Of a DNA stretch of 64,000 nt, positions 1 through 64,000 are shown piece after piece. The notes beneath the pieces were generated by a model that saw only the letters and a list, made by a program, of their open reading frames with translations, did no database searches and was not told where the DNA came from. The stretch comes from Streptomyces lincolnensis (GTDB lineage: Bacteria; Actinomycetota; Actinomycetes; Streptomycetales; Streptomycetaceae), in contig NZ_CP016438.1 in NCBI RefSeq assembly GCF_001685355.1, forward strand, positions 9,238,001 to 9,302,000. The letters run 5' to 3'. Numbering within the stretch: the stretch's first letter is position 1; every line of letters starts with the position of its first letter. The position numbers and the translations under genes are program-made.

Positions 1-2
1 CC

Positions 3-2630
3 GGCTTCGCCTTCGACGTCACCGACCTGCTGCACACCGACGGCACCACCGCGAACGTCATCGCGGTCAAGGTGCAGAACCGGCTGCCCAGCAGCCGCTG
101 GTACTCGGGCAGCGGCATCTACCGCGAGGCCCGCCTCGTCGTCACCGAACCGGTCCACGTCGCGCGCTGGGGCACGTACGTCACCACACCCCGGATCACC
201 GCCGAGCGGGCCACCGTCAAGGTCGACACCTCGGTGGTGAACGAGACCGGAGCCGCGCGTCCGGTCGAGATCCGGTCACGGGTCAGGGACCCGCGCGGCC
301 GCACGGTGGCCCGCACCGCGTCCACGGTCACGGTCGACGGCCGGGCCACCGAAGGACATGAACTCACCGTCCCCAAGCCCCTGTTGTGGGATTTCGAGAC
401 ACCGCGCCGCTACACCCTGGAGACCGAGCTGCGCGTCGACGGCAGGATCGTCGACACCTACCGCACCCCCTTCGGCTTCCGCACCTTCCGCTTCGACCCG
501 GACGAGGGCTTCCACCTCAACGGCACCTATCACAAGATCAAGGGTGTCGACCTGCACCACGACCTGGGCGCGCTCGGCGCCGCCGTCAGCATCGACGCGA
601 TCCGCAGACAGATGACCATCATGAAGTCGATGGGCGTCAACGCCTTCCGCACCTCCCACAACCCGCCCGCGCCGGAGATGATCCAGGTCTGCGAGGAACT
701 GGGCATCGTGATGCTGGTGGAGGCGTTCGACTGCTGGAAGACCCCCAAGAACCGCTACGACTACGGCCGGTTCTTCGACGAGTGGGCCGACAAGGACGTC
801 ACGGAGATGGTGGAGGCCGCCCGCAACTCGCCCGCCGTCCTCATGTGGTCGATCGGCAACGAGGTCCCCGACTTCTCCTCCACCGCCGGCCTCGCCATGG
901 CGGACCGGCTCATCGCCGCGGTCAAGGCCTCCGACGACACCCGACCGATCGTCATCGGCTCCGACCGGCACCGCGGTGTGCCCGCGCCGGGCACTCCGGG
1001 CGACCTGCTCCTCGCCAAGCTCGACGGCCTCGGCCTCAACTACAACACCGCCAGGTCGGTGGACGCCCTGCACGCCCGCTACCCGCACCTGTTCCTCTTC
1101 GAGTCCGAGTCCTCCTCCGAGACCTCCACCCGCGGCACCTACCAGGAGCCGGAGCACCTCAACACCGGGGAGAACCACACGCCGGGCAGGCGGGCGACCT
1201 CGTCGTACGACAACAACCTCGCCTCCTGGACGATGAGCGGCGAGTACGGCCACAAGAAGGACCGCGACCGCAAGTGGTTCGCGGGGGAGTTCCTGTGGTC
1301 CGGGATCGACTACATCGGGGAGCCCACGCCGTACAACGTCTTCCCGGTGAAGGCGTCCTTCTTCGGCGCCGTCGACACGGCCGGATTCCCGAAGGACATG
1401 TACCACCTCTTCCGGAGCCAGTGGGTGAGCGAGCCCATGGTCCATCTGCTCCCCATGACCTGGAACCACGAGGAGGGCACCACGGTCGAGGTGTGGGCGT
1501 ACGCCAATGTCGCCACCGTGGAGCTGTTCCTGAACGGAAAGTCCCTCGGCACGCGGACGTTCGACACCAAGAAGACCGTCGACGGCCGGGAGTACCTGGA
1601 GACCACCGAGGCCACCGGTGACGACAAGACCTTCACCGACGGCCCCTACCCGGGCAGTTACACCAGCCCGAACGGCAGCGCGGGCAAGCTCCACCTCACC
1701 TGGAAGGTCCCGTACGAGCCGGGCGAGTTGAAGGCGGTGGCCCGCAGGAACGGCAAGGTGGTCGCCACCGACGTCCTGCGCACGGCCGGCAGACCCCACG
1801 CCGTACGCCTCACCCCCGACCGCACGTCCCTCGCCGCCGACGGCCGTTCCCTGGTCTTCGTCACGGCGGACGTCGTCGACGCCCGCGGAGTCGTGGTGCC
1901 CGACGCCGAGCACCTGATCTCCTTCGCGGTGACGGGCGGCTCCCTCGCGGGGCTCGACAACGGCCGCGAGGAGAGCGCCGAGCGCTACCAGGCGAGCACC
2001 CGCACCGCCTTCTGCGGCAAGGCCCTCGCCATCGTCCGCGCCGGGACGAAACCGGGCGCGGTCAAGGTGACCGCAAAGGTGGAGGGCCTGCGCCCGGGCA
2101 CGGCGACCGTCCGGGCCACTCCCGCCCGGTCGGTGGCGACCACCCCGGCCGCCGCGTTCCGCCCCGACCACCCGGCGCCGCCCGACTACCCCCATGCCGA
2201 CGCCAGTTACTCCGGCCGCCCCGACACGCTGCCGGCCGCGATGCTCGACGGCGACCCGGCCACCGGCTGGTCCAACGCCTTCGCCAAGGCCGCCACCGCG
2301 CTGCTGCCCGCCTTCAGCGGAGCCCGGACCGAGGACTGGGTCTCGGTGGACTTCGGGCGGACGCGGACCGTCGACCGGGTGGAGGTCTCCTTCACCCTGA
2401 GCGCGACCCACAGCCTGCCCGCGTCGGTCCGGGCCGAGGTGTGGGACGGGCGGACCTATGTGACGGTCAAGGGGGCGGCCGTCGACTGGGCCACCGCCTC
2501 CGGCGAACCGACGGTCCTCACCTTCGACGCCGTGCGCGGCTCCCGGCTGCGGCTCGTTCTGACCAGCGCCCACCCGGACGAGGCGCGCGGCGGGATACGC
2601 ATCAGCAGGCTGGAAGTCCCGGCCGGCTGA
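3..2630 (+). CDS. Glycoside hydrolase family 2 enzyme (beta-galactosidase-like), 5' truncated by window edge
   Basis: The reading frame is open from base 3 with no start codon, so the N-terminal part of the sugar-binding domain lies outside the window; 875 residues are visible. The GH2 TIM barrel begins near the GVDLHHDLGALGA segment. WSIGNEVPD carries the likely acid/base Glu, and the FESESSSETSTRG segment matches the nucleophile region of the GH2 branch that carries extra C-terminal domains. Downstream are an Ig-like or DUF4982-type module, a bacterial Ig-like segment and a C-terminal F5/8-type (discoidin, CBM32-like) domain over about the last 140 residues. It probably trims galactosides or related side chains from plant polysaccharide outside the cell, although the signal peptide would be upstream of the window. 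Substrate cannot be fixed from sequence. It precedes a cellulase gene, consistent with a plant-biomass locus. Confidence 0.88.
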   Translation, partial: GFAFDVTDLLHTDGTTANVIAVKVQNRLPSSRWYSGSGIYREARLVVTEPVHVARWGTYVTTPRITAERATVKVDTSVVNETGAARPVEIRSRVRDPRGRTVARTASTVTVDGRATEGHELTVPKPLLWDFETPRRYTLETELRVDGRIVDTYRTPFGFRTFRFDPDEGFHLNGTYHKIKGVDLHHDLGALGAAVSIDAIRRQMTIMKSMGVNAFRTSHNPPAPEMIQVCEELGIVMLVEAFDCWKTPKNRYDYGRFFDEWADKDVTEMVEAARNSPAVLMWSIGNEVPDFSSTAGLAMADRLIAAVKASDDTRPIVIGSDRHRGVPAPGTPGDLLLAKLDGLGLNYNTARSVDALHARYPHLFLFESESSSETSTRGTYQEPEHLNTGENHTPGRRATSSYDNNLASWTMSGEYGHKKDRDRKWFAGEFLWSGIDYIGEPTPYNVFPVKASFFGAVDTAGFPKDMYHLFRSQWVSEPMVHLLPMTWNHEEGTTVEVWAYANVATVELFLNGKSLGTRTFDTKKTVDGREYLETTEATGDDKTFTDGPYPGSYTSPNGSAGKLHLTWKVPYEPGELKAVARRNGKVVATDVLRTAGRPHAVRLTPDRTSLAADGRSLVFVTADVVDARGVVVPDAEHLISFAVTGGSLAGLDNGREESAERYQASTRTAFCGKALAIVRAGTKPGAVKVTAKVEGLRPGTATVRATPARSVATTPAAAFRPDHPAPPDYPHADASYSGRPDTLPAAMLDGDPATGWSNAFAKAATALLPAFSGARTEDWVSVDFGRTRTVDRVEVSFTLSATHSLPASVRAEVWDGRTYVTVKGAAVDWATASGEPTVLTFDAVRGSRLRLVLTSAHPDEARGGIRISRLEVPAG

Positions 2631-2732
2631 CCGCCGCCCGCACGATCCTCGAAGCGGTCCGGACGGAACCAGTCCCGTCCGGACCGTTGACGGGGTGTCA
2701 TGCCTGCAACAAGCATGGCCTGCGTCCGCATC

Positions 2733-2746
2733 TGGGAGCGCTCCCA
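2733..2746. promoter_or_regulatory. CebR-type operator upstream of GH9 cellulase
   Basis: TGGGAGCGCTCCCA is a perfect 14-bp palindrome 37 bp before the cellulase start. It is identical to the consensus bound by CebR, the LacI-family cellobiose/cellotriose-responsive repressor of Streptomyces. The inference is that the cellulase is repressed by CebR and released by cello-oligosaccharides. Confidence 0.9.
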
Positions 2747-2783
2747 CGGGAGCGTCACCCGTACCTCCTCCAGGAGCCCAGAC

Positions 2784-5027
2784 GTGAAACGACGTAGAAC
2801 CACCCTGATCTCCCTGACGGCCCTGCTCGGGGCGGCACTCGTGGGCCTCCCCGCCCCCGGGGCCGTCGCCGAGGAGGTCGAACAGGTCAAGAACGGCACC
2901 TTCGACACCACCACCGCCCCCTGGTGGACCACCAGCAACGTCACCGCGGAACTGTCCGGCGGACAGCTGTGCGCCGACGTGCCGGGCGGCACCGCCAACC
3001 GCTGGGACGCCGCCGTCGGACAGAACGACATCACCCTGGTCAAGGGCGAGTCGTACAAGTTCTCCTTCAGCGCGAACGGCTCGCCCGAGGGACACGTCCT
3101 GCGCGCCATCGTCGGCCTGTCGGCGGCGCCCTACGACACCTATTTCGAGGTCAGTCCGCAGCTCAGCGTGTCGGGCAACACCTACTCGTACACGTTCACC
3201 TCGCCCGTCGACACCGCCCAGGGCCAGGTCGGCTTCCAACTCGGCGGCAGCGCCGACCCGTTCCGCTACTGCATGGACGACGTGTCCCTGCTGGGCGGGG
3301 TCCCGCCCGAGGTCTACGAGCCCGACACCGGACCCCGGGTCCGGGTCAACCAGGTCGCCTATCTGCCCGCGGGACCCAAGAACGCCACCCTGGTCACCGG
3401 CGCGACCGCCCCACTGCCCTGGCAGCTGAAGAACGCCGGCGGCGCGGTGGTGGCCCGCGGATCGACCGTCCCGCGCGGCACCGACGCCTCCTCCGGGCAG
3501 AACGTGCACTCCGTCGACTTCGGCGCCTACAAGAAGAAGGGCAGCGGCTTCACCCTGGTCGCCGACGGCGAGACCAGCCGCCCCTTCGACATCGGCACGA
3601 GCGCCTACGAGCGACTGCGGCTCGACGCGGCGAAGTACTACTACACCCAGCGCAGCGGCATCGCGATCCGCGACGACCTGCGCCCGGGCTACGGCCGCGC
3701 CGCCGGGCACGTGAACGTGGCCCCCAACCAGGGCGACAAGGACGTGCCCTGCCAGCCGGGCGTGTGCGACTACACGCTCGACGTCACCGGCGGCTGGTAC
3801 GACGCGGGCGACCACGGCAAGTACGTGGTCAACGGCGGCATCTCCACCTGGGAGGTACTGAGCACCTACGAGCGCGAGAAGCTGGCCCGCACCGGGCAGG
3901 CGGAGCGGCTGGGGGACGGCACCCTCGCCATCCCCGAGAGCGGCAACAAGGTGCCCGACATCCTCGACGAGGCCCGCTGGGAGCTGGAGTTCCTGCTGAA
4001 GATGCAGGTGCCGGCCGGGCAGCCGCTGGCCGGCATGGCCCACCACAAGATCCACGACGAGCAGTGGACCGGCCTGCCGCTGATGCCGAGCGACGATCCG
4101 CAAAAGCGTGAGCTGCACCCGCCGTCCACCGCGGCGACCCTGAACCTGGCGGCGACGGCCGCGCAGGCGGCCCGCCTGTACAAGCCGTACGACAAGGCGT
4201 TCGCGGCGAAGACCCTCGCGGTCGCCCGCACCGCCTGGGCGGCGGCGCTCGCCCACCCCGACCGGTACGCCTCGGAGAGCGACGGCATCGGCGGTGGCAC
4301 CTACGCCGACAACAACGTCACCGACGAGTTCTACTGGGCGGCGGCCGAGCTGTACCTCACCACCGGCGAGAAGGCGTTCCAGGACCACGTCCTGGCCTCG
4401 CCCGTCCACACCGCCGACATCTACACCCCCGTCGGCTACGACTGGGCCAGGACCGCCGCCGCGGCCCGCCTGGACCTCGCCACCGTGCCGAACCGGCTGC
4501 CCGGCCGCGACAAGGTCCGCCAGTCCGTCGTCAAGGGCGCCGACCGCTACCTGGCCACGTTGAAGGCCCACCCGTACGGCATGCCGTACGCCCCGGAGGG
4601 CAACGTCTACGACTGGGGTTCCAACCACCAGATCCTGCACAACGCGATCGTCATCGCCACCGCGTACGACATCACCGGCGGCTCGAAGTACCGGGACGGC
4701 GCCGTGCAGAGCATGGACTACGTCTTCGGCCGCAACGCGCTGAACATGTCGTACGTGACCGGCTACGGCGAGGTCAACGCCCACAACCAGCACGCCCGTT
4801 GGTACGCCCACCAGCTGGACCCGAGCCAGCCCAACCCGCCGCAGGGGACTCTGGCCGGCGGGCCGAACTCGAGCATCCAGGACCCCTTCGCACAGAGCAA
4901 ACTCCAGGGCTGCGTCGGCCAGTTCTGCTTCATCGACGACATCCAGTCCTGGTCGACCAACGAGCACACCATCAACTGGAACTCGGCCCTGACCCGGATG
5001 GCGTCCTTCGTGGCGGATCAAGACTGA
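2784..5027 (+). CDS. Secreted glycoside hydrolase family 9 endoglucanase with N-terminal CBM4/9 module
   Basis: This 747-residue enzyme hydrolyses beta-1,4-glucan outside the cell. The GTG start at 2784 has an AGGAG sequence at 2772-2776 and opens a signal peptide ([20 protein letters not shown], cleavage near AVAEE). The order is signal peptide, CBM4/9-type carbohydrate-binding module (about 35-165), Ig-like CelD_N domain starting at [19 protein letters not shown], then the GH9 (alpha/alpha)6 barrel. The GH9 signature [17 protein letters not shown] carries the catalytic-base Asp; [11 protein letters not shown] and [13 protein letters not shown] carry the later His and catalytic Glu regions. 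An upstream ATG at 2700 would add 28 residues ahead of the signal peptide and is unlikely. A CebR box lies just upstream. The 3' end overlaps the convergent cytochrome b gene by 56 bp. Confidence 0.93.
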
Positions 5028-6531
5028 GCGGATCGAGACCGGAACTCGCGTGCTCCACCAGCTCACCGGGCCGCTCGTGCGCGGTGAGCGTGTGGAGCCG
5101 TGCCTGATCGAGCGGCTGGTGCACCTCGACGTACTCACCGTGCGGCAGCCGCTTGATCACGCCGGTCTCCCGACCGTGCATCACCAGCTCCCTGTCGCGG
5201 AGTTGGAGACCCAGGCAGATCCGGCGGGTCACCACGAACACCACCGCCGGGACGACGAACACCGCTATCCGGACCATCCAGGTCACCGTGTTGATCGACA
5301 GATGCAGCCGGGTCGCCACGATGTCGTTGCCGCCGCCCGCCAGCAGCACCAGATACAGGGCGATCCAGGCCGCGCCGATCGCCGTGCGCACCGGCCGGTT
5401 GCGCGGGCGGTCCAGCAGATGGTGCTCGCCCCTGTCACGTGTGAACCGGGCCTCCAGGAACGGGTACACGCCGATGAACACCAGCAGCAGCGGGAAGACC
5501 ACGATGGGGATCAGCACCCCGAGGACGAGTGTGTGCCCCCAGAAATCGATCTCCCAGCCCGGCATGATCCGGACCAGTCCCTCCGCGAAGCCCAGGTACC
5601 AGTCGGGCTGGGCGCCCGTGGAGACCTGGTCGGCGCGGTAGGGGCCGTACGACCAGACGGGGTTGATGCTCGCCACGGCCGCGAGCAGCGTGAGCGATCC
5701 GAAGACCAGGAAGAAGAAGCCGCCCGCCTTCGCCATGTACACCGGCATGAACGGGGTGCCGACCACATTGCGCTCGGTCCGCCCGGGCCCCGCGAACTGG
5801 GTGTGCTTGTGGTAGAAGACCAGCAGCACATGGACCACGACGAGCGCCGCCATGATGCCCGGGATCACCAGGATGTGCAGCGAGTAGAAGCGCGCCACGA
5901 TGTCGTCGCCGGGGTACTCGCCGCCGAACAGGAACATCGCGAGGTATGTCCCCACGATCGGTACGGACAGCAGGGCGCCGTGGACGAACCTCATGCCCGT
6001 CCCGGACAGCAGGTCGTCGGGCAGCGAGTAGCCGAAGAGCCCCTCGAACAGCCCGAGGAACAGCAGCGACCAGCCGAACAGCCAGTTGACCTCGCGCGGC
6101 TTGCGGAACGAGCCCGTGAAGAAGTGCCGCATCATGTGCGCGAGCATCCCGGCCACGAAGACCAGCGCCGCCCAGTGGTGCAACTGCCGGATCAGCAGCC
6201 CGCCGCGCACGTCGAAGCTGATGTCCAGGGTGGAGGCGTACGCCTCGGACATGCGGACGCCGTTGAGCGGGGTGTAACTGCCCTGGTACGTCACCTCGTT
6301 CATCGACGGATGGAAGAAGAAGGTGAGGTACACGCCGGACAGGATCAGGACGATGAAGCTGTACAGGCAGATCTCGCCCAGCAGGAAGGACCAGTGGTCG
6401 GGGAAGACCTTGCGCAGGTACTTCTTGCCCAGGGTGTGGGTGCCGAGGCGGCCGTCGAACCAGTCGGCCATCCGCTCGCCGCGGCCCCGCCCGCCGGTGT
6501 CGGGAACATCGGAAACGGTCTGCTCGGACAT
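4972..6531 (-). CDS. qcrB: Cytochrome b subunit (QcrB-like) of cytochrome bc1 complex, stand-alone copy
   Basis: This 519-residue integral membrane protein should carry the two b-type hemes that oxidise menaquinol. The ATG at 6531 has GGGAGG upstream; in-frame codons further upstream lack a ribosome site. Visible features are the helix with [24 protein letters not shown] and the later H...H pair in [21 protein letters not shown], which are the heme ligands, and [10 protein letters not shown], the PEWY motif of the quinol site with Asp in place of Glu. An actinobacterial-type C-terminal extension follows. The main Streptomyces qcrB lies in a qcrCAB operon; none of those partners is present here, so this looks like an orphan paralogue. 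Which cytochrome c and Rieske partners it uses is unknown. Its last 18 codons overlap the end of the cellulase gene. Confidence 0.9.
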
Positions 6532-6641
6532 GTGTGCGCCTCCCGGTGGCTCGCTCACCACCGAGACGGCCGAGGGGGCCCGGAGTGTGACACCCGACCG
6601 GCCGGATGTGGTCCACGCCACACCCGGCCGTCGTGCGGTCC

Positions 6642-7364
6642 TCAGGCGGCGTCGTGGAAGACCAGCCCCAGCGCACGGCGATGCCCCGAGCGGACCACGC
6701 TCACCCCGTGCCGCATCGCCCCGGCCGACCAGCCGCGCCGGCCGCGCACCGGGCGGTCCCGGGTCGTGAAGACCACCCCGTGCCCCTGCGGGAGCACGGT
6801 CGTGACGCCCCGGGACTGGGCCCGGGCCCGCTGCTCCACCATCAGGAACTCGCCGCCCGTGTAGTCGGTGCCGTGGGCGTCGAGGCCGACGACCACCTGG
6901 AGCGGGAAGACCAGCTCGCCGAACACGTCACGGTGCAGCGCGTTCCAGTCACCCTGCCCGTACCGCAGCAGGATCTGCGCGGACCGGTCCTGCCCGGCCT
7001 CGTGGCAGCGCTCCAGCCACTCCCGGAGGGAGTCCGGCCACGGCGCGGGCCGTCCGAGCCGGGCCGCCCAGTCCCGGGCGATCGGCAGCAGCCGCGGGTA
7101 GAAGGCGGCCCGCAGGGCGGCGACCGCCGGGGGCAGGTCGTGGGTGAAGTAGCGGTACTCCCCGGATCCGAAGCGGTGCCGCGCCATGTCGACGGTCGTC
7201 CGGAACAGCTCCGGTTTGTCGTACAGGGCCGCCAGGTCGTGGCACTCGGCCGGCGTCAGCAGCCGTTCCGTCGGCGCGCAGCCGTGCTCGTCCAACTCGG
7301 CGGCCACAGCGGTCCAGTCGGTCCCGGCGACCCGTCGCAGGGCCCGGTCGGCGGTGACGGTCAT
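6642..7364 (-). CDS. 2-oxoglutarate/Fe(II)-dependent oxygenase (prolyl 4-hydroxylase-like)
   Basis: A 240-residue cytoplasmic protein with the double-stranded beta-helix pattern of Fe(II)/2OG dioxygenases. ALHRDVFGE holds the H-x-D iron ligands and the C-terminal MRHGVSVVRSGHRRALGLVFHDAA holds the distal His and the 2OG-binding Arg. The ATG at 7364 has GAGGAGAGG upstream, which decides the start over an in-frame codon 120 bp earlier. It lies 110 bp behind the start of the cytochrome b gene on the same strand and may be co-transcribed with it. The substrate is unknown. Confidence 0.8.
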   Translation of the reverse strand: MTVTADRALRRVAGTDWTAVAAELDEHGCAPTERLLTPAECHDLAALYDKPELFRTTVDMARHRFGSGEYRYFTHDLPPAVAALRAAFYPRLLPIARDWAARLGRPAPWPDSLREWLERCHEAGQDRSAQILLRYGQGDWNALHRDVFGELVFPLQVVVGLDAHGTDYTGGEFLMVEQRARAQSRGVTTVLPQGHGVVFTTRDRPVRGRRGWSAGAMRHGVSVVRSGHRRALGLVFHDAA

Positions 7365-7533
7365 GGGCTTGCCTCTCCTCGTGACGTGTCTGCGGCACCA
7401 TCGAGTCTGCCGCCGTCGGAGGCTGGTGACCGGCGGAAATCGGACCGAGTGTTCCACGGCCTGCGGTACCTCTGTGATGTCCACTTGACCTGGGGATATT
7501 TACGAGTAAGTACCCGGGCGGTACCGTGGTGGC

Positions 7534-7779
7534 ATGCCTGCTCTGAACGTGGAATTCAGCGATCGCGAGCTGGAGGACCTGCGGCAGATCGCCAAGGAGC
7601 GCGGTACGTCGATGAAGGCCCTGGTGCGCGAGGCCGCCGCGGCCGACATCGCCCGGCACCGCGCGCTCCAGGAGGGCGCGGAGGCCTTCCGCCGGTTCTT
7701 CGCCTCCCACGCCGAGGAGTTCGCGGCCGCCTTCCCCGACGACGAACCCCGGGCCCGGGGCGCGGGGCGGGTCGCCTGA
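7534..7779 (+). CDS. Antitoxin-like ribbon-helix-helix protein
   Basis: An 81-residue protein whose N-terminal third (MPALNVEFSDRELEDLRQIA, then a helix reading KALVREAAAADIARHRA) fits a CopG/RHH DNA-binding fold, with an acidic C-terminal tail. It is followed 3 bp later by a Doc/Fic-like gene, the usual antitoxin-then-toxin order. The RHH part would autoregulate the pair and the tail would bind the toxin. There is no convincing Shine-Dalgarno before the ATG, so translation may be leaderless or weak. Confidence 0.7.
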   Translation: MPALNVEFSDRELEDLRQIAKERGTSMKALVREAAAADIARHRALQEGAEAFRRFFASHAEEFAAAFPDDEPRARGAGRVA

Positions 7780-7782
7780 CCG

Positions 7783-8160
7783 ATGGCTCCCGTGGTCCAC
7801 ATCGACGTGCCCTGGCTGCTCCAGCGTCACGAAGAGGTCCTGCCCGACCAGCCCACCATCAACGACTTCTCCGCGCTGGTGGCCGCCGTCGCCCGGCACC
7901 GCGTCGACCCGCCGCGCCTCGGTGTGGACTCCGACCCCGCCTGGCGGGCCGCCGCGCTGCTGCACACCCTCGCCCTGCTCAAACCCCTGCCGTCGGCCAA
8001 CGCCCGCTTCGCCTGCGCCACGGCCGTGGCCTACATGTTCGTCAGTGGCGTCGGCATCGACCCGCCCTACGGCACCCTCGTCGACCTCGCCCGCGACCTG
8101 ATCTCCGGCAAGACCGACGTGTACGGGGCCGCCGACCGGCTGCGCTCCTGGCAGATCTGA
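7783..8160 (+). CDS. Doc/Fic-family toxin-like protein with degenerate catalytic motif
   Basis: A 125-residue all-helical protein resembling the small Doc branch of the Fic family, which modifies EF-Tu or other targets. The segment LLKPLPSANARFACATAVAYM aligns with the Doc motif H-P-F-x-x-G/A-N-x-R. The Asn and Arg are kept, but the catalytic His position reads Lys and the Gly is Ala. The N-terminal VPWLLQRHEEVLPDQP and the C-terminal DLARDLISGKTDVYGAADRLRSW are typical of actinobacterial Doc-like proteins paired with RHH antitoxins. Three bases separate it from the antitoxin stop, so the two are translationally coupled. The His loss suggests a changed or lost catalytic activity. Confidence 0.65.
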   Translation: MAPVVHIDVPWLLQRHEEVLPDQPTINDFSALVAAVARHRVDPPRLGVDSDPAWRAAALLHTLALLKPLPSANARFACATAVAYMFVSGVGIDPPYGTLVDLARDLISGKTDVYGAADRLRSWQI

Positions 8161-8695
8161 TCCCGTCGCGGGATCTGCCGTCCGCTCCCGGGGCCGCCGA
8201 CCGGGGCGGGAGGAACGGGGTCGGCGGCCGTCGTCGCGCAGGAGAGCCTCCCCCAAGCTCTCGGCTTCGCTCGAGCCCGGGGGGACCCCCACCCTGCGCG
8301 GGGCCTCCGAGGAAAGGCCGGTTCCAGTCCACTACGCGGTGCGGTGCGCGGGCAGCGTGCGTGCCGCCCGGGCACGTGCGTGTGTTTCACACGGGGCGCA
8401 TGGAATCGTGAAAGGCCGGACGGGGCGCATGAGTTGCCGCCGTATCCGACTCTCTTCCCATGAGGTGGATGTGACCCCGGTGCCTTGTTGGCCGTGTATG
8501 ACTTGTGCAAGGGTGAACTGTCGGTGTGGGGGGAAGGACCGGCTCGCATTCGTCCCGTGGGGAAACGGGGGCGCGGACGGATGCTGGTGAATTCACGCTC
8601 CCCATGCCCGCGCCCGAAAGGTGGGCCCCGATCCCGGGCCCTTTCGGCGACCAGAACTTCTGTGTGCGCCCTGCGCGCGGGAAGGAATCAGCTCC
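8161..8695. other. Non-coding stretch between Doc-like toxin and lectin gene
   Basis: These 535 bases carry no gene I can support. They contain the interspersed palindrome at 8246-8291 and the promoter region of the following gene, whose ribosome site GAAGGAA lies at 8681-8687. Confidence 0.6.
8246..8291. repeat. Streptomyces interspersed palindromic repeat (REP-like)
   Basis: A GC-rich imperfect palindrome whose left arm reads CCTCCCCCAAGCTCTCGGCT and whose right arm reads CGAGCCCGGGGGGACCCCC. From general knowledge of Streptomyces genomes, this sequence recurs in intergenic regions; it is probably a non-autonomous REP/MITE-like element. Only one copy was noticed in the window. Confidence 0.75.
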
Positions 8696-10303
8696 GTGCT
8701 CACCCCCCACCCCCCTCGCCCTCCCTACCCACCGCCCGGTGGAGTTCCGGAGGAATCCGACGAGAATCTCGGCGCCGCTCTCAGAGGCCGCCCGGACCAC
8801 GAGGTCACCCAGGTCGTGGCGTTCCTCATGGCGCGGCACTGGCGGCAGGCCCACGAGTACGCGGTGATCTGCCTCGCCGGCGAGGACTCCGCCTCCATCG
8901 TCACCGCCGCCTCCTTCCACCAGGTACTCGACCGTGTCGGCCTCGGCGAGACGGCCGTGGCGCTGCGCCCGCGACTGCTGGTGACCGTGCGGGAGACCGT
9001 CCGGCAGTGGGCGGCCGAGGACCGGATATCCGATGTTCTGCCGGATCTCCGGAAAACCGCCGGTAGTCGCGGTATGCGGCCGGCCCGGTTCCTGACGCCC
9101 GAAAACCGCAAGCTGGCCGAACGGTCATTCCACGCCCTTCCCGGACTTTTTCGGTGCGTGTTGTGGCATGTGGAGGTGGAAGGAGAGTCGTTAACCGTCC
9201 CCGCCGCTCTCCTCGGCATGGATACCGACACCGCGTCGGTGTCGCTCGAACAGGCGCGTGAAAAATTCCGTGAAGGTTGTGTTCAGGCCCATCGGGAACT
9301 CGCGCCGACCCAGGAATGCCGCTACTACAACCGCCTCCTCGACGTTCCCATTCGCCGCGGCGGGGCCCTGCTGCCGGATGTCCGGCAGCATCTGGGGGAG
9401 TGCCGCCACTGCCATCACGCGGCCGAACAACTGAGCCATTTCGAGGGCGGATTGGGTGTCCTGCTGACCGAGGCGGTGCTCGGCCCGGAAGGCCGCCGCT
9501 ACCTCGACACCCGTCCGGGCCGGGCCGACGAGGAGCCGCGCACCCGCGGCTCGGGCCGGCACGGCGGCGGACGCAGACGCCTCCTGCCGGCCATCCCCGG
9601 TATGCCCGCCGCCCTCCGCCGCCCGACCCCGCAAGGACCGCGCTCTTCCCGCACCCTGGTCGCCGGCGTCGGCCTCGCCTCCGCCGGCCTCTTCACCGCG
9701 TTGCTCGTCGGCGGCCTGTGGACGGACGACGACGGCGCCGCCCCGGCCGCCTCCACCAGCGCCACCGGCGGCCTCGGCACGACCCCCGGCGCCTCCTCGG
9801 GCACGGCCCACCTCCCCGCCGGGCCCGGAATCACCAGGCTGCGCAACGCCGCCGCCGGCCTGTGCGTCGATATCGACGGCGAACCCAAGGCCGGCACCGG
9901 GACCGAACTGGCGGCCTGCTCCGACGCGCCGACCCAGCAGTGGTCGTACGAGGACGACGGGCTGCTGCGCAGCGTGGCCGAACCGGACCTGTGCCTGGAC
10001 TCGCACCTGGCCGCCGGCATGCCGGCCCTCGGCAGCTGCGCCGCGGAGAACGCAAGGCGCGGCGACGACGTCCGCTACGACCTCACGGTCCGGGGAGAGG
10101 TGCTGCCCCGCTGGGACGGGCGCCTGGCCCTCGCCCCCACCACCGACGACCCGGGCGCCGACCTCGTCGTCAAGATCCGCGACGGCTCCGCCCGACAGCG
10201 CTGGCTCACCGACCCGGTCTCCACGGCGAGCCCCGGTTCCCTGTCCGGGGCCGGGACGAAGACGCCCTCGACGCGGGTGGTGGAGGTCTCCGACCGGGCG
10301 TAG
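8696..10303 (+). CDS. Membrane-anchored protein with sigma-factor-like/zinc-finger N-terminal half and ricin-type beta-trefoil domain
   Basis: A 535-residue protein. The GTG at 8696 follows GAAGGAA by 8 bases. Residues about 20-245 are helical and resemble an ECF-sigma/anti-sigma arrangement: LPGLFRCVLWHVEVEGESLTVPAALLGMD looks like sigma region 4, and HLGECRHCHHAAEQL (about residue 230) is an H-x3-C-x2-C zinc motif as in ZAS anti-sigma factors. A basic linker precedes one transmembrane helix (TLVAGVGLASAGLFTALLVG, about 322-341), then a low-complexity Ala/Thr/Gly linker. The C-terminal 150 residues form a ricin-like lectin domain (LRNAAAGLCVDIDG, QQWSYEDDGLLRS, CLDS). The topology suggests a cytoplasmic regulatory half and an outside glycan-binding half, but function is unproven. 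Confidence 0.75.
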   Translation: MLTPHPPRPPYPPPGGVPEESDENLGAALRGRPDHEVTQVVAFLMARHWRQAHEYAVICLAGEDSASIVTAASFHQVLDRVGLGETAVALRPRLLVTVRETVRQWAAEDRISDVLPDLRKTAGSRGMRPARFLTPENRKLAERSFHALPGLFRCVLWHVEVEGESLTVPAALLGMDTDTASVSLEQAREKFREGCVQAHRELAPTQECRYYNRLLDVPIRRGGALLPDVRQHLGECRHCHHAAEQLSHFEGGLGVLLTEAVLGPEGRRYLDTRPGRADEEPRTRGSGRHGGGRRRLLPAIPGMPAALRRPTPQGPRSSRTLVAGVGLASAGLFTALLVGGLWTDDDGAAPAASTSATGGLGTTPGASSGTAHLPAGPGITRLRNAAAGLCVDIDGEPKAGTGTELAACSDAPTQQWSYEDDGLLRSVAEPDLCLDSHLAAGMPALGSCAAENARRGDDVRYDLTVRGEVLPRWDGRLALAPTTDDPGADLVVKIRDGSARQRWLTDPVSTASPGSLSGAGTKTPSTRVVEVSDRA

Positions 10304-10325
10304 CCGCGGGACGATCGCCCCGGGT

Positions 10326-11534
10326 TCAGTCGACCGTGAGATCACCGGGGCCGATCGTGGCCGGGCCGGCGTGGCCGGACAGGGCGAGGGTGAGGTCGAA
10401 CTCCGCCAGCAGACAGCGGATGACGTGCTCGACGCCCGCCTGCCCGTCGAGCCCGAGGCCGTAGACGTAGGGGCGTCCCACGAGCACCGCCTGCGCGCCG
10501 AGTGCCAGGGCCTTGAAGATGTCGTCGCCGGTGCGGACTCCGCTGTCGAACAGGACGGTCAGCCGGTCGCCGACCGCTTGTGCGATCCGGGGCAGCGCGT
10601 CGGCGGCCGCGACCGCGCCGGCCACCTGGCGGCCGCCGTGGTTGGACACCACCACGCCGTCCATCCCGGCGTCGGCGGCGAGCCGGGCGTCGTCCGGGTG
10701 CAGGACACCCTTGAGGACGATCGGACCGTCCCAGTTCTCGCGCAGGAACGTCAGGTCCGGCCAGGTCTTGGCGGGGTCGGAGAACATGCCGACGAAGTGC
10801 ATCACGGCCGCGTTCGGATCCTCGTGCACCGGCTTGGCCAGCCCTGCCTGGAAGGCCGGGTCGGAGAAGTAGTTGGCGGTGCCCACACCGCGCAGGAACG
10901 GCAGATACGCCTGGTCGAGGTCGCGCGGCCGCCAGGACAGCATCGGAGTGTCGAGGGTGACGACGAGCACGGTGAACCCGGCCGCCTTCGCCCGGCCCAG
11001 GAAACTCCGGGCCACCTCGGGATCCTTGGGCCAGTACAGCTGGAACCACCGCTCGGCGTCCCCCATCGCCTCCGCGACCTGCTCCATCGGGGTGCTGGAC
11101 GCCGACGACAGGATGTACGGCACTCCCTGCGCCGCCGCGGCCCGGGCGGCGGCCGGCTCGGCGTCCGGGTGCATGATCGACAGCACGCCGACCGGTGCCA
11201 GGGCCAGCGGGGCGGGCAGCGCGCGGCCCAACACCTCGACGGACAGGTCCCGTTCGTGCACGTCCCGCAGCATGCGCGGCACGATCCGGCGCCGCTCCAG
11301 AGCCGCCCGGTTGGCCCGCGCCGTACTGCCGTCGCCCGCGCTGCCCGCCACATAGCCGACCGGACCGGGACCGAGCCGCCGCTCGGTGAGTTCCTCCAGC
11401 CGTGTCAGATCGGTGGGCAGGCGCGGGACGGCGCCCGACATCCCGTTCAGATAGATCTCGTACTGGAAGTCCGCCCAGTGCTTGGCCATCCGTACGCCCA
11501 GCCTCTCCTCGTCGAGCCGCGTCGCCCCGACCAT
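10326..11534 (-). CDS. Lactate 2-monooxygenase / FMN-dependent alpha-hydroxy-acid oxidase
   Basis: A 402-residue FMN enzyme of the LldD/glycolate-oxidase family. Landmarks are the N-terminal FQYEIYLNGMSGAVPRLP typical of lactate monooxygenase, LAPVGVLSIMHPDAE, FQLYWPKDPEVA, VVSNHGGRQVAG (active-site His and Arg) and FDSGVRTGDDIFKALALGAQAVLVGRP (FMN phosphate binding). It should oxidise L-lactate, either to acetate, CO2 and water or to pyruvate. Two starts are possible: ATG 11534, with no clear ribosome site, or ATG 11489 (MAKHWADFQYE), which has GAGGAGAGG upstream and fits family length; the second may be correct. The permease gene lies 22 bp upstream on the same strand. Confidence 0.88.
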   Translation of the reverse strand: MVGATRLDEERLGVRMAKHWADFQYEIYLNGMSGAVPRLPTDLTRLEELTERRLGPGPVGYVAGSAGDGSTARANRAALERRRIVPRMLRDVHERDLSVEVLGRALPAPLALAPVGVLSIMHPDAEPAAARAAAAQGVPYILSSASSTPMEQVAEAMGDAERWFQLYWPKDPEVARSFLGRAKAAGFTVLVVTLDTPMLSWRPRDLDQAYLPFLRGVGTANYFSDPAFQAGLAKPVHEDPNAAVMHFVGMFSDPAKTWPDLTFLRENWDGPIVLKGVLHPDDARLAADAGMDGVVVSNHGGRQVAGAVAAADALPRIAQAVGDRLTVLFDSGVRTGDDIFKALALGAQAVLVGRPYVYGLGLDGQAGVEHVIRCLLAEFDLTLALSGHAGPATIGPGDLTVD

Positions 11535-11556
11535 ACTGGCCGGTACGGCGCCGGGG

Positions 11557-13191
11557 TCAGGCCCGGGACGCGGCCGGGGGAGCGATCTCGTCGGCAGGAG
11601 TTCCGGGACCGGTGATGGGCGGCACCGGCACGTCGACCGTGCGGGCCAGTCGCGCGCCCTCGGGCCCGTACACCGCCCGCGGCTCGGGGAAGATCCACAG
11701 CAGGGCCAGGAACAGCACCGCGGCCACGACCAGCGACAGCGGCAGGCCGATGTCCACGCCGTTGGCGAGATCCCCGAGCGGTCCGACGAACTGGCCGGGA
11801 ATGTTGGTGAAGAGCACGCCGACCAGGGCGGACACCCACCAGGCGGTCAGCCCCCGCCAGTTCCAGCCGTGCGCGAACCAGTAACGGCCGCCGCGCTGAC
11901 GGCGGTTGAAGACCTGGAGCGCCTCCGGGTCGTACCAGCCGCGCCGGGTGAACCAGCCCAGCATCATCACGACCATCCAGGGCGTCGTACACGTGATGAT
12001 CATGGTGGCGAAGGTCGAGATCGACCGCACGAGGTCCAGGCCGAACCGTCCGACGAAGATGAACACGATCGACAGCGCGCCGACCAGGACGGTCGCCCGC
12101 ACCCGCGACAGCCGCGGGAACACCGAGGAGAAGTCGAGCCCCGTGCCGTACAGGGCCGTCGTCCCCGTCGACATCCCACCGATCAGGGCAAGTAGACAGA
12201 CCGGCAGGAAGAACCAGCCGGGCGAGATCGCCAGCAGCCCGCCCACGAAGTCGGGCGCCGCCGGGTCGACGTAGTCCGGCGCCTTCGCGGCGATGATGCT
12301 CGCGGTCGCCAGCCCGAAGACGAACGGCACCAGGGTCGCGATCTGCGACAGGAAGGCGGCACCCACCACCCGGCGGCGCGGGGTGTTCGCCGGGATGTAG
12401 CGCGACCAGTCGCCCAGGAAGGCACCGAAGGACACCGGGTTCGACAGCACGATCAGCGCCGCGCCGATGAACGACGGCCAGAACAGCGCGTCGGTCGCCG
12501 CGTCCGCCGACTCCGTGAAGACGCCCGCGTACGACGGGTCGAAGTCCCCGGCGAAGGCGACCGCGCCCAGCAGGAACAGCACCGTCGCCGAGGCCACCGC
12601 GACCTTGTTGACGAACAGCATGAACCGGAAGCCGTACACGCACACCGCGAGCACCAGCCCGGCGAACAGCGCGTACGCGACGCCGTAGGACACGTCGTCG
12701 CGCTCCAGGCCGAAGAGCCGGTGGGCGCCGCCGACCAGGGCGTCGCCGGAGCTCCACACCGAGATGGAGAAGAACGCGACGGCGGTGAGCAGCGACAGGA
12801 ACGAGCCGACCACCCGGCCGTGCACACCGAGGTGGGCCGACGAGGAGACGGCGTTGTTGGTGCCGTTGGCCGGCCCGAACACCGCCATCGGGCACAGGAT
12901 CAGCGCGCCGACGACGACGCCGAGGAGGGTGGCGGCCAGGCCCTGCCAGAAGGACAGGCCGAACAGGATCGGGAAGGCGCCGAGGACACAGGTGGAGAAG
13001 GTGTTGGCGCCGCCGAAGGCGAGGCGGAACAGATCGAGCGGACGCGCGGTGCGGTCCGCGTCCGGGATGCGCTCCACGCCATGCGCCTCGACCTCGGTCA
13101 GGGCAGGGGGCGCGGGCGGAGCGGCGGGGGAGACGGCGGCCGGCTGTGCGGACTGCTCGGAGTGCTCGGGCTGTTGGGGCTGCGGGGACAC
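11557..13191 (-). CDS. NCS1-family nucleobase:cation symporter (purine-cytosine permease)
   Basis: A 544-residue membrane protein with about 12 transmembrane helices and a Pro/Ala-rich cytoplasmic N-terminus. The family pattern of Transp_cyt_pur is clear: LAFGGANTFSTCVLGAFPILFGLSFWQ at the first helix, GPANGTNNAVSSSAHLGVHGRVVGS, then NPVSFGAFLGDWSRYIP in the helix 6 region. It should import a nucleobase or related small molecule (cytosine, hydantoin, allantoin or similar) with H+ or Na+. Translation starts at GTG 13191 with GGAG five bases upstream. It is followed by the FMN oxidase gene, which makes co-regulated uptake and oxidation possible, but the real substrate is not evident. Confidence 0.9.
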   Translation of the reverse strand: MSPQPQQPEHSEQSAQPAAVSPAAPPAPPALTEVEAHGVERIPDADRTARPLDLFRLAFGGANTFSTCVLGAFPILFGLSFWQGLAATLLGVVVGALILCPMAVFGPANGTNNAVSSSAHLGVHGRVVGSFLSLLTAVAFFSISVWSSGDALVGGAHRLFGLERDDVSYGVAYALFAGLVLAVCVYGFRFMLFVNKVAVASATVLFLLGAVAFAGDFDPSYAGVFTESADAATDALFWPSFIGAALIVLSNPVSFGAFLGDWSRYIPANTPRRRVVGAAFLSQIATLVPFVFGLATASIIAAKAPDYVDPAAPDFVGGLLAISPGWFFLPVCLLALIGGMSTGTTALYGTGLDFSSVFPRLSRVRATVLVGALSIVFIFVGRFGLDLVRSISTFATMIITCTTPWMVVMMLGWFTRRGWYDPEALQVFNRRQRGGRYWFAHGWNWRGLTAWWVSALVGVLFTNIPGQFVGPLGDLANGVDIGLPLSLVVAAVLFLALLWIFPEPRAVYGPEGARLARTVDVPVPPITGPGTPADEIAPPAASRA

Positions 13192-13432
13192 GGGGGCTCC
13201 AGCGGGGACGGGGCGGTGGAGCGCGGGGTGGCGCGACGGTGGGGACGGGTGGTCGCCGACGCCGGGGTGTGCGGCGGTGACGCGGCCCGTCCTCTCGGCG
13301 GTCTGCCGACCGTACGGCGGCGCACCGGGCCCGGAACAGAAGACGGTTCATCCATCTTCGGGGCCCCGGCTGTGCGCATCGTCCACCGGGCTCATCCGCC
13401 TGCCTCATCCACCGGTTTCCTCCGTTCGCCGG

Positions 13433-13984
13433 TCACTCCTCGTCGGCCGGGCTGTCCTCGGGCTCGGCGTCGGGCCCCTGCGCCCGCACCCGCTGGACGT
13501 GTTCCAGGGACTCGCGGAGTTCGGCGAGCCAGTCGTCGGTGTGGCGCTGGACCAGACGCACGCACCAGGCGAGGGCGTCGCTGCGGCTGCGGGCCACCCC
13601 TCCGGCGATGAGGGTGTCGAGGACCTGGCGCTCGGGCTGCCGCAGCCGGGTCATGACGGGGGCCGCGACATGGGTGAACAGGGCGCGCTCCGGGCCGCAC
13701 TCGACACCCCAGGAGACCTTCCGGCCGAACCGGTGCTCGGCGTCCCGTGCCACCGCGATCCGGGTGTCGCGGGTGCGTTCCCGGAACTCCTGGATCCGGC
13801 CCTGTACGGCGGCCTCCCGCTCGGCGGCCGGGGCGTCCTCGTCCAGCCGGGGTTCGGGAACACGGCCGACGACGGTGATCTCCTCGCGGTCGACGGTCAC
13901 CTCGACGAGCTCCTCGAACAGATCGTCCGGCAGCCGGCCGGCGAACCACCCGCGCAGTTTCTCTCGCTGCTCTGTCGTAATCAT
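13433..13984 (-). CDS. Conserved hypothetical protein
   Basis: A 183-residue soluble protein starting at MITTEQREKLRGWFAGRLPDD; the ATG at 13984 follows a weak GGTGA. I do not recognise a catalytic domain. The C-terminal segment LDTLIAGGVARSRSDALAWCVRLVQRH resembles the helix-turn-helix of ribbon-helix-helix proteins, and the tail is acidic (DAEPEDSPADEE). The middle has many charged residues (REAAVQGRIQEFRERTRD) suited to helices. It stands alone between the permease and the divergent protease inhibitor. A DNA-binding or partner-binding role is only a guess. Confidence 0.65.
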   Translation of the reverse strand: MITTEQREKLRGWFAGRLPDDLFEELVEVTVDREEITVVGRVPEPRLDEDAPAAEREAAVQGRIQEFRERTRDTRIAVARDAEHRFGRKVSWGVECGPERALFTHVAAPVMTRLRQPERQVLDTLIAGGVARSRSDALAWCVRLVQRHTDDWLAELRESLEHVQRVRAQGPDAEPEDSPADEE

Positions 13985-14312
13985 GTAATCACCATTACTC
14001 GGCACACGAGGGAACGCAAGAGTCCGCGTTCCGGGTGCGCTCAGGGCGGAAAAGCGGAATGTTTCAGGCCTATTGCCGAGCGGGGGAGATCCGGCCATCG
14101 GGTCGGATCGGTCGATCAAGAACCGCTCGCTTCGGGGGTCGTGGCGTTCGAGTTCCGTCACTTCGCGCCACTGATTCAATACGCAATGTTACCGAAACCC
14201 ATGGGGTCGATGTGAGTTTCGGCGGCGGACTCGGCAGACTCGCGCTCGCCGCAGTCGGCACCGACCGGGTCGGTTGTGGCACACCCTCGAATCCAGCGGA
14301 AGGATGCACACA
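13985..14312. other. Divergent intergenic region
   Basis: 328 bases between the divergent hypothetical gene and the protease inhibitor, presumably holding both promoters. A small inverted repeat (CCGAAAC at 14192-14198, GTTTCGG at 14216-14222) is a possible regulator site. No gene is supported. Confidence 0.5.
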
Positions 14313-14744
14313 ATGCGGAACACCGCGCGCTGGGCGACGACCCTCGCCCTCACGGCCACCGCCGTCGGCGGACCCCTCACGGGTACCGCGCTCGCCGCCC
14401 AGTCCACCCCGGCCACGCTCTACGCCCCCTCGGCCCTGGTGCTCACCGTGGGCCACGGCGACAGCGCGGCCCTCGCCACCCCGGAACGCGCGGTCACCCT
14501 GACCTGCGCGCCGAACGCCTCCGGAACGCATCCCGCGGCGGCCCAGGCCTGCGCCGAACTGCGCGCCGTCGACGGCGACTTCGACGCCCTGGCGGTGAGA
14601 AGCGACATCCGGTGCACCAAGCAGTACGACCCGGTGGTCGTCACCGTGGACGGTGTCTGGAGGGGCCAGCGCGTCTCCTACGAGCGCACCTTCGGCAACG
14701 AGTGCGTGAGGAGCTCCTACGGGAGCGGCGTCTTCACGTTCTGA
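14313..14744 (+). CDS. Subtilisin-inhibitor-like (SSI/SIL) secreted protease inhibitor
   Basis: A 143-residue secreted protein with a signal peptide ([20 protein letters not shown], cleavage near TALA-AQS), GGAAGGA upstream of the ATG and the classical SSI size. The mature part shows the SSI pattern [16 protein letters not shown] and four cysteines: [16 protein letters not shown] forms one loop, and RCTKQYDP with NECV the other. The reactive-site loop reads C-T-K/Q-Y-D-P, so the P1 residue is Lys, as in trypsin-directed SIL proteins, whereas SSI itself has Met. It should inhibit extracellular serine proteases of the producer or competitors. Streptomyces SILs are linked to aerial mycelium timing. 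A secreted S1 protease is encoded 13 kb downstream. Confidence 0.93.
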
Positions 14745-14832
14745 GACCGGGGTCCCGTGGTCCCCGTGAACCCTTCAGGAGGCCCGCGACCGGGGAGTGC
14801 GAGCTCCTGTCACGGGGACCTGTGATCCCGCA

Positions 14833-14876
14833 CCAGGGGTCGGCGGACGGAGTGGGGCCGTCCGCCGGCCCCCTGG
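14833..14876. terminator. Bidirectional hairpin terminator between protease inhibitor and STAS gene
   Basis: Stem arms CGGCGGACGG (14841-14850) and CCGTCCGCCG (14858-14867) close a 7-base loop, extended by an outer CCAGGGG/CCCCTGG pairing. It lies between convergent genes. Confidence 0.8.
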
Positions 14877-14878
14877 CA

Positions 14879-15250
14879 TCAGACCGGCTCGTCGGGCAGT
14901 CGCGGCAGGGCGGGAAAGCGCCCCGCCAGCCCCGAGGCGCGCAGCAGCCGCAGGACGCGCGGCTGGTCCGAGACGACACGGAGCCGCCCGTCGCGCTCCT
15001 TGGCCCGGCGGTCCGCACGGCACAGCACCCGCAGTCCCGAGCAGTCGAAGAAGTCCACGTACCGCAGGTCCACCAGGACGTCCGGCCCGGGGCCCGAGGT
15101 CGCCGCGTCCAGGTGCTCGGCGAGGAGGTGCGCGGTCGCCACGTCGATCTCGCCCGAGACCTCGACCACCGTGAAGGGACCGCTGGCCCGGGTACGGGCG
15201 TTCTGGTTCGTCACCGGTGGTGCGGGGGCGGGCTCGTCGTCGGGCGTCAT
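14879..15250 (-). CDS. STAS-domain anti-sigma factor antagonist
   Basis: A 123-residue single-domain protein of the SpoIIAA/BldG/RsbV family. The beta-strand pattern FTVVEVSGEIDVATAHLLAEHL and the motif DLRYVDFFDCSGLRVL are typical; the Ser in DCSGL is the residue phosphorylated by the partner kinase anti-sigma factor. Unphosphorylated, it would bind the anti-sigma and free a sigma factor. ATG 15250 has GGAG at proper spacing; an in-frame codon 8 residues earlier is less likely. No cognate anti-sigma or sigma gene is adjacent, so the partner is elsewhere. Confidence 0.88.
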   Translation of the reverse strand: MTPDDEPAPAPPVTNQNARTRASGPFTVVEVSGEIDVATAHLLAEHLDAATSGPGPDVLVDLRYVDFFDCSGLRVLCRADRRAKERDGRLRVVSDQPRVLRLLRASGLAGRFPALPRLPDEPV

Positions 15251-15355
15251 GTCCTCTCCACCTCGGCGGGGCACGCGTGTGGTCTCGGTAGTTACCCCGG
15301 CCGGGTCGGCTACATCCCTGTGGAGGGACCCGCAAGATCTGGTTCACTCGACCTA

Positions 15356-15387
15356 GTGAATTTCTGTCAACAGGATTGACAATTCAC
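15356..15387. repeat. AT-rich inverted repeat upstream of STAS gene
   Basis: GTGAATT...GTCAA is mirrored by TTGAC-AATTCAC with a 5-base loop and a 3-base bulge. It lies between the STAS promoter side and the end of the CDGSH operon and could be an operator or a terminator. It stands out by low GC. Confidence 0.5.
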
Positions 15388-15400
15388 GTGTAGAGGTCAA

Positions 15401-15604
15401 CTAGCCCTGGGTCCGGTCCCGGTGGCTGGTGTCGCACCACGGATAGCGGCGACTGCGGCGGCAGGTGCACAGGGCCACCCGGAAGCGGTCCGAGGTGACC
15501 GTCGTGCCGTCCTCCAGCTCCACTTCCACCGGTCCCTCCACCAGGAGCGGGCCCTTGCGCCGCAGGGTGATCCGCCGGGGGTGCTCAGACGGGGAGTTCG
15601 GCAC
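15401..15604 (-). CDS. CDGSH-type iron-sulfur protein
   Basis: A 67-residue protein with the [2Fe-2S]-binding CDGSH (mitoNEET-like) signature: C-T-C...RYP-W-C-D-T-S-H supplies three Cys and one His ligand. The preceding strand LLVEGPVEVELEDGTTV is also typical. Such proteins carry labile clusters and act in redox or iron-sulfur handling. Its start overlaps the end of the methyltransferase gene by 20 bp, and it is the last gene of a three-gene unit with a diiron redox enzyme. Confidence 0.88.
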   Translation of the reverse strand: MPNSPSEHPRRITLRRKGPLLVEGPVEVELEDGTTVTSDRFRVALCTCRRSRRYPWCDTSHRDRTQG

Positions 15605-16250
15605 GGACGACCACCAGTTCCTCGTTCTCGTCGGTGGGGGAGAGCAGCCCGCGCCGCCGCAACCAGCGCTCGCGGCCCCGCAGTACGGGACCGAACGCGA
15701 TCCGGCTCCGACGGGTCACGGAGGCCTTCAGGCCGGCCGCGCGCAGCCGATCGAGGGTCCGCCCCGGATCGCTCAGCGCGGAGTGCACCATCAGCAGGAC
15801 CCCGCCGGGCCGCAGCAGCGTCGGCGCCTGCTCGCAGATCCGGTCCAGGACGAGCCGCCCGTCGCGGCCCGCGTCCCAGGCCCGGGCGGTGCCCCGGGGC
15901 GGCCGGGCGCCCGTGGGGGCGGGCACGTACGGCGGGTTGGTGAGGATGAGGTCGTACAGACGGTCCTGGACGGGGGTGAAGAGGTCCCCGCGCCGGACCC
16001 GGACCGGCACCCCGGCCACCCGGACGTTGAACCAGGCCGTGCAGACCGCACGCCAGGACACGTCCACCGCGGTCACCCGGGTTCCGCGCCGCGCGGCCTC
16101 GATGGCCAGCGCCCCGCTCCCGGTACCCACGTCGAGGACGTCCGCGCCCGGCGGCAACGGCTCTTCGGACAGGGCCCCGGCCAGCAGGGCGGTGTCCTCC
16201 TGCGGGGCGTACACACCCGGGAGGACCAGCGGCAGCATCAGAGGATTCAC
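15585..16250 (-). CDS. HemK/PrmC-like class I SAM-dependent methyltransferase
   Basis: A methyltransferase of about 221 residues. VLDVGTGSGALAIEAARRG is the SAM-binding motif I and LILTNPPYVPAP is the NPPY motif of amino-group (Gln/Asn/Lys or nucleobase) methyltransferases related to HemK2/PrmC. GVYAPQEDTALLAGAL near the start is the usual N-terminal motif. The GTG at 16250 overlaps the stop of the upstream gene as GTGA, which favours it; ATG 16271 (longer) or ATG 16238 (shorter) are alternatives and none has a strong ribosome site. The position between a diiron redox enzyme and a CDGSH protein argues for a specialised substrate rather than release factors. Confidence 0.85.
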   Translation of the reverse strand: MNPLMLPLVLPGVYAPQEDTALLAGALSEEPLPPGADVLDVGTGSGALAIEAARRGTRVTAVDVSWRAVCTAWFNVRVAGVPVRVRRGDLFTPVQDRLYDLILTNPPYVPAPTGARPPRGTARAWDAGRDGRLVLDRICEQAPTLLRPGGVLLMVHSALSDPGRTLDRLRAAGLKASVTRRSRIAFGPVLRGRERWLRRRGLLSPTDENEELVVVRAELPV

Positions 16251-17308
16251 GCGGATCGAGTACCCCGACATTCAGGAGATATCGGAGATTTCGATGTCCT
16301 TGGACCGTGCGGCGACGTGTCCAGCGGCGTACGCAGCGACGGGCGTCCCGCCCGCCAGGCACCCAGCACCTGCGCGGCGAACCGGTCCTCGACGTGGCCG
16401 GTGGCGTCGATCCCGAAGGCCACGTCGGAGGCGAGATGCGGCTCCTCGGCCAGCAGACCGCCGATGACGTCGTGGCGGACGACCTGCTCGTGGACGGCGT
16501 CGGCCTCGACGTGCTCGTCGTAGAAGAACTCGGCGGCCGGGCCGGCGTCCGTGCGGCGCATCGCCTCGGCCAGCCGCCGGGAGCCGGGCGAGGAGGTGAT
16601 CTCCACCGCCGCGAAGTGGCCCACCAGGGCTCCCCGCAGGGACCGGTGCAGACCGAAGAGGGACATCAGGTTGACCGTGGCCAGCAGCTCCGCGGAGGCC
16701 GCGTCGAGATAGCGGCCGTACGCCGTGTCCAGGCCCAGGTCCGTCATCAGGTCGGCGAACAGCTTCGCGTGCACCCGGTCGGGGCGGCCGCCGCCGTACT
16801 CGTCGAACTCCACCGCCGCCATGCCCGCCTTGGCCCGGCCCCACAGCCGGGGCAGCACCCAGGCGTGCGGGTCCGCCTCCTTGAGGTGGTAGAGCGAGCG
16901 CTGCGCCGCGTACTCGCGCAGCTGCCACAACGCGCCCTCCTCGCGCAGGTAATGGGTGACACCGCTGCCCTCGACGGGCTCGACCAGGAGCTCCGCCAGG
17001 GCGTCGTCGACACTGTCGTGGACGGTGGTGTCGGCGCGCAGGGCCGACAGGAAGCGGTGCTCCAGTGCGGCACGGACGCGCAGCACCTCGGGGTCCCACT
17101 CGCGGTCCGGCGAGACGCCGGCGAAGCCGCGGTAGTGCAGCTCGTAGCAGAGGTACAGAGCGAGCTGGAGATCGTCGCCGTAGGCTGCCGCGGCCGCGAT
17201 GTCCTCGGGGCGCGGGAGGGGGCCGGCGCCCCGCAGGTGCTCCGCGACGGCCGCGGAGACGGGGCCCCGGGGGGTCGGCAGCCGTGGTTCCCGGCTCTCG
17301 TGTGGCAT
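16247..17308 (-). CDS. Iron-containing redox enzyme (heme-oxygenase-like diiron family)
   Basis: A 353-residue all-helical protein. Key segments are YLCYELHYRGFAGV, LREYAAQRSLYHLKEADPHAWVLPRLWGRAKAGMAAVEFDEYGGG and EFFYDEHVEADAVHEQVVRHDVIGG. These Glu/His pairs fit the metal ligands of heme-oxygenase-like diiron oxidases (HDO). The ATG at 17308 begins MPHESREPRLPTP. It heads the unit redox enzyme, methyltransferase, CDGSH protein with stop-start overlaps, a combination I recall as recurring in Streptomyces. The reaction is unknown; O2-dependent oxidation of a small molecule or a cofactor-related step is an inference. Confidence 0.82.
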   Translation of the reverse strand: MPHESREPRLPTPRGPVSAAVAEHLRGAGPLPRPEDIAAAAAYGDDLQLALYLCYELHYRGFAGVSPDREWDPEVLRVRAALEHRFLSALRADTTVHDSVDDALAELLVEPVEGSGVTHYLREEGALWQLREYAAQRSLYHLKEADPHAWVLPRLWGRAKAGMAAVEFDEYGGGRPDRVHAKLFADLMTDLGLDTAYGRYLDAASAELLATVNLMSLFGLHRSLRGALVGHFAAVEITSSPGSRRLAEAMRRTDAGPAAEFFYDEHVEADAVHEQVVRHDVIGGLLAEEPHLASDVAFGIDATGHVEDRFAAQVLGAWRAGRPSLRTPLDTSPHGPRTSKSPISPECRGTRSA

Positions 17309-17472
17309 GTGCGCCGGGTACCCCGGCCGTGCCGGGCCACCCGCCCACGCCCGGCTGTTCGACGCCGAGATCCTCGTGACGGCCTCCCCGGCCTCGGCTG
17401 CACGATCCCCGGCCGGGCGTGGACCTACTGGCACCCCGGCTCCGGACCCGACCAGTGCGCCACCCGAGGAGG

Positions 17473-17658
17473 TCAGTCGCCCTCGGACTCCTCCTGGGCG
17501 CGGGCGTTGGGGGTGATGGCCTCCCCGGCCTCGCCCCGGTGGAGCCGCTGCTCGGCGGAGTCCCGGGTGCGGTTGGCGGTGTCCTCGATCTCGCGCACGA
17601 CCTTCTCTACGGCGGTCTCGGGCGAGTCGTCGCGGCGGTTCTTCTCGGGGTCGGTCAC
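17473..17658 (-). CDS. Small charged hypothetical protein
   Basis: A 61-residue highly charged helical protein (ETAVEKVVREIEDTANRTRDSAEQ) that starts with GTG after a good AGGAG. No hydrophobic segment is present, so it is likely cytoplasmic; heptad-like spacing suggests a short coiled coil. Function is unknown. It is separated from the phosphatase gene upstream by a 9-bp tandem repeat. Confidence 0.7.
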   Translation of the reverse strand: MTDPEKNRRDDSPETAVEKVVREIEDTANRTRDSAEQRLHRGEAGEAITPNARAQEESEGD

Positions 17659-17671
17659 GGGGGACTCCTCT

Positions 17672-17707
17672 CTGCGGTCTCTGCGGTCTCTGCGGTCTCT
17701 GCGGTCG
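17672..17707. repeat. Tandem repeat, four copies of a 9-bp unit
   Basis: The unit CTGCGGTCT occurs four times head to tail (the last with one change), directly between the stop of the Ppx/GppA gene and the ribosome site of the small charged protein. Such a microsatellite can vary in copy number by slippage and would change spacing in the leader of the small gene. Confidence 0.9.
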
Positions 17708-17709
17708 TT

Positions 17710-18717
17710 TCAGGTGGGGGAACTCGCGATGCGCAGGGGCACCGGGTCCGGGGGAGCGTCCTCCACGTTGCGGCGGGTGATCTCCGCCCACCAGGACGCG
17801 CCGTCCTCGATGTGCCGCAGCAGCACTCCCTCCCGGATCGCCCACGGGCAGAGCGTGAGCGTCCGGATGCCGGTCAGCTTCATCGCGGTGTGGCCGACCA
17901 CCGCGCCGGCCAGGCTCTGCGCCGCGCGCGGGGCGGAGATGCCGGGCAGCAGGGCGCGCCCGGTGGCCGGCAGCACGGCCAGCCGGCCGACGGCCAGGCG
18001 GAGGTCCTCGCGGTGCAGCCGTCGTTCCACGAACGGGCCGTACCGTCCGGGCGGGGCTCCGCACAGCCGGCCCAGCTGCTGGAAGGTGCGCGAGGTGGCC
18101 ACCGCCGTGCGCGGTCCCTCCCAGCGGATCCGTGCCGCCGCGTCCCGCAGTTGATGCCGGACCCTGCGGCGCAGGGCCCGCATCTGCTCGGGGGACGGCG
18201 GGTCCTGCCCCTCGAAGAACTCATGGGTCAGCCGGCCCGCCCCGAGCGGCAGCGAGGCCACGAAGTCCGGAAGCCGCCCCCGGCCGAAGGCCACCTCCAG
18301 CGAGCCGCCCCCGATGTCCAGCAGGGCGAGCGGCCCCGACCGCCAGCCCATCCAGCGCCGTGCCCCGAGGAAGGTCAGCTCGGCCTCCACCTCGCCGGGC
18401 AGGGTGCACAGCCCCACCCCGGTGCGGGTCCGGACGGCGCGGAGCACCTCCTGACGGTTCGGGGCGCTGCGTACCACGGCGGTCGCGAAGGCCAGCGGGC
18501 CCGCCGCGCCCCATCTGGTCGCGGTCCGGCTCGCGTCGGCGACCGCGTCGACCAGCCGTTCCACGGACTCCTCCGGAATCGGTTCGCCCGGCTGCACCTG
18601 GTCGGAGAGTCTGAGCCGCCACTTGGCGGTGTGGACCGGCAGTGGCACCCCGCCCTCCGCGTCCGCCACCACCAGCCGGACCGCGTTCGACCCCACATCC
18701 ACCACGCTGATTCGCAT
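17710..18717 (-). CDS. Ppx/GppA-family phosphatase (exopolyphosphatase-like)
   Basis: A 335-residue enzyme of the sugar-kinase/Hsp70 fold. VDVGSNAVRLVVAD is the phosphate-1 loop, EVEAELTFLGARR the conserved Glu region and LLDIGGGSLEVAFG the phosphate-2 loop. LPLGAGRLTHEFF and AIREGVLLRHI complete the family pattern. It would remove phosphate from polyphosphate or from pppGpp; it is one of the short actinobacterial Ppx proteins lacking the C-terminal HD-like domain. ATG 18717 opens directly with MRISVVDVGSN, so the start is secure. The following gene in the same direction is the small charged protein. Confidence 0.9.
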   Translation of the reverse strand: MRISVVDVGSNAVRLVVADAEGGVPLPVHTAKWRLRLSDQVQPGEPIPEESVERLVDAVADASRTATRWGAAGPLAFATAVVRSAPNRQEVLRAVRTRTGVGLCTLPGEVEAELTFLGARRWMGWRSGPLALLDIGGGSLEVAFGRGRLPDFVASLPLGAGRLTHEFFEGQDPPSPEQMRALRRRVRHQLRDAAARIRWEGPRTAVATSRTFQQLGRLCGAPPGRYGPFVERRLHREDLRLAVGRLAVLPATGRALLPGISAPRAAQSLAGAVVGHTAMKLTGIRTLTLCPWAIREGVLLRHIEDGASWWAEITRRNVEDAPPDPVPLRIASSPT

Positions 18718-18801
18718 GGCCCCGTGAGTACCCGCTTGCGGGTCCGCCCAACGTCAGAGGCCCGCCGAGGAGTTCCCCCCGGGCCACTGTCCGGGCAGCG
18801 G

Positions 18802-18839
18802 CGAGGGGCCGCCGTCTCCCTGAAGACGGCGGCCCCTCG
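18802..18839. terminator. Hairpin terminator downstream of DHA2 exporter gene
   Basis: A perfect 16-bp stem (CGAGGGGCCGCCGTCT and its complement) around a 6-base loop, 20 bp after the exporter stop on the minus strand. Confidence 0.82.
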
Positions 18840-18859
18840 GACCGTGGTGGCCGGCCGGG

Positions 18860-20362
18860 TCACATGTGGATGACCGGTGCCGCGTCGGCGTCCTGCTCGG
18901 GGACGCCGCGCCGGTAGAGCAGGAACGCGATCAGCGTGCCGGCGGCGAAGAGGCCGGCCGACCACCAGAAGGCGGTGGTGTAGCTCTCGATCGTCGCCTG
19001 GGCCTGGACCAGCTTGTTCGTCGCGTCCTTGCCGGTCAGGTAGTCGGTCGCGGCGCTCGCGGCCAGCGTGTTCAGCAGCGCCGTACCGATCGAACCGCCC
19101 ACCTGCTGCATGGCGTTGACCGTGGCGGAGGCGACGCCCGCGTCCTCGGCCGCCACTCCGCCGGTGGCCAGCTGCATGGCCGGCGGCATCACCAGGCCGA
19201 GACCGGCACCGATGACGATCAGCTGCGGCAGGACGGCGGTGCTGTAGTCGGAGGCGACACCGATGCCCGTCAGCCAGGCCATGCCGACGGCGGCGATCGC
19301 GAAGCCCAGCGGGATGGCGGCCTTGGGACCGATCCGCGGTACCACCTTCGTGGTGCCGAGCTGGGCCGACACCATCAGGGCGGCGACCATCGGGAGGAAC
19401 GCCACACCGGTCTTGGTCGGGCTGAAGCCCAGGTTCAGCTGGAGGTAGTAGGTGAGGAAGAGGAACACACCGAACATGCCCGCACCGGAGATGAGCACGG
19501 CGAGGAAGGAGGCCGCCCGGTTGCGGTCCAGCAGGATGCGCAGCGGCAGCAGCGGGTGCGCGGCCCGGGTCTGCCACCAGGCGAAGGCGGCCAGCAGCAC
19601 ACCGCCGGCGATCAGGAAGCCCCAGGTGGCGACGGCGGACCAGTCGTGCGTCTCGGCGTTGGAGAAGCCGTAGACCAGGGAGAACAGACCGGTGGCGACC
19701 AGGACGGTGCCCGGCACGTCCAGCTTGGAGTTCGTGGCGTCGCGGTGGTTGTTCAGCAGGAACCAGCCGCCCGCGAAGGCGACGACGGCGATGACGACGT
19801 TCACGTACAGCGTCCAGCGCCAGTCCAGGGCGTCGGTCAGGATGCCGCCCAGCAGCAGCCCCACCGCGCCGCCCGCGCCGGCGATGGCGCCGTAGACGCT
19901 GAACGCCTTGGCGCGCTCGCGGGCGTCGGTGAACGTGGTGTTCAGCAGGGACAGGGCGGCCGGTGCGAGGAGCGCGCCGAAGGCACCCTGGAGGGCGCGC
20001 GCGGTGACCAGCATCTCGAAGTTGGTGGCGGCGCCGCCGAGCGCGGAGACCGCGGCGAAGCCGACGACGCCGATGAGGAAGGCCGGCTTGCGGCCGAACA
20101 GGTCCGCTATGCGTCCGCCGAGCAGCAGCAGGGAGGCGAAGGCCAGCGCGTAGGCGGTGACGATCCACTGCCGGCTGCCGTCGGAGAACCCGAGGTCGGC
20201 CTGGGCCGACGGCAGGGCGATGTTCACGATGGTGGCGTCCAGCACCACCATCAGCTGGGCGAGTGCGACGACCGCGAGGATCCACCACTTCTTGGACGAG
20301 GCGGCGGCAGGCGCCGCGACGGCGCCGTCCTGCCCGCTCTCGGTCAGCGTCTTCTGTGACAT
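18860..20362 (-). CDS. DHA2-family drug:H+ antiporter (EmrB/QacA type, 14 helices)
   Basis: A 500-residue major facilitator. LMVVLDATIVNIALPSAQADLG (motif D1) is the DHA2 signature, GGRIADLFGRKPAFLIG is motif A, and ARALQGAFGALLAPAALSLL and GAIAGAGGAVGLLLGGILTD cover motifs B and C. It should export toxic or self-made compounds by proton antiport. The ATG at 20362 follows within 90 bp of two GTTTCG-type inverted repeats that look like TetR-family operators, so drug-responsive derepression is likely; no TetR gene is adjacent. Confidence 0.92.
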   Translation of the reverse strand: MSQKTLTESGQDGAVAAPAAASSKKWWILAVVALAQLMVVLDATIVNIALPSAQADLGFSDGSRQWIVTAYALAFASLLLLGGRIADLFGRKPAFLIGVVGFAAVSALGGAATNFEMLVTARALQGAFGALLAPAALSLLNTTFTDARERAKAFSVYGAIAGAGGAVGLLLGGILTDALDWRWTLYVNVVIAVVAFAGGWFLLNNHRDATNSKLDVPGTVLVATGLFSLVYGFSNAETHDWSAVATWGFLIAGGVLLAAFAWWQTRAAHPLLPLRILLDRNRAASFLAVLISGAGMFGVFLFLTYYLQLNLGFSPTKTGVAFLPMVAALMVSAQLGTTKVVPRIGPKAAIPLGFAIAAVGMAWLTGIGVASDYSTAVLPQLIVIGAGLGLVMPPAMQLATGGVAAEDAGVASATVNAMQQVGGSIGTALLNTLAASAATDYLTGKDATNKLVQAQATIESYTTAFWWSAGLFAAGTLIAFLLYRRGVPEQDADAAPVIHM

Positions 20363-20410
20363 CGGGAAACCAACTCCAGGGAAGTCGATCGAAGGATTAC
20401 GAGCACGTAA

Positions 20411-20425
20411 ACGAAACCGTTTCGT
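20411..20425. promoter_or_regulatory. Palindromic operator upstream of DHA2 exporter
   Basis: ACGAAAC-C-GTTTCGT is a perfect 15-base palindrome around one central base, 49 bp ahead of the exporter start. Its size and symmetry fit a TetR-family binding site. Confidence 0.75.
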
Positions 20426-20451
20426 ACACGTCGAGGCTAGACCACTCCGAA

Positions 20452-20469
20452 CGAAACGGCAACGTTTCG
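20452..20469. promoter_or_regulatory. Second operator-like inverted repeat upstream of DHA2 exporter
   Basis: CGAAAC-N6-GTTTCG uses the same half-site as the palindrome at 20411-20425, about 27 bp further upstream, suggesting two sites for one regulator. Confidence 0.65.
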
Positions 20470-20547
20470 CTAGGAGGGCTCGCTGGGACGGCTCGTCAGG
20501 AGGGCCTCACTACCGACGCGAGAAGCTGAGAAGCGCACGCACCCGCG

Positions 20548-23379
20548 TCACGCCATCTGGCGCCGCACCAGCTCGTGCAGCCGCCCGCCGGTGTCCGCGA
20601 GCAGCTGGGCGGGCGGGCCCTGCTGGGCGACCTTGCCGTTCTCCATGACGATCACGCGGTCGGCGTCCAGCACGGTCGACAGACGGTGGGCGATGACGAT
20701 CCGGGTGGCGTTGAGGGCCTTGGTGGACTCGATCACCGTGCGCTGCGTCTCGTTGTCGAGGGCGCTGGTCGCCTCGTCGAAGAACAGGATCCGCGGCCGG
20801 CGGATCAACGCCTGGGCGATCATGAGGCGTTGGCGCTGCCCGCCGGAGACGGCGCCGCTGCCCGAGACGATGGTGTGCAGCCCCATCGGCATCCGCTGGA
20901 TGTCCTCGGCCAGGCCCGCCATCGCGGCCGCCGCCATCGCCTCCTCCGGCGTGTACGGCTCGGTCCCGCAGATCACGTCCAGGATCGACCCCGTGAACGG
21001 CTGCGCGTGCTGGAGCACCACCCCGCACTGACGGCGCACCGCCGACTGGTCGAGCGCGGCCAGGTCCTGACCGTCGTAGAGCACGCTCCCGGAGACCGGG
21101 CGGTCGAAGCCGATCAGCAGCCTGAGCAGGGTCGACTTGCCGCAACCGCTGGGGCCGACGATCGCCACGAACTCGCCCGGCCGGATCTCGAACGACACGT
21201 CGTCCAGGACCAGCGGACCGTCGTCGGAGTAGCGGAAGGACAGCCTCCGGGCCTCCAGCGCCCCGGTCAGCGGGCCCGGCCGGGTGCTCGCCGTGCGCAC
21301 CTCGGGCGTCGCGTCCAGGACCGGCTTGATCTCCTCGAACAGCGGCAGCGCGGCCACCACCGAGACGAAGGCGCCGGTCAGCGAGGTGACCGAGGTCAGC
21401 AGCATCGTCACCGAGGTGTTGAACGTGAGGAACGCCGACGCCGACATCGTGCCCCGCGCCGGACCCGCCAGCAGCATGAACATCAGCAGGGTGCACAACG
21501 GCAGGTACACCGCGCCCGCCACCGTGGTGAGGTTCTTGATCCGGCCGACCTTCTGCTGGAGCTCACGGCTGCGCGCGAACTGGGAGGCCCAGGCGGCGTA
21601 GGCGTAGTTCTCGGCCGCCGCCACCCGCAGCTTGGGCAGACCGCGCAGGGTCTGGAACGCCTGATTGTTGAGCTTGTTGCCGAGCACCACCAGGCGCCGC
21701 TGCCAGCGCACCTGCCACAGGCCGAGCCCGAGGAACATCGCGGCGATGACGACGAGCATGCCGATCGCGGCCGTCGCCATCGACGCGCTGAACCAGAACA
21801 GCAGCCCCAGGTTCATCGCGCCCACGGTCACCGACTGGGCGACCGTCGGCGCGATGCCCGCCATCATCCGGCGGATCGAGCTGATGCCCATGGCCTGGCT
21901 GGCCAGTTCACCCGTCGAGCGCTCGGTGAAGAACTTCGTCGGCAGCCTCAGCAGCCGGTCCCACACCGCCGGCTGGAGCGTCGCCTCGATCCGGCCCTCC
22001 AGACGCAGCATGGTGAGGTTCTGCATCAGCATGAACACCGCCGCCACCACACTGCTGACGATGACGGCCAGACACACCTGCACGATCAGATCGGTCTGCG
22101 CCTTCGGCACGAACTCGCCGAGCACCTTGCCCGTCGCGATCGGCACCAGCGCCCCGATCGCGACCGTCACCAGCATGCTGACCAGCAGGTTCGTCATGTC
22201 GCCCGTCGTGCCGCGCATGCTGAACCTGAGCAGCCCGAGCGGGCTGAGCCCACGGTCCGGCAGCGGACGGTAGAACATCACCGCACGCGGTTCGAACTCC
22301 TCCGCGTTGTCCTTCTCGATCGGCGTCTCGCGCCCGGTCGCCGGATGCACCGCCACATACCCGCCGCGCCGCCACAGCAGCGCGACCGGCGCCCCCGACA
22401 GTGCCCGGTGGCCCACCAGCGGTCCGACGTTGTCACGCCACCACCGGCCGTCCAGACGTACGGCCCGCACGCGGACGCGGGAGGCCAGGGCGATCTGCTC
22501 GATCGGATCGAGGCGGTCGCTCTCGGTGCCGCTCTGCGCGGGCTCCGCGAGGGGAATCCCGGCCGCCTGGGCGACCAGCTTGCAGGCCGCGTAACTGGCG
22601 TCCGCGTCGGCGGACGTCGTACGCCGCTTGGACTTGCCGATGGACGCCAGCAGCGTCTGGTCCGCCTGGGCGCGGACGGCCTCACCGGCCTTGATGCCCG
22701 CGGCCGTACGGGTCTCGTGGGTGCGCTCCAGCTGCTCGATCCAGCGGTCCAGCGCGGTCAGCAGCCGGTACTGCTGGTCGACCATGCTCTGCCACACCGC
22801 GGGGTCCATCAGCAGGTCGGCGGCGGCCTCCTGCCCGTACAGCGAGCCGTACTGGACGCTGCCCGGCGGCACCTGCATCCAGAAGACGTCGTCGTCGGCC
22901 ACCTCGGCGGCTCCCTCGGTGGCCATCGGCGCCTGGAAGAGCACGGACAGGCTGCGGCCGACGCCGAGCGCGAGGGCGTACTCCAGGGGGCTGGTCGTCG
23001 GCGGCACGTACTGCGGGTTGCCGTACTCGTCGTACGACCAGGTCTGGGTGTGCGCGGGCTCGTACAGCTCGCGCAGCCCGATGCGGTGCACCACGCAGTC
23101 CCTGAGCGGCCGGGCCACCAGCGTGTGCTGGGGCCCCGCCACCGGACCGAGCAGCAGCGCGCCCGGTTCCAGACGGCCCAGATGGTGCCAGTGGCCCTGC
23201 TGCTCGGCGTCCACCGCGAACAGGTCCACCGCGCCCGACACGACCAGCCACAGCACCTGCGGCCCTTCGAGGTCGAGGCGGTTGAAACCGGCGCAGTCGA
23301 TCCGCGTGCCCATCGCGCCTAGCGCGTTGAGGACGAGGTCGCCTCCGTAGGGGGAGGCCATGTCACCTGGGGAGCTCAT
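20548..23379 (-). CDS. NHLM-type bacteriocin ABC transporter, ATP-binding/permease, with cyclic-nucleotide-binding-like N-terminus
   Basis: A 943-residue ABC exporter half. Residues about 30-130 (RLDLEGPQVLWLVVSGAVDLFAVD, LGRLEPGALLLGP) look like a cNMP-binding-type beta barrel, the mark of the second ABC subunit in NHLM export systems. A helical linker follows, then six transmembrane helices (about 410-690) and a nucleotide-binding domain with Walker A GPSGCGKST, signature SGGQRQRL and Walker B ILFFDEATSALD. It has no peptidase domain. ATG 23379 is 1 base after the stop of the C39 transporter gene. It probably pairs with that transporter or acts after it to secrete the small double-glycine peptide encoded at 26500-26715. 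Confidence 0.92.
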   Translation of the reverse strand: MSSPGDMASPYGGDLVLNALGAMGTRIDCAGFNRLDLEGPQVLWLVVSGAVDLFAVDAEQQGHWHHLGRLEPGALLLGPVAGPQHTLVARPLRDCVVHRIGLRELYEPAHTQTWSYDEYGNPQYVPPTTSPLEYALALGVGRSLSVLFQAPMATEGAAEVADDDVFWMQVPPGSVQYGSLYGQEAAADLLMDPAVWQSMVDQQYRLLTALDRWIEQLERTHETRTAAGIKAGEAVRAQADQTLLASIGKSKRRTTSADADASYAACKLVAQAAGIPLAEPAQSGTESDRLDPIEQIALASRVRVRAVRLDGRWWRDNVGPLVGHRALSGAPVALLWRRGGYVAVHPATGRETPIEKDNAEEFEPRAVMFYRPLPDRGLSPLGLLRFSMRGTTGDMTNLLVSMLVTVAIGALVPIATGKVLGEFVPKAQTDLIVQVCLAVIVSSVVAAVFMLMQNLTMLRLEGRIEATLQPAVWDRLLRLPTKFFTERSTGELASQAMGISSIRRMMAGIAPTVAQSVTVGAMNLGLLFWFSASMATAAIGMLVVIAAMFLGLGLWQVRWQRRLVVLGNKLNNQAFQTLRGLPKLRVAAAENYAYAAWASQFARSRELQQKVGRIKNLTTVAGAVYLPLCTLLMFMLLAGPARGTMSASAFLTFNTSVTMLLTSVTSLTGAFVSVVAALPLFEEIKPVLDATPEVRTASTRPGPLTGALEARRLSFRYSDDGPLVLDDVSFEIRPGEFVAIVGPSGCGKSTLLRLLIGFDRPVSGSVLYDGQDLAALDQSAVRRQCGVVLQHAQPFTGSILDVICGTEPYTPEEAMAAAAMAGLAEDIQRMPMGLHTIVSGSGAVSGGQRQRLMIAQALIRRPRILFFDEATSALDNETQRTVIESTKALNATRIVIAHRLSTVLDADRVIVMENGKVAQQGPPAQLLADTGGRLHELVRRQMA

Positions 23380-23380
23380 G

Positions 23381-25603
23381 TCACCGTTCCTTGACCAGCG
23401 CCGCGTACGCGCCCCCGCGCGCCACCAGCTCCTCGTGCCGCCCGCGTTCCACGATCGTGCCGTGCTGGAGTACGACGATCTCGTCGCTGTCGCGCACGGT
23501 GCTCAGCCGGTGCGCGATCACCACACAGGCACAGCCGCGCTTGCGCAGGTTGTCCATGACCACCAGCTCGGTCTCCGCGTCCAGCGCGCTGGTCACCTCG
23601 TCGAGCACCAGGATGCTCGGCCGGCGCACCAACGCCCGGGCGATCTCCAGTCGTTGGCGCTGACCGCCGGAGAAGTTGCGCCCGTCCTGCTCGACCTTGC
23701 TCTGGATACCGCCGGGCCGGCGCATCACCACGTCGTACAGGGCCGCATCGCGCAGGGCGTCGACCACGGCGTCGTCCGGGATCGACGGGTCCCACAGCGC
23801 GATGTTGTCGCGGATCGAGCCCTCGAAGAGGAACACGTCCTGGTCGACGAAGGAGACCGAGGACGCGAGCGCGCCGCGCGGGATGTCGTCCAGGCGCTGT
23901 CCGTCGATGCGGATCACGCCCTCCCAGGGCGTGTACAGGCCCGAGATCAGCCGGGACACCGTCGACTTGCCGCTGCCGGAGCCGCCGACCAGAGCGACCT
24001 GCTGGCCCGGGCCCACGGTCAGGTCGAAGCCCGTGAGCAGCGGCTTGTCCAGCGGGTTGTAGCCGAAGGTGATGTTCTCCAGCTCGACATGGCCGTGCAG
24101 CCGGCGCGTGGAGTCGCCGGCGCCCGGGCGGCCGTAGAGCGGATCGGCCTGGAAGTTCTCCACGTCCTTCAGACGGGCCACGTCGGCCGCGAAGTCCTGG
24201 ATGCGGCTCGCGACGCCGTTGAGGCGGGTGATCGGGGCGGTGAAGCGGGTGACCAGGGCCTGGAAGGCGACCAGCAGGCCGACGGAGATACCGCCCTCGA
24301 TCGCCCGCATACCGCCGATCCACAGGATGAGCGCGCTGTTCAGACTGGCGAGCGTCGGCGCGACCACACCCAGCCAGGCACTCGGCACCCCGAGCCGCTG
24401 CTGTTCCTCCAGTGTGGTGGCGTGCTGCCCCGCCCACTTGCGGAAGTAGCCCTCCTCGCCGCCGGTCGCCTTCATCGTCTCGATCAGCTGGAGGCCGGTG
24501 TAGGCGGTGTTGGTGAGCCGGGCGCTGTCGGCCCGCAGCTTCGCCGTACGGGTGGCGCGCAGCCGGATGACGACCCGCATGGCCACCACGTTCAGCAGCG
24601 CCACACCGATACCGACGTAGGTCAGCTGGGGGTCGTAGGTGTAGAGGAGGACCGCGTAGAGGACGACGACGACCGCGTCCACGCCGGCCGCCGCGAGGTC
24701 GCGGGCCAGGGTCTCGGCCACCTGGTCGTTGGACTGGAGGCGCTGCACCAGGTCGGCCGGGCTGCGCTGGGAGAAGAAGGTGACCGGCAGCCGCAGCAGA
24801 TGCCGCAGGAAGCGGGCGCTGGAGAGGGTGGAGGAGATGATCCGGCCGTGCAGCAGGTTCGCCTGCTGGAGCCAGGTCAGCACCAGGGTGAGCAGCACGC
24901 TCGCACCCATCGACGCGAACAGCACGCCGAGCAGCGAGGTCTGGCCCCCGATCAGGAACATGTCGATGTACTGGCGGCTCAGCGCGGGCACCGTCGCACC
25001 GACCAGCACCAGCAGCAGACTCGCCAGCACCGCCGCCGGCATGGTGCCCGCGGTACCGCGCAGCCGGGCCGGCATCGCGCCCAGCACCCCCGGCTTGCGG
25101 CCACCCCTGGTGAAGCCCTCGCCGGGCTCCATCACCAGGACGACTCCGGTGAAGCTGCCGTCGAAGTCCTCCATGGGCACGAAACGGCGGCCCTTGCCGG
25201 GGTCGTTGATGTACACCCCGCGGCGGCCGAAGCGGCGGCCCATGCCGTCGTAGACGACGTAGTGGTTGAACTCCCAGAACAGCACGGCCGGCGTCTGCAC
25301 GTCGGCGAGCGCGGCCGTGTCCATCTGCATGCCCTTGGCCGTCAGGCCGTAACTGCGGGCCGCCTTGAGGAGGTTGCTCGCGCGCGAGCCGTCCCGCGAG
25401 ACACCGCAGGCGATCCGCAACTCCTCCAACGGGATGTGTCTGCCGTAGTGGCCGAGCACCATCGCCAGCGAGGCGGCGCCGCACTCCACGGCCTCCATCT
25501 GGAGGACGGTGGGTGTGCGGACCGTCTTCGCCCTGCTCTTGGGGACCGGGCGCTTGGGCGGGGCGGAACGGCGCCGGCTCCGGGTGTCCGGTGCGGTGCT
25601 CAC
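23381..25603 (-). CDS. NHLM-type bacteriocin ABC transporter with N-terminal C39 peptidase
   Basis: A 740-residue exporter that should cut a double-glycine leader and export the peptide. The C39 peptidase occupies about residues 30-160: Cys41 in QMEAVECGAASLAMVLGHYG, the His in EFNHYVVYDGMGRRFG and the Asp in INDPGKGRRF form the triad. Six transmembrane helices follow, then the ATPase (Walker A GGSGSGKST, FSGGQRQRLEIARAL, Walker B ILVLDEVTSALD). GTG 25603 overlaps the upstream stop as GTGA, which fixes the start. All catalytic residues are present, so it looks active. The obvious substrate is the GG-leader peptide two genes upstream. Confidence 0.94.
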   Translation of the reverse strand: MSTAPDTRSRRRSAPPKRPVPKSRAKTVRTPTVLQMEAVECGAASLAMVLGHYGRHIPLEELRIACGVSRDGSRASNLLKAARSYGLTAKGMQMDTAALADVQTPAVLFWEFNHYVVYDGMGRRFGRRGVYINDPGKGRRFVPMEDFDGSFTGVVLVMEPGEGFTRGGRKPGVLGAMPARLRGTAGTMPAAVLASLLLVLVGATVPALSRQYIDMFLIGGQTSLLGVLFASMGASVLLTLVLTWLQQANLLHGRIISSTLSSARFLRHLLRLPVTFFSQRSPADLVQRLQSNDQVAETLARDLAAAGVDAVVVVLYAVLLYTYDPQLTYVGIGVALLNVVAMRVVIRLRATRTAKLRADSARLTNTAYTGLQLIETMKATGGEEGYFRKWAGQHATTLEEQQRLGVPSAWLGVVAPTLASLNSALILWIGGMRAIEGGISVGLLVAFQALVTRFTAPITRLNGVASRIQDFAADVARLKDVENFQADPLYGRPGAGDSTRRLHGHVELENITFGYNPLDKPLLTGFDLTVGPGQQVALVGGSGSGKSTVSRLISGLYTPWEGVIRIDGQRLDDIPRGALASSVSFVDQDVFLFEGSIRDNIALWDPSIPDDAVVDALRDAALYDVVMRRPGGIQSKVEQDGRNFSGGQRQRLEIARALVRRPSILVLDEVTSALDAETELVVMDNLRKRGCACVVIAHRLSTVRDSDEIVVLQHGTIVERGRHEELVARGGAYAALVKER

Positions 25604-26406
25604 GGCAGCAGCCAATCGACGGGACGCTGGTCGGCCAGCCGGATCGAGCCCGAGGCCGCGGTCATGGACGTGAGAGTGAACGGCGGTCCGTCCGCGGACG
25701 ACCACCGGTAGCCGCTTTTGGTGTCCTTCGACCTGTCCAGCCGCACCAGGACCGCCACCGGCCGGCCGTCCTTGGTGAACTGCTCGCCGAGCTGGCTGTC
25801 GCCGAGGAACGCGGCGATCTGCTGCGCGGACTGGGCGGAACGGTCCACCGACTTCACATGGCCGCGCAGCACGCCGTACTCCTGGGTGGGCACCGAGGAG
25901 ACGGTCAGGTCCACGGCGGCGTTCTCGGGAATGGAGGCCGCGTTCTCGGCGGGCACGTACACGGTGGCGTACAGGGGGTCGGAGGCGCGGGCGACCTTCT
26001 CCACGGCGGCGACGTTCGCGCCGGTGGAGATGATCTGCCCGATGGTCGCGGCGAGCGCTGTGACCCGGCCCGCGGCGACCGTGCGCACCACCGTGTCGCC
26101 CTCGGCCGTACGGACCTTCAGTACGGGGGAGTCGGCGGGCAGCCGCTGGCCCTCCTCCGCGATCACCTCGGTGACCTGGCCCGCGACCGGGCTCTGGAGG
26201 ATGTAACTGCCTTCCGCGTGCGTGAGGATGGCGGGCGCGCTCACGGTGGAGGCGACCGAGCCGGTCACCGCCCACACGGAGGCCGCGGCCATGGCCACCA
26301 CGGTCACGGACAGCACGAGCCAGCCCTGGGGGCGGGCGAAGCGCACCGGAAGGTCGAGTTCCTCCGGCGACTGGAGCTTGGCGAGGGCCTGTTGGCGGAA
26401 CTGCAC
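25600..26406 (-). CDS. HlyD-like membrane fusion protein of NHLM bacteriocin export system
   Basis: A 268-residue protein with a short cytoplasmic N-terminus (FRQQALAKLQSPEELDLPVRFARPQGW), one transmembrane helix (LVLSVTVVAMAAASVWAV) and an extracytoplasmic barrel-sandwich part (APAILTHAEGSYILQSPVAGQVTEVIAEEGQRLPADSPVLKVRTAEGD, the lipoyl-like half motif). SPEELDLPVRF is the signature start of NHLM secretion proteins. It would couple the two ABC subunits for export. GTG 26406 has a GAGGGAAG sequence upstream. It follows the precursor gene after an intrinsic terminator and overlaps the next gene by 4 bases. Confidence 0.9.
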   Translation of the reverse strand: MQFRQQALAKLQSPEELDLPVRFARPQGWLVLSVTVVAMAAASVWAVTGSVASTVSAPAILTHAEGSYILQSPVAGQVTEVIAEEGQRLPADSPVLKVRTAEGDTVVRTVAAGRVTALAATIGQIISTGANVAAVEKVARASDPLYATVYVPAENAASIPENAAVDLTVSSVPTQEYGVLRGHVKSVDRSAQSAQQIAAFLGDSQLGEQFTKDGRPVAVLVRLDRSKDTKSGYRWSSADGPPFTLTSMTAASGSIRLADQRPVDWLLP

Positions 26407-26443
26407 GGAACTTCCCTCACCTGGAGAGATCTTTTGAGGCAGG

Positions 26444-26475
26444 CAAAAGCCCCGGAGCCGGGATACGGCTCCGGG
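26444..26475 (-). terminator. Intrinsic terminator/attenuator between precursor peptide and exporter genes
   Basis: On the minus strand CCCGGAGCCG-TATCC-CGGCTCCGGG forms a perfect 10-bp stem followed by GCTTTTGCC. It lies after the precursor stop and before the HlyD-like start, so most transcripts would end after the peptide gene while some read through to the transporters. Confidence 0.85.
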
Positions 26476-26499
26476 ACTCAGTGATCACATCTGGTGCGA

Positions 26500-26715
26500 T
26501 CAGAGACCGGAAACCAGGTTGGTGACCGCACCGGTGTTCAGGCCGGTGGCGCCCTCGACGGTGCCGACGACCGTGTTGACCAGGCCGGAGACCGGGGCAA
26601 CGCCGTCCACCAGGCCGGTGACGGTGCCCAGGGCGTTCAGCTGCAGGCCGCCGGAGACGTTGTCGAGCTCGGCGTCGGAGATCTCGACGGTCTCAACCTG
26701 GGGGGTGGAGTTCAT
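26500..26715 (-). CDS. Double-glycine-leader peptide precursor, Cys-free core (putative unmodified bacteriocin-like peptide)
   Basis: A 71-residue precursor. The leader MNSTPQVETVEISDAELDNV ends in SGG (G22-G23), with I12, L17 and V20 at the hydrophobic positions that C39 peptidases read. The predicted 48-residue core runs from L24 to L71 and contains only G, V, L, T, N, S, A, D, E, P and Q: no Cys, no aromatic and no basic residue. Four GxxxG motifs (G30-34, 34-38, 51-55, 58-62) suggest helix-helix packing. With no Cys and no modifying enzyme nearby it cannot be a lanthipeptide or sactipeptide; an unmodified class II-type bacteriocin, a signal or a surface peptide are options. ATG 26715 has AAGGGAAG upstream; the ATG at 26733 lies within that ribosome site. 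Export genes follow. Confidence 0.88.
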   Translation of the reverse strand: MNSTPQVETVEISDAELDNVSGGLQLNALGTVTGLVDGVAPVSGLVNTVVGTVEGATGLNTGAVTNLVSGL

Positions 26716-27229
26716 GATGGAACTTCCCTTCATATGGATATTTCACAAGGGGGGAGCGGCCCCCTCTGGGGACAGACGGACGGCCGCGACCGCAGGTGCC
26801 GGGATCCCGTTTCCGGAACTGCCCTGTGCGGCCCCTGCGGTGCGATGGATCAAAGCACGCGGCGGCGGCGCGCATCCAATCAACCATCCGTCCCACCAGG
26901 GCACTTGTGCCTCATGAGCACCGTTGAGTGCAGGACTGCGCACGTCGTGGTGGCGAGTTCTTCACATGAGCCGCCGCATCGGCCCGTACGACCTCTTGCG
27001 GCCCGGCGAGCGAATCCGACACTCCGCGCCAATGGTCGACGCCCGTCATTTCCCTGTGCGATTCATTTCCGTGCCGTGATGCCCTTGGGAAGCACGTGTG
27101 CAGATTCTCTGGAGGGAGGATTCGACGCCGTGTTCGCGACCGACCGTTGCGGGCCGGTCGCCGACCGTGTCGGTTCGGCCGTGTCGTTTCGGATGTGCCG
27201 GATGTCAGCCGAGAAGTGCGCGTCGGATG
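26716..27229. other. Upstream region of precursor peptide gene
   Basis: 514 bases between the peptide precursor and the thioesterase 3' end, slightly less GC-rich than its surroundings. It must hold the promoter and any regulator sites of the peptide operon. No convincing gene was found on either strand. A 22-bp direct repeat starts at 27199. Confidence 0.5.
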
Positions 27230-27245
27230 TCAGCCGAGAAGTGCG
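27199..27245. repeat. 22-bp direct repeat spanning the thioesterase stop codon
   Basis: Two identical 22-base copies beginning CGGATGTCAGCCGAGAAG (27199-27220 and 27224-27245) with a 3-base spacer. The second copy contains the thioesterase stop; the first is a duplicate of the gene's last codons placed beyond it. Confidence 0.9.
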
Positions 27246-27643
27246 TAGACCGTGCTCGCCCGTGCTGCGGTCAGCCCCGACGTCTCGTCGGTCAGCGTGA
27301 TGTCGGCGAACGCCATCCGGCGGCCCAGCTTGGTGACCACCGCTTCGATCAAGACATCCGAACCGGTCACCGCGCGCTGGAAGGACGTGGACTGCTGCAC
27401 CGTGGTCATGGGCCCGTAGCCGCCCCGGGCCGCGGAGACGGCCAGCACGGTCGCCGTGTCGGCGGCCGCCATGAGGGCCTGCCCGGACAGCCCGCCACCC
27501 TCCCGGGCCAGCCGCTGTGACCAGGGAAGTCGCAGGATCGCGCGGTCCTCGCCCAAGGTCTCGACCCGCAGCCCCAGTTCGAGCACCCAAGGGGCGAAGT
27601 TGTCGGTGAGGATCTTGTCGGCTTCGGCGGTGGTCATCGTCAT
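27230..27643 (-). CDS. PaaI-family hotdog thioesterase
   Basis: A 137-residue single hotdog-fold protein. The central helix segment EGGGLSGQALMAAADTATVLAVSA and the strand TTVQQSTSFQRAVTGSDVLIEAVVTKLGRRMAFADITLTD match the PaaI/YdiI-type acyl-CoA thioesterases, which act as tetramers on aromatic or fatty acyl-CoA. The start at ATG 27643 has no strong ribosome site; an alternative ATG lies two codons later. It is divergent from the S1 protease gene. Its link to the peptide system downstream on the same strand is unclear. Confidence 0.85.
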   Translation of the reverse strand: MTMTTAEADKILTDNFAPWVLELGLRVETLGEDRAILRLPWSQRLAREGGGLSGQALMAAADTATVLAVSAARGGYGPMTTVQQSTSFQRAVTGSDVLIEAVVTKLGRRMAFADITLTDETSGLTAARASTVYALLG

Positions 27644-27830
27644 ATGGGGGATTGTTCCCCCTGCCGCGGCGCCCGGCGCCGGTCATGGCCGATTCGCAGT
27701 CGCACGCGGGGCGCGCGGAAACGGAATTGAACGCCCCGCGCAACCCGTGCGTACCTCCTGCCATCCAGGCGCCCCCCAACAACTGCCGCCCGGCGGCAGC
27801 ACACTCCGGTCCCTCAGGAGGTCGAGAAGT

Positions 27831-29219
27831 TTGAGTCACAAGCGAATTCCGAAGCGCAAGGCCGCGATAGCGGCGGGCAGTGTGGTGGCGCTCGGAGCTG
27901 CCGCCATCCTGCTCCCGAACGCCAACGCCTCCCAGGACGGCGGGTCGGACGACGCCGCCGCCGCGCCGAAGACCCTCAAGGCGGGAGACGCCTCGGACCT
28001 CGCCTCACAACTCCAGAATCTGCTGGGCGACGCCTTCGCCGGTTCCTACTACGACGGTGACAGCCAGCAGTTGGTCGTCAACGTCATCTCCGGCGACGAG
28101 AACAACGTGATCGTGCAGGCGAAGAAGGCGGGCGCAAAGATCCGCGAGGTCGACAACAGCCTCTCGGAACTGTCGGCCGGCGCGCAGACGCTGAAGACCG
28201 AGGCGACCATCCCCGGCACCTCCTGGGCCGTCGACCCGCGGACGAACAAGATCCTCGTCACCGCGGACTCCACGGTCACCGGCGCCAAGTGGGACAGACT
28301 GGAATCGACGGTCGAGACCCTCGGTTCCGGCATGGCCACCATCAAGAAGTCGGCCGGCACCTTCAAGACCTTCCTCTCCGGCGGCGACGCCATCTTCGGC
28401 GGCGGTGCACGCTGCTCGGCCGGCTTCAACGTCACCGCGGGCGACGGCAGCCCCGCCTTCCTGACCGCCGGTCACTGCGGGGTCGCGGAGGCCGCGTGGT
28501 CCGACACGGAGGGCGGCGAGCCGATCGCCACCGTGGACGCGGCCACCGCCACCTTCCCCGGTGACGGCGACTTCGCCCTGGTGAAGTACGACGACCCGGC
28601 CACCGAGGCGCCGAGCGACGTCAACGTCGGCGGCGGCCAGACCGTCGCCATCTCCCAGGCCGCCGATGCCACGGTCGGCCAGGAGGTGTTCCGGATGGGC
28701 AGCACCACCGGGCTCGCCGACGGCCAGGTCCTCGGACTCGACGCCACCGTGAACTACCCGGAGGGCACGGTCACCGGGCTCATCCAGACCAACGTCTGCG
28801 CCGAGCCCGGCGACAGCGGCGGCTCCATGTTCACCCAGGACGGTCTGGCCCTCGGTCTGACCTCCGGCGGCAGCGGCGACTGCACGGTCGGTGGCGAGAC
28901 CTTCTTCCAGCCGGTCACCACCGCCCTGGAAGCGGTCGGCGCGACGCTCGGTGAGGGCGGCGCGGCCGGCGGCGCGGGCGACCAGGCCGGTGGCGAGGAA
29001 GCCGGCGGTGAAGAGGCCGGCGGTGCAGGGGCCGGCGCGGGCGACCAGGCCGGTGGCGAAGAGGCCGGCGCCGGTGAGGAAGCCGGAGCGGGCGAGGAAG
29101 CGGGCGCGGGCGAGGAGGCCGGCGCCGGTGAAGAGGCCGGGGTCGGCGAGGACACCGGGGTCGGTCAGGAGACCGGAACCGGTGCCGAGGGCGAGTCGGG
29201 CCTGAACCACACCAACTGA
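27831..29219 (+). CDS. Secreted S1-family (streptogrisin/alpha-lytic-like) serine protease with acidic repeat tail
   Basis: A 462-residue secreted protease. It uses a TTG start at 27831, nine bases after AGGAGG at 27816-27821; no better start lies nearby. A signal peptide (about 1-31, KRIPKRKAAIAAGSVVALGA) leads into an alpha-lytic-type pro-region and then the catalytic domain: TAGHCGVA (His), GDGDFALVKY (Asp), EPGDSGGSMF (Ser). After the catalytic domain ends near EAVGATL comes about 80 residues of Gly/Ala/Glu repeat (units such as GAGEEA and AGGEEAGG) with no binding motif, perhaps a wall-spanning or spacer tail. It lies between two peptide-export loci, so a role in leader or peptide processing is possible. 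A strong terminator follows. Confidence 0.9.
   Translation: MSHKRIPKRKAAIAAGSVVALGAAAILLPNANASQDGGSDDAAAAPKTLKAGDASDLASQLQNLLGDAFAGSYYDGDSQQLVVNVISGDENNVIVQAKKAGAKIREVDNSLSELSAGAQTLKTEATIPGTSWAVDPRTNKILVTADSTVTGAKWDRLESTVETLGSGMATIKKSAGTFKTFLSGGDAIFGGGARCSAGFNVTAGDGSPAFLTAGHCGVAEAAWSDTEGGEPIATVDAATATFPGDGDFALVKYDDPATEAPSDVNVGGGQTVAISQAADATVGQEVFRMGSTTGLADGQVLGLDATVNYPEGTVTGLIQTNVCAEPGDSGGSMFTQDGLALGLTSGGSGDCTVGGETFFQPVTTALEAVGATLGEGGAAGGAGDQAGGEEAGGEEAGGAGAGAGDQAGGEEAGAGEEAGAGEEAGAGEEAGAGEEAGVGEDTGVGQETGTGAEGESGLNHTN
28959..29205. repeat. Repeat array encoding Gly/Ala/Glu-rich tail of the S1 protease
   Basis: Imperfect tandem units of about 15-18 bp (GGCGAGGAAGCGGGCGCG-like) encode repeated (A/G)GEEAG blocks. 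The array would be prone to copy-number change between strains. Confidence 0.8.
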
Positions 29220-29532
29220 CCCCCGTGCTGACGCCGCTCCATAAGTAAGGCGGTGAACCGGTCCGGCCCTCCGGCGGGAGGGCCGGACCGGTCTGTGTGT
29301 ACGGCCGCCGAGGGCACACGAATGCCCGGCGCACGGTGAAGCCCGCCATGTACCCCGCAGCCCCGGACCCAATCCCCCTCAGTGGATGCGCGTGACCGCA
29401 AACGGGCGCCGGGCGTGCGCCCCCGCGCCCCCCGATGGCCGGTTCCTCACGCCCGCGGGCGGTGACACACGCGAACAATGGGGCACGCGCTCAACACCAT
29501 GTGGCGACGTACGGTCGGCTGAGGGGGCGGAT
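29220..29532. other. Intergenic region upstream of ramR
   Basis: 313 bases holding the protease terminator (29258-29291) and the promoter region of ramR. No separate gene is supported. Confidence 0.5.
29258..29291. terminator. Strong hairpin terminator after S1 protease
   Basis: A perfect 15-bp stem, CCGGTCCGGCCCTCC with its complement, around the loop GGCG, followed by TCTGTGTGT. Confidence 0.88.
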
Positions 29533-30141
29533 GTGATCCGGGTGCTGTTGGTGCACGACGAGTGTCTGGTGCGATCGATCCTGGCGGAGTGGTTGCGCGG
29601 GGTTCCCGATCTGCGGGTGTTCGACACCTCCTGGCGCGGCGCGCCGGGCCATGTGCGGTCCGTGCGGCCCGACGTGTGCGCGGCCGACCTGGAGTGCTCG
29701 GACTCCTACGCCCTCCCGCCCCTCGGTGAGCTGTGCCCACGGGACCCGGACCTGCCCCCGCCCGGGCTGCTGGTGCTCGCCGCCGCGAGCCGGCCCGGCC
29801 TGCTGAAGCGCGCCGCCGAGGTGGGGACGCTCGGGTACGTCGACAAGGAGGGCGCGCCGGAGAACCTGGTCCGGGGGATCCGCCGGGTCGCGGCAGGGAA
29901 ACGTTTCATCGACGACTCGTTGGGCTTCGGGTTCCTCAAGGCCGCGGAGATGCCGCTGACCCGCAGAGAACTGAGCGTGTTATCCCTGGCGGCGGAGGGT
30001 GCCTCCGTCGCCGAGATCGCCGGGAGTCTGCACCTGTCCCACGGGACGGTGCGCAACTACATGGCCGCCATCACCCGCAAGACCGGGGCCCGCAACCGTA
30101 TCGACGCGATCCGGATCTCCCAGGGCGAGGGCTGGCTCTGA
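29533..30141 (+). CDS. ramR: RamR/AmfR-type response regulator
   Basis: A 202-residue NarL/FixJ-type regulator. The GTG at 29533 follows GAGGGGGCG, and the protein begins VIRVLLVHDECLVRS as in RamR/AmfR. The receiver keeps acidic D9/E10, a phosphoacceptor-like D52 (CAADLE) and a Lys in GYVDKEG. The C-terminal LuxR-type helix-turn-helix reads PLTRRELSVLSLAAEGASVAEIAGSLHLSHGTVRNYMA. In S. coelicolor RamR activates ramCSAB and aerial growth, and in S. griseus AmfR does the same for amfTSBA. No sensor kinase is nearby, as is usual for this orphan regulator. Its 3' end overlaps the convergent ramB frame by 162 bp. Confidence 0.93.
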   Translation: MIRVLLVHDECLVRSILAEWLRGVPDLRVFDTSWRGAPGHVRSVRPDVCAADLECSDSYALPPLGELCPRDPDLPPPGLLVLAAASRPGLLKRAAEVGTLGYVDKEGAPENLVRGIRRVAAGKRFIDDSLGFGFLKAAEMPLTRRELSVLSLAAEGASVAEIAGSLHLSHGTVRNYMAAITRKTGARNRIDAIRISQGEGWL

Positions 30142-31899
30142 CCGCCGGGAGGGCCCGGAGGCCCAGCCCCCGACGAGCGCACGGTAGGACGTCGAACCGC
30201 GCACCAGCTCCTCGTGCGTTCCGTACGCCGTACGCCTGCCGTCCATCATCAGCACCCGGTCCGCCCTGCGGGCCGAGCTGATCCGGTGGGCCACGACCAC
30301 GAGGGTGCCGCCGGGACGGGCGGCGAAGGCCCGCTCGGCGCGCTCCTCCGCCGCCGGATCGAGGTGGCAGGTCGCCTCGTCCAGCAACGCGAGCGGGGCG
30401 TACGACAGATAGGCCCGCGTCAGCGCGACGAGCTGCCGCTCGCCCGCGGACAGGGCCGCCGGATCGACGTGCGCCGACGGCCCGCCGAGCGCTTCGAGCA
30501 GCGGGACGAGCCCCACCGCCTCCGCCGCGGCGAGCAGCTCCGCCTCGGGGACCGGGTCCGGCCGGAGCAGACCGAGGTTCTCCGCGAGGGTGCCGGTGAC
30601 GACGTACGCCTCCTGCGGAATCAGCACCCGTCGCCCGACCGCGCCCGGCCCCGTCACCGGCCGCCCGTCGACCCTGACCGTCCCCCGGCCGGGCCGCAGC
30701 AGCCCGGCGACCAGCGCGGTGAGCGTCGACTTGCCGATCCCGCTCGGGCCTACGACGGCCAGGTGCGCGCCGGCCGGGACGTCGAGGTCGAGGTCGTCGA
30801 TCACGGGGGCGCTGTGGGGGCCGTAGGCGAAGGTGACGGAGGCGAGGGAGAGGGCGGTGAGGTGCGGGGCGTGAGAAGCGCTCGGCCCGGTACTGCCAGT
30901 GCTGTCGGTGTCCTCGGTGGGGGCCTGCGGCGCCGGGCCGTCGTGGTCCGTGGTGTCGGCCGTGGTGTCGGCGGTCTTCTCACGGACCAGTCGGCGCAGC
31001 ACCACGACCAGGCGGGAGCCGCTGCTGCCCAGACCGTGGACCAGGTTGTTCAGGGCGGGCAGCAGCGACTGGGTGACGTAGGCGAGCGCGCCGACCAGGG
31101 CGCCCGGGGTGACGCCGCGGTCGAGGAGCCAGGGCGCGGCGACGAGCAGCAGCACGATCGGCAGCTGACCGCCGAGCGCCAGGGAGGCCACGCGCAGGAC
31201 GCCCCAGCGGGCCAGGGAACGCGCCGCCCGCAGCTCGGTGTCGATCCGGGTGTCCGTCCCGGCGGCGATCCGGGTCTCCGCGCCGCTCGCGGTGACGTCC
31301 CGCAGCCCCGGGCAGACGGCACCGAGATTCTCGGCCAGGGCCTCGTCGGCGACCAGGAACGTCTCCTGCCTGCGGGCCAATGGCCCGAGCGTCGCCGCGA
31401 ACAGGCCCACCCCGGCGAGCAGGGGAGGTCCGACGACCAGCAGGAGCAGCGGGTCCAGCGAGAACAGGCCGACCAGGGCGCCGACGGTGGTGAACAGGAA
31501 CGACCGCGACACCATCACCAGCCCGGCGAACGTGTCCCGCGCGATCTCCACCTGCTGGGTGAGGCCCGACAGCGCCCCGGCGTCCGCCTCCCGCACCCCG
31601 CGCGCCACGACCCGCTCGACGAGCCGGTCCCGGAGCGGTTCCACCAGCGCGGCCACCGCGGCGTACACCCGGGCCGTGCCGTACGCGCCCACCAGGACGC
31701 CGAGCCCGGCCACCGCGAGCCAGCCGAGCCCGACCTCCGGCCGCCCGGCCAGGAACCCCGCGTCCAGGGCGCGTGCCGGGGCGTACCCGGTCAGGAACGT
31801 CTGGGCCGTCTCCAGCACGGACCACCCGCCGAGCCGTACCAGCACCCGCCACCGCACCCGCAGGAACCGCAGCCCGAGCCGATGGATCCGTTCGGTCAC
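29980..31899 (-). CDS. ramB: RamB/AmfA-type ABC transporter of the SapB-like lanthipeptide locus
   Basis: A 639-residue ABC half transporter: a six-helix membrane domain (about 1-310), an acidic Asp/Thr-rich linker (DTTADTTDHDGPAPQAPTEDTDSTG), then the ATPase with Walker A GPSGIGKST, a signature reading LSAGERQLVALTRAYL and Walker B LALLDEATCHLD. It should pair with RamA to export the RamS-derived peptide. The GTG at 31899 overlaps the ramA stop as GTGA. The ATPase domain is complete by about residue 580; the last 55 or so residues (beginning SGPSRRSEPALALG) are encoded antisense to ramR and have no family counterpart that I know of. The two ram transporters are easily confused, so the letter B is by position. 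Confidence 0.87.
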   Translation of the reverse strand: MTERIHRLGLRFLRVRWRVLVRLGGWSVLETAQTFLTGYAPARALDAGFLAGRPEVGLGWLAVAGLGVLVGAYGTARVYAAVAALVEPLRDRLVERVVARGVREADAGALSGLTQQVEIARDTFAGLVMVSRSFLFTTVGALVGLFSLDPLLLLVVGPPLLAGVGLFAATLGPLARRQETFLVADEALAENLGAVCPGLRDVTASGAETRIAAGTDTRIDTELRAARSLARWGVLRVASLALGGQLPIVLLLVAAPWLLDRGVTPGALVGALAYVTQSLLPALNNLVHGLGSSGSRLVVVLRRLVREKTADTTADTTDHDGPAPQAPTEDTDSTGSTGPSASHAPHLTALSLASVTFAYGPHSAPVIDDLDLDVPAGAHLAVVGPSGIGKSTLTALVAGLLRPGRGTVRVDGRPVTGPGAVGRRVLIPQEAYVVTGTLAENLGLLRPDPVPEAELLAAAEAVGLVPLLEALGGPSAHVDPAALSAGERQLVALTRAYLSYAPLALLDEATCHLDPAAEERAERAFAARPGGTLVVVAHRISSARRADRVLMMDGRRTAYGTHEELVRGSTSYRALVGGWASGPSRRSEPALALGDPDRVDTVAGPGLAGDGGHVVAHRPVGQVQTPGDLGDGGTLRRQG

Positions 31900-33650
31900 G
31901 ACGGGACTCCTCCGCCGGCCCGGCCGGGCTGTCGCTCGGCCTCACCCTTCACCTCGACCCCCTCCGGCTCGCCGAACACCGCCCGGTAGCCCGCCTCCTC
32001 CCACAGCTCCTGATGCGTGCCCACCGCCCGCACCCGTCCCCCGTCCAGCCAGGCCACCAGGTCCGCGCGGGCCGCCGTGGAGGCTCGGTGGGCGATCAGG
32101 AGGCGGGTGCTGCCGGAGCCGCCGTGGACGAGGGCGTCCGTGATGTGGGTCTCGGTGACGGTGTCGAGGCTGGAGAGGGCGTCGTCGAGGACGAGCAGCC
32201 GGCCGCCGTGGGCGAACGCGCGGGCGAGACCGAGGCGTTGGGACTCGCCGCCGGAGCGTGGGGCGTCGGCGACGGCGGTGGCGTAGCCGTCGGGCAGGCG
32301 GCGGACGAAGTCGTCCGCGCGGGCGGTGCGGGCCGCCTCCCGGACCCGGGTGGGGGAGGGGGCGGCCAGTCCGAGGGCGATGGCGTCCTGGACGGTGTCG
32401 CCGAGCAGTACGGGGCGTTCGAAGGCGTGGCCCACCGCCCGGCGCAGCGCGTCGTGGGTGAGGTCGCGCAGGGGTACGCCGTCGAGCAGGACCTCGCCCT
32501 CGTCGGGGTCGGTGAGCCGCCCGGCGACCGCGGCGAGCAGGGATTTGCCCGCGCCCGACCGGCCGACCACGGCGAGGGTCGAACCGCCGGGCACGACCAG
32601 GTCGAGCCCGTCCAGCACGGTCCGTCCGCCGCGCCGGGCCGTGACGCCACGCAGCTCCAGCCGGCCCGGCCCGGCCGGCAGGGAATGCGAGCCGTGGGTG
32701 GGGGCGGGCTCCGTCAGCACTTCGCCCAGGCGGCCGGCCGCCGCCCGGGCCCGGGCCAGGCCCGCGAGATGTCCGACCAGCACGCCGACGCCGGTGGCCA
32801 GGACCGCGTACCGGGAGGCCGCGAGGACCTCCCCGACGGTGAGACGGTGCCGGACGAGGAGCACCCCGGCGACGGCGACGACCCCGAGCTGGAGCAGCGG
32901 CGCCACGGCGACGGCCTGGCCGCTCGCCCGCCCCTGCACCCGCCACATCCGGTGTCCGGCCCGGGACAGCTCGGGCAGCGGCCGCAGGATTCGAGCCGTC
33001 TCCCGGTCCACCGCCCCCGCCGCGGCGATGGTCCGGTGTCCGGCGACGGCCTCCGCGAGCGCCCCGGCGATCCGGCCCTGCACCCGCTGGTAGTGCGTCA
33101 CGCACTCCGTGGTGTCGCGGGCGAAGGCGCGCAGCAGCAGCGCCAGCACCGGTGCTCCGGCCAGGAACACCACCGCGAGCCAGGGGTTGATGAGACCCAG
33201 TGCGACGATGCCGCCGACGGGTCCGGCGACCGCGGAGAGCAGGGCGGCGCGGGCGGTGGGAGCCGTGCCGGCCTGAGCGGCGTTGCCGACGAGACGGGCG
33301 ACGAGGTCCCCGGGCCCGAAGCGGGCGGCGGCGCGCGGTCCGACGGCCAGGACGTGCCCGGTGAGCCGTCGGCGCAGCCAGGCGGTGGTGCGGGCGTCGA
33401 CCGTGCCGCGCAGCACGGTCTCGCAGGCGTCGAGCAGCGCGAGCAGCAGGACGAGCCCGGCGCAGCCGAGCACCCAGTGGGTCGCCGGCGCCCGCGCCAG
33501 CAGGAGGTCAAGGGCGCGGCCCAGGGCGGCCGGCAGCAGCAGTCCGACGCCGGTCGCGGCCGTGCTCACCAGGCACAGGACCAGACAGCGGGCGGGGTCC
33601 GGACCGAGCGGCCCGCGCAGCACCGGGTCGTGTTCCGGATCGGTCGGCAT
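31896..33650 (-). CDS. ramA: RamA/AmfB-type ABC transporter of the SapB-like lanthipeptide locus
   Basis: A 584-residue ABC half transporter with a short N-terminus (MPTDPEHDPVLRGPLGPDPA), about six transmembrane helices and an ATPase with Walker A GRSGAGKSL (Leu in place of Thr at the last position), the signature SGGESQRLGLARAFAHGG and Walker B LLVLDDALSSLD, in which Asp replaces the usual catalytic Glu. This suggests one weak ATP site and that the active site comes from the heterodimer with RamB. It follows ramS after a stem-loop and is coupled to ramB by a GTGA overlap. Confidence 0.88.
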   Translation of the reverse strand: MPTDPEHDPVLRGPLGPDPARCLVLCLVSTAATGVGLLLPAALGRALDLLLARAPATHWVLGCAGLVLLLALLDACETVLRGTVDARTTAWLRRRLTGHVLAVGPRAAARFGPGDLVARLVGNAAQAGTAPTARAALLSAVAGPVGGIVALGLINPWLAVVFLAGAPVLALLLRAFARDTTECVTHYQRVQGRIAGALAEAVAGHRTIAAAGAVDRETARILRPLPELSRAGHRMWRVQGRASGQAVAVAPLLQLGVVAVAGVLLVRHRLTVGEVLAASRYAVLATGVGVLVGHLAGLARARAAAGRLGEVLTEPAPTHGSHSLPAGPGRLELRGVTARRGGRTVLDGLDLVVPGGSTLAVVGRSGAGKSLLAAVAGRLTDPDEGEVLLDGVPLRDLTHDALRRAVGHAFERPVLLGDTVQDAIALGLAAPSPTRVREAARTARADDFVRRLPDGYATAVADAPRSGGESQRLGLARAFAHGGRLLVLDDALSSLDTVTETHITDALVHGGSGSTRLLIAHRASTAARADLVAWLDGGRVRAVGTHQELWEEAGYRAVFGEPEGVEVKGEAERQPGRAGGGVPS

Positions 33651-33680
33651 ACGGCGGCGGCCCCCTCGGCGTGTGCGGGA

Positions 33681-33724
33681 CCCCGAGCGGGCCCTTCCTC
33701 GTGGGAAGGGACCGCCCGGGGCCG
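33681..33724 (-). terminator. Stem-loop between ramS and ramA (attenuator)
   Basis: CCCTTCC (33692-33698) pairs with GGAAGGG (33704-33710), extended by outer C/G-rich arms. Its position between precursor and transporter genes fits partial termination that favours precursor expression. Confidence 0.7.
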
Positions 33725-33741
33725 TGGTCGCGCGGTGCTCG

Positions 33742-33858
33742 TCAGAGACAGAGCGTGACGCTGGCCGCGCTCACGCACGACAGCAGGCTGAGGGTGCTGG
33801 GGCCGCCACCCTCGGTGCGGTCTTCGGTCTCCATCGTCTGCAGGTCGAGAAGTGCCAT
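33742..33858 (-). CDS. ramS: RamS/AmfS-like class III lanthipeptide precursor
   Basis: A 38-residue precursor starting MALLDLQTMETEDRTEGGG, which contains the LLDLQ leader motif required by class III synthetases. The core region PSTLSLLSCVSAASVTLCL has two S-x2-S-x3-C units: S21/S24/C28 and S30/S33/C37. These are the pattern converted into labionin or lanthionine/dehydroalanine rings in SapB-type morphogens. AAGGAAGG precedes the ATG. It lies between ramC and ramA as in S. coelicolor and S. griseus. The mature product should be a hydrophobic surfactant that lowers surface tension for aerial hyphae. The core lacks the charged residues found in SapB. Confidence 0.95.
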   Translation of the reverse strand: MALLDLQTMETEDRTEGGGPSTLSLLSCVSAASVTLCL

Positions 33859-33916
33859 GTTGATTTCCTTCCTTCGGTGTCGTCTCCCGTGGGGACGGGG
33901 TTGCGTCACGGCTCCG

Positions 33917-36511
33917 TCAGGTCGCGGAACCGCGCTGTGGGGGCCGCCCGATCGGCGGCAGGAACGGCAGGTGGGCCTCGGTCCGGGTGTCGAGGGCCGC
34001 GCCGAGCGCGAGCAGACATCCCGCCGTTCCGGTACTCAGGTCCATCGACAGGCGCATCATCTGGTGCCCCGGGAAGGCCAGTTGGCCCTGGTACGACATC
34101 GCGAACCAGCCGAGTCCGGCGATCTGTTCGGCGAGCCGTGTCCCGCTCGCTCCGGGCGTGCCCGTGCGGGCGAGGTGCAGGATCATTCCGGCACGGCCCT
34201 GGAGCAGGCCGGGCTGCACATAGAAACGGCTGGTGGCGGCGGTCAGGATGCCGGCCCGAGCGCGCTCGAACTCCCCGTCGGCATCGCTGACATGGGCGAG
34301 GAGGTCGTCCAGGACCATCCCGATGCCCGCGCTTCCGTCACCGAGGTACGGCAGCGTCCGCCAGCCCTCGTCGACCTCCAGCGAGCCGCCCTCGTGCGTC
34401 ACACAGCACGCCAGGTCCCGGCGCAGAGCCACCTCCGCCGCGTCCAACAGCCGTTTCTCACCGGTGTGTTCGTACTGCCGCAGCAGGAACAGCGCGGGCC
34501 CGGTGGCCCCTCGCATGAGCCCGGCCCGCCGTCGGGGCGTGTCCGCCGGAGGTTCCGCCAGACGTCGTACGAGGATGTCGGCGGCCTCGGCGGCACGGTC
34601 CCGCAGCTCCGGCTCGCCGGTCGTCCGCGCCAGCTCGCCGAGCACCAGCCCGAGTCCGGCCAGCCCGCCGTGCAGATCGGAGGAGAGGTTCTGCCACCGC
34701 TCGGCGAGGATCGAGCCGATCAGATCGAGGGCGCGCTGCCGGTGCCCGAGCCGCTCCAGGACATGGGCGACGCCCGCGAGCCCGTCGTAGAGCCCGAGGG
34801 GCGTGCCCGTCGGCGCGGGCGCGGTGCGGGCCAGGAGCCAGCGCTCGCCCTCCTCGTAGCGTTCGGCGCCGACCGCCTCCAGCGCGTACAGCACACCGGC
34901 CGCGCCGTGTGCGAGACCGAGGCCGCCGCCGTCGTTGAACTGCGTGATGTCGCCGGGGAAGAGCCGGTCCTCGCGGTCCGGGGTGGCCGAGGCGAGGATC
35001 GCCTTGACCATGGAGTCGCGGCTGTAGGGCCAGTCGCCGGGGTCCGCGAAGGACGGTGCCCGCACGGTGGTGCCCCGGGTGATCTCCGCGACAGCCTCGT
35101 CCAAGAACTCCCGCGGCACGTCCGGGAACTGACGGGTGATCACCTCGGCGAGATGGGCCGCCTTGCCCCGGTCGACCACGAACAGCGTGGTGACGGGCAG
35201 GAACAGGGCGATCCGCAGACAGGCCAGCGCGTACCGGTCGACGTCGGCGCCCCTGCGGTCCGGCGGGGCGAAGAAGCCGGGATGGGCGACCACCTGGCGC
35301 CCGTTCTCCGTGACCGGCGCCGCCGCCTCGAAGTCGAGCAGCGACACCGACTCCTCGTCGGGCGCGACCATGATGTTGAAGACGTGCAGGTCGTTGAAGA
35401 CGATCCCGCACGCGTGCACCGCCTCCACCGCCCGCTCCACCGCCCGGTGGATGCGCAGCGCCCACGCGGTGTAGTCGGCCACGGCCCGGGGGTCGGGATC
35501 CGGGGTGAGCAGCGGGTGCCGCTCGGCGAAGAAGGAATTGAGCGGACGCCCCTCCAGGAAGTCCATGACGAGGAAGCGGTGGTCACCGAGCGTGAACCAG
35601 TCCCGTACCTCCGGCACCACACCGGTCCCCGACGCCTGCTCCAGGGCGTACTTCTCCCGCTCCAGACGCGCGATCGCGTCCGCGCCGTCGGAGGCCAGCC
35701 CCGCGTGCGGCCGCCCCTCCTTCAGGACCACCTTGCTTCCGTCGCGGGTGTCGGTGCCCGCGTACACCCCGCCGCCGTTGGAGAAGTGCAGCGCCTTCTC
35801 GATGCGGTACGGCAGCTCGCCCACCGTCGTGGTGTTGCGGGCCGCCAGATGCGGCTGGAGGAAGGCGGGCAGCGTGACCCACTCGGGCACCTGGAAGGAG
35901 GGCGCCCGCCGGTCCGGCACCAGCGTGCCCGCGCCGTCCCGCACCGCCGGCACCAGCGAGCCCCGCTCGTCGACGACGAAGGTGCGCGCGAAGGCGCCGT
36001 AGCGGACGTAGAGCGGGCCGTCGTACCACCGCAGGTCGGTGAGGATGTAGGGCCCCTCGAACCCCTCCAGCAGCTTGCCCAGCTCCCGCAGTACGAGGTG
36101 CAGCTGCTCCTCGTCGGCCGGGTAGACGGTGACGAACTTGCCGCTGGTGTCGCGGGCCGCGTACTTGGTGTTGCGCAGGTGCAGCAGATGCGGGCCGGGC
36201 ACGAACTTGAACGGGATGCGCCGGGGCACGCAGTAGTCCCACACGATCGCGGCGATCCGCTCCGCGTTCGCCCGGGTGGCCGAGGCGTGGATCTTCCAGC
36301 CCTGGGCCGGGCCCGCCACCGGTGAGCCGTCCGGGCCGAGCGGCGTCAGGGTCAGCCAGTCGCCGATCCGGGACGCGTCCCAGCCCTCCGGCACCGTCCG
36401 CAGCGCCGTCTCGAACGGCGGCGCCGCCTGCCCACTCTCCGTCGACAGCCGGTCCGGCGTCTCGTAGAAGTGTCTGTCGGCGAGCGCGTACACCTCGTAC
36501 CGCTTGTCCAT
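33917..36511 (-). CDS. ramC: Class III lanthipeptide synthetase RamC/AmfT (LanKC)
   Basis: An 864-residue trifunctional enzyme that phosphorylates and dehydrates Ser and forms rings in RamS. The N-terminal about 210 residues (MDKRYEVYALADRHFYETPDR onward) are the lyase domain. A Ser/Thr-kinase-like domain (about 225-500) shows VVLKEGRPHAGL (Lys), FNDLHVFNIM (catalytic Asp) and LLDFEAAAP (Mg-binding Asp). The C-terminal about 330 residues are a LanC-like cyclase (LAHGAAGVLYALE, LYDGLAGVAHVLERLG, GLAGLGLVLGELA, LGDGSAGIGMVLDDLL) without the zinc Cys-Cys-His set, as usual for class III. ATG 36511 has GGAGGGGG upstream. It heads the ramC-ramS-ramA-ramB transcript, presumably activated by RamR. 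Confidence 0.95.
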   Translation of the reverse strand: MDKRYEVYALADRHFYETPDRLSTESGQAAPPFETALRTVPEGWDASRIGDWLTLTPLGPDGSPVAGPAQGWKIHASATRANAERIAAIVWDYCVPRRIPFKFVPGPHLLHLRNTKYAARDTSGKFVTVYPADEEQLHLVLRELGKLLEGFEGPYILTDLRWYDGPLYVRYGAFARTFVVDERGSLVPAVRDGAGTLVPDRRAPSFQVPEWVTLPAFLQPHLAARNTTTVGELPYRIEKALHFSNGGGVYAGTDTRDGSKVVLKEGRPHAGLASDGADAIARLEREKYALEQASGTGVVPEVRDWFTLGDHRFLVMDFLEGRPLNSFFAERHPLLTPDPDPRAVADYTAWALRIHRAVERAVEAVHACGIVFNDLHVFNIMVAPDEESVSLLDFEAAAPVTENGRQVVAHPGFFAPPDRRGADVDRYALACLRIALFLPVTTLFVVDRGKAAHLAEVITRQFPDVPREFLDEAVAEITRGTTVRAPSFADPGDWPYSRDSMVKAILASATPDREDRLFPGDITQFNDGGGLGLAHGAAGVLYALEAVGAERYEEGERWLLARTAPAPTGTPLGLYDGLAGVAHVLERLGHRQRALDLIGSILAERWQNLSSDLHGGLAGLGLVLGELARTTGEPELRDRAAEAADILVRRLAEPPADTPRRRAGLMRGATGPALFLLRQYEHTGEKRLLDAAEVALRRDLACCVTHEGGSLEVDEGWRTLPYLGDGSAGIGMVLDDLLAHVSDADGEFERARAGILTAATSRFYVQPGLLQGRAGMILHLARTGTPGASGTRLAEQIAGLGWFAMSYQGQLAFPGHQMMRLSMDLSTGTAGCLLALGAALDTRTEAHLPFLPPIGRPPQRGSAT

Positions 36512-36699
36512 GCGACCCCCTCCGTGGAACCGGCAACGAGCCTTCCAGTGGGGCTGTGGGTGCGGACAGTCACGGCTGTCACGAGATCGCCGTGCGGAAC
36601 GCATGCGTCAAGACATGTTCGGTCGCTTTCGAGCGCGGACGCCGTGCGAGCTCCACGGAACGGTCACAGGGGCTGCGCACGTGCCGGATACGCGCTGTA

Positions 36700-39156
36700 A
36701 TGGCGGACGTGGTCAGTGAGGGCGCTGCGGGACGCAGAACGAGAACTTTGCGTGCCGAAGGTGCCCTGAAAACGCTCACCACCGATCCCGACTCGCCCGA
36801 ACGGCTGCGCCGCGTCCTGGAGCAGGCGCTGGTCTTCGCGAGAGCGACCTTCGCCGCCGTGTACGCCCCCGGCCAGGGCGGCGACCCGCTGTGCCTGGTC
36901 GAGTCCGTCGGCGTCCCCAGGACCTTCTACGGCCTGCGGGACAGCTACACCCGCTCCGGGCGCTCCCCGGTGGCCGAGGTCCTGCGCACCGGACACCCTC
37001 TCTGGCTCGGCCCGGCCGAGCTCGCCGTCTTCCCGGAGTCCCGGCGGACCCCGACGCGGGAGTTCTCCCTGGCCGCCCTGCCCGGGCACGGAGGCGACGG
37101 CGGGATCTGCCTGCTCGCCGTGAGTGAGGAGGCGGCCGGCTTCGACAGCGAGGACCGCGCCTGTCTCGAACTGGTCGCCGACGCCGTGATCGGCCCGGTC
37201 CTGGGCCGTCCGGCCGAGGGCGAGGAACTCCAGTCGGGCGCCTTCAGCCTCGCCATGGACAGCGGACGCGTCGAGGTCGGCGACGACATCCTGGACCTGT
37301 TCGGCCTGGCCCGTGAGGCGTTCGACGGCAAGGTCGAGACCCTGCTCGGGCTGACCGTGCCCGAGGACCTGCCCTCGCTGATGTCCGTGGTGGAGGCCGA
37401 CCACATGTCGATCGGCGAGCGCGAGCTGGAGTTCCGGGTGCTCCAGCCCACCGGGCCGCCCAAATGGCTGAGGCTGAGCGGCCGGCTCGTGCCCGGCGGC
37501 GAGGGCCGCCCGGCGCGGCTGGTGGGCACGGTCGGCGACGCCTCCACCCTGCGCTCCGACGTCACCGACGTGGCCCGGGTGCAGCGCCTGGCCGCCGCCC
37601 TCGCCGTCGCCGGCACGGTCCGGGACGTCAGCCAGGCCGTCGTCTCCGCGCTGCGCGGCCCGCTCCAGGCCGACCGGATCGCCCTCGCCGAGCTGGAGAA
37701 CGACCGGCTCGTCGTCACCGTCCTCGACCCGCCCGAACCGGAGGCCTGGCCCGAGCTGTGGCGCATGGAGTGGCGCAGCGAATGGCCCGACGCCCCCGTG
37801 CGCGCCATGCCCACGCTCGCCGCCGCGCTGCGCGAGGGCCGGGCCCAGATCTGGCCCGCCGGCGCCGCCCTGGAGCCCGCCCTCGCCGACGTCGGCCCCG
37901 GCGGCCTCGCCGTGCTGCCGCTGCCCGCCGCCGGCCGGATGGCCGGGGCCTGTCTGATCGGCTGGGACAGCCCGCACGACTTCGGCACCGACGAACGCGC
38001 CCTGCTCACCGCCTCCGCCGGCCTCGCCGGACAGGCCCTGATGCGCGCCCACGCCTTCGACGCCGAGCACGAACTCGTCGGCATGCTCCAGCGCCAGCTG
38101 CTGCCCCGCCGCCTGCCCAAGCTGCCCGGCGCGGTCGCCGTGGCCCGCTACCTGCCGAGCACCGCGGGACTGGAACTGGGCGGCGACTGGTACGACGTGA
38201 TCCCGCTGCCCGACAACCACGTTGCCCTCGTCATCGGCGACGTCCAGGGCCACAGCGCGGGCGCCGCCACCCTCATGGGCCAGATGCGCACCGCGCTGCG
38301 CGCCTACGCCGTCGAGGGACATCCGCCGGACGTGGTGGTCTCCCACGCCAACCGGCTCCTGATGGACATGGAGACCGACCTGTTCGCCACCTGCGCCTAC
38401 GTCGACGTCGACCTGGAGGAGGGCTCCGCCTGGTGCGTGCGCGCCGGGCACCTGCCGCCCGTGCTGCGTCACCCGGACGGCGGTACGGAGATCGCCGAGG
38501 CCGAGGGCGGGCCGCCGCTGGGCGTGGTGACCCAGGCCGACTTCCCGATGAGCCCGCTCCGGCTGCAACCCGGCACCGTGCTCGCCCTGACCACCGACGG
38601 CCTCGTCGAGACCACCGAGGAGGACATCGACGTCGGCATGGACCGCTTCGCGCACGGTCTGGCCGTCTCCGACCCCACCGACCTCGGCCTCGTCGCCGAC
38701 GCCCTGCTCGGCAACGCCCGCCGCAGCGACGACGTCGCCCTGCTCCTGCTGCGCTACGACGGCATGGCCACCCGCCCGCAGCGCGAGGGCTGGACCGTGT
38801 GGCGGGTCCCCCAGGCCGTGGGCCAGGCCCGCCGCTTCACCCGCCGCACCCTGCGCACCTGGGGTGTGCCGGCGGACGACATGGACGCCGTCCTGCTCGT
38901 CGTCTCCGAGCTCGTCACCAACGCCCTCGTGCACACCGACGGCCGGGTCCGCCTCGACCTCACCCGGATCAACCACCGGCTGCGTGTCGCGGTCACCGAC
39001 GGCTCCCCGCGCACCCCGGTCAAGCCCACCAGCATCGGCTGGGAGGCCACCGGCGGCCGCGGCATCCTCCTGGTCGAGGCGGTGTCGGCGGTGTGGGGGA
39101 CCGTGCCGGTCAGTGGCGGCAAGCAGGTCTGGAGCGAACTGACGCTCCCGGAGTGA
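36700..39156 (+). CDS. Multidomain GAF/PAS-SpoIIE PP2C phosphatase with C-terminal HATPase (RsbW-like) kinase domain
   Basis: An 818-residue cytoplasmic regulator. Residues about 20-170 are a GAF-like sensor, about 180-285 a PAS-like module, about 290-450 a second GAF, and about 460-690 a SpoIIE-type phosphatase (LQRQLLPRRLPKLPG, GGDWYDVIPL, GDVQGHSAGAATLMGQ, with the metal Asp residues present). The last about 115 residues are a GHKL ATPase (VLLVVSELVTNALVH, the N box, and TGGRGILLVEAV, the G1 box). It could both dephosphorylate a STAS antagonist and act as an anti-sigma kinase. ATG 36700 lacks a clear ribosome site; GTG codons at 36709 and 36715 are alternatives. It is divergent from ramC with 188 bp between. 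A STAS protein is encoded 22 kb away. Confidence 0.9.
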   Translation: MADVVSEGAAGRRTRTLRAEGALKTLTTDPDSPERLRRVLEQALVFARATFAAVYAPGQGGDPLCLVESVGVPRTFYGLRDSYTRSGRSPVAEVLRTGHPLWLGPAELAVFPESRRTPTREFSLAALPGHGGDGGICLLAVSEEAAGFDSEDRACLELVADAVIGPVLGRPAEGEELQSGAFSLAMDSGRVEVGDDILDLFGLAREAFDGKVETLLGLTVPEDLPSLMSVVEADHMSIGERELEFRVLQPTGPPKWLRLSGRLVPGGEGRPARLVGTVGDASTLRSDVTDVARVQRLAAALAVAGTVRDVSQAVVSALRGPLQADRIALAELENDRLVVTVLDPPEPEAWPELWRMEWRSEWPDAPVRAMPTLAAALREGRAQIWPAGAALEPALADVGPGGLAVLPLPAAGRMAGACLIGWDSPHDFGTDERALLTASAGLAGQALMRAHAFDAEHELVGMLQRQLLPRRLPKLPGAVAVARYLPSTAGLELGGDWYDVIPLPDNHVALVIGDVQGHSAGAATLMGQMRTALRAYAVEGHPPDVVVSHANRLLMDMETDLFATCAYVDVDLEEGSAWCVRAGHLPPVLRHPDGGTEIAEAEGGPPLGVVTQADFPMSPLRLQPGTVLALTTDGLVETTEEDIDVGMDRFAHGLAVSDPTDLGLVADALLGNARRSDDVALLLLRYDGMATRPQREGWTVWRVPQAVGQARRFTRRTLRTWGVPADDMDAVLLVVSELVTNALVHTDGRVRLDLTRINHRLRVAVTDGSPRTPVKPTSIGWEATGGRGILLVEAVSAVWGTVPVSGGKQVWSELTLPE

Positions 39157-39212
39157 GGACGGTCCGCCCACGGGGGTACCCGGGCCGAGACCCCCGACCG
39201 AGGAGGCACGTC

Positions 39213-39632
39213 ATGCCCCAGCACGTCAGCGACATCATGACCTCCGCGCCCGTCACCGTGGAACCGCAGACCTCCGTGACCGCGGTGGCCCGCATCATGC
39301 GCGACCAGGATCTGGGAGCCGTTCTGGTGACGGACGGCGACGAACTGCGCGGCCTGGTCACCGACCGTGACCTCGTGGTGCGCTCGCTCGCCGACGGCGG
39401 CGACCCCGAGCAGATCACCGTCGCCGGCGCGTGCAGCGACGACCTGGTCACGGTGGCCCCCGAGGACGACCTCGACCGCGCCATCGCGCTCATGCGCGAG
39501 CACGCCGTACGCCGTCTCCCGGTCGTCGACCACGGTCACGCCGTCGGCATCGTCGCCCTCGGTGACTTGGCCATGGAACGCGACCCAGAGTCCGCCCTGG
39601 GTGACATCAGCGTGGCCCGCCCCAACACCTGA
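39213..39632 (+). CDS. CBS-pair domain protein
   Basis: A 139-residue protein of two tandem CBS motifs: VSDIMTSAPVTVEPQTSVTAVARIM with LRGLVTDRDLVVRSLADG, then CSDDLVTVAPEDDLDRAIALM with VGIVALGDLAMERD. Such proteins bind adenosyl ligands (AMP, ATP, SAM) and act as energy or stress sensors; the hypoxic response protein 1 of mycobacteria is similar. AGGAGG lies at 39201-39206, seven bases before the ATG. It is 56 bp downstream of the phosphatase gene and is likely co-transcribed with it. Confidence 0.9.
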   Translation: MPQHVSDIMTSAPVTVEPQTSVTAVARIMRDQDLGAVLVTDGDELRGLVTDRDLVVRSLADGGDPEQITVAGACSDDLVTVAPEDDLDRAIALMREHAVRRLPVVDHGHAVGIVALGDLAMERDPESALGDISVARPNT

Positions 39633-39829
39633 GCACTCGTTCGAGTGACAGGGAAAGGGACAGGGAAGCGAGCCGCCCGGGAGGGCACGCCCGGCTGTTT
39701 GACCGGACCGTGGACGGGAACCCGAAGGCGCGGACGGACATACCGCACACAGACCTGCCGCACACGGACAAATCGCGGCGGGTCTGTGGCAGTCGGAACG
39801 ACAGAGCGACAGAAGGAAGATGAAGCGCC

Positions 39830-40009
39830 GTGACCGCGCAGACCAGTGAGAAACCCGTTGCCCGTCGGCCCGAGACGGGGTGGTCCAGGGCCCGCCGCCT
39901 GCGCGGCACGCACGCCCTGCGGACCTGGCTCCCGGCCGTCGAGGAGAAGAGCGTGCCGCACGCTCCCCAGCCCGTCACGGAGGGGAACATCGTCCGCGGC
40001 GAGGACTGA
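39830..40009 (+). CDS. Small hypothetical protein upstream of rmlA
   Basis: A possible 59-residue protein: GTG 39830, with a GAAGGA sequence at 39812-39817, reading MTAQTSEKPVARRPETGWSR and ending VTEGNIVRGED. It has a basic N-terminal half and an acidic end, no membrane segment and no Cys. Third codon positions are GC-rich, supporting coding. I do not recognise it. It lies 72 bp before the sugar-nucleotide operon in the same direction. Confidence 0.55.
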   Translation: MTAQTSEKPVARRPETGWSRARRLRGTHALRTWLPAVEEKSVPHAPQPVTEGNIVRGED

Positions 40010-40081
40010 ACCCGTGGTGGTGCCGTAACGTCCAAGCCACGCACTCGCCATGGTCCGTTCGGGCGGGCTAGGGTGAGGCAG

Positions 40082-41149
40082 ATGAAGGCACTCGTGCTGT
40101 CCGGCGGCGCCGGGACACGGTTGAGGCCGATCACGCACACCTCGGCCAAACAACTCGTACCAGTGGCGAACAAGGCTGTCCTGTTCTACGGCCTGGAATC
40201 CATCGCCGCGGCCGGCGTCACCGACGTGGGAATGATCGTCGGCGACACCGCCGCGGAGATCCAGGAAGCCGTGGGGGACGGGTCGAAGTTCGGCCTGGAC
40301 ATCACCTACATCCCCCAGGAGCGCCCCCTCGGACTCGCCCACGCGGTACTGATCGCCCGGGAGTTCCTCGCCGACGACGACTTCGTCATGTATCTCGGGG
40401 ACAACTTCATCGTCGGCGGCATCACCGACCTCGTCGAGGAGTTCCGCACCCACCGGCCCGACGCCCAGATCCTGCTCACCCAGGTGCCCGACCCGCGCTC
40501 CTTCGGCGTCGCCGAACTCGGCCCGGACGGGCAGGTGATCGGCCTGGAGGAGAAACCGGAACACCCCAGGAGCGATCTCGCCCTCGTCGGCGTCTATCTG
40601 TTCACGCCCCGCATCCACCAGGCGGTCGACGCCATCGAACCGTCCTGGCGCGGCGAACTGGAGATCACCCACGCCCTCCAGCACCTCATCGACAGCCGCG
40701 CCGAGGTCCGCTCCACGGTCATCAAGGGCTACTGGAAGGACACCGGCAACGTCGGCGACATGCTGGAGGTCAACCGCAGGGTCCTGGAGACCCTGGAGCC
40801 CCGCATCGACGGCGAGGCCGACGAGGAGTCCGAGACCATCGGCCGGGTCGTCGTGGAGGAGGGCGCGCGCATCGTGCGCTCACGCGTCGTCGGCCCCGTC
40901 GTCATCGGCGCCGGCACCGAGATCGTCGACTCCTATGTGGGACCCTTCACCTCCATCGCCGAGAACTGCCAAGTCACCGACAGCGAGCTGGAGTTCTCCA
41001 TCGTGCTGCGGGACTCCTCGATCCGCGGTGTGGGACGGATCGAGTCCTCGCTCATCGGCCGCCACGTCGAGGTGACCCCGGCGCCCAAGGTGCCCAGCGC
41101 CCATCGCCTCGTCCTCGGAGACCACAGCAAGGTGCAGATCCACACATGA
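40082..41149 (+). CDS. rmlA: Glucose-1-phosphate thymidylyltransferase, long (StrD-like) form
   Basis: A 355-residue enzyme making dTDP-glucose from glucose-1-phosphate and dTTP. MKALVLSGGAGTRLRPIT is the nucleotide-binding signature, followed by SAKQLVPVANKAVLFYGLE and GVYLFTPRIH; GDNFIVGG holds the metal Asp. The C-terminal about 110 residues form a left-handed beta-helix (VVEEGARIVRSRVVGPVVIGAGTEIVDSYVG), marking the long StrD-type family instead of the 290-residue RmlA. ATG 40082 is preferred over GTG 40073, which overlaps the ribosome site. It overlaps rmlB as ATGA. Confidence 0.93.
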   Translation: MKALVLSGGAGTRLRPITHTSAKQLVPVANKAVLFYGLESIAAAGVTDVGMIVGDTAAEIQEAVGDGSKFGLDITYIPQERPLGLAHAVLIAREFLADDDFVMYLGDNFIVGGITDLVEEFRTHRPDAQILLTQVPDPRSFGVAELGPDGQVIGLEEKPEHPRSDLALVGVYLFTPRIHQAVDAIEPSWRGELEITHALQHLIDSRAEVRSTVIKGYWKDTGNVGDMLEVNRRVLETLEPRIDGEADEESETIGRVVVEEGARIVRSRVVGPVVIGAGTEIVDSYVGPFTSIAENCQVTDSELEFSIVLRDSSIRGVGRIESSLIGRHVEVTPAPKVPSAHRLVLGDHSKVQIHT

Positions 41150-42123
41150 ACCTTCTCGTCACCGGTGCCGCGGGGTTCATCGGTTCCACCTACGTCCGGA
41201 CGCTGCTCGCCTCCCCGGAGCCCAACGCGCCCCGGATCACGGTGCTGGACAAGCTGACGTACGCCGGCACCCTGGACAACCTCGAACTCGACCATCCCCG
41301 GCTGGAGTTCGTCCAGGGCGACATCCGCGACGCCGAACTCGTCGGCACACTGGCGGCCGACGCGGACCAGATCGTGCACTTCGCCGCGGAGTCGCACGTG
41401 GACCGTTCCATCTCCGGCGCCACCGACTTCGTCCTCACCAACGTGGTGGGCACCCAGACCCTCCTGGAAGCCGCCCTCCGCCACGACGTGGAGAGATTCG
41501 TGCACATCTCCACCGACGAGGTCTATGGCTCCATCGAGGAGGGCTCCTGGCCCGAGGAGCACCCGCTGCGGCCCAGCTCCCCCTACTCCGCCTCCAAGGC
41601 ATCCTCCGACCTGCTCGCCCTGGCCTACCACCGCACCCACGGCCTGGACGTCCGCGTCACCCGCTGCTCCAACAACTACGGCCCGCGCCAGTTCCCCGAG
41701 AAGATCGTCCCGCTGTTCATCGGCAACCTCCTCGACGGCCACCACGTCCCGCTGTACGGCGACGGCGGCAACGTCCGCGACTGGCTGCACGTCGAGGACC
41801 ACTGCCAGGGCGTCGAACTCGTGCGCACCCGCGGCCGCGCGGGCGAGGTCTACAACATCGGCGGCGGCACCGAACTCAGCAACAAGGACCTCACCGGCCT
41901 GCTCCTTCAGGCCTGCGGGGCGGACTGGGACAGCGTCGACCACGTCACCGACCGCAAGGGCCACGACCTGCGCTACTCGGTCGACTGGACGAAGATCCGC
42001 GACGAACTCGGCTACCGCCCCCGGCACGACTTCACGGCCGGCCTCGCCGACACCGTCGCCTGGTACCGGGACAACCGTGCCTGGTGGGAGCCCCTGAAGC
42101 AGCGTGCGGAGGCCCTGTCGTGA
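41146..42123 (+). CDS. rmlB: dTDP-glucose 4,6-dehydratase
   Basis: A 325-residue short-chain dehydrogenase-type enzyme converting dTDP-glucose to dTDP-4-keto-6-deoxyglucose. GAAGFIGSTYVR is the NAD-binding loop; HFAAESHVDRSI is RmlB-specific; STDEVYGS and YSASKASSD (Y-x3-K) are the catalytic motifs; SNNYGPRQFPEKIVPLFI contacts the dTDP-sugar. With rmlA it supplies the activated 6-deoxyhexose precursor. rmlC and rmlD are not in the window. It overlaps both neighbours (ATGA in front, GTGA behind). Confidence 0.95.
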   Translation: MNLLVTGAAGFIGSTYVRTLLASPEPNAPRITVLDKLTYAGTLDNLELDHPRLEFVQGDIRDAELVGTLAADADQIVHFAAESHVDRSISGATDFVLTNVVGTQTLLEAALRHDVERFVHISTDEVYGSIEEGSWPEEHPLRPSSPYSASKASSDLLALAYHRTHGLDVRVTRCSNNYGPRQFPEKIVPLFIGNLLDGHHVPLYGDGGNVRDWLHVEDHCQGVELVRTRGRAGEVYNIGGGTELSNKDLTGLLLQACGADWDSVDHVTDRKGHDLRYSVDWTKIRDELGYRPRHDFTAGLADTVAWYRDNRAWWEPLKQRAEALS

Positions 42124-42362
42124 GCCGACCGGCCGACGCCGTCGCCGGGCTGCCAGGCCGGCCCGTCCCGACCCCCGAACTCCCGGACGGCAGCGCCTTC
42201 GCGCGCACCGCCCGGTTCCGTCGCGACACCGAGGACGTCGTCGACGAACATCGCGCTCTCGCGCACGGCGGCCGGCAGCACCTGGGCCTGCCGTCGCTGC
42301 GTGAGGGGCGCACAGCCCTGCACGAAGCCCTTACCCGGATTTGCAAGGAGTGCCCCGCGTGA
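42120..42362 (+). CDS. Small hypothetical protein in sugar-nucleotide operon
   Basis: An 80-residue protein that starts at a GTG overlapping the rmlB stop and ends overlapping the next start, so it is part of the operon. It reads SRPADAVAGLPGRPVPTPEL, then FARTARFRRDTEDVVDEHRALAHGGRQ and a helical end RTALHEALTRICKEC. There is no recognised domain, signal or membrane segment. Coupling on both sides argues that it is expressed; it may be an accessory or regulatory factor for the surface-glycan pathway. Confidence 0.7.
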   Translation: MSRPADAVAGLPGRPVPTPELPDGSAFARTARFRRDTEDVVDEHRALAHGGRQHLGLPSLREGRTALHEALTRICKECPA

Positions 42363-43162
42363 AACGCCATGAGTTCCTCCGGGAGCTGCACAAGGTCAGC
42401 GCCAACCGCAACTACCTGGAGATCGGCGTCAACGACGGCCGCAGCCTGACGTTGTCCCGCGTCCCCAGCATCGCGATCGACCCCGCCTTCAAGGTGGTCA
42501 CGGAGATCCGCACCGACGTCCACCTGGTGAAGGCGACCAGTGACGACTTCTTCGCTCGCGACAACCCCCTCCAGCACCTCAAGGGCGGCCGCCACCCGCT
42601 GCGCAACCTGCGCCGCGGCCGCAGCCCGATCGGCTACTGGCGGAAGACCAGCCTCGACCTGTCGTTCATCGACGGCATGCACCTGTTCGAGTACGCGCTG
42701 CGCGACTTCATGAACGTGGAGAAGTACTCGGACTGGGGGAGCGTGATCGTCCTCGACGACATGCTGCCGCGCAACATCGACGAGGCGGCCCGCGACCGGC
42801 ACACCGGTGCCTGGACCGGTGACGTCTACAAGGTCGTGGAGATCCTCAACCGCTACCGTCCTGAGCTGGTGACGGTCCTGGTCGACACGCAGCCCACCGG
42901 TCAGCTGGTGGTCTTCGGTGCCGACCCGGACAACACCGTGCTGCACGACAAGTACGACGAGATCATGGCCGAGTTCGAGGTGCCCGACCCGCAGAAGGTG
43001 CCCGAGGCGATCCTGGAGCGGGTGCAGGCGGTGACGCCCGAGAAGCTGGTGGGGGCGCCGTTCTGGCGGCCGCTCGTCAAGGCCCGCAACCTCGGCATCC
43101 CGCGCTCCCGTGGCTGGGAGCCGCTGCGCAAGTCCCTCGAGGACCTCGCCGCCAAGCACTGA
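42359..43162 (+). CDS. Class I SAM-dependent methyltransferase (Methyltransf_24-like)
   Basis: A 267-residue protein. NRNYLEIGVNDGRSLTLSRVPSIAIDPAF is a SAM-binding region with G-x-x-D-G, and LDLSFIDGMHLFEYALRDFMNVEKYSDWGSVIVLDDMLPRN is the typical Methyltransf_24 metal/acceptor segment (IDG-H, LDD). It may methylate a sugar or glycan in the pathway fed by rmlA/rmlB. GTG 42359, with AAGGAG at 42345-42350, overlaps the previous stop. A strong terminator follows. Confidence 0.82.
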   Translation: MKRHEFLRELHKVSANRNYLEIGVNDGRSLTLSRVPSIAIDPAFKVVTEIRTDVHLVKATSDDFFARDNPLQHLKGGRHPLRNLRRGRSPIGYWRKTSLDLSFIDGMHLFEYALRDFMNVEKYSDWGSVIVLDDMLPRNIDEAARDRHTGAWTGDVYKVVEILNRYRPELVTVLVDTQPTGQLVVFGADPDNTVLHDKYDEIMAEFEVPDPQKVPEAILERVQAVTPEKLVGAPFWRPLVKARNLGIPRSRGWEPLRKSLEDLAAKH

Positions 43163-43175
43163 GCTCCGGCTCGGC

Positions 43176-43219
43176 AGAGCCTGGGTCCGGATCCCGAACG
43201 GGGTCCGGACCCAGGCTCT
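43176..43219. terminator. Bidirectional terminator between convergent methyltransferase and glycosyltransferase genes
   Basis: A 16-bp perfect stem, AGAGCCTGGGTCCGGA against its complement at 43204-43219, extended by CCC/GGG around the GAAC loop. Confidence 0.9.
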
Positions 43220-43245
43220 CGTGCTGTCGGGCCCGAGCCGTACCG

Positions 43246-45189
43246 TCAGGCACGGCGGGCCTTGAGCCGGTTCACCGCCGCGCGCCGCACCCGCCCGAGC
43301 AGACGCCGCGCCCTGCGGGCCAGTTTCCGCACGGCACCGGGCACCGGAGGACGCACGACCTGTACGGTGCCGGAACCGGCGCGCAGGCCGAACGGCAGCG
43401 GCAGGAAGCGGGGCTCGTCCGCGCCGGGGACCAGGCACAGGGCCAGCCGCCGGGGCGTGCCCTCCAGTTCGGCGACCGGCACCGCGGCCTCCAGCACCGA
43501 CCCGTCGCCGTCCGGGGTCAGCGTGCCGGGAACGTCGACGGAACCGCTCGCGGCGGTGAGCCGCAGCACCACGGTGGTCTCACCGGGGATGTACACCGGC
43601 ACGGGTACGCTCAGCCGGTCGCCGGTGACGGTCGCCCGGGTGAGGTCGGACAGGCCGAGGCGCTTGGTCGCCCGGTCGACGTCCAGGGCGAGTTGCCCCT
43701 TCGCGGTCCAGTACGGCAGGACCACCCGGTCGGCCGGCACGCCGGCGGGCGCGGCGGCGTCGCCCTTGCGCGGGCTCGGTCCCAGCCGGCACTCCTTGGT
43801 CCAGCCGCCCAGCCTCACGCGGACGAGAGCGTCCCACAGGCCGCCGCCCGGCGGGACACCGTCCGCGGCGGTGGCGGGGTCGATGGTGGCGGTGGCCCGC
43901 AGTACCAGCCGGACCCGCTCGCCGTCGCCCACCGGGACCATCTCCCGGGTGACCTCCACCGACTGGAAGTACTGGGCGGAGGAGGAACGTTCGCGCAGCA
44001 GCAGATCCGCCGTGGCTTTCCCGAACGCGGTCACGGTGTCGGCGCCGACCAGCGCGATCGCCTCGGTCACGTCCTTCGGGGCACCGTCGGTCGCGGCACC
44101 GGCCGGGCTCGACGGGAACGTCATCACCGCGTCGGCGGCCCGGTACTCGGCGGTGAGGTCGACCTTGAGCGCGCCGTCCTCCCACCGGATGGCTCCCGGC
44201 TCGGCCCGGACGCCCACGGAGGCCTCCCACTCCGCGAACGCCACCAGGTCGTCGAGCCGGTCGGCGGCGATCAGCGCGGCGATGATCCGCTGGGTCAGCG
44301 GCAGCCCCGCAGCGACACCGGGCGCGAAACGCTCCACCACCACACCGTGGATCTCCCGGAACAGTTCCCGCCGGTACTCCTCCGGCGCCGTCAGCAGACG
44401 CTTGCCGCGCATCCGCTCGACCATCTCGATCCGCAGCCAGCGCCGGTGCAGGCGGTCGCGCACCGGACCCGGCTCGGTGTACCGGTCGACGACGTCGAGG
44501 GCCTCGCGCAGGTTCTTGAAGTAGCCGACCGGGTCGAAGCGCTGGAAGCCCGCGTTGGAGGCGTCGTCGCGCTTGACGTGGTAGTAGCAGACGTAGTCGC
44601 TGAGCACCGAGACATTGCCCGCCCGCAGATAGGCCTCGGTGACGAAGACATGGTCCTCCAGCCGCCGCCTGCCCTCCGGGAAGCGCAGCCCGATCTCGTC
44701 GAGGAACTCCCTGCGGAACATCTTGTGCGGGGTGAGGCTGTCGATCAGCGGGGCGTTCTCGACGCTCGCCCGCGGGTGGTTGCGGCGGAACAGCTCCACC
44801 GGCACCCCCCTGCCCTTGCCCGCCATCTTCCCGACGACCACGTCGGCGGAATGGGCGACGCCGTAGTCGTACATCCGCTCAAGGGCCTCGTCGCCGAGGT
44901 AGTCGTCGTTGTCGACGAACATGACGTACTCGCCCTTGGCGGCGGCGATACCGACGTTGCGGGGCTTGCCCGACCAGCCGGAGTTCTCCTGGTGCACGAC
45001 CGTGACCCGGGGGTCCTCGGAGGCGAGCGCGTCGAGCCGGGCGGGCGTGCCGTCGGTGGAGCCGTCGTCGACGAAGATCACCTCGTACTCGTCCGGGGGC
45101 AGCGACTGTCGCTGGAGTGAGGTGATGCAGTCCTCGATGTAGATCCCCGGGTTGTAGACAGGGATGATGACGCTGACCTTGACCGGCAT
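43246..45189 (-). CDS. Family 2 glycosyltransferase with C-terminal beta-rich extension
   Basis: A 647-residue protein. Residues 1-230 are a GT-A GT2 domain: VSVIIPVYNPGIYIEDCITSL, VDDGSTDGTPARL, FVDNDDYLGDEAL (the D-x-D equivalent), SWSGKPRNVG-like acceptor loop and RRRLEDHVFVTEAYLRA (the ED motif). A helical part follows (to about 320), then about 300 residues of beta-strand-rich sequence of unknown fold, ending in a basic tail (RKLARRARRLLGRVRRAAVNRLKARR) that may bind membrane or polyanion. There is no membrane helix. It may build a wall teichoic-acid-like or other surface glycan, consistent with the neighbouring sugar operon. ATG 45189 has only a weak G-rich ribosome site. Confidence 0.85.
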   Translation of the reverse strand: MPVKVSVIIPVYNPGIYIEDCITSLQRQSLPPDEYEVIFVDDGSTDGTPARLDALASEDPRVTVVHQENSGWSGKPRNVGIAAAKGEYVMFVDNDDYLGDEALERMYDYGVAHSADVVVGKMAGKGRGVPVELFRRNHPRASVENAPLIDSLTPHKMFRREFLDEIGLRFPEGRRRLEDHVFVTEAYLRAGNVSVLSDYVCYYHVKRDDASNAGFQRFDPVGYFKNLREALDVVDRYTEPGPVRDRLHRRWLRIEMVERMRGKRLLTAPEEYRRELFREIHGVVVERFAPGVAAGLPLTQRIIAALIAADRLDDLVAFAEWEASVGVRAEPGAIRWEDGALKVDLTAEYRAADAVMTFPSSPAGAATDGAPKDVTEAIALVGADTVTAFGKATADLLLRERSSSAQYFQSVEVTREMVPVGDGERVRLVLRATATIDPATAADGVPPGGGLWDALVRVRLGGWTKECRLGPSPRKGDAAAPAGVPADRVVLPYWTAKGQLALDVDRATKRLGLSDLTRATVTGDRLSVPVPVYIPGETTVVLRLTAASGSVDVPGTLTPDGDGSVLEAAVPVAELEGTPRRLALCLVPGADEPRFLPLPFGLRAGSGTVQVVRPPVPGAVRKLARRARRLLGRVRRAAVNRLKARRA

Positions 45190-45413
45190 CGGTCTTCGGG
45201 CCCCCTTGGTTCGCTCGCCGCACGATTTGGGCTGATGCGCGTCCGCAGATGCTAGCGCCACGGGGTGAGTTGTCCATCTTCGCCCCCCGGCTCGGCGAGC
45301 CCGGCCCTCAAGTGCCGCGCGGGGCGGGGGAGAGGGGTAACGCGGCCTGTTCCCGGGGGAGTTCGACTACGGTGTGCGGTGGCCGGCGAACGGCGGTGAG
45401 GGGAGCGGAGCCG

Positions 45414-46226
45414 ATGCACGAGCATCCGACCGGTGGAACGTCGGTCAACTCCTCCGTGGCGCACCCCGCGCGGGTCTACAACGCCTGGCTCGGCGGCCGG
45501 GACAACTACCCCGCCGACCAGGAGGCGGCCGAGCTGGCCGCCGCGGCCAACCCGCGGATCGTCCCGGCCGTCCGGGCCAACCGCGCCTTCCTGGGGCGGG
45601 CCGTCCGCGAGCTGTCCGGGACGGCGGGCATCCGGCAGTTCCTCGACATCGGCACCGGCATCCCGACGGCGGACAACACCCACGAGGTGGCCCAGCGCGT
45701 CGACCCCGGCGCCCGGGTGGTGTACGTCGACAACGACCCGATCGTCCTGGCCCACGCCCGCGCGCTCCTCGTCAGCACCCCGCAGGGGGCGACGGACTAC
45801 GTGGAGGCCGACGTGCGCGACGTCGACCGCATCCTCGCCGTGGCCCGGCAGACCCTCGACCTGTCCCGGCCCGTCGGCCTCATGCTCGTCGCGATCCTCC
45901 AGTACGTCCCGGACACCGACGACCCGCACGCCATCGCGCGGGAGCTCCTGGACGCCCTCGCCCCCGGCAGCCATCTGGTGCTGTCCCACCCGGCCGCGGA
46001 CATCGGCGCCGAAGAGGTCGCCGCGTCGATGCGCGTCTACAACGAGCGCGCCGCCGAGCGGGCCGGCGCGACACCCCGTACGCACGCCGAGGTCACCCGG
46101 TTCTTCGACGGCACCGACCTGCTGGACCCGGGGGTCGTGGAGCTGCCCCGGTGGCGCCCCGGACCCGACGACGACTCCGCCCCCGGCCGGCTGCCCATGT
46201 GGTGCGGAGTCGGCCGCAGGCCCTGA
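45414..46226 (+). CDS. SAM-dependent methyltransferase, DUF574 (Methyltransf_19) family
   Basis: A 270-residue protein of the large Streptomyces DUF574 family. The N-terminal HPARVYNAWLGGRDNYPADQEAAE and FLDIGTGIPTADNTHEVAQ are the family signatures, VVYVDNDPIVLAHARALL is motif II, and the C-terminal GVVELPRWRPG and MWCGVGRRP are also typical. Substrates of the family are mostly unknown. ATG 45414 follows GGGGAGCGGAG. It is divergent from the glycosyltransferase gene. Confidence 0.9.
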   Translation: MHEHPTGGTSVNSSVAHPARVYNAWLGGRDNYPADQEAAELAAAANPRIVPAVRANRAFLGRAVRELSGTAGIRQFLDIGTGIPTADNTHEVAQRVDPGARVVYVDNDPIVLAHARALLVSTPQGATDYVEADVRDVDRILAVARQTLDLSRPVGLMLVAILQYVPDTDDPHAIARELLDALAPGSHLVLSHPAADIGAEEVAASMRVYNERAAERAGATPRTHAEVTRFFDGTDLLDPGVVELPRWRPGPDDDSAPGRLPMWCGVGRRP

Positions 46227-46252
46227 CCGCCGGGCCCCTCTAGGCTGACCCC

Positions 46253-46753
46253 GTGCGTCTGCTCCTGATGTCCGACACCCACCTCCCGAAGCGTGCCAAG
46301 GCCCTGCCCGCGCCGCTGCTCGCCGAACTCCCGCGCGCGGACGTCGTGTTCCACGCCGGAGACTGGGTCGACGCGGCCACCCTCGACCTGCTGGAGAGCC
46401 ACAGCCGCAGACTCGTCGGTGTGTACGGCAACAACGACGGGCCTCAGCTGCGGGCGAGGCTGCCCGAGGTGGCGTACGCCGACCTCGGCGGCCTGCGCTT
46501 CGCCGTGGTCCACGAGACCGGAACCGCCCAGGGCCGCGAGGCGCGCTGCGCCGCCCGCTTCCCGGACACCGACGTCCTGGTGTTCGGGCACAGTCACATC
46601 CCCTGGGACACCACCGCCCCCACCGGCCTGCGCCTGCTCAACCCCGGTTCCCCGACCGACCGCCGCCGCCAGCCCCACTGCACGTACATGACGGCGAGCG
46701 TCGACGACGGAACCCTCACGGATGTGGAGCTGCACCGGCTGCCGCTCCGGTAG
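46253..46753 (+). CDS. YfcE/MJ0936-type metallophosphoesterase
   Basis: A 166-residue phosphodiesterase. Metal-binding motifs in order are MSDTHLPK (D-x-H), HAGDWVD (GD-x-x-D), YGNNDG (GNND), FAVVHETG (GxxH-like) and VFGHSHIPW (GHSH). It would cleave phosphodiesters, with an unknown natural substrate. The start is GTG 46253, 26 bp after the previous stop, probably in one transcript. Confidence 0.9.
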   Translation: MRLLLMSDTHLPKRAKALPAPLLAELPRADVVFHAGDWVDAATLDLLESHSRRLVGVYGNNDGPQLRARLPEVAYADLGGLRFAVVHETGTAQGREARCAARFPDTDVLVFGHSHIPWDTTAPTGLRLLNPGSPTDRRRQPHCTYMTASVDDGTLTDVELHRLPLR

Positions 46754-46920
46754 CCGGGCCTTGAGTCCACCCGGTGTCGTCCCAGCGGTGCCGCCGCTCG
46801 TCAAAGGCGGTTCACGGCAAGGCAGTTGAGGAGCGGAGGCCTCGCCGCACTCCGCTATGCTCGGGCCGTTCGAATGGACGGACGATGTCCGGTGGGCGAC
46901 CGGGCCGCCGGGAAGGAAAC

Positions 46921-48471
46921 GTGAGCGAACGCGTGATATCCGGAGATGGCGATCACCAGGCGACGGGTTCCGGGCGCGGTGCGGAGCGGCTGATCGCCGG
47001 TCGGTATCAGCTGCACGAGGTCCTCGGCCGGGGCGGGATGGGCACGGTCTGGCGCGCCCACGACCGGCTGCTGGACCGCCCGGTGGCCGCCAAGGAACTG
47101 CACATCCTCGGCTCGGGCGACGAGGAGCGCCGGACACGGCTGCGCCGGGCCACCCGTGAGGCGCGGGCCGTGGCCCGGGTGCCGCACCCGCACGTGGTCG
47201 GCGTCCACGACCTGGTCGAGTCCGAGGACCGGCTGTGGATCGTCATGGAGCTCGTCGAGGGGCCCTCGCTGGCCCACCGGGTCTCCGAGTCCGGACCGCT
47301 CACGCCCCAGCGGGCGGCCGCCGTCGGTCTGCAACTGCTCGACGCGCTGGAAGCGGTACACGCCGTCGGCGCCCTGCACCGCGACGTCAAACCCGCCAAC
47401 GTGCTGCTGCGCCGCGACGGCAACGCCGTCCTCACCGACTTCGGCATCGCGGCCCTGGACGACGGCGACTTCCTCACCACCACCGGCGAACTCGTCGGTT
47501 CCCTGGAGTTCATGGCGCCCGAGCGGGTGACCGGAGCGGACGCCGGTCCGGCCTCCGACCTGTGGTCCCTGGGCGTCACACTCGCCACGGTCTGCGGTGG
47601 ACGGTCCCCGTTCCGCAGGCCGGCGGGACCCGCGACCCTGCACGCGGTGGCGTACGAGGAACCCGTGCTGCCGGAGCGGCTGGGCCCGCTGCGCCCGGTC
47701 GTCGAGGCGCTGCTGCGCAAGTCCCCGCGGGATCGCCCCTCGGCGGCCGCCGTGCGTACCGAACTGGGGCGCGTCGCCGCGGGGCGAGCCGGGGCGGAGC
47801 CGCTGCCACCGGAGACCGTACGGGTGTCCCCGGCACCGTTGGCCGACGCGGACACCGTGACCAGGGACCGGCGGAGCATCGCCGCGGGCGGGGAGCCCGT
47901 GCCGACGGCGTGGAGCACCACCTCCCTCTCACGGCGCCGCTCGTCCCGCCGGGCCGGCCCGAAGCGGCTGTGGTGGGCACTGTCCGGTACGGCGGTACTG
48001 GCGGCGGGAGTTGCCGGAGGGCTGTTCCTCTCCGGCGTGCTGCCCATCGAGGAGGACCCGAGGACGACGACCGTCAGTGAGGTCGTCCAGTCGGCGACCG
48101 GCTGGCAGCCGGTGACCGCCGTGTCCGTTCAGCGGGGCGACCAGGTCAGGGTGCGGTTCGTGTCGGGAGAATGGACCGCCGACCACCGGAACATGCCCAT
48201 GACCGCGTCGGCCGGCTACGACAGGGAGACCGACCGGCGGCTCGAAGGGGCGAAGGGCTGCAAGGTCAAGCCCGCGGCACCGTTCGGCGCTCTGCTGGCC
48301 GTCCTCGCCGGCGTGAAGAACGCTCCCGTGCACACCGTCGGACGAGAGCTGACCTTCCGGGCCGCCGGAAACGGCACCCTGCAACTGGGCATGAACGACA
48401 TTGCCGGATTCTGCTCCCAGGACAACCGGGGCGAACTGGCGGTCCGGGTGAGCGTGACGCACCGGAGCTGA
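46921..48471 (+). CDS. Membrane Ser/Thr protein kinase with extracellular LecA (PA-IL)-like domain
   Basis: A 516-residue PknB-type kinase. The GTG at 46921 follows GGAAGGAAAC. The kinase domain spans about 28-285: LGRGGMGTVWRAHD (G loop), VAAKEL (Lys58), LHRDVKPANVLL (catalytic loop), LTDFGIA and the APERVTG segment. A Pro/Ser/Arg-rich linker leads to one transmembrane helix (about 357-380, WALSGTAVLAAGVAGGLFLSG). The outside part, about 125 residues, matches the LecA galactose-binding fold pattern (VSVQRGDQVRVRFVSGEWTAD, KPAAPFGALLAVLAG, GTLQLGMNDIAGFCSQDNRG). It may sense a glycan or wall fragment; there are no PASTA repeats. Confidence 0.9.
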   Translation: MSERVISGDGDHQATGSGRGAERLIAGRYQLHEVLGRGGMGTVWRAHDRLLDRPVAAKELHILGSGDEERRTRLRRATREARAVARVPHPHVVGVHDLVESEDRLWIVMELVEGPSLAHRVSESGPLTPQRAAAVGLQLLDALEAVHAVGALHRDVKPANVLLRRDGNAVLTDFGIAALDDGDFLTTTGELVGSLEFMAPERVTGADAGPASDLWSLGVTLATVCGGRSPFRRPAGPATLHAVAYEEPVLPERLGPLRPVVEALLRKSPRDRPSAAAVRTELGRVAAGRAGAEPLPPETVRVSPAPLADADTVTRDRRSIAAGGEPVPTAWSTTSLSRRRSSRRAGPKRLWWALSGTAVLAAGVAGGLFLSGVLPIEEDPRTTTVSEVVQSATGWQPVTAVSVQRGDQVRVRFVSGEWTADHRNMPMTASAGYDRETDRRLEGAKGCKVKPAAPFGALLAVLAGVKNAPVHTVGRELTFRAAGNGTLQLGMNDIAGFCSQDNRGELAVRVSVTHRS

Positions 48472-48499
48472 GGCGCGCCCGCAGTTCGAGGAGATCCCC

Positions 48500-49609
48500 A
48501 TGACGCGTTTCGATCAGGTGCTGGCGGTGGTGGCCGAGCGGCGGGCCGAGTTCGAGGAGAAGCGGCAGGTCCCGCCGGACGTCGTCGCACTCTTCAAACG
48601 CGCGGGCATCTACCGGGCCGGCGTGCCCAGGAGATTCGGCGGTGACGCCCTGCCGCCCGCCGACTTCCTCCGCCTCGTCGAGCGGATATCGGCGGTCGAC
48701 GGCTCGGCGGGCTGGGTCGCAAGCTTCGGCTCCTCGGCCGTCTATCTGGCCGCCCTCCCGCTGGAGACACAGGCCCTGCTGTACGCCGACGGCCCGGACG
48801 TCGCCTTCGCGGGCGGCCTGTTCCCGGTCCAGCCCGCCGAACGCGTCGCCGGCGGCTACCGGGTCTCGGGCCGGTGGAGGTTCGCCAGCGGATGCAACGG
48901 CGCGGACGTCCTCGGCGTCGGGATCAGGGTCGGTGAGAACCAGGCCGGGCGTCCCCTGACCGCTGTACTGCGGCCCGAGCAGGTCGAGATCGACGAGAAC
49001 TGGGACGCCCTCGGGCTGCGCGGCACCGGCAGTCACGACCTGGTGGTACGCGGCGCAGTCGTGGCCGAGGAGTGGACGTTCGTCCGTGGTGGCGGGCCCA
49101 CCGTCGACGAGCCGCTGTACCGCTATCCGACCGTGCCCTACGCCGGCCAGGTGCTGGCCGTGGTCGGCCTCGGAGTGGCCCGCGCGGCGCTCGATCATGT
49201 CATCGCCCAGGGCGGGCGCGCCGGCTACACCGGTGCGCCCGAGCCCGCCGCACGCGCCACCTACCGCATCGCCGTCGGCCGGGCCGAGGCCCATCTCCGC
49301 TCCGCGCGCGCCTTCTTCTACGAGGCCACCGGCGACGCCTGGTCGACGGTCGAGGCGGGCGACCCGGTGGCCCCCGGACAGACCAGCCTGCTGCGGCTGG
49401 CCTCCGCCCACCTGGCCCAGACCTCCTTCGAGGTCGCGCAGAGCGCCTACCGGCTCGGCGGCATCGCCGCCGTCGCCTCCGGCAACCCCCTGGAGCGGCA
49501 CCTGCGTGACGCCTCGGTCGTACCGCAGCACGCCTTCCTCCAGGAGGGCATGTACGACGGCGTCGGCGCGGTGCTGACGGGTGTGCGGCCCTTCCCCGGC
49601 TACCTCTGA
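48500..49609 (+). CDS. Acyl-CoA-dehydrogenase-fold flavin monooxygenase-like protein
   Basis: A 369-residue protein of the ACAD superfamily, closest in pattern to group D flavin-dependent monooxygenases and thiolation-linked hydroxylases (HsaA-like). N-terminal helices include VPRRFGGDALPPADFLRLVERISAVDGSAGWVASFG; the beta domain shows GGYRVSGRWRFASGCNGADVLGVG; and the C-terminal helices read SFEVAQSAYRLGGIAAVASGNPLERHLRDASVVPQHAFLQ. It uses reduced FMN/FAD from a partner reductase, which is not seen here. The substrate is unknown. The start is ATG 48500 with a GAGGAG sequence before it. Confidence 0.85.
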   Translation: MTRFDQVLAVVAERRAEFEEKRQVPPDVVALFKRAGIYRAGVPRRFGGDALPPADFLRLVERISAVDGSAGWVASFGSSAVYLAALPLETQALLYADGPDVAFAGGLFPVQPAERVAGGYRVSGRWRFASGCNGADVLGVGIRVGENQAGRPLTAVLRPEQVEIDENWDALGLRGTGSHDLVVRGAVVAEEWTFVRGGGPTVDEPLYRYPTVPYAGQVLAVVGLGVARAALDHVIAQGGRAGYTGAPEPAARATYRIAVGRAEAHLRSARAFFYEATGDAWSTVEAGDPVAPGQTSLLRLASAHLAQTSFEVAQSAYRLGGIAAVASGNPLERHLRDASVVPQHAFLQEGMYDGVGAVLTGVRPFPGYL

Positions 49610-49680
49610 GCGGCACCACAGCCCCGGCCGGTCAGTGGCGGAAGGCGTCCACCGGTTCGATGCGCGCGGCCGCGCCGACG

Positions 49681-49830
49681 GGCCGCCTGGGTGGCGGCGA
49701 CCCGGTCGGGAACGCCGGTGACGGCGGCGCGCCTGCCGCCCTGCACGCCGTCCAGGTCGCCTTCTGGGTCGCCGTGGCGCTGGTCGTGACCGGCTTCGTG
49801 ACCAGCCGGATGATGGCCGACGCTTCGTAG
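49681..49830 (+). pseudogene. Remnant of MFS transporter C-terminus
   Basis: The frame ending with TAG at 49828-49830 reads LHAVQVAFWVAVALVVTGFV then TSRMMADAS, a typical last transmembrane helix and tail of a DHA2-type exporter. No start, no other transport helix and no upstream body are present; the frame before it is low in coding character. It appears to be the leftover of a deleted transporter gene. Confidence 0.6.
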
Positions 49831-49846
49831 CGTGGGCCACGGGTTG

Positions 49847-50865
49847 TCAGAGCCGCGCGCGGTCCGGGGCGGGCGGCCTCCTGGCGCGGGCCGGATCCGT
49901 GACGACGGGGCTCGCCGCCTTGAGGCTGCGCAGGACCGGGCTGCTCTCCATGCGGTGGACGGCGTCCAGGGAGCCCAGCCGCCGGGCCAGGTAGTGGTGC
50001 AGGTCGGCGGGGTCGCGGCACAGGGCCTGGGCCACCAGGTTGGTGGGCCCCGTGGTCGCGGCCACGTAGGCCAGTTCGTCGTGCCCCGCCAGCGTCGTCG
50101 CCACGTTCTCCAGCTGGGCCGGGGGCACCGACATCCACAGCAGCGCCCTGGTGTGGGCGCCGAAGTGCCCGGCGTCCACCTCGACGTCGTAGAAGACGGC
50201 GCCGCCGGCCCGCAGGTCCGCCAGCCGGCGCGCCACGGTGGCCGGGGACCACCCGGTCGCCCGGGCCAGCTCAGCGTGGCTGGCCCGCCCGTCCTTCTGA
50301 AGGGTGAGCAGCAAGTCGCCGTCACCCTCGGTGAGTTGGCGCGGCACGGGCGCGTACGAGGTCTCGGCCGCCTGCTGTTCGCGCAGGAGGCGCTGCTGGT
50401 CCTCGTCCAGGGTGTCGGCGCTGCGGCGCCAGTACGTCGGGCCGCCGAGGTAGGTGTGCAGGACGCAGTGCGCGGAGACGGCGGTGATGGCGCTGGTGCG
50501 CGGAATGTCGCGCAGCAGCAGGGAGTTGCCCGCCTCGGCCGCGGTCGGCGTATGGATGATCGCGACGACCTCGGTGCCGCCGGAGGTGAGTTTCACCCAC
50601 GAGGTGTCCCGCCGCCGGACGAGCGCGTGGGCCAGGTCCTGCGCGGAGCCCGCCGCGGCGGTGAGCCGCAGCAGCCACTGGGTCCGGCCCGCCCGATCGG
50701 GGTCCGGCAACCCCACGACCCGCAGGGGCGCCTCGCCGCGCAGCCGGCGGTAGCGACGGGCGACGGTCTGCGGGGGACGTCGAGGGCGGTGGCGATCCGG
50801 TTGAACGGCGCCCGGCCGTCGATGTGCAGCGCGTGGATCAGGGCACGGTCCAGGTCATCCAGCAT
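49847..50865 (-). pseudogene. Lrp/AsnC-family transcriptional regulator, frameshifted
   Basis: The N-terminus MLDDLDRALIHALHIDGRAP continues as FNRIATALDVP, a classic AsnC helix-turn-helix start at ATG 50865. In the next frame, the expected QTVARRYRRLRGEAPLRVVGLPDPDR follows, then the ligand-binding domain and a second HTH (LLLTLQKDGRASHAELARATGWSPATVARRLADLR) with a second Lrp domain to 49847. The frames join only if one base is added at the five-G run 50772-50776. So this is either a sequencing or assembly error or a real inactivating frameshift. The unbroken form would have about 338 residues and two Lrp modules, as known in Streptomyces. It is divergent from the pectate lyase gene. Confidence 0.82.
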
Positions 50866-50912
50866 GCCCACATCCTGCACTCCCGTGCCCGGCCGACGCT
50901 CATTCGTTCAGA

Positions 50913-50933
50913 CACATGAATATTAATCATGTG
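50913..50933. promoter_or_regulatory. AT-rich palindrome, likely Lrp/AsnC-type operator
   Basis: CACATGA and TCATGTG flank an AT-only 7-base centre, a perfect 7-7-7 inverted repeat 48 bp from the regulator start. Its position and AT-rich centre fit an autoregulatory Lrp/AsnC site. Confidence 0.7.
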
Positions 50934-50941
50934 CACGTCTA

Positions 50942-50970
50942 TTGACGCGTTCACGGCAACTGCCTACGTT
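50942..50970 (+). promoter_or_regulatory. Sigma-70-type promoter for pectate lyase
   Basis: TTGACG (50942-50947) and TACGTT (50965-50970) are separated by 17 bases, close to the HrdB consensus. The leader to the ATG at 51187 would be about 210 bases. Confidence 0.65.
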
Positions 50971-50973
50971 CCT

Positions 50974-50987
50974 GGGAAAGCGCTTCC
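50974..50987. promoter_or_regulatory. Operator-like palindrome at the pectate lyase transcription start
   Basis: GGGAAAGCGCTTCC has the AGCGCT core of LacI-family sites with one mismatch between arms, and lies just downstream of the -10 element, where a repressor would block initiation. Confidence 0.6.
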
Positions 50988-51186
50988 TATCCGTGATGCG
51001 GGGTGCGGCCGTCCGGTGGCCGTTCATGTCGTTGAACCAGCCGCATCGTCGCGCGAGGGAGCCGCCAGGGCAAGGGGCCGGCTGCCCGCACGTGCTCCAC
51101 CGCACCGGATCACCCCCTTCAGGGCCCACGAGCGGTCTGCCCACCGGCAGGCCGACACCGAGCAACCGACCGAATGGGGAACCGAG

Positions 51187-52290
51187 ATGAGGCGAACAGT
51201 CGCACTGCGGCTCTGCGCGGCACTGGCCATGACGGGCCTCGCGACGGCGACCGGTGCCGTGCTGCCGATACCCGAGGCGTCGGCCGCCACCGGCGGCGTC
51301 ACCGGCTACGCGACCCAGAACGGCGGGACCACCGGCGGCGCGGGCGGACAGACGGTGAAGGCCACCACCGGAACCGCCATCCACGCCGCCCTGTGCGGCC
51401 GGGCCAGTGCCAGTACCCCGATCACCATCCAGGTCGAGGGCACCATCAACCACGGCAACACCACGAAGGTGTCGGGCAGCAGCTGCAACACCGCCGCCGG
51501 CGTGATCGAGCTGAAGGCGATCAGCAACGTCACGATCGTCGGCGTCGGCGCCGGCGCCGTGTTCGACCAGTTGGGCATCCACCTGCGCGACGCCCGCAAC
51601 ATCGTCATCCAGAACGTGACCGTCCGGAACGTCAAGAAGTCGGGTTCCCCCACGTCCAACGGCGGTGACGCCATCGGCATGGAGCGCAACGTCCGCAACG
51701 TCTGGGTCGACCACGTCAACCTGGAGGCGTCGGGCGGCGAGTCGGCGGGGTACGACGGCCTCTTCGACATGAAGGACAACACCCAGTACGTGACCCTGTC
51801 CTACAGCGTCCTGCGCAACTCCGGCCGCGGCGGCCTCGTCGGCTCCAGCGAGAGCGACCTCTCCAACAGCTACATCACCTACCACCACAACCGGTACGAG
51901 AACATCGACTCCCGCGCCCCCCTGCTGCGCGGCGGCACGGCCCACATGTACAACAACCACTACCTGCGCCTGAACGAGTCCGGCATCAACTCCCGCGCCG
52001 GCGCGCGGGCCAAGGTGGACAACAACTACTTCGAGGACTCCAAGGACGTCCTGGGCACCTTCTACACCGACGCGGCCGGGTACTGGCAGGTCGGCGGGAA
52101 CACCTTCGACAACGTGACCTGGTCCACCCCCGGCAGCGAGAACCACCCGGCCGGACCCAACCCGCAGTCCAACACCACGATCGGCATCCCCTACTCCCAC
52201 ACCCTCGACGCGGCCGGCTGCGTCCCGAGCATCGTGAACCGGACGGCCGGCGCCAACAAGGGGCTCCAGGTGTCGGACGGCAAGTGCTAG
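51187..52290 (+). CDS. Secreted pectate lyase (polysaccharide lyase family 1)
   Basis: A 367-residue secreted lyase that cuts polygalacturonate by beta-elimination with Ca2+. The signal peptide spans about 1-33 (MRRTVALRLCAALAMTGLAT). PL1 features are NVTIVGVGAGAVFDQLGIHLRDARNIVIQNVTVRN, NVWVDHVNLEASG (the conserved WxDH), the Asp-rich GLFDMKDNTQYVTLSYSVL, and ITYHHNRYENIDSRAPLLRGG with the catalytic Arg. NRYENIDSR and NNHYLRLNESGINSRAGARAKVDNNYFED form the beta-helix turns. ATG 51187 has a weak GGGGAACCGAG upstream. It has a strong promoter of its own and a LacI-like site, and so is probably induced by pectin products. Confidence 0.93.
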   Translation: MRRTVALRLCAALAMTGLATATGAVLPIPEASAATGGVTGYATQNGGTTGGAGGQTVKATTGTAIHAALCGRASASTPITIQVEGTINHGNTTKVSGSSCNTAAGVIELKAISNVTIVGVGAGAVFDQLGIHLRDARNIVIQNVTVRNVKKSGSPTSNGGDAIGMERNVRNVWVDHVNLEASGGESAGYDGLFDMKDNTQYVTLSYSVLRNSGRGGLVGSSESDLSNSYITYHHNRYENIDSRAPLLRGGTAHMYNNHYLRLNESGINSRAGARAKVDNNYFEDSKDVLGTFYTDAAGYWQVGGNTFDNVTWSTPGSENHPAGPNPQSNTTIGIPYSHTLDAAGCVPSIVNRTAGANKGLQVSDGKC

Positions 52291-52371
52291 GAGGCATCCG
52301 ACGTCAGAAAACGGTTCAACATCAGAAAACGGATCGACGGCCGTGAGCGGGTCCTGACACAGTGGCGCACT

Positions 52372-53325
52372 GTGACAGATCTCGAACCTGTGACCGCCAC
52401 GGACCTGCGGCTCATGCAGGGGCTGGCGCAGCGCGTCACCGCCGCCCGTCCGGACCTGGTGAACAGCGACGCGTCGTTCGGCGAACTGGCCTGGAACTGG
52501 GGCAAGGGACATGCCGCCGACGGCGCGAGCTGGACGCGTCGGCTGTGGTTCTCCGGCGGGGACCCGGTGGCGTGGGGCTGGGCCCAACTGCCGCACCGGG
52601 TGCGGCGGAACGACGGGTCGGTCAAGGACGTCACCGGCGCCTATCTGGCCCATCAGGTCCACCCCGACCACGCCGGGCTGCTGGACGAGGTGATCGACTG
52701 GTACGACGGGACGGCGGTCGGCCTCGACCGTACGGTGCTCGCGTGCGCCGCCGACGAGTTCGCCCTGACACGATGGTCGGCGCACGGCTACGGGACCGAC
52801 CCGGCCGCGCTCGGCGACACCGGGTCCTGGACGCAGCTCAACCAGCGGGACCTCACCGACGTCGAACAGCCGGTACTGCCGGACGGCTTCCGGTTCCGCA
52901 CCGCCGACCAGGCCGGGCCTGAGGCCGCGGTGCGGGCCCATCTGGACGCCTGGGCTCCCTCGGCGTACACGGCCGAGGCCTATGAGGGCGTCCGGAAAGC
53001 GCCCGGGTACCGCGGCGACCTGCACCTCCTGGTGGAGGCGCCGGACGGGACGATGGCCGCATCCACGATCATGTGGCTCGACGAGGCGAACAGGACCGCC
53101 GAGTTCGAACCGGTCGGCACGCATCCGGGCCACCGGCGTCGCGGGCTGGCCCGGGCGATGCTGCTGCACGGGATGCGTCTGGCGCGGGCGGCCGGGGCCA
53201 CCCACGCGACGGTCGCCTGCCTGGGCGCGCCGGGGCATCCCCAGGCCCGCGCCCTGTACTACGGCGTAGGGTTCCGGAGGTTCACGCGGGACGCGCCGCT
53301 CATCAAGACCGCGACCGCGGGCTGA
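52372..53325 (+). CDS. GNAT-family N-acetyltransferase
   Basis: A 317-residue protein with two GNAT-like halves. The C-terminal half has the acetyl-CoA loop VGTHPGHRRRGLARAMLLHGMRLARAAG (Q/R-x-x-G-x-G/A motif) and ARALYYGVGFRRFTRD, both diagnostic. The N-terminal half looks like a degenerate copy (HQVHPDHAGLLDEVIDWYDG). The substrate is unknown. The start is GTG 52372 without a strong ribosome site. An 11-bp direct repeat (TCAGAAAACGG at 52304 and 52322) lies just upstream. Confidence 0.85.
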   Translation: MTDLEPVTATDLRLMQGLAQRVTAARPDLVNSDASFGELAWNWGKGHAADGASWTRRLWFSGGDPVAWGWAQLPHRVRRNDGSVKDVTGAYLAHQVHPDHAGLLDEVIDWYDGTAVGLDRTVLACAADEFALTRWSAHGYGTDPAALGDTGSWTQLNQRDLTDVEQPVLPDGFRFRTADQAGPEAAVRAHLDAWAPSAYTAEAYEGVRKAPGYRGDLHLLVEAPDGTMAASTIMWLDEANRTAEFEPVGTHPGHRRRGLARAMLLHGMRLARAAGATHATVACLGAPGHPQARALYYGVGFRRFTRDAPLIKTATAG

Positions 53326-53385
53326 GGACCGGTCGCGCGGGTAGGTGACCCGGTGAACACCCTGGTCGCGGCAGATGGGAAGAAC

Positions 53386-54360
53386 ATGCGAGTCCTCGTC
53401 ATCGGCGGAAGCGGGCACATCGGCACCTTCCTCGTCCCCCGGTTGGTGCGGGCCGGCCACGACGTCGTCACCATCAGCCGCGGCACCCGCAGCGCCTATG
53501 CCGATGCCCCCGAATGGCGGCAGGTGCGCCGAGTCGTCGCCGACCGGGACCGGGAGGACGCCGAGGGCACCTTCGGGGACCGGGTGGCCGGGCTGAACCC
53601 GGACGTCGTCGTCGACCTGGTCTGTTTCACCCTGGGGGCGGCCATCGCACTGGTCGAGCGGCTGCGCGGCGAGGTCGGACACCTGCTGCACTGCGGCACC
53701 GTGTGGCGCTACGGCCCCAGCCACAAGCTGCCGATCTCCGAGCACCCGGGCGGCACCGCCCCGGTCGGTGAGTACGGCATCCAGAAGGACCGGATCGCAC
53801 GGATGCTGAAGGAGGAGAGCGCCTCCGGGGGCCTGGTGACCACCTCCCTGCATCCCGGGCACATCGTCGGTCCCGGCTGGCACCCGATCGGTCCGCTGGG
53901 AAACCTCGATCCCGCCGTCTGGACCACGCTGTCCGCCGGCCGGCCTCTCCGGGTTCCCGGTGGCGGTGCCGACCTGATGCACCATGTGCACGCCGACGAT
54001 GTCGCCCAGGCCTTCGAACGGGCGATCCAGCACCGGGACGCGGCGGCGGGGGAGGACTTCAACGTCGTCGCCCCCACGGCGCTGAACGTCCGCGGCTACG
54101 CCCACATCGCGGCCGGCTGGTTCGGACACACCGCGTCACTGGAGCCGGTGACCTGGGAACAGTTCCGCGAGACCACGAGCTCGGAGTACGCCGAGCAGAG
54201 CTGGGACCACCTCCACCGCGACCACTGCTTCAGCATCGAGAAGGCCAAGAGCCTCATCGGCTACGCGCCGCGCTACGAACCCGAGGACGCCGTGCTCGAA
54301 TCCGTCCGCCGGCTGATCGAGCACGGCGAGCTGAAGGTGGCCAGCCCGCTCGTCGTCTGA
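53386..54360 (+). CDS. NAD-dependent epimerase/dehydratase family protein
   Basis: A 324-residue extended short-chain dehydrogenase. MRVLVIGGSGHIGTFLVPRLVRAG is the Rossmann NAD(P) loop; HCGTVWRYGPSHKLPISE and EYGIQKDRI (Y-x3-K) are the active site; VTTSLHPGHIVGPGWHP follows. No sugar-nucleotide context is present, so the substrate could be a sugar or another alcohol/ketone. ATG 53386 is chosen because GGGAAG precedes it and the Rossmann strand starts immediately; GTG 53353 would add 11 residues. Confidence 0.87.
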   Translation: MRVLVIGGSGHIGTFLVPRLVRAGHDVVTISRGTRSAYADAPEWRQVRRVVADRDREDAEGTFGDRVAGLNPDVVVDLVCFTLGAAIALVERLRGEVGHLLHCGTVWRYGPSHKLPISEHPGGTAPVGEYGIQKDRIARMLKEESASGGLVTTSLHPGHIVGPGWHPIGPLGNLDPAVWTTLSAGRPLRVPGGGADLMHHVHADDVAQAFERAIQHRDAAAGEDFNVVAPTALNVRGYAHIAAGWFGHTASLEPVTWEQFRETTSSEYAEQSWDHLHRDHCFSIEKAKSLIGYAPRYEPEDAVLESVRRLIEHGELKVASPLVV

Positions 54361-54373
54361 CGGGACCGCCGCG

Positions 54374-54772
54374 TCAGGACGTGGGCGGCGGGAGGGACCG
54401 GAGCCGGGTGCGCAGGAGGCAGAACTGGTTGCCCTCCGGGTCGGCCAGGACGTGCCAGCTCTCGGTGCCGCTCTGGCCGACGTCGGCGGGCCTGGCGCCG
54501 AGAGCGAGCAGCCGCTCCAACTCGGCGTCCTGGTCGCGATCGGTGGCGTTGACGTCGATGTGCAGGGGGAGCTTGCCCCGGCGCGGGTCACTGCTGGGGC
54601 TGAGGACGAGAGTGGGCTGCGGGCCGCCGAAACCGACGTCGGGCGGCCCGATCTCGATGCTTCCGTCGTCCTCCCGGCCGAGTTCGACATAGCCGAGGAC
54701 CTCGCTCCAGAACGCGGCGAGCCGCTCGGGGTCGGCGCAGTCGAGGACCAGCTCACTGATGCGGCATGCCAT
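54374..54772 (-). CDS. VOC-superfamily (glyoxalase-like) protein
   Basis: A 132-residue protein of two beta-alpha-beta-beta-beta units: MACRISELVLDCADPERLAAFWSEVLGY, then LPLHIDVNATDRDQDAELERLLALGARPADVG and WHVLADPEGNQFCLLR, the usual ending of Glyoxalase_6-type proteins. It could be a lyase, isomerase or drug-binding protein; function is unassigned. It is convergent with the epimerase gene, 13 bp away. Confidence 0.87.
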   Translation of the reverse strand: MACRISELVLDCADPERLAAFWSEVLGYVELGREDDGSIEIGPPDVGFGGPQPTLVLSPSSDPRRGKLPLHIDVNATDRDQDAELERLLALGARPADVGQSGTESWHVLADPEGNQFCLLRTRLRSLPPPTS

Positions 54773-54849
54773 GCCATGAGTGTACGGAGACGGCCCGGGA
54801 GCGGTGGATCCGTGCCTGCACGGCGCCTCAGGCGGTGAGTCTCTTCACT

Positions 54850-55185
54850 TCAGGTGGCGAACCTCTTCACGAGGTCCCGGAGCCGGGCCACGGCCGAGGC
54901 CGCCTGGTCACCGGTGACGGTCGCGCCGGGCATTCGGCTCAGGCGTTCGACCTGGTCGGCGAAGCGTAGACACTCCCGGTGGGCATGCTCCCGGCAGGCG
55001 AGGCACGTGACACTTTCCGGACGGGCAGAGGTCATCGCGTAGGGCACCCGGTGTCCGCAACCGGTGGTGACGACGCTCGGCGCGTCGGGCGCGCGGCCCA
55101 CCGTCGACGCGATCAGGCCGCGGACGTCGGAGCCGGCCTGCACCACGTCCTGCTCCACGTGGATGTGCGGATCGCTCTCGCTCAC
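54850..55185 (-). CDS. Hypothetical protein with Cys/His-rich centre
   Basis: A 111-residue protein; the GTG start at 55185 follows GGAGGG. The centre has TTGCGHRVPYAM and VTCLACREHAHREC, giving C-x-H and C-x2-C-x3-H-x-H-x3-C, suited to zinc binding. A C-terminal helix (DQAASAVARLRDLVKRF) follows. I do not recognise the family. It stands divergent from the TerD-like gene. Confidence 0.65.
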   Translation of the reverse strand: MSESDPHIHVEQDVVQAGSDVRGLIASTVGRAPDAPSVVTTGCGHRVPYAMTSARPESVTCLACREHAHRECLRFADQVERLSRMPGATVTGDQAASAVARLRDLVKRFAT

Positions 55186-55359
55186 CTGGGCCCTCCGTCG
55201 GCGTCGTCGCGGAACCAGGGTAGTGCGGTGAAGTGAACGAGGACGCGCGCAAGGGCTGGTCGCGACAAGGGCGCATCAAGTGGCTGGTCACAGGCGATAC
55301 TTCACGGGCGGGGCCGCGGCGGTCCCACGACAGACAGACACGAAGGAGGCGACGTCCGG

Positions 55360-55887
55360 GTGAGCAGTGCCGACACGGGGATCAAAAAGGTCGAGGTGAG
55401 GCTCAAGTGGGATCCGAGCCCCTTGGGAGAGCCGCCTCGCCACCTCGACATCATCGCCGCGACCTACACCGCGGACGATCCCCACGGGACGCCCGTGTAC
55501 GTCGTCCACTACGACAGCCGGTCACCGGACGGCACCATCAACATGACCCGGCACAGCCAGACCGGGCAGGGGTTCGGCTTCGTCGAGGTGATGGTGCTGG
55601 AACTCGACCGGCTGGCCTCCAGCTTCGGTCGCGTGGTGGTCGGGGTCGTCTTTCACCAGCGGGGCGGGAACCGGACCTTCGGCGACCTGACGAACGCCGG
55701 TGTGGAGGTCGTCGAGAAGTACACCGAGCTCCTCGTGGACGACTTCGCGCAGGTCGCCGACTCCACCGCCACCACGGTCGCGGAGTTCGTCCGCAACGAC
55801 TTCGGCGGGTGGGAGTTCCACGAGATGGTCCATGGCTTCGACAGCGACGCGGTGACCTTCGCCCAGGAGATGGGCGCGGTCCGCTAG
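55360..55887 (+). CDS. TerD-family stress protein
   Basis: A 175-residue TerD-like beta-sandwich protein: VEVRLKWDPSPLGEPPRHLDIIAATYTAD, then VVHYDSRSPDGTINMTRHSQTGQGFGFVEVMVLELDRL. TerD proteins bind Ca2+ and are tied to tellurite resistance and, in Streptomyces, to differentiation. The usual acidic D-D-x-x loops are partly kept (SPDGT). The start is GTG 55360 after GAAGGAGG. Confidence 0.85.
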   Translation: MSSADTGIKKVEVRLKWDPSPLGEPPRHLDIIAATYTADDPHGTPVYVVHYDSRSPDGTINMTRHSQTGQGFGFVEVMVLELDRLASSFGRVVVGVVFHQRGGNRTFGDLTNAGVEVVEKYTELLVDDFAQVADSTATTVAEFVRNDFGGWEFHEMVHGFDSDAVTFAQEMGAVR

Positions 55888-55913
55888 CCGCACGTCCGCC
55901 GGCCGTACGTCCG

Positions 55914-56561
55914 CTACGGGCGCCGGCGGTGGTGTCGTATCCGCGAGGCCGCGAGGACCACGACGGCCAGCGCGGCCGCCGCTGCCGCCGCCCGCTTGGC
56001 GACCGGCACCCCGGCCGTGCGGAAGAGGTCAAGCGGCTCGTCGGGCTGTCGCGTCTCGACATCCCCCTCCGCCTTTCCCCCCGCCTTCCCCTCCGACTCC
56101 CTCTCCAGATCCCCCTGTGCCTCGCCCAGTTGCTCGGCCAGGCGTTCGGCGAACCGGCCGACGATGCGGTCGCCGACCTCCGCCAGCACACCGCGGCCGA
56201 ACTGGGCGGGGCGCCCGGTCACCGTCAGGTCGGTGCGGACCGACACCGCGGTGACCTCGCCCCGCCCCGCCAGCGTGCCGGTCACGGTGGCGCGGGCGGT
56301 GCCCTGACCGCGGGTCTCGCGGCCGCTCGCGATCAGCACCATGCGGTGCGCGGTCTCGTCCTGCTCCTCGAAGACGGCGGTGCCCTTGTACGTGACGGTG
56401 ACCGGACCCACCTTGACCTTCACCGAGCCGGTCACGGTCTTGCCGTCGTAGTCCTCGACGATCGCCCCGGGCATGCACGGCGCGACGCGTTCGATGTCGA
56501 CAAGCGTCCGCCAGGCCTCGTCGACCGGTACGGGAACGGTGAACTCGTGGTGCAGCTCCAT
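55914..56561 (-). CDS. coxG: CoxG-like SRPBCC protein with C-terminal membrane anchor
   Basis: A 215-residue protein. The first about 145 residues are the CoxG/SRPBCC fold (MELHHEFTVPVPVDEAWRTLVDIERVAPCMPGA, then KVGPVTVTYKGTAVFEEQDE). A charged Glu/Lys/Gly linker follows, then a short hydrophobic stretch (AAAAAAALAVVVLAA) before a basic end, suggesting membrane attachment as described for CoxG of CO dehydrogenase systems. It is the last gene of the cox cluster. Confidence 0.88.
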   Translation of the reverse strand: MELHHEFTVPVPVDEAWRTLVDIERVAPCMPGAIVEDYDGKTVTGSVKVKVGPVTVTYKGTAVFEEQDETAHRMVLIASGRETRGQGTARATVTGTLAGRGEVTAVSVRTDLTVTGRPAQFGRGVLAEVGDRIVGRFAERLAEQLGEAQGDLERESEGKAGGKAEGDVETRQPDEPLDLFRTAGVPVAKRAAAAAAALAVVVLAASRIRHHRRRP

Positions 56562-56595
56562 GACTTCCTCCAGACGGGCTTCAGCGGATCGGGCT

Positions 56596-57696
56596 TCACG
56601 AAGAAGGGTGGATGGCCCCCGCCGTCGCGGTCAGCGGGGCTCCGCTGCCGCCCCACCGCAGCGCGACGATCTCCGCGGCGACGGACACGGCGACCTCCTC
56701 GGGCGTACGGGCCCCGAGGTCGAGCCCGACGGGGGAGCGCAGCCGGGACAGCTCGGCCCGGGTGAGCCCGGCCTCGGTCAGCCGCTTCATCCGGTCGTCG
56801 TGGGTACGGCGGCTGCCCATCGCGCCGATGTACGCGGCCGGCCTGCGCAGCGCCTCCTCCAGGAGCGGTACGTCGAACTTCGGGTCGTGGGTCAGGACGC
56901 AGATCACCGTGCGCTCGTCGGTCTCCGTGCGCCGGAGGCAGCGGTGCGGCCAGTCCACGATCACCTCGACGCCCTCGGGGAAACGCTTCGGCGTGGCGAA
57001 GACCGGACGGGCGTCGCACACCGTGACCCGGTAGCCGAGGAAGTCCCCGAGGCGGGCGACCGCGGCCGCGTAGTCGATCGCGCCGAACACCAGCATGCGC
57101 GGCGGCGGCGCGAAGGAGTGCAGGAAGACGGTGACGGAGTCCTCCCGGCGCTCACCACGCGGCCCGTAGTGCCTCAACCCCGTGGCGCCCAGGGCGAGTT
57201 CGCCGCGCGCGTCGGCGCTGACGGCCGCGTCCAGGCCGGTCGTGCCGAGGGTGCCGGCGGCCCGGTCCGGCCACACCGCGAGGGTGGCCCCGCGCGGCGC
57301 GGGGCCGTCGGTCACGGTGGCGACGGTGACCGGGAGGCCCGCCGCGACCGTCCGGGCCACCTCGCCGAAGGCGGGATCTAGGGCGGCCGTCACGGGACGT
57401 ACCAGCACGATGATCTCCCCGCCGCAGGTCAGCCCCACCGCGAAGGCGTCCTCGTCGCTGTACCCGAAGCTCGCGAGCCGGGCCTCGCCGCTCGCCACCA
57501 CCTCCCGCGCGAGCTCGAACACCGCTGACTCGACGCAGCCGCCGGACACACTGCCCACGACCTCGTCGTCCGGGCCCACGGCCATCGAGGCACCGGGGTC
57601 GCGCGGCGCGCTGCGGCTGCGCGCGACGACCGTGGCCAGACCGAACGGCGCACCCGCCGCGTACCAGTCGCCGAGCACCGGGAGAATCTCACGCAT
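56596..57696 (-). CDS. coxF: XdhC/CoxF-type molybdenum-cofactor insertion protein
   Basis: A 366-residue protein of the XdhC/CoxI family, which binds molybdopterin cytosine dinucleotide and helps sulfuration/insertion into CoxL-type enzymes. The N-terminal PFGLATVVARSRSAPRDPGASM and GSVSGGCVESAVFELA are the XdhC_CoxI motif; the C-terminal PRMLVFGAIDYAAAVARLGDFLGYRVTVCDARPVFA is the XdhC_C Rossmann part, and AAYIGAMGSRRTH is the conserved end. It overlaps coxE by 8 bp. Confidence 0.9.
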   Translation of the reverse strand: MREILPVLGDWYAAGAPFGLATVVARSRSAPRDPGASMAVGPDDEVVGSVSGGCVESAVFELAREVVASGEARLASFGYSDEDAFAVGLTCGGEIIVLVRPVTAALDPAFGEVARTVAAGLPVTVATVTDGPAPRGATLAVWPDRAAGTLGTTGLDAAVSADARGELALGATGLRHYGPRGERREDSVTVFLHSFAPPPRMLVFGAIDYAAAVARLGDFLGYRVTVCDARPVFATPKRFPEGVEVIVDWPHRCLRRTETDERTVICVLTHDPKFDVPLLEEALRRPAAYIGAMGSRRTHDDRMKRLTEAGLTRAELSRLRSPVGLDLGARTPEEVAVSVAAEIVALRWGGSGAPLTATAGAIHPSS

Positions 57697-58825
57697 CGTT
57701 CGCTCCTCTCACCACCGCCGCCAGACGCTCCAGCGCGGCCGGGCTGTGCCCCGCGACGAACGCGTCCACGCTCGGCAGCGCCGCCGCCATCCCGGCCGCC
57801 AGGGGCGCGTATCCGGGGCGCGCCTTGCGCGGATTGGCCCAGATCACCCGGTGCGCCAGCCGGTGCAAGCGTCGCATCTGCCTGCCGAGCAGCTCCGGAT
57901 CGCCACGCTCCCAGCCGTCCGACAGCAGCACCACGACCGCGCCGCGCGCCGTCCCGCGCTGCCCCCACCGGTCCAGGAACTCGCGCAGCAGCTCCCCGAG
58001 CCGGGTGCCCCCGCTCCAGTCCGGTACGGCCGCCGCGACCGCGGCCATCGCCAGGTCCGGATCGCGCCGCGCGAGCTCGCGGGTGACCCGGGTGAGCCGG
58101 GTGGCGAGGGTGAACACCTCGGTGCGCCCGGAACGGGCGGAGGCGTGGGCGAACCGCAGCAGGGCGTCCGCGTACGGCGCCATCGAACCGCTGACGTCGA
58201 CGAGCAGCACGACCCGGCGCGGCCGCTCGGCCCGGGCCCGGTGCCGCAGCGGTGCCGGTTCCCCGCCGTGCCGCAGCAGGTCCCGGACGGTCCGGCGCCG
58301 ATCGACCTCACCGCGCCGGGCCGGCCGCCGGCGCGCGGTGCGCCGCGTCGGGCCGCGTAGCGCGAACGCCGCCAGGAGCCGGCGCAGCCGGTCCCGCCCG
58401 GCCGCGTCGAGCTCGGCGATGTCACGGTGCCGGAGCACCTCCGCGGAACTCGCGAGGGCCCCGATGGGCGCGGCGTGCGGCTCGCTCCCGGGGGCCGTCG
58501 TACGGGGCGCGTCCCGTACGACGAGTCGCGGCCGTGGCGCGGTCGTCGCGGCGGGCGTACGGCCGTCCGGTGCGCCCCCGGTGTCCACGAAGTACGCCGT
58601 GAACACCGTGTCGTAGCGCTCCAGGTCCTCCCGGCTCCCGCACAGCGTCGACCGCCCCGCCCAGTACACGTCCCCGCGCACACCGGGCCGCAGGACGGCC
58701 ACGGCCCGCAGGAAGGCGTGCACCCGCTCGGTGCTCGCGTCGAGTCCGCCCGCCCGCAGGGCACGGGCGAAGCCGAGGAGGACCGCGTCGGCATCCCGGC
58801 CGGTGGCGCAGTCCACGGCGCTCAC
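57689..58825 (-). CDS. coxE: CoxE-like VWA-domain protein
   Basis: A 378-residue protein with a von Willebrand A domain in its C-terminal half. The MIDAS motif DVSGSMAPYADALLRFAH is intact and is followed by TLATRLTRVTREL and VVLLSDGWERGDPELLG. CoxE works with the CoxD ATPase to mature the active site of the molybdenum-copper enzyme in the related CO dehydrogenase system. The GTG start at 58825 overlaps the coxD stop as GTGA. Confidence 0.9.
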   Translation of the reverse strand: MSAVDCATGRDADAVLLGFARALRAGGLDASTERVHAFLRAVAVLRPGVRGDVYWAGRSTLCGSREDLERYDTVFTAYFVDTGGAPDGRTPAATTAPRPRLVVRDAPRTTAPGSEPHAAPIGALASSAEVLRHRDIAELDAAGRDRLRRLLAAFALRGPTRRTARRRPARRGEVDRRRTVRDLLRHGGEPAPLRHRARAERPRRVVLLVDVSGSMAPYADALLRFAHASARSGRTEVFTLATRLTRVTRELARRDPDLAMAAVAAAVPDWSGGTRLGELLREFLDRWGQRGTARGAVVVLLSDGWERGDPELLGRQMRRLHRLAHRVIWANPRKARPGYAPLAAGMAAALPSVDAFVAGHSPAALERLAAVVRGANDA

Positions 58826-59697
58826 GCCCCGTGGGCCGCGAGGACCGCGGCCAGGTCGAGCCCCCGTGCCCGCTCGGTGTCCTCCCGGTACTTCAGGACC
58901 GAACCCAGGGTCGCCACGGCCAGGTCGGCGTCCACCTCGGAGGCGCCGAGGGCGTCCAGGGCCTCGGCCCAGTCGATGGTCTCGGCCACGCCCGGCGGCT
59001 TGACGAGGTCCTCAGCGCGCAGGGCCTGCACCAGCGCGGTGACCTGCTCGGCCAGCCGCGCCGAGACCCGGGGCAACCGCCGCCGCACGATGGCCAGTTC
59101 GCGGGCGAAGGAGGGGTGGTCGAACCAGTGGTACAGGCAGCGCCGCTTCAGCGCGTCGTGCACCTCGCGGGTCCGGTTGGAGGTCAGCACGACCACGGGC
59201 GGCACCTCGGCGCGCACGGTGCCCAGCTCCGGGATCGTGACCGCGAACTCCGACAGCAGCTCCAGCAGGAACGCCTCGAACTCGTCGTCGGCGCGGTCGA
59301 TCTCGTCCACCAGCAGCACCGACGGCAGGGTCTGAAGCGCCCGCAGCAGTGGCCGGGCGATCAGGAAACGCCGGTCGTACAGTTCACCCTCCAGCCGGTC
59401 GGCGTCGGTGATGCCGGCCGCCTCGGCCGCCCTGAGGTGCAGCAGTTGGCGGGGGAAGTCCCAGTCGTACAGGGCCTGCGAGGCGTCGATGCCCTCGTGG
59501 CACTGCAACCGGATCAGCGGGGCGTCGAGCGCCTCGGCGAGGGCGGCGGCGAGCGCGGTCTTGCCGACGCCCGCGTCGCCCTCGCAGAACAGGGGGCGGT
59601 GCAGCCCGAGGGCGAGGAAGCAGGCGGCGGCCAGCCCGTCGTCGACGAGATACCCCGTCTTCTCAAGACGGTTCCGAACCTGCTCCGGCCCCTCCAT
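58822..59697 (-). CDS. coxD: CoxD-like MoxR AAA+ ATPase
   Basis: A 291-residue MoxR-type ATPase. Walker A GDAGVGKTALAAALAEAL, Walker B SVLLVDEIDRAD, sensor 1 VVVLTSNRTRE and the downstream RRCLYHWFDHP (arginine finger region) are all present. In CO dehydrogenase systems CoxD and CoxE act together as chaperones in metal-site assembly. It lies 15 bp from coxM. Confidence 0.92.
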   Translation of the reverse strand: MEGPEQVRNRLEKTGYLVDDGLAAACFLALGLHRPLFCEGDAGVGKTALAAALAEALDAPLIRLQCHEGIDASQALYDWDFPRQLLHLRAAEAAGITDADRLEGELYDRRFLIARPLLRALQTLPSVLLVDEIDRADDEFEAFLLELLSEFAVTIPELGTVRAEVPPVVVLTSNRTREVHDALKRRCLYHWFDHPSFARELAIVRRRLPRVSARLAEQVTALVQALRAEDLVKPPGVAETIDWAEALDALGASEVDADLAVATLGSVLKYREDTERARGLDLAAVLAAHGA

Positions 59698-59712
59698 CCG
59701 CGTGATCGTCGC

Positions 59713-60567
59713 TCACCCCATCCCGGCGGCCGTGAGGACCGCCCGCCTGGTCAGCACCCGCGCCAGATGCGCCCGGTACTCGGGTGAGGCCGACAGGTCC
59801 TGCGTCGGCCGGGTCCCCTCCGCCGCCGACTCGGCGGCCCGGGCCACGGCCCGTGCGTCCCCGGCACCGGACAGCGCCTGCTCGGCGGCCGGGGCGCGCA
59901 GCGGTGTCGGGCCCATGTTGGAGAGCCCGATCCGGGCCTCGGCGATGTGTCCGTCCGTGCGCCGCACCAGCGCGGCCACCCCGACGACCGCCCAGGCCTG
60001 AGCCGAGCGCTGGAACTTCTCGTAGTGGAAGCCCCAGCCCCCGGTCTTGGGGATCCTGATCTCGGTGAGCAGTTCGTCGGGTGCCAGCGCGGACTGGAGG
60101 TAGTCGACGAAGAAGTCCCGGGCGGTGATCGTCCGCCGGCCCGCCGGGCCGTGCGCGACCAGGTCGCCGTCCAGCGCCAGCAGGACCGCGGAGAGGTCAC
60201 CGGCCGGATCGGCGTGCGCGAGCGAGCCGCCGAGGGTGCCGCGATGCCGTACGGCCGGATCCGCGACGGTGGCGGCGGCGGCCGCCAGCAGTCCCGCGTG
60301 CCGGCGGACGAGCGGGTCGCGGATCAGGTCGTGGTGCGTGGTGAGCGCGCCGACGACCAGCGTGCCGCCGTCCTCGCGCACTCCACGCAGCCCGGGCAGC
60401 CGCCCGACGTCCACGACCAGGTCGGGGAAGGCGAGCCGCATCCTCAGCAGCGGCAGCAGGCTCTGCCCGCCGGCCAGCACCTTGGCCTCCTCGCCGGCGT
60501 CGGCGAGCGTGCGCACCGCCTCCTCGACGCTGCCGGGACGGGCGTACTCGAATGCCGGGGGAATCAT
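59713..60567 (-). CDS. coxM: FAD-binding medium subunit of CoxL-type molybdenum hydroxylase
   Basis: A 284-residue CO dehydrogenase-type flavoprotein: AKVLAGGQSLLPLLRMRLA and TLGGSLAHADPAGDLSAVLLAL (CoxM prints the AGGQS and TxGG motifs) hold the FAD, and GWGFHYEKFQRSAQAWAVVGVAAL is the C-terminal domain start. It passes electrons from the iron-sulfur subunit to an acceptor. ATG 60567 overlaps the coxL stop as ATGA and has GGGAGG upstream. Confidence 0.92.
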   Translation of the reverse strand: MIPPAFEYARPGSVEEAVRTLADAGEEAKVLAGGQSLLPLLRMRLAFPDLVVDVGRLPGLRGVREDGGTLVVGALTTHHDLIRDPLVRRHAGLLAAAAATVADPAVRHRGTLGGSLAHADPAGDLSAVLLALDGDLVAHGPAGRRTITARDFFVDYLQSALAPDELLTEIRIPKTGGWGFHYEKFQRSAQAWAVVGVAALVRRTDGHIAEARIGLSNMGPTPLRAPAAEQALSGAGDARAVARAAESAAEGTRPTQDLSASPEYRAHLARVLTRRAVLTAAGMG

Positions 60568-62915
60568 CGGGAGGCCTCCCTCACCGCTCGCCACACGCGC
60601 TCGGGTGTACAGGGCATCCGGATGTCGTGGACGCCCAGCGGGCGCAGCGCGTCCACGACCGCGCCCACCACGGCGGGCGTGGCGGCGATCGTCCCCGCCT
60701 CACCGACCCCCTTGACGCCCAGGGGGTTGGAGGTGGCGGGTGTCTCGGTCCGGTCGGTCACGAACTCCGGCAGGTCCGGCGCCGACGGTACGAGGTAGTC
60801 GGCCGGCGTGCCGGAGACCAGGTTGCCCTCGTCGTCGTAGACCGCCTCCTCGAACAGGGCCTGCGCGATGCCCTGCGCGAGGCCGCCGTGCACCTGCCCC
60901 TCGACGATCGGCGGGTTGACGACCCGGCCGACGTCGTCCACGCACACGTAGGAGCGGATCCGGGTGTGCCCGGTCTCGGTGTCGACCTCGACCGCGCACA
61001 GATGGGTGCCGTGCGGGTAGGAGAAGGTGTCCGGGTCGAGGACGTGTCCGGCGTTGATGGTGGGCTCCATGCCGTCGGGCAGGTCGTGCGAGGAGAACGT
61101 CTCGAAGGCGATCTCCTGGAGGGTCCGGCGGGCGTCCGGGGAGCCCTTCACCGAGAACACCCCGTCGGTGAACTCCAGGTCCCGCTCGCTCGCCTCCAGC
61201 AGATGGGCGGCGACCTTGCGGGCCCGCTCCACCACCTTCGTCGCCGCGTGGTGCACGGCCGTGCCGCCGACCACCAGCGACCGCGAGCCGTAGGTGTCCA
61301 TGCCCTGCGGGGCCGCCCTGGTGTCGCCGTGCACCACCTCGACGTCCTCGAACGGCACCCCCAGCACATCGGCGGCGATCTGGCTCCAGCAGGTCACATG
61401 CCCCTGCCCGTGCGGACTGGTCCCGGTGACCACCTCGACCTTGCCGGTGGGCAGCACACGGACGCTCGCCGCCTCCCAGCCGCCGGCCGCGTACCGCAGA
61501 TCCCTCAGCACCCTGCTCGGCGCCAGCCCGCACATCTCGGTGTACGTCGACACGCCGATGCCCAGCCGCACGCCGTCGCCCCGCTCGTTGCGGTCGGCCT
61601 GCTCGGCGCGCAGCTTGTCGTACCCGAACAGCGCGAGCGCCTTGTCGGTGGCGGCCTCGTAGTTGCCGCTGTCGTAGGTCAGACCGGCGATGGTGGTGTA
61701 CGGGAACTCCTCGTGCCGGATCCAGTTCCGGCGCCGCAACTCCACTGGATCCAGGGCGAGTTCGACCGCCAGCTCGTCCATGATCCGTTCGATGGCGTAC
61801 GTCGCCTCCGGGCGCCCCGCACCCCGGTAGGCGTCCGTGGGTGTCCTGGTCGTGAAGACGCCGGTGACGTTGAGCTCGTAGGAACCCATCTTGTAGATGC
61901 CCGGATACATGAACGCGCCCAGGATCGGGATGCCCGGAGTGACGAGCATCAGGTAGGCGCCCATGTCGACCAGCAGGTCGGCCTTCAGACCGAGGACCGT
62001 GCCGTCGCGGGTCGCGGCGATCTCGATGTCCTGGATCATGCCCCGGCCGTGGTGGGTCGCCAGATAGCCCTCCGAGCGGGACTCGGTCCACTTCACCGGC
62101 CGCCCGGTCCGGCGCGCGACCGCGAGGGCGATCGCCTCCTCGCCGTAGACCTGGAGCTTGGAGCCGAAGCCGCCGCCCACGTCGGGGGCGATCACCCGCA
62201 GCTTGTGCTCGGGCACGCCGGTGACCACGGCGAGCATGACCCTGAGGATGTGCGGGATCTGGGTGGAGGAGTACACCGTGTACTCGTCCGAGGCGGCGAC
62301 CGGGACGACGACGACCGCGCGCGGTTCCATGGCGTTGGGGATGAGGCGCTGCTGGTGGTAGCGGCGCTTCACGGTGACGTCGGCGCGCCGGCGGACCGAC
62401 GCGAAGTCCTCGCCGGCCCTGAGCGGCCAGTCGTAGCAGCGGTTGGTGCCCTTGTCGGCGTGGACCAGGGGAGCGTTCTCGGCGAGCGCGGCCTCCAGGT
62501 CGAGGACCGGGGGCAGGGGCGTGTAGTCGACCTCGACCGCCTCCAGGGCGTCGGCGGCCGCGTACCGGTCGCGGGCCGCCACGACGGCCACCGGATCGCC
62601 GGCGTGGCGCACCTCGTCGACGGCGATCGGCGGGTGGTCGGGCAGCACGATGTCCTCGGTCACCGGCCACGCGCAGGGCAGCGAACCCAGACCGCCCGCG
62701 AGGTCGGCGCCGCTGAACGCCGCGACCACGCCCGGCCGTTCGAGGGCGGGTGTGACGTCCACCCGGTCGACGCGGGCGTGCGCCATCGGGCTGCGCAGGA
62801 TCGCCAGGTGCAGCAGCCCGCCGACACTGATGTTGTCGGTCCAGTTGGTCTGCCCGGTGAGCAGGCGGGCGTCCTCCTTGCGGAGCCGGGCGCGGCCGAT
62901 CTCCTGGCCGGTCAT
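60564..62915 (-). CDS. coxL: Form II CoxL-type molybdopterin large subunit
   Basis: A 783-residue aldehyde-oxidase/xanthine-dehydrogenase-type large subunit. The active-site loop reads AYRGAGR (in [15 protein letters not shown]), which marks form II CoxL; form I CO dehydrogenases have AYxCSFR with the copper Cys. [17 protein letters not shown] and [16 protein letters not shown] are pterin-binding stretches, and the conserved Glu lies in GVGEAGTIA near the C-terminus. Its true substrate may be a purine, aldehyde or other carbon compound and not CO. It lies between coxS and coxM with ATGA overlaps on both sides. Confidence 0.92.
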
Positions 62916-63382
62916 GTCGTGACCTCCTGTTCGGAGGCGGCCAGGACGGCCCGCACGATGTTCTGGTAGCCGGTGCAGCGGCAGAGGTTGCCCTCCAGGG
63001 CGTGCCGGACCTCGTCGGCGGAGGGGTGCGGGTTCTCGCGCAGCAGATCACGGGCCGCCATGAGCATGCCCGGGGTGCAGTAGCCGCACTGGAGGGCGTG
63101 TCCCTCGTGGAAGGCCCGCTGGAGTCCGGTCCACTGCCCGTCGCGGGCGAGCCCCTGGACGGTGGCCACGTCGCTCCCGTCCGCCTGGACGGCCAGCACC
63201 GAGCAGCTCTTGACGCTCACGCCGTCCAGGTCGACCGTGCAGGCCCCGCAGTTGGAGGTGTCGCAGCCGATCGGGGTGCCGGTCAGACCGAGGCGGTCAC
63301 GCAGGTAGTGGACCAGGAGAAGACGGGGTTCCACCTCGTCCTGGTAGGCCGTACCGTCCACTTTCACCGAGATGCGGGTCAT
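62912..63382 (-). CDS. coxS: [2Fe-2S] small subunit of CoxL-type molybdenum hydroxylase
   Basis: A 156-residue protein with two cluster domains: GCDTSNCGACTVDLDGVSVKSC is the plant-type [2Fe-2S] site and QCGYCTPGMLM with NLCRCTGYQNIV the second. It shuttles electrons from the Mo centre to FAD. It is the first gene of the cox cluster and overlaps coxL as ATGA. Confidence 0.95.
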   Translation of the reverse strand: MTRISVKVDGTAYQDEVEPRLLLVHYLRDRLGLTGTPIGCDTSNCGACTVDLDGVSVKSCSVLAVQADGSDVATVQGLARDGQWTGLQRAFHEGHALQCGYCTPGMLMAARDLLRENPHPSADEVRHALEGNLCRCTGYQNIVRAVLAASEQEVTT

Positions 63383-63548
63383 GTGCCCTCCCAGGAAACA
63401 CCGGCCGTGATGGGCGTCACTCTAGGACCGGTGCCGGGAAGCGGCGAGGGCCGCCGCATGCCTTTGTTGAGCGTTAATCCGTTGCTGTTGTGGCCGAGGC
63501 TCTGATGCACTGCACGGGACCCGCCGCCCCCAGGTTCCAGGAGAAGCA

Positions 63549-63659
63549 ATGCGCACTGCGTCCTTGTCCGCCCAGGAAGGAATGACCCCCATTTCTAAGG
63601 ACATGACGCTTCGTGCACCTGCTCAACCTCGGGATCCTCGCCCATGTCGACGCCGGTAA
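63549..63659 (+). CDS. Putative leader peptide upstream of ribosomal protection gene
   Basis: A 36-residue frame, [20 protein letters not shown] followed by an Arg/Pro-rich end, with CAGGAG at 63538-63543, six bases before its ATG. It overlaps the GTG start of the downstream GTPase gene in another frame. This placement suggests a translational leader that senses ribosome stalling. There is no family evidence. Confidence 0.4.
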
Positions 63660-64000
63660 GACCAGCCTGACCGAGCGGCTGCTGCACTCGGTCGGAGTGA
63701 TCGACGAGATCGGCAGCGTCGACGCCGGCGACACGCAGACCGACACCCTCGCGCTGGAGCGCCGGCGCGGCATCACCATCAAGTCCGCCGTCGTCTCCTT
63801 CGCGGTCGACGACGTGACGGTCAACCTCATCGACACCCCCGGCCACCCCGACTTCATCGCCGAGGTGGAGCGGGTGCTCGGCGTCCTCGACGGCGCAGTG
63901 CTGGTCGTCTCGGCCGTCGAGGGCGTCCAGGCGCAGACCCGGGTGCTGATGCGCACCCTGCGCCGCCTGCGCATCCCCACCCTCGTCTTCGTCAACAAGA
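63613..64000 (+). CDS. Tetracycline resistance ribosomal protection protein (OtrA/Tet(M)-like GTPase), 3' truncated by window edge
   Basis: 129 residues of an EF-G-like GTPase are visible. [15 protein letters not shown] is the G1 loop, RGITIKSA the G2 region, [11 protein letters not shown]3 and FVNK the G4 start. The spacing and the beginning [17 protein letters not shown] are those of Tet(M)/OtrA ribosomal protection proteins, not of EF-G. The GTG at 63613 is the first possible start after an in-frame stop; AAGGA lies 11 bases upstream. It would dislodge tetracycline-class drugs from the ribosome. Self-resistance or general resistance cannot be told apart here. Confidence 0.88.

Follow-up and report, generated by a model that had tools for sequence, protein, structure and literature searches.

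A single double-glycine peptide exporter in Streptomyces seems to serve several precursors that are scattered over the genome and have a leader and a promoter in common, and it is this arrangement that is apparently new. The operon encoding the exporter was recognised in a 64,000-nucleotide stretch of Streptomyces lincolnensis DNA (hereafter the window), in which a precursor gene is followed by genes for an HlyD-like adaptor, an ABC transporter with a C39 peptidase domain (ABC1) and a second ABC transporter of the NHLM type (ABC2); the locus as such is widespread and already known. The best reading of the comparisons, and one that we hold to be likely, is that several unmodified peptides are secreted as a co-regulated set and perhaps act at the surface of the hyphae.

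The four genes are real and intact, and stand on the minus strand in the order given in a preliminary description of this DNA, as open reading frames and NCBIfam and domain matches agree (Table 1). The precursor comprises 71 residues (ATG at 26715, stop codon at 26500-26502), with a leader ending in EISDAELDNVSGG, while an alternative upstream ATG at 26733 would give a form of 77 residues. TIGR03794 is the best family for the HlyD-like protein, whose score lies just below the curated cut-off (145 vs 156.2 bits). In ABC1, the C39 domain, its Cys/His/Asp motifs and the ATPase motifs were all found, the pattern of Cys, His and Asp motifs being present in 113 of 114 related loci, and residues 33-738 match PDB 4ry2, an 'ABC-type bacteriocin transporter'. 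An MFS gene is located between ABC2 and Ppx in the window. The locus represents more than a chance assembly, with 694 database homologues at E<=0.01 and matches in 139 of the 199 Streptomyces genomes that were sampled.

Table 1. Features of the operon and of its upstream region, in transcriptional order; coordinates are those of the window.
Feature	Position	Strand	Basis or remark
Upstream box GTGAAGAACTCGCCACCACGACGTG, candidate activator site	26941..26965	-	Begins 107 nt before the -10 box
TTGG / -35-like region (GATTGGATG)	26873..26881	-	Conserved TGG, by eye
-10-like box GTGCTTTGATCC	26847..26858	-	Common to unlinked precursors
Ribosome-binding site GAAGGGAAG	26723..26731	-	Sequence; kept in the upstream alignment
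Leader, residues 1-23 (MNSTPQVETVEISDAELDNVSGG)	26647..26715	-	Translation; leader profile
48-residue core and stop codon	26500..26646	-	Cys-free, acidic, without Lys, Arg, His or aromatic residues
Intergenic hairpin, between precursor and HlyD-like gene	26448..26479	-	Strong local hairpin, covariation
HlyD-like adaptor (TIGR03794 relative)	25600..26406	-	E 3e-42, 145 bits vs cut-off 156.2
ABC1: C39 peptidase / permease / ATPase (TIGR03796)	23381..25603	-	1020.2 bits vs cut-off 853.3
ABC2: NHLM-type permease / ATPase without peptidase (TIGR03797)	20548..23379	-	892.9 bits vs cut-off 709.4; ATPase motifs

The preliminary description had left it to comparison whether the gene order is conserved, and it is kept in all 114 loci chosen for an ABC1 of >=70% identity, 80 of which are the best-ranked, and hence close, relatives among the matches listed. 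Four of the 114 (L064, L164, L189 and L239) are represented by blast pieces with wide gaps, and the order still holds in them; gaps of this kind are as expected of a broken or divergent gene. The product had also been thought unusual for Streptomyces, a view that finds no support, as the leader (profile A1) matches 144 of 199 species genomes of the genus, and a counterpart in S. coelicolor, the SCO0753-SCO0756 operon, has been published (Arroyo-Perez et al. 2019, PMC6629963).

Two to five leader matches occur in 64 genomes. Across the 199 genomes, the leader and an NHLM ABC1 over the cut-off are found together in 141, the leader only in 3, ABC1 only in 4 and neither in 51, a co-occurrence with 7 discordant genomes (Fisher P 8e-39). 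One genome (G041) has a whole-precursor match at E 5.8e-4, yet no match to the leader profile. At 48 loci of unlinked (orphan) precursors, no close ABC1 was found within the fetched 14-19.5 kb; the orphan loci L217, L221 and L232, which have no ORF by the leader pattern, were left out. The extra precursors differ from the main ones in their cores. The genome of the window itself possesses one C39 exporter and two leader-sharing precursors, the second at 1.23 Mb, and relatives have up to five leader matches. The idea of an orphan system exporting a single cargo is thus not supported, and the sequence comparisons suggest that the exporter is probably not restricted to one peptide.

The promoter is likewise common to main and orphan precursors. 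Among the 105 distinct upstream regions of main precursors, 75 have the -10-like box GTGCTTTGATCC without mismatch and 92 have it at >=11/12, and at the latter level it also occurs in 33 of 52 orphan upstream regions, as compared with ~0.0003 in mononucleotide shuffles, which, like those used for the box below, preserve base composition only. Exact GTGCTTTGATCC sites in 101 genomes number 70, of which 54 stand 41-141 nt before a leader gene on the same strand; the other 16 consist of 7 copies of one conserved site, 4 sites preceding a leaderless small ORF, and 5 single ones. Most main and orphan upstream regions, judged by eye from the listings, have a TGG ~21 nt before TTTGAT. Farther upstream, 106-108 nt before the -10 box, GTGAAGA is found with >=6/7 matches in 98 of 103 distinct main upstream regions, and GTGAAG is exact in 93 of the 103, against 0.0014 in shuffles; this count took 154 of 157 upstream regions, excluding those with a box below 9/12 or too little upstream DNA. 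A 22-bp spacing of direct repeats is typical for OmpR-type regulators. A GTGAA-N17-GTGAA repeat of that spacing was considered and rejected, as at a score >=9 spacing 22 occurs in 29 sequences and spacing 9 in 23, and in the orphans the repeat is only modestly more frequent than in shuffles; the GTGAAG box was retained, and the repeat model is unconvincing.

The hairpin behind the precursor is likely an attenuator or an mRNA-stabilising element. In 14 chosen relatives, 97.8% of the cells are paired and 15 cells are changed on both sides, a level of covariation that none of 500 shuffles attained; the alignment leans towards structure, since its 14 regions were picked from 24 scanned intergenic regions by a recognisable CCCCGG stem. 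Other hairpins are found instead in, e.g., L048, L049, L059, L064, L070 and L236.

Genes beside the orphan precursors bear on the possibility that the peptides are signals which the producer or its neighbours perceive, with the scattered loci as different signal/receptor pairs, which we consider unlikely. A DUF397 gene lies within ~7 kb at 12 of 48 orphan loci, most of them also with XRE-DUF5753 and covering three core types, as compared with 20-38 DUF397 genes per genome (10 genomes), and one orphan type (L058, L061, L200) has an ECF sigma gene behind it; however, these DUF397 loci represent few independent events and possibly chance or shared ancestry, the main operon has no linked receptor, and peptide sensing was not found in the open-licence PMC literature searched.

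The core itself contains no Cys, Lys, Arg, His or aromatic residues, has one Asp and one Glu, and is dominated by Val, Gly, Leu and Thr (V10 G9 L8 T7). AlphaFold on the precursor (22 rows) gave weak helices only and no confident fold (mean pLDDT 57.5), and the median dN/dS over 1500 sampled pairs, 0.155 for the leader and 0.565 for the core, can serve as no more than a hint, given that such values are distorted by codon bias at high GC. Usual bacteriocins are cationic, whereas main cores lack Lys and Arg in 104 of 105 cases, with a mean charge of -2.4, and are highly conserved between species, at 91 to 70% identity in most main matches listed. It is thus quite unlikely that operon and satellites form a multi-peptide antimicrobial arsenal of unmodified class II-type bacteriocins, even though a double-glycine leader with a C39 exporter, the different cores within one genome and a weak leader likeness to bacteriocin models (15.4 bits for the CTB family and 13.6 bits for TIGR01847, neither of which reaches the cut-off) are in keeping with it. 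Moreover, neighbours outside the four genes differ between clades, and no extra family that might confer immunity accompanies the operon in all of them (20+ loci clustered).

As was initially proposed, the product is probably an acidic peptide, rich in Gly and Val, that carries no modification. A Pfam scan of 20 further called window proteins (6.6-46.2 kb) yielded no peptide-modification enzyme besides RamC of the ram locus, which bears out the original observation, and no conserved linked enzyme of the types queried appeared in relatives either: homologues of the LanM, YcaO and SagB queries are absent from the 114 related loci, and tblastn with two LanM proteins of Streptomyces as queries (E<=1e-5) matched no linked LanM, although the search does recover RamC in 29 of the 114. 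Cys is missing from the core in all 105 distinct main precursors and in every one of the 119 database homologues whose core was parsed, while 9 of 52 orphan cores have one or two. Leaders of the nitrile-hydratase or Nif11 type are absent among the six NCBIfam matches of the precursor at E<=0.1. The generalisation that NHLM-type exporters normally serve modified peptides holds for divergent NHLM/YcaO systems of the same genus (L241), but not for the subfamily described here, which is consistently without LanM, YcaO and SagB. No detection of the peptide itself was found in the open-licence PMC literature, where absence weighs little. A modified RiPP with its enzyme encoded elsewhere, as implied by the name 'type A2 lantipeptide' in NCBI-derived records, is highly improbable, for in spite of a core rich in Thr and Ser and of RamC 7 kb away in the window, a core devoid of Cys in each of the 105 main precursors leaves no lanthionine, no LanM, YcaO or SagB relative is linked in the 114 loci, and the ram link is inconstant, with RamA at >=60% in at least 42 of 114 loci (a lower bound, given flank length). 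The NCBI records misname the precursor.

Regulation has been studied in S. coelicolor, where SCO0753 was published in 2019 as the gene that responds most strongly to the SCO5282/5283 two-component system: according to the parts of that report considered here, it is the single most overexpressed gene in RNA-seq with activated SCO5282, and its operon is nearly silent in the SCO5282/5283 null mutant (PMC6629963). The same parts already report the conservation of the four genes, suggest export, and tie dispersed morphology to 437 changed genes. On the strength of this one genetic contrast, the activator for the upstream box in S. coelicolor is probably the OmpR-type regulator SCO5283 (PMC6629963). 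A joint programme with SapB was rejected as unsupported, since RamR is down, not up, in the strain overexpressing SCO0753 (PMC6629963); in an aor1 mutant, though, the rise of SCO0753 is accompanied by that of two genes of the SapB cluster (PMC5733086).

The model of a dedicated secretion operon with cargo in trans is, as a whole, one that we regard as probable. The precursor would be transcribed from a strong, specialised promoter requiring an activator bound ~100 nt upstream, and the hairpin would stop most transcripts behind the precursor or stabilise them, so that more peptide than exporter would be made. Cleavage of the leader behind Gly-Gly would fall to the C39 domain of ABC1, and export of the unmodified 48-residue core to ABC1 and ABC2 as a pair, assisted by the HlyD-like protein. 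Unlinked precursors with the same leader and promoter would, we infer, be handled by the same exporter, and hence a small set of different peptides would be delivered together, which probably act on the surface of the hyphae and not as bacteriocins. A broader proposal, to which we give an even chance, is a genus-specific 'peptide coat' regulon under the control of an envelope sensor, in which one NHLM exporter would serve dispersed genes for unmodified peptides with interchangeable cores, tied only by the common leader and promoter, setting the hyphal surface (pellet versus dispersed growth), with the leader as a secretion tag in trans. Taken alone, the operon had been described before, and it bears a wrong label. 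Should the scattered precursors be true cargo of the same exporter, a widespread family filed as lanthipeptides would become a well-delimited regulon of secreted peptides whose promoter and leader can be read, offering a way to locate every member per genome and to fix the annotation, as well as a route to test the control of hyphal pelleting and surface behaviour, which is of practical concern in fermentation.

SapB, which RamC produces, is one of the class III lanthipeptides. Like SapB, the window peptide belongs to the small secreted peptides of Streptomyces, and the ram locus adjoins it in the window, but it has no Cys and its own exporter. The four-gene order is the same as in SCO0753-SCO0756 of S. 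coelicolor, which comprises a 77-residue Cys-free hydrophobic peptide, an HlyD-like protein and two ABC genes, followed by the exopolyphosphatase SCO0757 (PMC6629963), the two being matched by gene order, size and description. S. coelicoflavus (L144) has this order with Ppx directly after ABC2, as in Table 2 of PMC6629963, and four other named loci also have Ppx/GppA next. The unlinked precursors, promoter box, hairpin and exporter/leader co-occurrence noted here are absent from the part of the PMC6629963 account considered. The three exporter families are those of the NHLM/NHLP cluster, TIGR03794/03796/03797 (Haft et al. 2010, PMC2887384), but the precursor here is of neither the nitrile-hydratase nor the Nif11 type, and no YcaO or LanM is linked. 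The cyanobacterial double-glycine clusters (Wang et al. 2011, PMC3140520) likewise combine a C39 ABC transporter, a second ABC transporter and HlyD, with several precursors per genome, some far from the exporter; their cores, however, are very diverse and most of the precursors counted lie near the cluster, whereas in Streptomyces the core family is conserved genus-wide and the promoter is common.

The preliminary description had recognised a double-glycine precursor followed by three export genes, and this is borne out: all four genes of the operon are present, and its exporter is intact, as judged from its profile scores, from its catalytic motifs and from a full-length resemblance to 4ry2, a bacteriocin transporter of solved structure. 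For the precursor itself, Pfam returned no family at E<=0.1 and no NCBIfam family exceeded its own cut-off; its database homologues carry Streptomyces names. The window's genome is a single 10.3-Mb contig, in which a thioesterase-fold gene and the gene of a secreted serine protease lie upstream of the operon, followed by the ram (SapB) locus, which the RamC_N and RamS models confirm. A relative of the protease is present in 91 of 114 related loci. Behind the precursor stop lies a GC-rich hairpin, in which five pairs are altered on both sides among 14 chosen relatives (15 cells in total); its covariation score was attained by none of 500 shuffles, and slid versions pair far worse.

Features of the operon, the orphan precursors and the promoter-box sites
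Feature	Position	Strand	Description
Four-gene operon	window 26715 to 20548	minus	precursor (71-aa, double-glycine), HlyD-like protein, C39-peptidase ABC transporter (ABC1), NHLM-type ABC transporter (ABC2)
Serine protease	window 27747-29219	plus	secreted, alpha-lytic type, adjoins operon
Orphan core type			beside phosphoglycerate-mutase gene
Orphan core type			between glutamine synthetase and panB
Orphan core type			SPEG-like motif, single Cys
Orphan core type			tandem pairs near methionyl-tRNA synthetase
Orphan core type	L068 8987 onward	plus	His-rich, repeated HHG
ECF-type gene	L058 8799-9929	plus	sigma-70 regions 2 and 4
DUF397 gene	L204 6603-6812		near orphan precursor
Small ORF site	L288 near 5001	plus	box before ATG
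GAGCCTGGTGCTTTGATCCGGAAC site	G000:C1:5895216 (L283)		hairpin and T-run after
TTGGCCG ... GTGCGTTGATCC	G000:C1:8873445 (L304)		before nucleotidyltransferase-like ORF

Precursor matches were found in 139 of 199 Streptomyces genomes, and matches to the 24-residue leader profile in 144. The system is a Streptomycetaceae trait, since it was confined to one of 114 genera in a class-wide sample (22 of 296 genomes) and to two of six genera in an order-wide sample of 197 genomes. The four-gene order is conserved: in all 114 loci, each of at least 9 kb and selected for a close ABC1 (80 being the best-ranked named relatives), HlyD, ABC1 and ABC2 lie on the same strand in the same order, with a leader-bearing ORF 5' of them. 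Beyond these four genes the neighbourhood varies from clade to clade, RamA (at least 60% identity) being within reach in 42 of the 114.

The leader is not restricted to the operon. A single C39 peptidase occurs in the window's genome together with two leaders, the second belonging to a precursor at 1.23 Mb (MNSISPIETAEILDADLDTISGG) with one Cys in its core and no exporter nearby. Two to five leader hits occur in 64 of the 144 leader-bearing genomes (224 hits in total), some of them tandem copies at the exporter (L064). Among 52 orphan precursors read from 48 loci, the leader is nearly invariant (MNSxPQVET.EISDA.LDNVSGG) and the cores fall into several types, their neighbours being identified from the sequences except where Pfam-scanned; a close ABC1 was found in none of the 48 loci. 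The His-rich core suggests metal binding. Across the 199 genomes, leader and exporter occur together in 141, leader only in 3, exporter only in 4 and neither in 51. The leader-only genomes comprise one that is 79% complete, one that is fragmented and one with a broken ABC1 (L239); two of the four exporter-only genomes (L240, L241) carry a divergent NHLM type. In L239, ABC1 is split into two pieces in different frames, and the genome keeps three leader hits. Because there is as a rule one exporter per genome, the simple reading from gene content is that it would export the orphan precursors in trans.

A shared promoter-like box, GTGCTTTGATCC, stands upstream of many main and orphan precursors. 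Among 105 distinct main cases, 75 have it exactly and 92 match at 11/12 or better, as do 33 of the 52 orphans, a level that mononucleotide shuffles attain in about 3 of 10,000. The orphans were selected by leader alone, and their boxes are therefore independent evidence. The exact 12-mer has 70 sites in 101 genomes, 54 of them on the same strand and 41-141 nt before a leader gene; the reversed control pattern occurred once. The other 16 comprise seven at one conserved site, four before a leaderless small ORF and a dioxygenase gene, and five single sites. In the window's genome, two of the 12 sites with at most one mismatch serve its two precursors. Main operons also carry a GTGAAG box about 107 nt 5' of GTGCTTTGATCC; in 93 of 103 an exact copy stands at a distance of 106-108 nt (shuffles 0.0014). 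Among orphans it occurs in 26 of 51 at 103-109 or 58-69 nt, windows picked after inspection (shuffles 0.003). SCO5283, listed as an OmpR-type regulator in PMC9739842, would be the obvious candidate for its activator, a match that we infer.

Several box sites lack a precursor. At L282, L288, L290 and L292 the box stands a few bases before the ATG of a short ORF (some 30 codons), which ends in Cys-Cys or similar, precedes an isopenicillin-N-synthase-like dioxygenase gene and looks like a leaderless attenuator-type peptide. The GAGCCTGGTGCTTTGATCCGGAAC site recurs in seven genomes (L283 and six relatives), its GC-rich hairpin and T-run following without a precursor. The L304 site, very similar to orphan-precursor promoters, is perhaps a lost precursor locus.

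The modification enzyme whose linkage in relatives the preliminary description had named as contrary evidence was not encountered: two LanM proteins, a YcaO protein (identified from Pfam), a nitroreductase-type (SagB-like) protein and a further protein from a divergent NHLM locus had no match in the 114 loci, and the same enzyme search found RamC in 29. Divergent NHLM exporters, with ABC1 48-50% identical, do exist in Streptomyces, and L240, L241, L242 and L243 represent this second type. By contrast with the main locus, the exporter of L241 has two such enzymes beside it, one a YcaO protein and one of nitroreductase type; LanM-type genes accompany a C39 transporter in L244 and L246.

Main cores are acidic (mean charge -2.4) and rich in V, G, L and T, with Cys in none of 105 and K/R, and likewise aromatics, in one exception each. 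A surface role is tentatively favoured over bacteriocin or signal, because the cores are conserved across species, no immunity-like partner gene was found with the main locus, and expression is tied to an envelope-related two-component system, itself linked to pellet versus dispersed growth (PMC6629963). A signalling role is also conceivable in view of the DUF397/XRE-DUF5753 neighbours seen at 12 of the 48 orphan loci, which represent three orphan types. In these loci the orphan precursor and the DUF397 gene, the latter mostly with XRE-DUF5753, are no more than about 7 kb apart (L204, L216, L219 and L237 are examples), sometimes at 60 nt or less. At L058, L061 and L200 an ECF-type gene starts 17-116 nt 3' of one orphan precursor type.

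The S. coelicolor counterpart by gene order, SCO0753-0756, is a listed 'bacteriocin' cluster. According to the expression data of PMC6629963, an activating change in the sensor SCO5282 makes SCO0753, a hydrophobic, Cys-free 77-aa peptide, the single most overexpressed gene (log2 6.3) and raises the exporter genes SCO0754-0756 by 4.3-4.4, whereas the null mutant barely expresses any of the four; with the sensor activated, the strain shows dispersed growth, not pellets. Its authors described the four genes as conserved with the same organisation, proposed export and remarked on the absence of Cys. Elsewhere, SCO0753 is reported up in an aor1 mutant (PMC5733086), and SCO0756 is listed as up on loss of polyprenol phosphate mannose synthase (PMC5882110) and slightly down in a copper-transport mutant (PMC6414726). 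The database name 'type A2 lantipeptide', accepted at face value in a 2026 paper (PMC13047742), is a misnomer. The main locus alone is thus widespread and already known, since SCO0753-0756 has been published; the dispersed precursor set sharing leader and promoter is undescribed, as far as full-text literature searches go. It recasts what looked like one odd operon as a secreted-peptide regulon that can be tested.
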